From: Candidatus Parcubacteria bacterium
Lineage (GTDB): Bacteria; Patescibacteriota; Patescibacteriia; PEXW01
NCBI GenBank assembly: GCA_003597955.1
Contig: QZJU01000014.1
Location: 1-21,404 of the forward strand
Direction: 5' to 3'
Length of the DNA stretch: 21,404 nt
The translations under genes and the position numbers were made by a program. Positions 1-21,404 of the stretch are shown piece after piece. Within the stretch, counting starts at the first letter, position 1. The number at the start of each line of letters is the position of its first letter. A model generated the notes under the pieces. The model made no database searches and was not told the origin of the DNA. It worked only from the letters and a program-made list of their open reading frames with translations.

Positions 1-107
1 TTTTCCCGAGCGCCATTCAAAGCGATCAAACCCACGGCTGACAGAATGCCGATGATGGCAATAACCACCAATAACTCAATTAAAGTGAAACCTTTTCTTT
101 TTGTCAT
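1..107 (-). CDS. Type IV pilin (prepilin), N-terminal part, cut by window edge
   Basis: The 35 visible residues start MTKRKG and continue FTLIELLVVIAIIGILSA, which is a class III signal sequence. Prepilin peptidase would cut after Gly6, leaving Phe as the N-terminal residue, with the conserved Glu at mature position 5 and a long hydrophobic helix that packs the pilus core. The leader is short (6 residues) and basic, as in type IVa pilins and pseudopilins. The rest of the gene lies outside the window, so major pilin, minor pilin and pseudopilin cannot be told apart. It lies downstream of the assembly operon in the same direction. It has the best ribosome binding site seen in the window, which suggests high expression and favours a major pilin (inference). 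The start ATG is fixed by that site and by the leader length. Confidence 0.93.
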   Translation of the reverse strand, partial: MTKRKGFTLIELLVVIAIIGILSAVGLIALNGARE

Positions 108-113
108 TTTCTG

Positions 114-124
114 TCACCCCCTTT
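114..124 (-). promoter_or_regulatory. Strong Shine-Dalgarno site of the pilin gene
   Basis: On the minus strand AAAGGGGGTGA lies 6 nt upstream of the pilin ATG and is close to the ideal AAGGAGGTGA. No other gene in the window has a comparable motif at proper spacing, so it both fixes the pilin start and marks this gene as unusually well translated. Confidence 0.8.
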
Positions 125-243
125 CAGGTTAGCGCAACATGTAAGTTTTTGGGGATCAGTGATCAGTACTGAATCACCCATCCCCTCCTTTGCCCCAAAG
201 TTCATTAAGGGCTTTGGAGGATAAGACCTTTTTTAGAGGATTT

Positions 244-348
244 ATCCAGCACCACTTTCCAAAATAAGACTATATCTTCTTTTAAGGGTATTTATTGGGA
301 TAAATATCCTTTTCTAAAGAAACTTACGTATGGAAAGTGGTGCTGGAT
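244..348. repeat. Long inverted repeat, 18-bp perfect arms
   Basis: The arms at 244-261 (ATCCAGCACCACTTTCCA) and 331-348 are perfect reverse complements, separated by 69 nt. The spacer contains a second near-palindrome at about 286-309 (GGGTATTTAT / ATAAATATCC). Partial matching continues outside the arms (AAGGGCTTTGG near 207-217 against CCGAAGCCCT at 357-366), so the original element was probably longer. It could be a MITE-like remnant or a structured leader for the pilin mRNA. No open frame or transposase is linked to it. Confidence 0.75.
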
Positions 349-462
349 TTACCCACCGAAGCCCTGAATTCATATTAACGGACTCAAGGTGGGACCTGCA
401 TGCCACGACAAGATATGTAATTAGTATAGCAATTTTTTTGGGTTTTGGCCAGGGTTTGCACA

Positions 463-624
463 GGCAGAGCAAGCTCTGCGCCTACCAATGCTACGCCTGT
501 CTTCATTCGTCGTTGCTAGCCCCTTGTTGTTTAATATGGGTAGTAGGTGGCCAGCTTGCTGGCCCAAGTAATAATCGGCCCGGCAGAGCGCAGACGAGGC
601 TGGCAGAGCAAGGTCTGCACCTAC
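463..624. repeat. Cluster of REP-like hairpins with GTAG foot
   Basis: Three related palindromes are present. Read from the GTAG end they are the reverse complement of 463-485 (GTAGGCGCAGAGCTTGCTCTG..), the plus strand at 543-564 (GTAGGTGGCCAGCTTGCTGG..) and the reverse complement of 602-624 (GTAGGTGCAGACCTTGCTCTG..). Each has a 7-bp stem (one mismatch in the third) around a TT loop, preceded by GTAG. The copies alternate in orientation. The 463-485 and 602-624 copies match at 21 of 23 positions. A further partial unit starts with GGCAGAGC at 582. The layout resembles REP/BIME elements mobilised by RAYT (TnpA-REP) enzymes; no such enzyme is in the window. Confidence 0.7.
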
Positions 625-765
625 TACACTTTTGTGTTGTTTAACGGGCAGATGGCCAGCCCCGCCTGCCATGCCGGCTTGGCGGCCAGGTTACTCGCCG
701 AGTTGCTCAACTAAATTATTGAGAGCAAGATTGCTTCGCAAAGACAGATCTTTTTAACCACATAT

Positions 766-1974
766 TTACTGAATAGCATTACTGACATTGTAAATCGGCA
801 GTAAAATCGAAGACACCATAAAGCCCACGCCTACGCCCATCAAAAGCAGAATTAACGGCTCAATTAAGGAAACCAAATTGCGGATTAGGCCATCGAGCTC
901 GTTTTCGTAAAACTGGGCGACTTTCAGCAAAACCTGATCCAGGCGGCCGGATTGTTCGCCCACGGCCATCATCTGGGAAAGCATCAAAGGTACCTGCTTG
1001 CTTTTAACAAATACTGTGGTAATGGAATTACCGTCTTCTACTTCTTGAATGGTTCTTTGAATGATAGCTTGATAGGTATGGTTGCCAACAACCTCACCGG
1101 TAATGGCCAAGGCTTGGGAAATCGGCACACCCGAACCCAGAAGCGTGGAAAGCGAACGTGAAAGCCGAGTGAGATAAATCATGGTGAAAATTTTTCCGGC
1201 AATGGGCGTGCGAAGCTTAAGAATATCCAAAACCCGACGGCCGTTCTCGGTCCGGCGCCACCACATAAACGCCCCGACCGCAGCAGCAACAATTAACACC
1301 ACCACATACCATTGATTCCTAACAAAATCACTGACCGCGATCAGCATCTTGGTCGTGACCGGCAGCTCGGCTCCGCCTTCGGCAAAAATTGTCAGGAGCT
1401 TCGGCAAAACAAAAATGACCATTACCACGCCCACAGCGACTACTGCAAAAAGCACGACCGCCGGATAAATGAAAGCGCCCCTTACGCGGCTGATGATGCC
1501 GTAATCTTTTTCTTTCTGGTCGGCCAGGTAAACCAGCACTTCGTCCAATTTGCCCGTGGTTTCGCCGGAACGGACCATGGAAACAAAAAAAGTGTTGAAA
1601 ACTTGCGGGTAGCGCGCCATGGCCGTGGACAATTTAGCGCCGCCGTCGACTTCGTCCAAGACATCCGAAAGAATCATTTTAAAATGCACATTCTTGGTTT
1701 GCCTGACCAGGATCCGCAATGCCCGAACGATCGGCACGTTTGCTGCAATCATCACAGCCAACTGCCTGGCGAAAATCACCTGCTCTTTGATGCTGACGCG
1801 GCTGAATAAATTCGTGCCCAAAAATTTGGCGGTCTTTGGCCTTTCTTTCAGGGAAATTATGGTTAGCTGTTTTTCCCTTAAAGTATCGTAAGCCACGCCG
1901 TCAGTTGGCGCTACTACCGCGCCTTCAACTGTTTGGCCAGCCAAATTCTTCGCTCGATAGTCAAAAATCGCCAT
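766..1974 (-). CDS. pilC: PilC/GspF family type IV pilus inner-membrane platform protein
   Basis: A 402-residue protein of normal PilC length. It forms the cytoplasmic-membrane platform on which PilB and PilT act to add or remove pilin subunits. Two repeated T2SSF domains are visible, at about residues 67-190 and 270-392. Each contains the family's Gly-rich helix turn: SGETTGKLDEVL near 136-147 and GEQSGRLDQVL near 339-349. Predicted membrane segments are about 168-190, 221-238 and 367-392. The N-terminal MAIFDYRAKNLAGQTVEGAV stretch is the usual PilC/GspF opening. Its start lies 3 nt after the pilT stop, so translation is probably coupled. It is the last clear assembly gene before the pilin gene. 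The family call is secure. Confidence 0.96.
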   Translation of the reverse strand: MAIFDYRAKNLAGQTVEGAVVAPTDGVAYDTLREKQLTIISLKERPKTAKFLGTNLFSRVSIKEQVIFARQLAVMIAANVPIVRALRILVRQTKNVHFKMILSDVLDEVDGGAKLSTAMARYPQVFNTFFVSMVRSGETTGKLDEVLVYLADQKEKDYGIISRVRGAFIYPAVVLFAVVAVGVVMVIFVLPKLLTIFAEGGAELPVTTKMLIAVSDFVRNQWYVVVLIVAAAVGAFMWWRRTENGRRVLDILKLRTPIAGKIFTMIYLTRLSRSLSTLLGSGVPISQALAITGEVVGNHTYQAIIQRTIQEVEDGNSITTVFVKSKQVPLMLSQMMAVGEQSGRLDQVLLKVAQFYENELDGLIRNLVSLIEPLILLLMGVGVGFMVSSILLPIYNVSNAIQ

Positions 1975-1977
1975 ATT

Positions 1978-3051
1978 TTAGCGGTTTATCATCTGTTTTA
2001 AACTCTGGGGGTCGATTGCCACGGCTTCGGCGTCTTCGGGCTTGATATCGCCCACCCGAACCAATTCCGCCAAAGACCGGTCTAAGGACACCATGCCTTC
2101 CTGACGGGAAGTTTGAATGGTGTTGGCCAATTGCAGAAATTGGCCATCGCGAATGACTGCACGGGAAGCGCTGGTGGGTGCAAAAATTTCCGAAACCAAA
2201 ATCCGACCGCCGCCCACCCGGGGCACCAGCCGCAAATTCACAATGCCCTGTAATGCGTCGGCGATAATCTTGCGCGCGGCTTCCTGTTCGGCCAGAGGAA
2301 AGGCGTTCACCAGCCGTTCAATGGCCTGCGCGGAAGAATCGGCAGTAATAGTTGCTAAGATTAAGCGCCCGCTGTGGAGGGCATTAACGCAGGCACGCAA
2401 ATCCGTGTCGGTTTCCAGTTCGGAAATCGCTACAACATCCACATCCTCGGATTCGATAAGAGCGAGTGCGTGCTCCATAGTTTTGACATCAACGCCGACC
2501 TCTCGTTGCTCGATAATGCTCTTTTGGCCGGCGAAAAGAAATTCAATCGGTCGTTCGATGGTAATGATGTGGCAAACTCGCTCTTGATTAATCAAATTCA
2601 ACATCGCCGCCATGGCGGTGGTCCGGCCCGAGCCGAAAGGTCCAGATATCAAAACCAAGCCGTGGGGGGCCCGAGCAAAATTCTCCGATTCTTTTGGCAA
2701 GCCCAACTCGGCCAAAGTCGGGATCACATCCGGAATAAACCGCAAATCCAAAGACAAATTACCTTTTTGATACATGGCGATCATCCGAAAACGCATTTTG
2801 CCTTCCAGGGAAATAGTGACCCGTATGTCTTTTTCGGATTCCAAGCTTTTAAGCTGGACGGGCGAGAGAACAGAACCAATGTAGCTTTTTAATAAATCTG
2901 TGCTGATAATCATTTCCTGATCCAGCTGCATTAATTTTCCGTCCACCCTTAAAACTGGCGGATTGCCGGGCACAAGATGAATGTCCGAAGCCCGATACTG
3001 CGTCGCTTGCGTTAAAATTCTGGTAATCGCTTGTTGTTCGGAGGTTAACAT
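1978..3051 (-). CDS. pilT: PilT-like retraction ATPase homologue with degenerate active site
   Basis: The 357 residues align with PilT along their whole length: SDIHL and PPVLRVDGKL at 22-40, an ATPase core at about 130-255 and the QTS..EGM..LD.SLAEL tail at 313-330. PilT normally powers pilus retraction as a hexameric ATPase in the cytoplasm. Here the active site is badly altered. Walker A reads GPFGSGRT (137-144), with Arg143 in place of the invariant Lys. The Asp box reads ERP (166-168) instead of EDP. Walker B reads DVDVVAISELETD instead of DPDVxLVGEMRD, keeping only Glu211. The His box reads ATITADSS, with Thr236 in place of His. TGH is SGR and the AIRNLIRE motif is eroded. The frame is intact and gap-free, so this is not decay by frameshift. 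A pseudo-ATPase or regulatory subunit is likely; a true PilT may be encoded elsewhere. Confidence 0.88.
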   Translation of the reverse strand: MLTSEQQAITRILTQATQYRASDIHLVPGNPPVLRVDGKLMQLDQEMIISTDLLKSYIGSVLSPVQLKSLESEKDIRVTISLEGKMRFRMIAMYQKGNLSLDLRFIPDVIPTLAELGLPKESENFARAPHGLVLISGPFGSGRTTAMAAMLNLINQERVCHIITIERPIEFLFAGQKSIIEQREVGVDVKTMEHALALIESEDVDVVAISELETDTDLRACVNALHSGRLILATITADSSAQAIERLVNAFPLAEQEAARKIIADALQGIVNLRLVPRVGGGRILVSEIFAPTSASRAVIRDGQFLQLANTIQTSRQEGMVSLDRSLAELVRVGDIKPEDAEAVAIDPQSLKQMINR

Positions 3052-3060
3052 GTGTATTTG

Positions 3061-3130
3061 TTGTCATGCCGAATTTATTTCGGCATCTTTAAAAAAATAG
3101 ATAGATCCCGAAACCAGTTCGGGATGACAA
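3061..3130. repeat. Dispersed palindromic repeat (TGTCAT...ATGACA), copy 1
   Basis: The ends TTGTCAT and ATGACAA are inverted. Inside are two hairpins, GCCGAATTTATTTCGGC (3068-3084) and CCCGAAACCAGTTCGGG (3107-3123). A second copy of the same design is at 17672-17740, and related CATTGC-type elements are at 16657-16747 and 21266-21319. This one fills the 90-nt gap between the receiver gene and pilT, the only wide gap inside the pilus operon. In mRNA it would fold into two stable stem-loops, without a T tail. Confidence 0.8.
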
Positions 3131-3141
3131 ATAAGAATTTG

Positions 3142-3564
3142 TCACTTAACCAATCTTTTAACCTTGGCCACTACTTCCGAGGGCATAAAATGGGCCTTGA
3201 TCAAATAGTCTTTGGCGCCAAGCTTAAAACCCTTTTGAACATCCTCCTTTTGTCCAAGATTTGTCAGTAAAATCACGGGGATATTCTTGGTTGCGCCATT
3301 GGCTTTAAGCTCTTGCAAAACCTCAAAGCCGCTTTTTTTAGGCAAGACAATGTCTAAAAGCAGTAAATTCGGAATTTCCTTCTTGGCCAAAATTACCGCT
3401 TGCTCACCATCGCTAGCCAGCAGCACACGAAACCCCTCCAATTCCAACTTGGTCACATACATCCCGGCCAAAAAAGTGTCGTCCTCAACCAACAAGATGG
3501 TTTTTTTCTGATTTCTGTCCCCTCCGTTCTTATTAGAACTTTTCCTAGATTGTGGAGTTGGCAT
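3142..3564 (-). CDS. CheY-like single-domain response regulator in the pilus operon
   Basis: A 140-residue protein made of one receiver domain (about 21-140) after a basic, polar 20-residue extension. The phosphorylation site is complete: acidic pair Asp28/Asp29 (VEDD), acceptor Asp71 (LLLDIVLP), Thr101 (ILLTN) and Lys123 (LIKA). There is no output domain, so it should act by protein contact, as CheY, PilG and PilH do. It lies between pilB and pilT, which suggests it controls a pilus motor or platform component (inference). No histidine kinase is encoded in the window. The ATG at 3564 leaves a 30-nt gap after pilB and has no Shine-Dalgarno site. Confidence 0.93.
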   Translation of the reverse strand: MPTPQSRKSSNKNGGDRNQKKTILLVEDDTFLAGMYVTKLELEGFRVLLASDGEQAVILAKKEIPNLLLLDIVLPKKSGFEVLQELKANGATKNIPVILLTNLGQKEDVQKGFKLGAKDYLIKAHFMPSEVVAKVKRLVK

Positions 3565-3594
3565 AGTGCTTAATTTTCTTAAACGAGCTAAAAT

Positions 3595-5358
3595 TTATTC
3601 CTGGGTGGCTCGCAAAACTTCCTCCACCGTGGTGTAGCCCAAGATGGCTTTCACAAAGCCGTCTTCTTTCATGGTCAAAACGCCCTGCCGCTTCGCTTCG
3701 GTTTTGATGTCCTGCAGTTTTGAACCGCTGGTAATTATCATCTGCATCTGCTCGGTGATTTCCAACACTTCGGCCACCACCATCCGACCCTTATAACCGC
3801 TATTGCCGCAGCGGACGCAACCGCGGCCGTAAGAAAAACTGATCGGCTTGCTTAAATCCAGGCCCTTGGGGAAAGACTCGGCTGGCGCCTTTTTCAAGGT
3901 TTCCAAAACTTCTTTGCGGGTGGCTTCGGGCACGATCTGGGTGGTTTTGCAATGTTCGCAAATACGCCTGACCAACCGCTGCGCGACGATTAGCGAAAGT
4001 GAGGAGGAAATCAAAAAGGGTTCGACTTTCATATCAATCAGGCGAGGCACGGCTCCGAAGGCGTCGTTCGTGTGAAGAGTGGAAAAAACCAGATGGCCGG
4101 TAAGGGCGGCATTAACGGCCAATTCCGCGGTTTCCGTATCCCGAATTTCGCCCACCATCACCACATCCGGATCCTGCCGCAAAATGGAACGCAAACCATT
4201 GGCGAAAGTCAGGCCGACTTCAGGGTTAATCTGGGATTGATTTACGCCCTCCATGTGATATTCAACCGGATCTTCCAAAGTCACGATATTAATATCTTCG
4301 GTGTTGATCATGCCCAGCAAAGTGTATAGGGTGGTGGATTTTCCAGAACCCGTGGGGCCGGTACTCAAAACCATACCTTGTGTTGATTCCAGACATTTTA
4401 CCAGAGCTTCTTTTTCCCGAGCGATAAAGCCCAAATCATCCAAATTCAAATGTTGCGAGGAAGAATCCAAAATCCGCATCACCACTTTTTCATTATTCAT
4501 CAAAGGCAGGGTGGAAACCCGCAAATCGATAGACTTGCCGTCGACTTCGGTGTGGAAGCGTCCGTCCTGGGGCAAACGGGTTTCGTCAAGCTTCAAATTA
4601 GAAATGACTTTGATGCGTGCGACAATGGCCGCGTGCACATACGGCGGCAGCTTGATTGAGGTGTGCAAAATGCCATCAACCCGGTAGCGCACGCGCGAAC
4701 CTTCGCTGGTGGGTTCGATGTGAATGTCGGAAGCGTTGCCTTCGATTGCGTGTCGCAAAATTACCGCTACCATTTTGGAAACCGGCGCCGTCTTGATAAC
4801 CTCTTCAATGCCTTTGTCAGCCAAACTGATTTCGTCCAAAGGACTGATTTTTGGTTTTTCGACTGGCGTGGTAGCGGCCAAAGCTTCTTCCACCTCCGCG
4901 CTTAAGCTGGCATACTGCTTCAAAATGCTGGATATGGAACCGTAAGACGCCACATGGTAATCCAGAACATAGTTATTGTTCCGGGCAATAAATTCAATTG
5001 CCTCCAAAGCACGAAAATTCGCTGGGTCAACCATGGCCACGGAGAGCTTCCGACCTTCCTTGGCAAAGGCCACCATCTGGTAATTTCTGGCAATGTCGCG
5101 CGGAATGATATTCAGCAAATCGGAAGAAATCACTCGGCCGTGTAAATCCGCGTAGGGTATTTGAAAAACTTCAGCCCGAGCTTTTGCCAGATCCTCGTCT
5201 TTAACAAAGCCTTTTTCTTCTAAAACCTGGGTGACGGGCACACGTTTCTGTCTGGCCAATTTCTGCGCTTCGACTAATTGCGCTTTGCTAATCACCCCGC
5301 GCTCCATTAGCGTGGTGGCGGTGTCTTTCAAGTCAGTGTGATTCAGGGTTGCGGTCAT
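3595..5358 (-). CDS. pilB: PilB/GspE family pilus extension ATPase
   Basis: The 587 residues have full PilB architecture. The N-terminal GspE/MshEN-like domain (about 12-150) is followed by a linker, then the N2 domain with SDIHIEP (210-216) and the RYRVDGIL strand. The ATPase core has Walker A GPTGSGKST (334-342), Asp box LEDP (361-364), Walker B DPDVVMVGEIRD (396-407) and His box TLHTN (427-431). A zinc tetracysteine, Cys467/Cys470 and Cys514/Cys517, sits in the C-terminal part as in PilB and GspE. All catalytic residues are present, in sharp contrast to the neighbouring pilT. The protein powers pilin polymerisation at the PilC platform. Its ATG overlaps the TGA stop of the preceding gene (ATGA), so translation is coupled. 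The N-terminal domain lacks a clean RLG motif, so cyclic-di-GMP binding is uncertain. Confidence 0.97.
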   Translation of the reverse strand: MTATLNHTDLKDTATTLMERGVISKAQLVEAQKLARQKRVPVTQVLEEKGFVKDEDLAKARAEVFQIPYADLHGRVISSDLLNIIPRDIARNYQMVAFAKEGRKLSVAMVDPANFRALEAIEFIARNNNYVLDYHVASYGSISSILKQYASLSAEVEEALAATTPVEKPKISPLDEISLADKGIEEVIKTAPVSKMVAVILRHAIEGNASDIHIEPTSEGSRVRYRVDGILHTSIKLPPYVHAAIVARIKVISNLKLDETRLPQDGRFHTEVDGKSIDLRVSTLPLMNNEKVVMRILDSSSQHLNLDDLGFIAREKEALVKCLESTQGMVLSTGPTGSGKSTTLYTLLGMINTEDINIVTLEDPVEYHMEGVNQSQINPEVGLTFANGLRSILRQDPDVVMVGEIRDTETAELAVNAALTGHLVFSTLHTNDAFGAVPRLIDMKVEPFLISSSLSLIVAQRLVRRICEHCKTTQIVPEATRKEVLETLKKAPAESFPKGLDLSKPISFSYGRGCVRCGNSGYKGRMVVAEVLEITEQMQMIITSGSKLQDIKTEAKRQGVLTMKEDGFVKAILGYTTVEEVLRATQE

Positions 5359-6509
5359 AATTCGCCAAAAGGATTAGCGTTTCCGCTGGTGCCCAAAGTC
5401 TGCTGGGTGGAATTATTGCCAGCCGCATCCACGGCAATAACGCTGTAATACCGCACTTGGTCTTGGGCCACGCCTTTGTCGATGTAGCCCAAGGCTTGTT
5501 TGGGCAAACCGGCGCTTGCCGCCGCTTCGATCTGGGTGATTTTCTGGCCTAACTGCCCTTTGACATCTGATCGATACACCTCGTAACGAATCACATCTGA
5601 AGCGCTGGAGGGTTGCCAAGATAATTCCATGCCGCCGAGTTCTTCATTGTATTTCGCGGTTAGGCCTTGAGGCGCGGCTGGTGCGCTGGAATCCGTGGCC
5701 GTGGCCGGTTCTTGCGCGCTCCGACCAATGACGATTTCCGAAGCCCAAACCAGGGTGTAGAAATACAAACCCGACTTGGCACCAGCGTCCGTATATTCAA
5801 CCACGCTGGGTTCCAGGCTGGCAAGCAATCTGCCGGTTTCGCCGGCTTTATCTGAACGATAAATTTCAATTTTTTCAACGCTCGCGTCAGCCGGATTAGA
5901 CCAACTTAATTTTACAAAACCGTCTACGTTGGCGCTGACCTGCACAGCTCCGCCAACCTGGCCTGATTGACCAAAAATTTGGGGGGTGGAACTAATGAGC
6001 TTTTCCTGGATGTAGTAGGCTAAGAAAATGCTTTGCTGAAGGTTTTGAGCCTCCGTATAAACACATTGGGTGGCAGTGGGTTTTAGGTGGGCGATATTCT
6101 CGCTATTATTCCCCTGTGCCCTGGTTATCCGAATGGCCGTTGCCATTTCAACTTTTGGATCGGCGGGCTTATTCCAAGTAAACAGCAGGCGGTTGCCGGA
6201 TTGCATATCAAAAACCTGAAATTTTTCCGGGGCGGGCAAAGTATTTGACGGAGTTTTCGCTTCAACCTGCGCCACCAAATCCGTCCCGACCAAAGGCTGA
6301 AGCTCAAAAAATCTGGGGTCGCTAAAAAGCGTTTGGCCGTAATCTTTGGGCAAGGCCGGCCGGTTGGGGTTAACCGCATTATCCAGAGCTTCGCTGCCCG
6401 AAGTGGAAAATCTGTCGTAAACCAAATACCCCAAAATGCCAGCAAGCAAAATTCCGCCCACCAGGAGCATATTTCGAATTTTTTTTGAGGCTTGCTTCTG
6501 AACTAACAT
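5355..6509 (-). CDS. Membrane-anchored fibronectin type III-like protein in the pilus operon
   Basis: 384 residues. A basic N-terminus (KQASKKIR) precedes one membrane helix (about 12-31), so most of the protein should lie outside the membrane. Three fibronectin-III-like units follow, at about 93-175, 185-270 and 277-372. Units 2 and 3 show the clearest pattern: LSWSNPAD..VEKIEIYRSD..G and LSWQPSSASDVIRYEVYRSD, then Tyr-rich strands such as YFYTLVW and RYYSVIAVDAAGN. A short LFSDPRFFEL stretch (61-70) and a C-terminal NPFGEL lie outside the units. The gene sits directly after pilO, where PilP is found in diderms, but no PilP fold is recognisable. A structural role linking PilN/PilO to external parts is inferred. 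It overlaps pilB by 4 nt and starts 6 nt after pilO. Confidence 0.8.
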   Translation of the reverse strand: MLVQKQASKKIRNMLLVGGILLAGILGYLVYDRFSTSGSEALDNAVNPNRPALPKDYGQTLFSDPRFFELQPLVGTDLVAQVEAKTPSNTLPAPEKFQVFDMQSGNRLLFTWNKPADPKVEMATAIRITRAQGNNSENIAHLKPTATQCVYTEAQNLQQSIFLAYYIQEKLISSTPQIFGQSGQVGGAVQVSANVDGFVKLSWSNPADASVEKIEIYRSDKAGETGRLLASLEPSVVEYTDAGAKSGLYFYTLVWASEIVIGRSAQEPATATDSSAPAAPQGLTAKYNEELGGMELSWQPSSASDVIRYEVYRSDVKGQLGQKITQIEAAASAGLPKQALGYIDKGVAQDQVRYYSVIAVDAAGNNSTQQTLGTSGNANPFGEL

Positions 6510-6515
6510 ATAAAT

Positions 6516-7124
6516 TTATTCAAAATAGTACGACCGGAAACTGAAGCTGTAGCTGGTGGGCGCCGCCGAGGTGCTGGGTGAATAAGTGATGCTGGTCAGA
6601 TCCAAAATCGGGGCCTGCTTGGAAAGCGTGCTTAAGAAGCCCTTCATGCGAGGATAATTCAAACTGCCGCCCAAAGTCACGGCGATTGAAAGGGTACGGA
6701 TTTGCGGTCCGCTGGCGGCTGCTACGGATTCGCTCGGACTGGCTGTAGTAATTACCCCTCCATCACTTACCGCCACGGACATTAAAGACATGTTTACTGC
6801 GTCCGCGAATTTTTCCATTTGCTTAAAAATGCCGGGCACATCTTTGCCTTTAGGAATCACCAGAGCAATTCGGTCAATGTTTTCTTGGGGAATGCTGTTC
6901 AGATCTTGGCGCAACGCCTTGAGTTTTTCGGAATAGGCCTGATCGGCTTCCAACTGATTCTGCTTCTGCGTGTAATTTAAACCGCCCAGTTCCTTAGCTT
7001 CGCGGTATTGAGGAATTACAAACCACACGAAGCCCAAGAACAGAATCGCCACGCCCAGGGCAATGCCCAGACCAAAGAGGTGCTGAGAGAAAAAATTTAG
7101 AATTTTTGCGGGATTAAATTTCAT
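6516..7124 (-). CDS. pilO: PilO-like type IV pilus alignment protein
   Basis: 202 residues, the usual PilO size. A short cytoplasmic stretch is followed by one membrane helix (about 17-37), a charged helix or coiled coil (about 40-75), and an alpha/beta domain (about 80-202) matching the PilO ferredoxin-like fold. IDRIALVIPKGKDVPGIFKQMEKFA (83-107) is the typical start of that domain, and YPRMKGFLSTLSKQAPIL (157-174) is its second helix. PilO pairs with PilN through these coils and domains and joins the platform to the rest of the machine. It lies between pilN (4-nt gap) and the fibronectin-like gene (6-nt gap). Sequence identity in this family is low, so the call rests on layout, size and gene order. 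Confidence 0.88.
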   Translation of the reverse strand: MKFNPAKILNFFSQHLFGLGIALGVAILFLGFVWFVIPQYREAKELGGLNYTQKQNQLEADQAYSEKLKALRQDLNSIPQENIDRIALVIPKGKDVPGIFKQMEKFADAVNMSLMSVAVSDGGVITTASPSESVAAASGPQIRTLSIAVTLGGSLNYPRMKGFLSTLSKQAPILDLTSITYSPSTSAAPTSYSFSFRSYYFE

Positions 7125-7128
7125 GCGA

Positions 7129-8451
7129 TTAACGCTTAACGAAAATTTCCGGCTTGACCTTTAAAGAAATGGCAAAGGTCACGATTTCTTCGGTTGGGGC
7201 TGGCTGGCCAGATGGCGGCGTGCCTGCCGTCGGCGTGGCTTGGGTCGAGCGGGCCGCCGAAGAAATGTTGACTTCGGTCACAAAATCCACGGCCTGACGG
7301 AAAATCAAGAGTTGCCGGCCGACATCATCAAAAGACCTGGCCGTGGCCGCTAAACTGACTGAGCCGTTAACATCCACGGACATATTCCCGTAAGTTACGG
7401 TTGGTAGGGTGTACTTTTCCAATTCTTCAAAAAACTTGTCCCAATAAATGTGTTGATTTAAAATCTGGCGGACGCTGTTGGCTTTCTGCTGTAAGGTTTG
7501 CGCATATTTTAAGGTCCCTGTCATATTGGATTCGATTTCCACGTTGACTTGCTGAAGCTGTTCGTCCAGACTGGCCAACTTTTTTTCAATATTGTTCGTA
7601 TACAGCCAAAGTCCGAAAGAAATTGCCGCCACCAAAACCGCGGGGCCAACCAAAGTCAGCGCAAAATAAATTTTAGACTTCGGGCCGGTTTTGGGCTGAT
7701 ATTCTTCGGGCACCAAGTTTACATTCAGTCCATTGCCCAAAATTGGTTGGCGTGGCGTAAAATCGGTCTGCGGTTTTTCTGGAATTTTTTGCTCGGGCGC
7801 CAACGGTGCGCTGGGCATTTTTGGTTTCACTTCTGCGGGCGCTACCGGCTTGTAAGCGGGTGGTGGCGGAGGCGGTGGCGGCGGAGGCACCGCGGGTTTA
7901 CTGATCTGGTTTAAAGTCGGACTGAAAATTTTTGCTGGCGCATTTGGGGTGGGTGGCGGCGTCCAGCTTGGTTTGCGCGTTTCCGGCCGGGGCGCCCGGA
8001 TCACGGGCTTGGCTGGTATTGGCGCAGGCTTGCTGGCTTCGGGCTTGGGTTTTCCGATTTGACCTTGAAATCGATTTAAAAAGCGACGAAAAAAACCAAC
8101 CGGTTTTGGCCCTGACGGCTTTGGCGCTTCGCTTGGAGAGACCGGCGGTTTTGCCAAACCTAAACGGTCGGTCATAGTTTCAATTTTCGTCACTGGCCCG
8201 GATGGGCCAGCGGTTTTTTGAATGCTTTGCGCATGCGCGGGCTTGGGTTCAGCGGGTTTTATTTTAGGCAGGGGCTGGGGTTTGCGTTTAAAGATTGACT
8301 TAAAAAATTCCAAAACCCCGCCCATTTTCACCACGCGTTCGCCAAAGACCCGGTCTTTCGGTTCGGTCATCTCAATTTCCGGGGGTTTCGGTTTAACCTC
8401 TTTTTTTAACTGTTTATCCTTTTCCGGCAAAAGGTTGATGGATGAATCCAT
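7129..8451 (-). CDS. pilN: PilN-like protein with two INLLP-type motifs and a long Pro-rich linker
   Basis: 440 residues, about twice the usual PilN length. The C-terminal part is a normal PilN: NVNLVPEEY (243-251), one membrane helix (about 262-284), a coiled coil (about 287-330) and a ferredoxin-like domain (about 335-438). Before it lie 240 extra residues, opening with SINLLPE (4-10). This is a second copy of the short motif by which PilN N-termini bind the groove of PilM. The stretch between is disordered, rich in Pro, Lys and Ala, with ten consecutive prolines at 189-198 and two short amphipathic stretches (FFKSIFKRK, 49-57; GFFRRFLNRF, 119-128). It follows pilM with a 9-nt gap. The open frame is continuous, so this is a real extension rather than two genes. 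The function of the double motif is inferred: one PilN may contact two PilM sites. Confidence 0.88.
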   Translation of the reverse strand: MDSSINLLPEKDKQLKKEVKPKPPEIEMTEPKDRVFGERVVKMGGVLEFFKSIFKRKPQPLPKIKPAEPKPAHAQSIQKTAGPSGPVTKIETMTDRLGLAKPPVSPSEAPKPSGPKPVGFFRRFLNRFQGQIGKPKPEASKPAPIPAKPVIRAPRPETRKPSWTPPPTPNAPAKIFSPTLNQISKPAVPPPPPPPPPPAYKPVAPAEVKPKMPSAPLAPEQKIPEKPQTDFTPRQPILGNGLNVNLVPEEYQPKTGPKSKIYFALTLVGPAVLVAAISFGLWLYTNNIEKKLASLDEQLQQVNVEIESNMTGTLKYAQTLQQKANSVRQILNQHIYWDKFFEELEKYTLPTVTYGNMSVDVNGSVSLAATARSFDDVGRQLLIFRQAVDFVTEVNISSAARSTQATPTAGTPPSGQPAPTEEIVTFAISLKVKPEIFVKR

Positions 8452-8460
8452 AATAAAAAA

Positions 8461-9594
8461 TTAAGATCCCAGTTGCCTCAATGCCAGTCCGACCGCCACG
8501 GCAAAACGCGGCCCGATTTCATTCCAAACTGGCTTCAATTCCACGGGATAAGCAACGCGACCCCAGGGATCGCCTATGTAGGTTCGGATATTGAAAAGCT
8601 TGGTGAAGTATTCGGGCAGATTCGTTAAGAAGGCCGAACCGCCGGCCAAAACTATCTTTTCAATATTTCTTCCGGTATTTTGGTTCTGGTACAAATTCAG
8701 AACATAACGAATTTCGTTGGTAATGGAATTCACCACGAATTCAATTGCTTTAGGAATATTGCTTTGGCTGGCCGTTTGGGTGGAAATGAAGAAATCCCGT
8801 TTGAACTGTTCCGCCCGTTCCGGATTGACCCTAAGCGTGCTGGCAATGGTTTTGGTAATAGTGTCCCCGCCCACATCAATGGAGCGGGTCAGCATGGGAA
8901 TGCCTTCGCTGAAAACCACAATGTCCGTGGCAATCGCACCGATATCCACGATCATGATCGGCGCTTTGTCATGGCCGATTAAGGACCGCTCCACGGAAAA
9001 AGCCTCAGTCTCCAAAGCCACCAACTGCAAGTCCGCGGCTTTGAAAATTTCCATGTACTTCTGCACCAAATTTTTCGGCGCGGCGGTCAACAGAACTTTC
9101 AAATCTTTCGCGCTGGTTTTGCCTGCCGTTTCCGGGGAAGGCATATTTGCTTCTTTGTGATTCACCTGACCTTGGGCGTTTATGCCGGAAACTTTGGCCG
9201 CCAAAGAGTCTTCTTTCAAGACTTCCCAATCCAAAATCATTTCTTCCACGGGCATAGGCACGAATTTCTTGGCTTCCCATTTGACTGCGGACATCAATTC
9301 CTTTTTGGACATCTGCGGCAGGGAAATGATGGAGCTGAAAACCGTAAAACTGGGCAGGGCCGTCACGGCCAAACGGGAGCTGACCCGCGCGGCCTTGGTC
9401 ACCTGCTTAAGAGCCTCCACGATCGCCCGCATTTCCTCGGAAACGCTGTTTTTCAGCAAATCACTGCGTTTTTCGGCAAAACCATAAGTCACCAAAGTCG
9501 GCCGGTTGTTCACCGATTTCAATTCCACCAGCTTGATGGCAGAACCGCCGATGTCAATGCCTAAATAACTTTGTTTGATTGAAAATAAAGGCAT
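8461..9594 (-). CDS. pilM: PilM, actin-like type IV pilus assembly protein
   Basis: 377 residues with the actin/FtsA-like nucleotide-binding layout. Phosphate-1 motif LGIDIGGSAIKLVEL is at 11-25, phosphate-2 motif MIVDIGAIATDIVVF at 214-228 and adenosine motif IVLAGGSAFL at 314-323. The segment KKELMSAVKWEAKKFVP (97-113) is the strongly conserved PilM helix before the groove that holds the PilN N-terminus. PilM is a cytoplasmic ring-like scaffold linking PilN to the motor. A Lys/Gln/Ser-rich insert at about 130-163 is probably a surface loop. The start is 6 nt after the large upstream gene, with no Shine-Dalgarno site, so it is probably translated by coupling. Confidence 0.97.
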   Translation of the reverse strand: MPLFSIKQSYLGIDIGGSAIKLVELKSVNNRPTLVTYGFAEKRSDLLKNSVSEEMRAIVEALKQVTKAARVSSRLAVTALPSFTVFSSIISLPQMSKKELMSAVKWEAKKFVPMPVEEMILDWEVLKEDSLAAKVSGINAQGQVNHKEANMPSPETAGKTSAKDLKVLLTAAPKNLVQKYMEIFKAADLQLVALETEAFSVERSLIGHDKAPIMIVDIGAIATDIVVFSEGIPMLTRSIDVGGDTITKTIASTLRVNPERAEQFKRDFFISTQTASQSNIPKAIEFVVNSITNEIRYVLNLYQNQNTGRNIEKIVLAGGSAFLTNLPEYFTKLFNIRTYIGDPWGRVAYPVELKPVWNEIGPRFAVAVGLALRQLGS

Positions 9595-9600
9595 AATTTT

Positions 9601-12600
9601 TTAAGGTTGGGTGCGGGTAGGATTAGGCAAGGCTTTGCTTACATCGGCCAAACCCGGGGGAGGATTGAGATACAGCCGCTGATCATAGATAATCTTCTCT
9701 CCGGGCAAAGTTAAATCCTTTGAGCCGTACCTTTCTAATACGAAACTTCTGGCCAATATCAGCCCCTCCACAAGTAAAGGGATGCATTTTTGGCTGCCGC
9801 CAGTGCCAGTAGGGCAATAAGCTAAATCATTGCCGGTTTTAAAGGCGCCGCCAGTGCCATCTTCTTTGCCCATAACAATGAATGCACCGATCAACTGATT
9901 CACCGTTGGCTCAATTTCCACATCACCCTTAACCACAAAAGCAATGGTTGGCACATCCCGGATTTTTGACGGCGAATTGGGTTCAGAACTGATTATATTA
10001 TAATTAATTTTTAGGTTTCCGTCCACTACAATTGTCGTGGTTTGGGCGCTGGTTTCTCCTGTGGTAAACGGCAGACGCCAGGCAAACCTAACAGTGGATT
10101 CCGTATCATGACTTTTTACGCTTGTCAGGCTTTGGACTCCTGAAAAACGCTTGGTGGCTGAATCATAACCCGTGTAAGACACATACTCTTCATTAGCCGT
10201 GCCTGGGTCAATAACTAGAGCGCAACCAGCGCAATTCGGCCGATCATAAGTCGTGCCGCCCTGTACGTATTGAGCCGAAGGCGTAGGAAAATCACCGCCA
10301 TTAACGGTTAATGTACCTGCCCCGACATCCCGCGTCACATATTTCCCATTGCCGCCATCCACGGTAAAATCTCCGCTAATGTGAATGACTTGACTATCAA
10401 GTTTTTGCAAAGGCGGCACATGAGTTGCCCATTGCGCGTCTTGAGTGGTTGAAAATTTCAAGCCCTGCAATAAAGAACTGGTCCAGGTGCCGGTCGTGGT
10501 TAAACCCGTCGGCTCTTCTCCGGTTTTTGCGCTGGTTTCAAAAAGCGAATTCCCAAAACGATTTTGACCCGTGTTAACAATTTTTGGGGTTGTACCGCTT
10601 AAGTACTGCAAGCCAATCGGGTTACTGACAAAACCAATCAAGCCAGCCAAATCCAATTTACCCAAAACATTCCGGTAGATAACCGACTGGCTGGATGGAT
10701 ATTCAATTTTAGGCTTGCTTCCGGTCGCGGAGCCGAAAAAATGCGAGGTGGGCAAGCCCGTGGTATAACCCGAGCCCGGCAAAGTAAACGGGGTAATGTT
10801 GCCGCTGGCTTCGATGCGATAAGTGCTAACCGCGCATTCATCGTCAAAAGTTCCGTCGCCATCGTAATCGCACATTATCGCTTCCCCGGATTTTTTTTCT
10901 GGTTTGGGGAGCATGATGTCTTCCACGGAATACACATTCCCGAACAAGGTTTCCAGCCAGGCATAGCCCAAAAAAATTAAAGGCCTGAACTGAATCCAGC
11001 CATAACTGTCACTCCAGCCCCAACCGTACAATTCATAAAAACTTCCGCTCCAAAATGCTTCCACGCCGTATTCCTGGCTGGTAACATTTGTAATAATTGA
11101 TCCCGCAGGGTAACTCCCAACAAAACCCGGATCTAAGGCCAAACCATTACTGCCTTGCCTGGTATATTTAACATACTCACTATCCAACATCGCGATACCG
11201 GTGGCGCCGTCACTCCCAAAATTTACAATATCTGCGCTGCTTAAAGTTAAAGAAGAGCATTGATTACAAGCAACGGTCAAAGTTCCAGAAGGGTTTGTAT
11301 CAACTTTAAAATACCCTCTTAACCTAATCCAGCCTTCGTCATCATTCGTGCAACGCCCAGTGCCGGAATCCAAATCGCACAAATTCAAAAACCTGCCCCA
11401 GCCATAAACCTTTTGCGTGCTTGGGTCGTATTTTGCCAAGGCTACCGTACCATCACTTAATATGCTGTTATGATAGGCATTACCAGGAGGATTGCCGTGG
11501 GGGTTTGCGGCTGTTACTGATTCCTTTCTTTCAAAACTTAACCAACCGGCATTTGATGACCAAGCATAGCCCCCAAAGCGATAGCCGTTTGGCGCAACCG
11601 CCGTAGCCGCTGGCACGGTATTATTAACAAAACCAATGCCGGCGCCATAAGTCGAATCCGTGCAATCTGTGTTATTGCCGCAATTCAATGAAAGCCAGCC
11701 GAAATTCGATGACCAACCCCAACCCATCACCGGATTTGCAGCTTCGCTTGGGCCAATGCTGGTTCCGCCCAAATTCGCGGAAAAACTGACTCTTTGCGAA
11801 CCAATCTGCGACCACATTATCGGCGGCAGACCCGAGTTGATTACAAATGGATCAAGCGCATCATAAGGCACGAAGTTAGCTATTGAAGGGGTTTGTGCAA
11901 AAACCGAAACCGTTTGATCACTGGCTGGATTCCAGCCCCAGCCCAGGCTTGGCGGATTTAACTCTTCAAAAATTGTCAGCTGGTTATTATTCGTATTTCT
12001 TGCTGCGACCCAAGCTTTGGGCTGGCCATTGGCATGCTGGCCAAAAAACCCCACACTCGGCGAATAATAATTATTATTGCCCAAGCTCCATTCCTCACCG
12101 CCCGCGCAATCCACACTTGAAGTCTGGGCTAAGTCTGTTGCAATGCTTATGCTACATGCTTGCGCCCTTATCTTTTTGTCATAAGGTTCAGGTGTTTCTT
12201 TTTCCACGTTGTTGTAGGTCTTGCCGCCTTCATAAGCCACCACCATCCTGCCAGTCAAATCGCCGGTCGCGCCTGAACCCACGGTAAAATCAAATTGATA
12301 TTGAGCGCTGGCGACTTCCAAATCGCCGGCCCGAAAACCATGACAGACCTCGTTGTCATTTGCCGCGCACGGGTCTTGCTCAAAATAATAAACCTCCATG
12401 CCGGCGAAATTTGCCAGGGCAATTGTCGGCCCAGAAGTACTTTGCCAAACCGTATCATACTGACTTTTTAAAACCCTTAGATTCAAAGGCTGACCGTCTC
12501 CTGACACACAAGTTGTTGTATAAACACCGCAAATTTGTTCGATCTTAAAAACAACCTTTGCTGGTTTTGAATAAATAATGGCTGGATTTTTTTTATTACC

Positions 12601-13476
12601 AACAGGAAAAAAAAGCGCTCTTGGCTCTGAACCACGAGTATTAGACGAACTAAATAACAATGGTGTCGTAAATCCATAATTAAATGAGTTTGTCCAACTC
12701 CCGCTCCAGCCGACATTTTCAAAATTACTTTCAGTAGTATATACGACAAAATAATTTCTATTACCAGTTCCACAAGAAACCAAACCCCAAATTCTCCGTG
12801 AGCCATCAGCTAAAATCTGTACGCCGACGCCGACCGATGAAAATGAACTGCTTGGAACATCGCATGTTCCTGGATCAAAATTCGATGCCGGATCTTTTTG
12901 AGTACTAATACTCCACATCAAACTACCCTCCTCCCAAATTAACCTGGCAATCTTACCTGAAGTATAAGGATTTTGAAAAGCATATGTATAAGAAACCCAA
13001 AAATCCTTGCCGTTTGGGTCTGGATACAAAGTATACTCAAATTTATTACCCATAATCGGCAAACTTGTGGTAGCACCAGTCAGGGCCTGCGACCAAGTTC
13101 GACCATTATTACTACTCATCCGGAATTCCAATTGACAAACCCGAGTTGGACTGCTGCCCGTGCAAGCGCCGGTGTTTACGAAAGCCACGACCAATAGCCG
13201 ATAATCGGTTTTGGGGTTAATGTACAATACTTTCCGATTTTTCTGGTTTTCGGGCCGCCAAGATCTCTCGGTTATTGCACCAGAAACTGTGTCGCGCCGA
13301 CCTAAATCATAGTTTTGAGCTTGAAGTCGACCATAAATTGAGCCCATAACTACGGGTGCTGGATTAGTCAAAGCCGCATTTCCGACCTTGGGAGTAAAAA
13401 CTAAAATCCCCAAAAAAGCCAGGCTAAACATTAGCCAAGCTCTTACTTTACTATTTAGTAAGCGTTTTTTTCGCAT
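9601..13476 (-). CDS. Giant secreted protein heading the pilus operon, PilY1-like candidate
   Basis: 1291 residues, first gene after the operon promoter. A Sec signal peptide is clear: basic MRKKRLLNSKVR, hydrophobic AWLMFSLAFLGILVF, then a likely cut near GNA-AL (about 34). Residues 36-560 are beta-rich and hold an Asp-box/BNR motif, SSNNGRTW (121-128), as in sialidase-like propellers. Residues 584-840 carry four GW modules, such as GWGWSSNFGWLSL and GYAWSSNAGWLSF. A calcium-type loop, DYDGDGTFDDE (870-880), is bracketed by cysteines. The last third (about 1025-1260) is beta-helix-like (GDFTVDGGNG, VVDGNLKINYN, VVKGDVEIEPTV, GAFIVMG). About 22 cysteines occur in close pairs. There is no sortase signal or C-terminal membrane anchor. 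Linkage to pilM, together with the propeller and calcium-loop hints, suggests a pilus-tip adhesin like PilY1; this is inference, and no family match was confirmed. Confidence 0.75.
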   Translation of the reverse strand: MRKKRLLNSKVRAWLMFSLAFLGILVFTPKVGNAALTNPAPVVMGSIYGRLQAQNYDLGRRDTVSGAITERSWRPENQKNRKVLYINPKTDYRLLVVAFVNTGACTGSSPTRVCQLEFRMSSNNGRTWSQALTGATTSLPIMGNKFEYTLYPDPNGKDFWVSYTYAFQNPYTSGKIARLIWEEGSLMWSISTQKDPASNFDPGTCDVPSSSFSSVGVGVQILADGSRRIWGLVSCGTGNRNYFVVYTTESNFENVGWSGSWTNSFNYGFTTPLLFSSSNTRGSEPRALFFPVGNKKNPAIIYSKPAKVVFKIEQICGVYTTTCVSGDGQPLNLRVLKSQYDTVWQSTSGPTIALANFAGMEVYYFEQDPCAANDNEVCHGFRAGDLEVASAQYQFDFTVGSGATGDLTGRMVVAYEGGKTYNNVEKETPEPYDKKIRAQACSISIATDLAQTSSVDCAGGEEWSLGNNNYYSPSVGFFGQHANGQPKAWVAARNTNNNQLTIFEELNPPSLGWGWNPASDQTVSVFAQTPSIANFVPYDALDPFVINSGLPPIMWSQIGSQRVSFSANLGGTSIGPSEAANPVMGWGWSSNFGWLSLNCGNNTDCTDSTYGAGIGFVNNTVPAATAVAPNGYRFGGYAWSSNAGWLSFERKESVTAANPHGNPPGNAYHNSILSDGTVALAKYDPSTQKVYGWGRFLNLCDLDSGTGRCTNDDEGWIRLRGYFKVDTNPSGTLTVACNQCSSLTLSSADIVNFGSDGATGIAMLDSEYVKYTRQGSNGLALDPGFVGSYPAGSIITNVTSQEYGVEAFWSGSFYELYGWGWSDSYGWIQFRPLIFLGYAWLETLFGNVYSVEDIMLPKPEKKSGEAIMCDYDGDGTFDDECAVSTYRIEASGNITPFTLPGSGYTTGLPTSHFFGSATGSKPKIEYPSSQSVIYRNVLGKLDLAGLIGFVSNPIGLQYLSGTTPKIVNTGQNRFGNSLFETSAKTGEEPTGLTTTGTWTSSLLQGLKFSTTQDAQWATHVPPLQKLDSQVIHISGDFTVDGGNGKYVTRDVGAGTLTVNGGDFPTPSAQYVQGGTTYDRPNCAGCALVIDPGTANEEYVSYTGYDSATKRFSGVQSLTSVKSHDTESTVRFAWRLPFTTGETSAQTTTIVVDGNLKINYNIISSEPNSPSKIRDVPTIAFVVKGDVEIEPTVNQLIGAFIVMGKEDGTGGAFKTGNDLAYCPTGTGGSQKCIPLLVEGLILARSFVLERYGSKDLTLPGEKIIYDQRLYLNPPPGLADVSKALPNPTRTQP

Positions 13477-13513
13477 TAGAAATTTTGGCTTTTTATCTTT
13501 AACAAGCCTTTAT

Positions 13514-13542
13514 ATTTTACCATCAAATCGCCAAAAAGTCAA
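13514..13542 (-). promoter_or_regulatory. Sigma-70 type promoter of the pilus operon
   Basis: On the minus strand the -35 is TTGACT (13537-13542) and the -10 is TAAAAT (13514-13519), 17 nt apart. The predicted start near 13507 leaves a leader of about 31 nt before the ATG at 13476, which has no Shine-Dalgarno site. With the terminator at 13681-13710 closing the upstream unit, this is the likely promoter for the whole pilus gene set. Confidence 0.75.
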
Positions 13543-13576
13543 ATTATAATTGCTATAAAAAAATCATTGCTATAAC

Positions 13577-13660
13577 TCCCCCCTCTTTAACTGCCGAGGG
13601 TTTTGGCATGCTCGCTGTATTTCGCTGGCGACTCGTAGCGGACGGGAAGTAAGCTGGGAC
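13577..13660. other. GC-rich intergenic island of unknown nature
   Basis: A compositionally distinct patch inside an otherwise AT-rich gap, with short internal inverted matches (for example GCCGAGG..TTTTGGC, and CTCGC near 13611 against GCGACTCG near 13628). It has no open frame and no tRNA-like cloverleaf. It looks like a decayed palindromic repeat related in style to the other intergenic repeats, but no copy could be matched in the window. Confidence 0.3.
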
Positions 13661-13680
13661 TTGAGAATTTTTTATATCAC

Positions 13681-13710
13681 AAAAAGCCCTAAATTCTTAC
13701 TAGGGCTTTT
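13681..13710 (-). terminator. Intrinsic terminator after the 569-residue protein gene
   Basis: AAAAGCCCTA and TAGGGCTTTT form a perfect 10-bp stem around a 9-nt loop, about 25 nt past the stop codon at 13735. On the minus strand the stem ends in a run of T residues (GGGCTTTTTG). The A/T symmetry could let it act in both directions. It separates this gene from the pilus operon. Confidence 0.9.
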
Positions 13711-13734
13711 GGGTCAAATTGAATTGGTGGTAAA

Positions 13735-15444
13735 TTATCCGCCGCCGGGAGGAACGCAAGGACTCGAACCAACAACGCCACTACAGCAATAATGAGTCAC
13801 CGGATTATAACACTGATAGCTACCCACACAACAGGAGGTTTCGTGAATGGTTGTATTTGGAATAGTATAACAACTGGACGCGCCACAGATTGGGTTATTA
13901 TTGTAATTCAAAGTCTTGGATGCTGTCCCTTTTCGGCCAACATTATCTTCGGCCACAGCCACGACATAATATGTGCCGTTGACCCGGTCGGTCGTATTCA
14001 AAACGAGATTCCAAAAACCGTTAAAGACCGTACCACTAGTTAAGGTTGCATAATTCCTGTTATTACTAAAATCGGTGAGCAAGATACCAGTAGTATCATT
14101 ACAGGGGGTGCTAGTACAAATATAATACTTTACACCATTTGGCATGTCTTTCAAACCAGAACCGCTATCCAAAACTTGGGTGGTCAAGGTAATTTGACTG
14201 GAAACCGTGGCTGGATTTGCCGAGGGTACATTAAAAGCTAAAACTGGATTTGTGTAATCGATATAATCTAACCGATTTGACTCTGGGCTCAATAAATCCG
14301 AGGTATTTTTAGCCTGGGCGTAAATTGTCTGCACCGCCGTTAAACCAGTGGTATTCCAATTATAAACACAGGGGCTGCTGGTGCAAGTTTGCACAAGCTG
14401 GGCTGCATTCGCTCCATTCTGAATTTTGATGGTAATTTCTGCAATTTCCTCGGTAGCAGCATCGGGTGAAGTGGCGGTTATGGTCACCGAACCTTGACCA
14501 ATATAGTTACGGCTAACGTTGGGATTAAAAAATTCAGGTGAGACCGCAATGGTTGGTGCCTCTGGCGGGGTTGTATCGCCGGAACAGCTAACCGTTTGAC
14601 TGGAATACAAAATCTTAACTCGAATTTTTATATTTTGCGCAGTAGGATTGTCTACTAATAAATTACCGGAAAATACCCCCGCGGCGCATTCCCGATATTC
14701 AGATTTATCTTGGGGCAAAAGTAACCAGGTTGAATCAGTGGGTGCCCCAGCTAACGAATATAAAATTTGGTAAGACTCTAAGCGATAAGCATTTCCGCCA
14801 AAAACCCCATCCTTAATATTAATGCTCTTGTCAATCTGACTGGCCGTTAAGGTCTCAAGTAAAGTCTCGTCTCCGCCGCCAATGCTCTGCCCGCCAACCG
14901 TTAAGCTATCAACACTTAAAGTACCATTAATATCCACATTGCCTATGAAGGTTCCTGCAAACCCGGCTGGCGCTATTGCTTGGGCGTAAATTGCATTGCC
15001 ATCAACCGTACTGGCAAAAACCCCAGATGCGGAATTAGTACCCGCACCGTAAAGTGCGTACTTACCAGCGGTGCTTGCCGTGCCGTAAACTCCGTGTTCA
15101 TTTGCACTAGCGACATTAATGGGTATGCCCGAATAACCCGATACTGTGGAAATCCCTTGCCCGCTTTCGGACAAAATCAAACCGCCATACAAATTTAAAT
15201 TCTTGGGCGTGCCGGCGACGCCAATAGTCACCGGGGTCAAGATCTGCTGTGCGGCGTTTGGATCCTTCGTGTTTAAAAACAAAGGCTTCTCAACATTGCA
15301 GGTCAGGTCAACTGCAGGATCACAGGTAGGGTTTTCAAAAGTCGCGGCCAAAACCAGTTTTAATCCCAAACCAAAAACCCCGACTAAAAGCAGGGTTAAG
15401 CTAAGCTTAAACCAACTGGGCAGACTTAAATGTTGGTTTTGCAT
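13735..15444 (-). CDS. Secreted surface protein with Ig-like domains and cysteine-rich tail
   Basis: 569 residues. An N-terminal hydrophobic segment (about 12-34, ending LVLAA) is a signal peptide or anchor. Residues 80-185 carry glycine/alanine-rich short repeats (EHGVYGTA, KYALYGAG, SGVFAS, NAIYAQ) typical of fibre- or tail-like surface proteins, then NVDINGTLSVDSLTVGG. From about 292 come two Ig- or cadherin-like beta domains (TTPPEAPTIAVSP.. and YTNPVLAFNVPSAN..), each with a short cysteine loop (CTSSPC, CTSTPC). The tail (520-569) has eight cysteines, including two CC pairs, and ends PPGGG. The gene is a single unit with its own promoter and terminator, next to the pilus operon and in the same direction. 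A structural or adhesive surface role is inferred; no exact family is recognised. Confidence 0.75.
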   Translation of the reverse strand: MQNQHLSLPSWFKLSLTLLLVGVFGLGLKLVLAATFENPTCDPAVDLTCNVEKPLFLNTKDPNAAQQILTPVTIGVAGTPKNLNLYGGLILSESGQGISTVSGYSGIPINVASANEHGVYGTASTAGKYALYGAGTNSASGVFASTVDGNAIYAQAIAPAGFAGTFIGNVDINGTLSVDSLTVGGQSIGGGDETLLETLTASQIDKSINIKDGVFGGNAYRLESYQILYSLAGAPTDSTWLLLPQDKSEYRECAAGVFSGNLLVDNPTAQNIKIRVKILYSSQTVSCSGDTTPPEAPTIAVSPEFFNPNVSRNYIGQGSVTITATSPDAATEEIAEITIKIQNGANAAQLVQTCTSSPCVYNWNTTGLTAVQTIYAQAKNTSDLLSPESNRLDYIDYTNPVLAFNVPSANPATVSSQITLTTQVLDSGSGLKDMPNGVKYYICTSTPCNDTTGILLTDFSNNRNYATLTSGTVFNGFWNLVLNTTDRVNGTYYVVAVAEDNVGRKGTASKTLNYNNNPICGASSCYTIPNTTIHETSCCVGSYQCYNPVTHYCCSGVVGSSPCVPPGGG

Positions 15445-15462
15445 TATTATATTAGAGTTAAT

Positions 15463-15491
15463 TTGCGGATTTATCCAAGATTTATTATACT
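15463..15491 (+). promoter_or_regulatory. Promoter for the 15558 gene
   Basis: -35 TTGCGG (15463-15468), 17-nt spacer, -10 TATACT (15486-15491). The predicted start near 15498 leaves about 60 nt of leader. It may serve the downstream lemA-htpX genes as well. Confidence 0.55.
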
Positions 15492-15502
15492 TGCTATTAG
15501 CT

Positions 15503-15532
15503 ATTATACAATATCCGCTAAAATTTGTCCAA
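15503..15532 (-). promoter_or_regulatory. Promoter for the 569-residue surface protein gene
   Basis: On the minus strand the -10 is a perfect TATAAT (15503-15508), with -35 TTGGAC (15527-15532, 18-nt spacer) or TGGACA (17-nt spacer). A second possible -10, TATAAT at 15484-15489, overlaps the opposite promoter. The leader to the ATG at 15444 would be about 52 nt. Confidence 0.6.
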
Positions 15533-15557
15533 AATCCCCTAAATCCCTAAAAAAATA

Positions 15558-16034
15558 ATGCCGGACCAAAAACCATTATTACAAACTCCGCACCAAAGGG
15601 CAGCCATAGCCACGGCCGCGGTTTTATTACTCTTGGGCATTTTTGCTTTTGCGGGCTTTTGGTATGGCAAAAAAGCCTCGGAAACCACGGAAACTACCGC
15701 GGGCAACACAAACACTCAAAATTTGAACCAAGGCGGCTCAACAGGTTCACCCTCACAAAACGCCATTTCTGGCACGATTACTAAAATTTTGGAAAACGGG
15801 ATTGAAATTCAAACTAAACTAGGTGAAACCATTAAGACCGTTACAGCCAACATCACCAAAGACACGATTTTGCGGAAATTAGATTTTCGGACCATTCCCA
15901 AAAACGGCGTGGGCGACGGCGTGCCGATCAAGAAAACGGATTTGAAAGTCGGCCTGAATGTGGTGGTTTTAACCCTGGATGCCAGCACGGAAAAAATCAA
16001 CGCCCAAAAATTAAGCATGGTAATTTATCCTTAA
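15558..16034 (+). CDS. Membrane-anchored protein with small extracytoplasmic beta domain
   Basis: 158 residues. One membrane helix (about 17-36, ATAAVLLLLGIFAFAGFWYG) is followed by a Thr/Asn/Gln/Gly-rich flexible linker (about 40-68). A small beta domain follows (about 70-158): SGTITKILENGIEIQTKLGETIKTVTANITKDT.., then DLKVGLNVVVLTL and a final KLSMVIYP strand. This pattern (short strands, a KVG turn before a strand, a final value strand) resembles the OB-fold DUF5666-type domains found outside the membrane. It faces the surface protein gene across a shared promoter region and is followed by lemA after 40 nt in the same direction. The specific function is unknown. The ATG at 15558 has no Shine-Dalgarno site. 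Confidence 0.7.
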   Translation: MPDQKPLLQTPHQRAAIATAAVLLLLGIFAFAGFWYGKKASETTETTAGNTNTQNLNQGGSTGSPSQNAISGTITKILENGIEIQTKLGETIKTVTANITKDTILRKLDFRTIPKNGVGDGVPIKKTDLKVGLNVVVLTLDASTEKINAQKLSMVIYP

Positions 16035-16074
16035 AAGGAAATCTTAGAATTCAATTATTAATTTTTAAAAATAT

Positions 16075-16629
16075 ATGACCATCGTTTGGATTCTAATCGC
16101 CGTTGCCGCTCTGGCCATTTTCTGGCTGTGGGCGACTTACAACACCTTGGTCAGACTGAAAAACCAAACCCAGGAAGCCTGGTCAGATATTGATGTGCAA
16201 TTGAAGAGGCGGTATGACCTGATTCCGAATCTGGTAAACACGGTTAAGGGGTATGCCACGCATGAGCGGGAAATTTTCGAACGGGTGACCCAAGCCCGGG
16301 CCGCGGCCATGGGCGCCCAAGGCATGGCTGACAAGGCTAAGGCGGAAAACATGCTCACGGACACTTTGAAATCACTCTTTGCAGTAGCGGAAAATTACCC
16401 GAACCTAAAAGCCAACGAGAACTTCGCCAAGCTCCAAGACGAACTTTCGGACACGGAAAACAAAATCCAGGCCGCGCGCCGCTTTTATAACGGCAATGTC
16501 CGGGATCTAAACACCAAAATGGAAACTTTCCCGACCAATCTGATCGCGACCGGTTTTGGCTTTAAAAAACGGGAATTCTTTGAATTGACCGAGGAAGCCG
16601 CGAAAAACCCGGTGGAAGTGAAATTCTAG
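16075..16629 (+). CDS. lemA: LemA family protein
   Basis: 184 residues, normal LemA length. One N-terminal membrane helix (about 3-20) is followed by the family signature YNTLVRLKNQTQEAWSDIDVQLKRRYDLIPNLVNTVKGYATHE (22-64). The rest is helical, with AVAENYPNLKANENFAKLQDELSDTENKIQAARRFYN (103-139) and the FPTNLIATGFGF motif (152-163). LemA proteins are membrane-anchored helical bundles found widely in bacteria. Their molecular role is poorly defined, but they often sit next to HtpX-type or other membrane proteases or TPM-domain proteins, as here. The start is the first ATG that keeps the whole helix. Confidence 0.97.
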   Translation: MTIVWILIAVAALAIFWLWATYNTLVRLKNQTQEAWSDIDVQLKRRYDLIPNLVNTVKGYATHEREIFERVTQARAAAMGAQGMADKAKAENMLTDTLKSLFAVAENYPNLKANENFAKLQDELSDTENKIQAARRFYNGNVRDLNTKMETFPTNLIATGFGFKKREFFELTEEAAKNPVEVKF

Positions 16630-16656
16630 AATTATAAGAATCTCGGGGTAATAAAA

Positions 16657-16747
16657 TTGTCATTGCGAGCCCCGACCAAATGGGAGGGGCGCGGCAATCT
16701 TTTTGTTTTCAGGATTGCTTCGGTCGCTTTGCTCCCTCGCAATAACA
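16657..16747. repeat. Dispersed palindromic repeat, CATTGCGAG type
   Basis: The element begins TTGTCATTGCGAG and ends CTCGCAATAACA, so the ends are near-perfect inverted copies. The middle holds GCGGCAATC (16691-16699) against GGATTGCTTC (16712-16721). It fills most of the lemA-htpX gap. A related half-element is at 21266-21308 (TGTCATTGC...GCGGCAAT). As RNA it would form a long hairpin. Confidence 0.75.
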
Positions 16748-16758
16748 TTGTATAAAAT

Positions 16759-17652
16759 ATGACAACTTATAACCAAATATCCTCCAACAAACGCAAAAGT
16801 CTTTTCTTAATCGCGATATTCGTGATTATTATTGTTGGCCTGGCGTATGTTTTCAGCCGAGCCTACGAAGCCGGAACGGGCTATGTGGTGCTGGCAATTA
16901 TTTTCTCGCTCTTCATGACCTTAATTGGTTATTTTAGCGGGGACAAAATCGCGCTGTGGACAGCCGGGGCGGTGCCGATCAAAAAAGAAGACAATCCTTA
17001 TGTTTACCGCTTGGTGGAAAACCTCTGCATTACCGCGGGCTTGCCTTTGCCGAAAATTTACATTATTCCGGAACCGATGATTAATGCTTTTGCCACGGGC
17101 CGGAATCCGGAACGCGCTTCCATTGCCATAACCCAGGGCGCAATTGAAAAATTGGAGAACGAGGAATTGGAAGGCGTGATCGCGCACGAACTTTCCCATG
17201 TCGGCAATTACGATGTGCGCTTCATGACTTTGGTGGCTGTGCTGGTGGGTATTATTAGTTTATTGGCCAACTGGTTTATTCGCATAAACTTTTTCGGCGG
17301 CCGCCGGTCAGACAGCCGGGGCGGGAATATCGGTCAGATTTTTTTCCTGGTCGGCATCATCCTTTCCGTCTTGGCGCCGATCGCCGCGGTCTTAATCCAG
17401 CTTTCCGTCTCCCGCAAGCGGGAATTCTTGGCTGACGCTTCGGGCGCGCAACTGACCCGCTATCCCGAAGGTTTGGCGCGGGCTCTGGAAAAAATCGGGC
17501 AACAAGAAGGCAAAATGCGCGGGGCGAGCACGGCCACGGCCCATTTGTTTATCGCCAACCCTTTTGGCGCTCATACCAGCAAGGGCTTGAGCCATTGGTT
17601 CTCCACTCACCCGCCGGTTGAGGAAAGGATTAAGATTTTAAGAAGCATGTAG
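16759..17652 (+). CDS. htpX: HtpX-type membrane zinc metalloprotease
   Basis: 297 residues, an M48 peptidase. The zinc site is HELSH (143-147: His143, Glu144, His147), with the third ligand Glu222 in SRKREFLADASG. Four membrane segments are likely, at about 15-33, 41-59, 155-175 and 193-217. The conserved MINAFATGRNPERASIAITQGAIEKLENEELEGVIAHE block (107-144) and the C-terminal LFSTHPP-type motif (WFSTHPPVEERI, 280-291) are present. HtpX removes damaged or misfolded membrane proteins with its active site in the cytoplasm. Pairing with lemA is a common arrangement. A palindromic repeat separates the two genes, and the ATG follows TATAAAAT closely with no Shine-Dalgarno site. Confidence 0.97.
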   Translation: MTTYNQISSNKRKSLFLIAIFVIIIVGLAYVFSRAYEAGTGYVVLAIIFSLFMTLIGYFSGDKIALWTAGAVPIKKEDNPYVYRLVENLCITAGLPLPKIYIIPEPMINAFATGRNPERASIAITQGAIEKLENEELEGVIAHELSHVGNYDVRFMTLVAVLVGIISLLANWFIRINFFGGRRSDSRGGNIGQIFFLVGIILSVLAPIAAVLIQLSVSRKREFLADASGAQLTRYPEGLARALEKIGQQEGKMRGASTATAHLFIANPFGAHTSKGLSHWFSTHPPVEERIKILRSM

Positions 17653-17671
17653 GTTTGGTTTATAAGAGGGG

Positions 17672-17740
17672 TGTCATTCTGAACTTGTTTCAGAATCTAA
17701 ACCTGCTCTTTAGAGGTCCCGAAACTAGTTCGGGACGACA
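17672..17740. repeat. Dispersed palindromic repeat (TGTCAT...CGACA), copy 2
   Basis: Same design as 3061-3130. Hairpin 1 is ATTCTGAACTTGTTTCAGAAT (17675-17695). Hairpin 2 is GTCCCGAA / TTCGGGAC (17716-17723 and 17729-17736). The outer ends TGTCAT and ACGACA are inverted with one mismatch. It follows htpX by 20 nt and lies just before the clpC promoter. Confidence 0.8.
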
Positions 17741-17759
17741 AAAACAATCCAAATAAGCT

Positions 17760-17788
17760 TTGACAAAAAGCCTTTTTTGCGCTATAAT
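17760..17788 (+). promoter_or_regulatory. Perfect consensus sigma-70 promoter upstream of clpC
   Basis: -35 TTGACA (17760-17765), exactly 17 nt, -10 TATAAT (17783-17788). All 12 consensus positions match. Predicted start is about 17795, some 207 nt before the clpC ATG. No CtsR- or CIRCE-like operator is visible around it. Confidence 0.9.
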
Positions 17789-17794
17789 GTCTGT

Positions 17795-17931
17795 GTAGGG
17801 TAAATATTTATATTTACCTGAAAATAAAAATCAAAAATTTGGACGTGATATGTTTTAGTTTTTGAAACGTCCTTCAAAAATAGATCTTTGAAGAGCGTCA
17901 AACTTAACTGTTCTGACGCTTCTTCTTTTTT
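17795..17931 (+). ncRNA. Structured leader or small RNA between the consensus promoter and a terminator
   Basis: This stretch of about 137 nt runs from the predicted start of the perfect promoter to an intrinsic terminator and has no open frame of note. It contains a perfect palindrome GGTAAATATTTATATTTACC (17799-17818), GGACGT (17841-17846) complementary to ACGTCC (17867-17872), and a hairpin TTTTTGAA / TTCAAAAA (17859-17866 and 17873-17880) whose loop is that same ACGTCC. It is either a stand-alone small RNA or an attenuator/riboswitch-like leader controlling clpC. No known RNA family is recognised. The 5' end is inferred. Confidence 0.55.
17890..17931 (+). terminator. Intrinsic terminator in the clpC leader
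   Basis: GAAGAGCGTCA (17890-17900) pairs with TGACGCTTCTTC (17914-17925), with one bulge, around a 13-nt loop and is followed by TTTTTT (17926-17931). It lies about 70 nt upstream of the clpC ATG on the coding strand. It therefore either ends a small RNA or reduces read-through into clpC. Confidence 0.8.
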
Positions 17932-17956
17932 CGTCCCTAAAAATTTTTAAGATTTC

Positions 17957-17997
17957 GGAAAAATTGACGATCAGGCAGGAAAATGATACATTTTTCC
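17957..17997 (+). promoter_or_regulatory. Inverted repeat around the clpC translation start region
   Basis: GGAAAAAT (17957-17964) and ATTTTTCC (17990-17997) are perfect complements that enclose the only Shine-Dalgarno-like sequence here (GGCAGGA, 17973-17979). The second arm ends 4 nt before the clpC ATG. Folding would hide the ribosome entry site. Confidence 0.5.
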
Positions 17998-18001
17998 AAC
18001 T

Positions 18002-20485
18002 ATGCAACCGATTTTAAACAAATTCACGACCCACTTAAAAGAGGTTTTAAACAAGGCCACGAATTTTGCCGCGGGTAATCGCGCCAAAGCCATTGACCCC
18101 GAACATCTGCTCTACGCGCTGGGCGTGCAAAAAGGCTCGATTGCCTATGAAATTTTGCTGAAAGCCGGCATTCGCCTGGACCTCATCCGTCAAGCCATTC
18201 AATTGCGCGACGGCGGCTTGGCTTTGCCAGCCAATTCCGTCAAGCCAGAGCTTTCTCCCGAGAGCAAAACCGCCATTGAAAAAGGCGCGATCATCGCCGC
18301 CAAATACCAGCACCGCTACATTGGCACCGAACATCTGCTTTATGGGCTTTTAAAACTCCAAAATCATTTTTTAAATCGCATGTGGAAAGAACAAAATTTG
18401 GACGCCAAAGAAATGCTGAATCAAGTCATAATGGTTTTGCGATCCACCACCAAATTCCCGGACATCACCGAACTTTTTGAAGAAGAAAAAACCGAAACGC
18501 CGGGCCGGGATAAAAAAAGTTCCAAAACCCCGGCTTTGGATTTTTTTGCCACGGACTTAACCGATCCCAAACTTCAGGCCGGCATTGATCCGGTCATTGG
18601 CCGGCAGAAAGAACTGGAGCGTCTTATTCACATTCTCTCCCGACGCACTAAAAATAATCCCGTGCTTTTGGGCGATCCGGGCGTGGGCAAAACCGCGATC
18701 GTGGAAGGCCTGGCCAAGAAAATCGTGCATGGTGAAGTACCCGAGGCCCTGGTGGGCAAAAAAATTCTGCGCTTAGATTTGTCTTTAATCGTTGCCGGAA
18801 CCATGTATCGGGGCGAATTTGAATCGCGCTTAAAACAGCTGATCGAGGAAATTACCGCCGACCCTGACCTGATTGTGTTCATTGACGAGATCCACACCAT
18901 CATTGGCGCGGGCTCGGCTTCGGGCTCAATGGACGCGGCTAATATTTTAAAACCCGCTCTGGCCCGCGGCGAATTGCGGGTGATCGGCGCCACGACTCTG
19001 GACGAATATCGCAAGCACATTGAATCTGATGCGGCCCTGGAGCGCCGTTTTCAACCAATAATCATAAACGAACCTTCACCGGCCGAAACCATCCAGATTT
19101 TGAAAGGCTTGCGGCCCAATTACGAAAAATTCCACAGCGTAAAAATTGCCGACGAGGCCATTTCCGCGGCCGTGGAATTTTCTGAAAGGTACCTGCAGGA
19201 TAAATTCTTGCCTGACAAGGCAATTGATTTGATCGACGAAGCCGCGGCTAAGAAAAAGGTGGAAGCTGGCGGCACGGTTTTGGCCAAAAAACAAAGACTG
19301 CTGGAAAAACAGCTAGCCGAGATTGAAAAAAAGAAGCACGATGCGGTTTTGAGCGAAAAGTTCGAAGAGGCCATGAATCTGAAAACCCAAAGCGATAAGT
19401 TGAAAAATAAATTGCAGCATTTACTGCTGGGCGGGAAAGCCGGCCAAAAATCCTTGGGTACGATTCAAAAGGTTGATATTGCCGATGTCGTGCATCGCAT
19501 TACCAATGTGCCGATCAAAGACCTAGTCAGCGAAGAGCGCGACCGGCTGCTGAATCTGGAAGCAAATTTGCGCAAATATATTATTGGCCAGGAAGAGGCC
19601 ATCAAAGCCATTGCTGACGCCATCCGCCGGTCGCGCGTGGGTTTGCGAAATCACAACCGGCCAATCGGATCTTTTATTTTTATGGGCCCTTCGGGCGTGG
19701 GCAAAACCGAAATGGCCAAAGTCCTGGCGCGGGAAATTTTTGAAGATGAAAACGCATTGATCAGAATTGATATGTCGGAATTCGGGGAAAGCTTCAATGT
19801 TTCCAAGCTTATCGGCGCCCCGGCCGGCTATGTCGGCTATAAAGAAGGCAACAAATTAACCGAACCGATTCGGCGCAAGCCTTATTCCGTGGTGCTTTTT
19901 GACGAAGTGGAAAAAGCCCATCCCGATGTCTTTAATCTGCTTTTGCAGGTTTTGGAAGACGGGCACTTAACCGACGCCACGGGCAAACAAGTAAATTTCA
20001 AAAACACCATTATAATTTTCACCTCGAATGTCGGGCTGCAAAGTTTGAATCAAAATGCCAGAGTCGGCTTTGAATTGGCCGAAAAAGACGAAAAGAAAAA
20101 AGCCGACGAAGCATTTGCGGAGATCAGCGAACAAGTGACCGCCCAGCTAAAGGAGCAATTCCGGCCGGAATTTTTGAATCGCATCGACAAAATCATTGTT
20201 TTCCGCCCCTTGACCGCCAAAGATGTGAAACAAATCGTGCTTTTGCACCTGGCCGAATTGCAGAAACTTGCTGAAGCCCAAGGCTATAAACTGCAAATTT
20301 TGCCGGCGGCTGTCAAAAAAATCGCTGAACTTGGCTTTTCGCCCGATCAAGGCGCTCGGGCTATTCGCAAAGTCATTCAAGACGAAATTGAAAATCCCAT
20401 GGCCAGAGGGATTTTGGAAAATAAATTCCAAAAAGGCGCGGTCTTAAAACTTAAGGTCGGCAAATCGGGTTTTAGCATTGAGTAA
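18002..20485 (+). CDS. clpC: ClpC-type AAA+ unfoldase, ClpP partner
   Basis: 827 residues, normal ClpC length. The double Clp-N domain is at about 5-145 ([16 protein letters not shown]). AAA module 1 has Walker A GDPGVGKT (224-231), Walker B VFIDE (292-296), pore loop TMYRGEFES (267-275) and ERRF (347-350). The middle region (about 420-475) is short and carries a UVR-like helix ([20 protein letters not shown]), typical of ClpC and not of ClpB. Module 2 has GPSGVGKT (562-569), VLFDE (631-635), pore GYVGY and RPEFLNRID (721-729). The ClpP-docking loop VGF (688-690) is in the expected position, so the protein should feed substrates to ClpP; no clpP is in the window. The ATG at 18002 is forced by an in-frame stop at 17984. 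It has no good Shine-Dalgarno site, and the leader looks regulated. Confidence 0.96.
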
Positions 20486-20489
20486 ATTT

Positions 20490-21146
20490 ATGCTGAATGT
20501 TTATGCTTTTAGCCGGCAATTATCCGCGGCTGGCAAATTTTTGCTGGACGCCATCGCACCCTTAAGATGCCTGGGTTGCAACCGAATTGGCGTTATGGCC
20601 TGTGAGAAATGTTTAAGTCAGGTTAAAATCGAACTAACTTCCCTGCCTGGGCCCGTACCAATCCAGGCCAATTTAGCCGTAGCTGACTTTAAACAGCCTT
20701 TAGTCCAAAAACTTATTCATGCTTTTAAATACGACAGCGTTTACGCGGCTGGCCAAGTTTTGGGAAAATGGCTAAGCCAGGAATTAAATGCCATAATCCA
20801 GCCGGACGATGAGATCCTGCCCGTGCCTTTGCACTCAGCTCGAAAAAGAGGCCGGGGCTTTAACCAAAGCGAGTTTTTGGCGAAAATCCTGAGTGAAAAA
20901 TTTAAAGTCACACTCAACACAAATTTAAAACGCGTTCGAAATACCAAGCCCCAAGTGGAATGTTCGGGCGAAGAACGCAAAGTTAATCTAAAAAATGCTT
21001 TTAAATTCACCAACAAAACCCCAGCGCGTCGGTTCGTGCTTATTGACGATGTGACGACCACCGGTTCAACTTTCTTGGAATGCGCGAAAGCCATACGCAA
21101 AACCAGCTCGGTTCCGATCCTAGCCATTGCCGTGGCAAGGGGTTAG
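20490..21146 (+). CDS. comFC: ComFC family phosphoribosyltransferase-like competence protein
   Basis: 218 residues from the ATG at 20490. A TTG at 20478, overlapping the clpC stop, would add four residues and is possible. Order of parts: a zinc ribbon with Cys27, Cys30, Cys38 and Cys41 (CLGC..ACEKC), the helix LIHAFKYDSVYAAGQ (73-87), the family signature VPLHSARKRGRGFNQSE (112-128), and the PRPP-binding loop VLIDDVTTTGST (183-194). ComFC/ComF proteins are cytoplasmic and needed for uptake of single-stranded DNA during transformation in several bacteria; the exact reaction is not established. The presence of type IV pilus genes in the same window fits a competence role. Co-transcription with clpC is likely, as the gap is 4 nt or an overlap. 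Confidence 0.93.
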   Translation: MLNVYAFSRQLSAAGKFLLDAIAPLRCLGCNRIGVMACEKCLSQVKIELTSLPGPVPIQANLAVADFKQPLVQKLIHAFKYDSVYAAGQVLGKWLSQELNAIIQPDDEILPVPLHSARKRGRGFNQSEFLAKILSEKFKVTLNTNLKRVRNTKPQVECSGEERKVNLKNAFKFTNKTPARRFVLIDDVTTTGSTFLECAKAIRKTSSVPILAIAVARG

Positions 21147-21165
21147 ATTCTGGCGGAGAGTAGAG

Positions 21166-21265
21166 GATTCGTTTCCTGGGCAGCGCCGGGCGCTGCGCTC
21201 GCTCGCGTCCGTCGGCGTTCGGCTTCGCTGACGCTTGCCTCTCTGCTGCCCTTCGAATCTTTTTT
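21166..21265 (+). terminator. Large branched palindrome with T tail after comFC
   Basis: Nested arms GATTCG (21166-21171) / CGAATC (21254-21259) and GGGCAG (21178-21183) / CTGCCC (21246-21251) close a GC-rich inner part that holds GCGCCGGGCGC and GCGTC..GACGC. A run of six T (21260-21265) follows at once. It starts 20 nt past the comFC stop, so it is a likely terminator built from a repeat element. Confidence 0.6.
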
Positions 21266-21319
21266 GTCATTGCCGCCTGCTCCCCAAAAAGGGCGCACGC
21301 GGCAATGGCGGTGTTTTTT
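21266..21319. repeat. Second palindrome with T run, CATTGC repeat family
   Basis: CATTGCCGC (21268-21276) and GCGGCAATG (21299-21307) are perfect 9-bp inverted arms around a 22-nt loop, followed after a few bases by TTTTTT (21314-21319). The opening TGTCATTGC and closing GCGGCAAT match the element at 16657-16747. It could act as a backup terminator. The last 85 nt of the window show no gene that can be supported. Confidence 0.6.
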
Positions 21320-21404
21320 GGACGAAGTTCGAACATTTTTTGAGCAAAACCCCCAATAAGGAAGCCAGCCCCGCCGTTGCTCGGAAACCTCGCCACCCCG
21401 CAAA

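Follow-up and report, generated by a model that had tools for sequence, protein, structure and literature searches.

What is a PilT homologue with almost none of its catalytic residues doing inside an otherwise well-formed pilus cassette? The question is raised by a stretch of Candidatus Parcubacteria DNA, 21,404 nucleotides long, which we analysed at full length and call the window. It is contig 11 of a 990 kb genome that is 98.5% complete. The genes of the cassette are listed here from upstream to downstream.

8461..9594, minus strand: pilM (TIGR01175, 203.9 bits against a cut-off of 133; PF11104, E 2e-43)
7129..8451, minus strand: pilN-like gene, named from position only; homologues lie at the same place in related cassettes; profile searches gave no meaningful family match
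6516..7124, minus strand: pilO-like gene, likewise named from position only, with homologues at the same place in related cassettes; no family match in profile searches
5355..6509, minus strand: conserved cassette gene between pilO-like and pilB, with homologues in several related cassettes; no family match in profile searches
3595..5358, minus strand: pilB, an intact extension ATPase with MshEN domain (PF00437, E 1.6e-131; PF05157, E 3.5e-16)
3142..3564, minus strand: receiver gene (single-domain response regulator) between pilB and the PilT homologue (PF00072, E 1.5e-21)
1978..3051, minus strand: the PilT homologue, here called pseudo-PilT, 357 aa with an ATG start, between the receiver gene and pilC
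766..1974, minus strand: pilC, inner-membrane platform protein (PF00482, E 2.2e-55), starting 3 bases past the pseudo-pilT stop codon

Two very large ORFs adjoin the cassette, at 9601-13476 (1291 aa) and 13735-15444 (569 aa). Neither has a Pfam match above the cut-off; they are perhaps surface or tip proteins.

The window protein aligns along its whole length with the PilT/PilU family TIGR01420 (positions 2-342 of 343, E 1.1e-88) and also matches PF00437 (E 1.9e-24). The PilB-type family TIGR02538 fits poorly (69.2 bits) and the N-terminal (MshEN) domain is absent. Among proteins of solved structure, phmmer ranks Aquifex PilT first (E 3.5e-69). This alignment is ungapped from residue 8 to residue 316, with a single 1-residue gap beyond. 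Hence, the gapless PilT-like core described in an earlier note on this DNA is borne out as far as residue 316. An AlphaFold2 model of the protein, made with the class alignment, has a pLDDT of 92.4 and a pTM of 0.89. The closest solved structure is Geobacter PilT4 (6ojx, TM 0.92, Z 43.7) and the whole PilT fold is kept.

The catalytic criteria comprise a Walker A Lys, an Asp box, the Glu of GEMRD/GEIRD, TGH and a His box. The Glu alone is present in the window protein. The remnants of these motifs, and of one further motif, are as follows.

2617..2643, minus strand: Walker A remnant GPFGSGRTT (aa 137-145; canonical GPTGSGKS/T), with Lys replaced by Arg143
2539..2562, minus strand: Asp-box remnant TIERPIEF (aa 164-171), with Glu166 and Glu170 kept and Asp replaced by Arg167
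2407..2436, minus strand: Walker B remnant VVAISELETD (aa 206-215), with Glu211 kept and the GEMRD context lost
2365..2373, minus strand: SGR in place of TGH (aa 227-229; Ser227, Arg229)
2335..2352, minus strand: His-box remnant (aa 234-239), with His replaced by Thr236
2149..2172, minus strand: AIRNLIR-like motif SASRAVIR (aa 294-301), partly kept

Thus, the losses listed in the earlier note (Arg143, ERP, SELET with its Glu, SGR and Thr236) were each confirmed residue by residue. PilU is expected to have active Walker A and B motifs, and these are missing too. Conversely, the motifs of the window PilB are whole (GPTGSGKST at 334, EDPVEY at 362, GEIRD at 403, TGH at 420 and LHTND at 428). Across the class, 71 of 80 PilBs adjoining pseudo-PilT fit a strict motif pattern; the other nine are mostly GEVRD variants. 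The loss is therefore specific to the PilT copy, as the note had supposed. Judged by sequence and predicted fold, pseudo-PilT is a PilT-family member by descent that lacks what the catalytic criteria demand.

To place the window protein among its relatives, all PilT-like genes were read in 57 related genomes, followed by the best-scoring matches from 285 genomes of the class. Counts are per genome and not per independent event. The PilT-like proteins of the class are bimodal; 107 keep 0-2 of the five diagnostic residues and 51 keep all five. The pseudo-PilTs number at least 107, one per genome, as lower-scoring matches were not all read. No diagnostic residue is left in 41 of them, one in 46 and two in 20, and the catalytic Glu and His never occur together (0/107). 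Pseudo-PilT is found across many of the sampled families. In the nearest genome of the same family (G002), pseudo-pilT is split over the ends of contigs C178 and C104 (L044, L045). The two fragments, with 68% and 60% identity to the window protein, are degenerate likewise. The degeneration in 107 genomes, and in both of these fragments, excludes chance. Conservation on this scale also rules out a strain-specific change or sequencing error. The substitutions are thus conserved across the class, 107/107 cassette copies being degenerate, and the idea of a pseudo-ATPase, put forward from the window alone, is strongly supported.

The gene order in the class is pilB-(receiver)-pseudo-pilT-pilC. At 88 of the 107 loci pseudo-pilT has both pilB and pilC as neighbours; 10 have one of the two and 5 have neither in the stretch read. 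The receiver gene adjoins pseudo-pilT at 70 loci, in the same place as in the window. At 4 loci pseudo-pilT lies before pilM. These four (L115, L110, L133 and L141, in G066, G117, G136 and G094) belong to one family, and pseudo-pilT is directly upstream of pilM. Their proteins retain the Walker A Lys (GxFGSGKTT) and the Glu, so that a rearranged cassette is accompanied by a milder loss. The canonical PilTs of the class are located elsewhere. None of the 51 is inside the cassette slot and one (G048) has PilB nearby. In some genomes of the class the slot is empty of PilT, with the order pilB-receiver-pilC or pilB-pilC (four examples). Several genomes have a cassette without pseudo-PilT, yet an orphan PilT is present.

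Outside the class, but within the phylum, the slot is occupied by a canonical PilT in 46/46 genomes. This cassette PilT is the sole PilT in 18/18 genomes checked. A tree of 160 proteins placed the 107 pseudo-PilTs on one side of a branch with support 99. For a second tree, cassette PilTs of other classes were added and 35 catalytic columns were removed. The pseudo-PilTs again formed one clade (99), which branches within the added cassette PilTs (93 and 97). The orphan PilTs of the class stood apart from them, with support of 98 for 27 of 28 rows; the long-branched G023_L084 falls outside the orphan group. The tree without catalytic columns rules out a recent duplication of the orphan PilT as the origin of pseudo-PilT. 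On this phylogenetic evidence, the window gene descends vertically from the phylum's cassette pilT.

In those of the 14 closest pairs for which dS could be estimated, the dN/dS ratio of pseudo-pilT is 0.03-0.18; dS was saturated in the rest. The adjacent pilB, pilC and receiver genes have ratios in the same range. These values indicate that pseudo-pilT is held in frame by purifying selection. Intact frames and dN/dS together rule out a pseudogene. Over the same 253 genome pairs mean identity is 36% for pseudo-PilT and 60% for the orphan PilT; hence, pseudo-PilT evolves faster. The position of the pseudo-PilT clade among cassette PilTs, and the low dN/dS, are explained most simply by a single loss of catalysis from the ancestral cassette gene, in the ancestor of the class. 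Activity is then supplied by a separate canonical PilT lineage, either acquired or arisen by duplication.

Does the cell have such a motor? The source genome encodes six T2SSE-family ATPases; four are PilB-like, one is pseudo-PilT and one is a canonical PilT (G000:C20:48116-49186). The latter has GPTGCGKS, EDP, GEMRD, TGH and LHT, and so all five diagnostic residues. It scores 448 bits against TIGR01420, a family that covers both PilT and PilU. No pilus gene was found beside it in the stretch read, the gene lying at the end of its contig. The earlier note had reasoned that retraction would need another motor, to be sought as a canonical PilT in the full genome. This was correct; the search found one, on contig 20, and retraction therefore has a motor. 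The genome has three PilC genes, in the window, on contig 4 and on contig 20, the latter two beside other PilBs. Across the class, an active PilT accompanies pseudo-PilT in all but 7 of 107 genomes, where an active PilT was called as a second match at E 1e-70; it was read directly in 23 genomes and as fragments in two further genomes. Among the seven is G033 (99% complete, 6 contigs), in which pseudo-PilT (C5:109696-110760) and an intact PilB were present and no active PilT was detected, so that this genome offers a natural example of pseudo-PilT on its own. Many of the genomes are probably metagenome assemblies, so these absences are soft. A VKOR-family gene (L057:7084-7551; PF07884, E 5.3e-26) was seen ~0.55 kb upstream of an orphan canonical PilT.

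The residues that pseudo-PilT has kept are informative. Positions outside the active site are conserved among the pseudo-PilTs. In the AIRNLIR-like motif, Ile300 is kept in 90% of the class and position 301 is Arg or Lys in ~63%. Previously, the inter-subunit contacts of Geobacter PilT were identified as Arg81-Glu164, Arg195-Asp161 and Thr221-His230, of which the last two are made across the moving interface (PMC6858323). We transferred this numbering to the pseudo-PilTs through alignments. The equivalents of Arg81, Glu160 and Glu164 are 97% kept. Conversely, those of Arg195 (14% kept), Asp161 (16%), Thr221 (1%) and His230 (2%) are lost. Among the catalytic positions, the Asp-box Asp is kept in 16% of pseudo-PilTs and the His-box His in 2%, and the catalytic Glu is missing in 64%. 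Because the ring-holding contact is kept, and the switching and catalytic contacts are lost, pseudo-PilT should not cycle alone. Its residues suggest a protein that can still assemble but no longer cycles. No compensating charge swap, as in a rebuilt homohexamer, was found at Arg195-Asp161 (17/43 against 36/64, Fisher p 0.12).

Taken together, the dead cassette copy probably now serves the pilus machine in some role other than that of a motor. We put at about even the chance that pseudo-PilT is a non-catalytic adaptor, coupling the orphan active PilT to its own PilC machine. Pseudo-PilT would still form or join a ring of the PilT type on the cytoplasmic side of the neighbouring PilC and would keep PilT's structural role there. 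The orphan PilT would provide the ATPase and would drive, or be directed to, this pilus machine through pseudo-PilT. There is a precedent for such a division of labour. In Vibrio cholerae, retraction stays close to normal when the Walker motifs of PilT are dead, the power coming from PilU, and PilU has no effect without PilT (PMC6821130, PMC6762196). Since ATPase-dead PilT supports PilU-driven retraction, the structural role of PilT is separate from hydrolysis. With three PilC genes and one active PilT in the source genome, a specificity factor would have a job. The partnership would not be obligatory, given the pseudo-PilT-free cassettes in genomes with an orphan PilT and the seven genomes without a detected active PilT. 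The lack of a swapped charge pair at Arg195-Asp161 also counts against the adaptor. We also raise, tentatively, the possibility that the class runs a natural two-ring motor, in which an active PilT works through a permanently non-catalytic PilT ring on PilC. If true, evolution would have produced here a counterpart to the pair of ATPase-dead PilT and PilU that was made in the laboratory. It would also mean that what PilT does structurally at the base of the pilus can be uncoupled from its ATPase.

The chief rival, which we consider rather unlikely, is that pseudo-PilT acts as a brake or placeholder. A dead ring on PilC would keep PilB or the active PilT off; pili would be locked extended or parked, and the receiver protein encoded next to it may act as the switch. 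According to a review, the motors for extension and for retraction are believed to compete for one site (PMC11656802). In V. cholerae strains that lack PilU, ATPase-dead PilT blocks the native protein when overexpressed (PMC6821130). The genomes with pseudo-PilT and no detected active PilT would also fit a brake, as would the receiver gene adjoining pseudo-pilT at 70/107 loci. However, the receiver also occurs in PilT-free cassettes and, in other classes, next to a canonical PilT. It is therefore not tied to the dead copy, and a dedicated link between the two is not supported. Competition at PilC is not indicated by any result here.

Retained active-site features bear on two other readings. 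One, which we rate as improbable, is that pseudo-PilT binds ATP/Mg without hydrolysis and reports the energy state to the pilus base. Glu166 and Glu170, the latter equivalent to the Mg-contacting Glu164 of Geobacter PilT, are kept in 97% of class pseudo-PilTs. The Walker A Lys site is basic in 103/107 and the GxxxxG frame of the P-loop survives in nearly all. However, that basic residue is Arg in 76 proteins and Lys in 27, the Asp box is broken in 84%, and some members have a disrupted P-loop (GPFGSHMQL, GPYGSQQDL). It is very hard to credit that pseudo-PilT is an active ATPase with a new catalytic set, made of Arg/Lys in place of the TGH His and Asp/Glu/Asn in place of the His-box His. Arg/Lys at the first site is indeed joined by Asp/Glu at the second in 45/107, but 64% of members have no catalytic Glu and the replacements vary between them. 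The basic and acidic residues look rather as if a salt bridge had filled the dead site. We think it equally far-fetched that the gene is a functionless relic decaying towards loss. Its faster evolution, and its absence from some cassettes of the class, would be expected of a relic. Such a history is already contradicted by intact frames in 107 genomes and the low dN/dS, by the confident predicted fold and the conserved residues outside the active site, and by the spread over many sampled families.

Compared with PilT (TIGR01420; Geobacter PilT4 6ojx, Aquifex PilT 2ewv), pseudo-PilT is alike in full-length homology, fold and length. It is likewise beside PilB and PilC and shares the lineage of the cassette PilTs of other classes. 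It differs in having no catalytic Lys, no Asp and neither His, in the Glu lost from 64% of members, and in the missing inter-subunit switching contacts. Vibrio and Pseudomonas, with PilT and PilU, also have two PilT-family proteins per cell, and in Vibrio an engineered ATPase-dead PilT still partners an active second ATPase. However, Vibrio PilT and PilU are both active in nature and the dead alleles are laboratory-made; here the protein in the PilT position is dead by evolution. The active partner here is a canonical PilT-type protein with the five diagnostic residues, for which the TIGR01420 match covers PilT and PilU alike. Thus, of the earlier proposal that pseudo-PilT is a PilU-like helper, the role may be comparable; the likeness ends there, since PilU is an active ATPase. 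The archaellum protein FlaH, which has a RecA fold and is thought to bind ATP without hydrolysing it, sits with the FlaI motor. It belongs to a different family from pseudo-PilT and is not known to be a decayed PilT or FlaI. The T4P-1 PilT of TM7x (Saccharibacteria), phylum-level kin of the window, is also encoded within a pilB/pilC locus. Unlike pseudo-PilT, it is reported to have its ATP-binding and hydrolysis sites (PMC12206443). We found no description of a naturally ATPase-dead PilT among the open-licence papers searched.

PilT is among the best-studied molecular motors and its non-hydrolytic role has been raised as a question by work on PilT and PilU. Here, evolution across a whole class separates PilT's catalysis from its other role, and the residues still conserved mark the non-catalytic needs. 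The family profile does not always flag the loss. The window protein is under the curated TIGR01420 cut-off (297.8 against 319.1 bits), and two pseudo-PilT orthologues pass it (351.3 and 345.4 bits). In a broad survey, PilB and PilT were grouped as a single protein family (PMC6744442). Hence, a 'PilT' in an operon may be dead. The reading of pilus genes changes accordingly for these mostly uncultured bacteria, a large class whose members are ultra-small. In another class, the PilT matches of one family (f108; G308, G446, G510, G407, G436 and G327) fall within open frames of 520-768 residues. The one that was read, from G308, is a canonical cassette PilT of 519 aa, and an extra domain is likely in this family.
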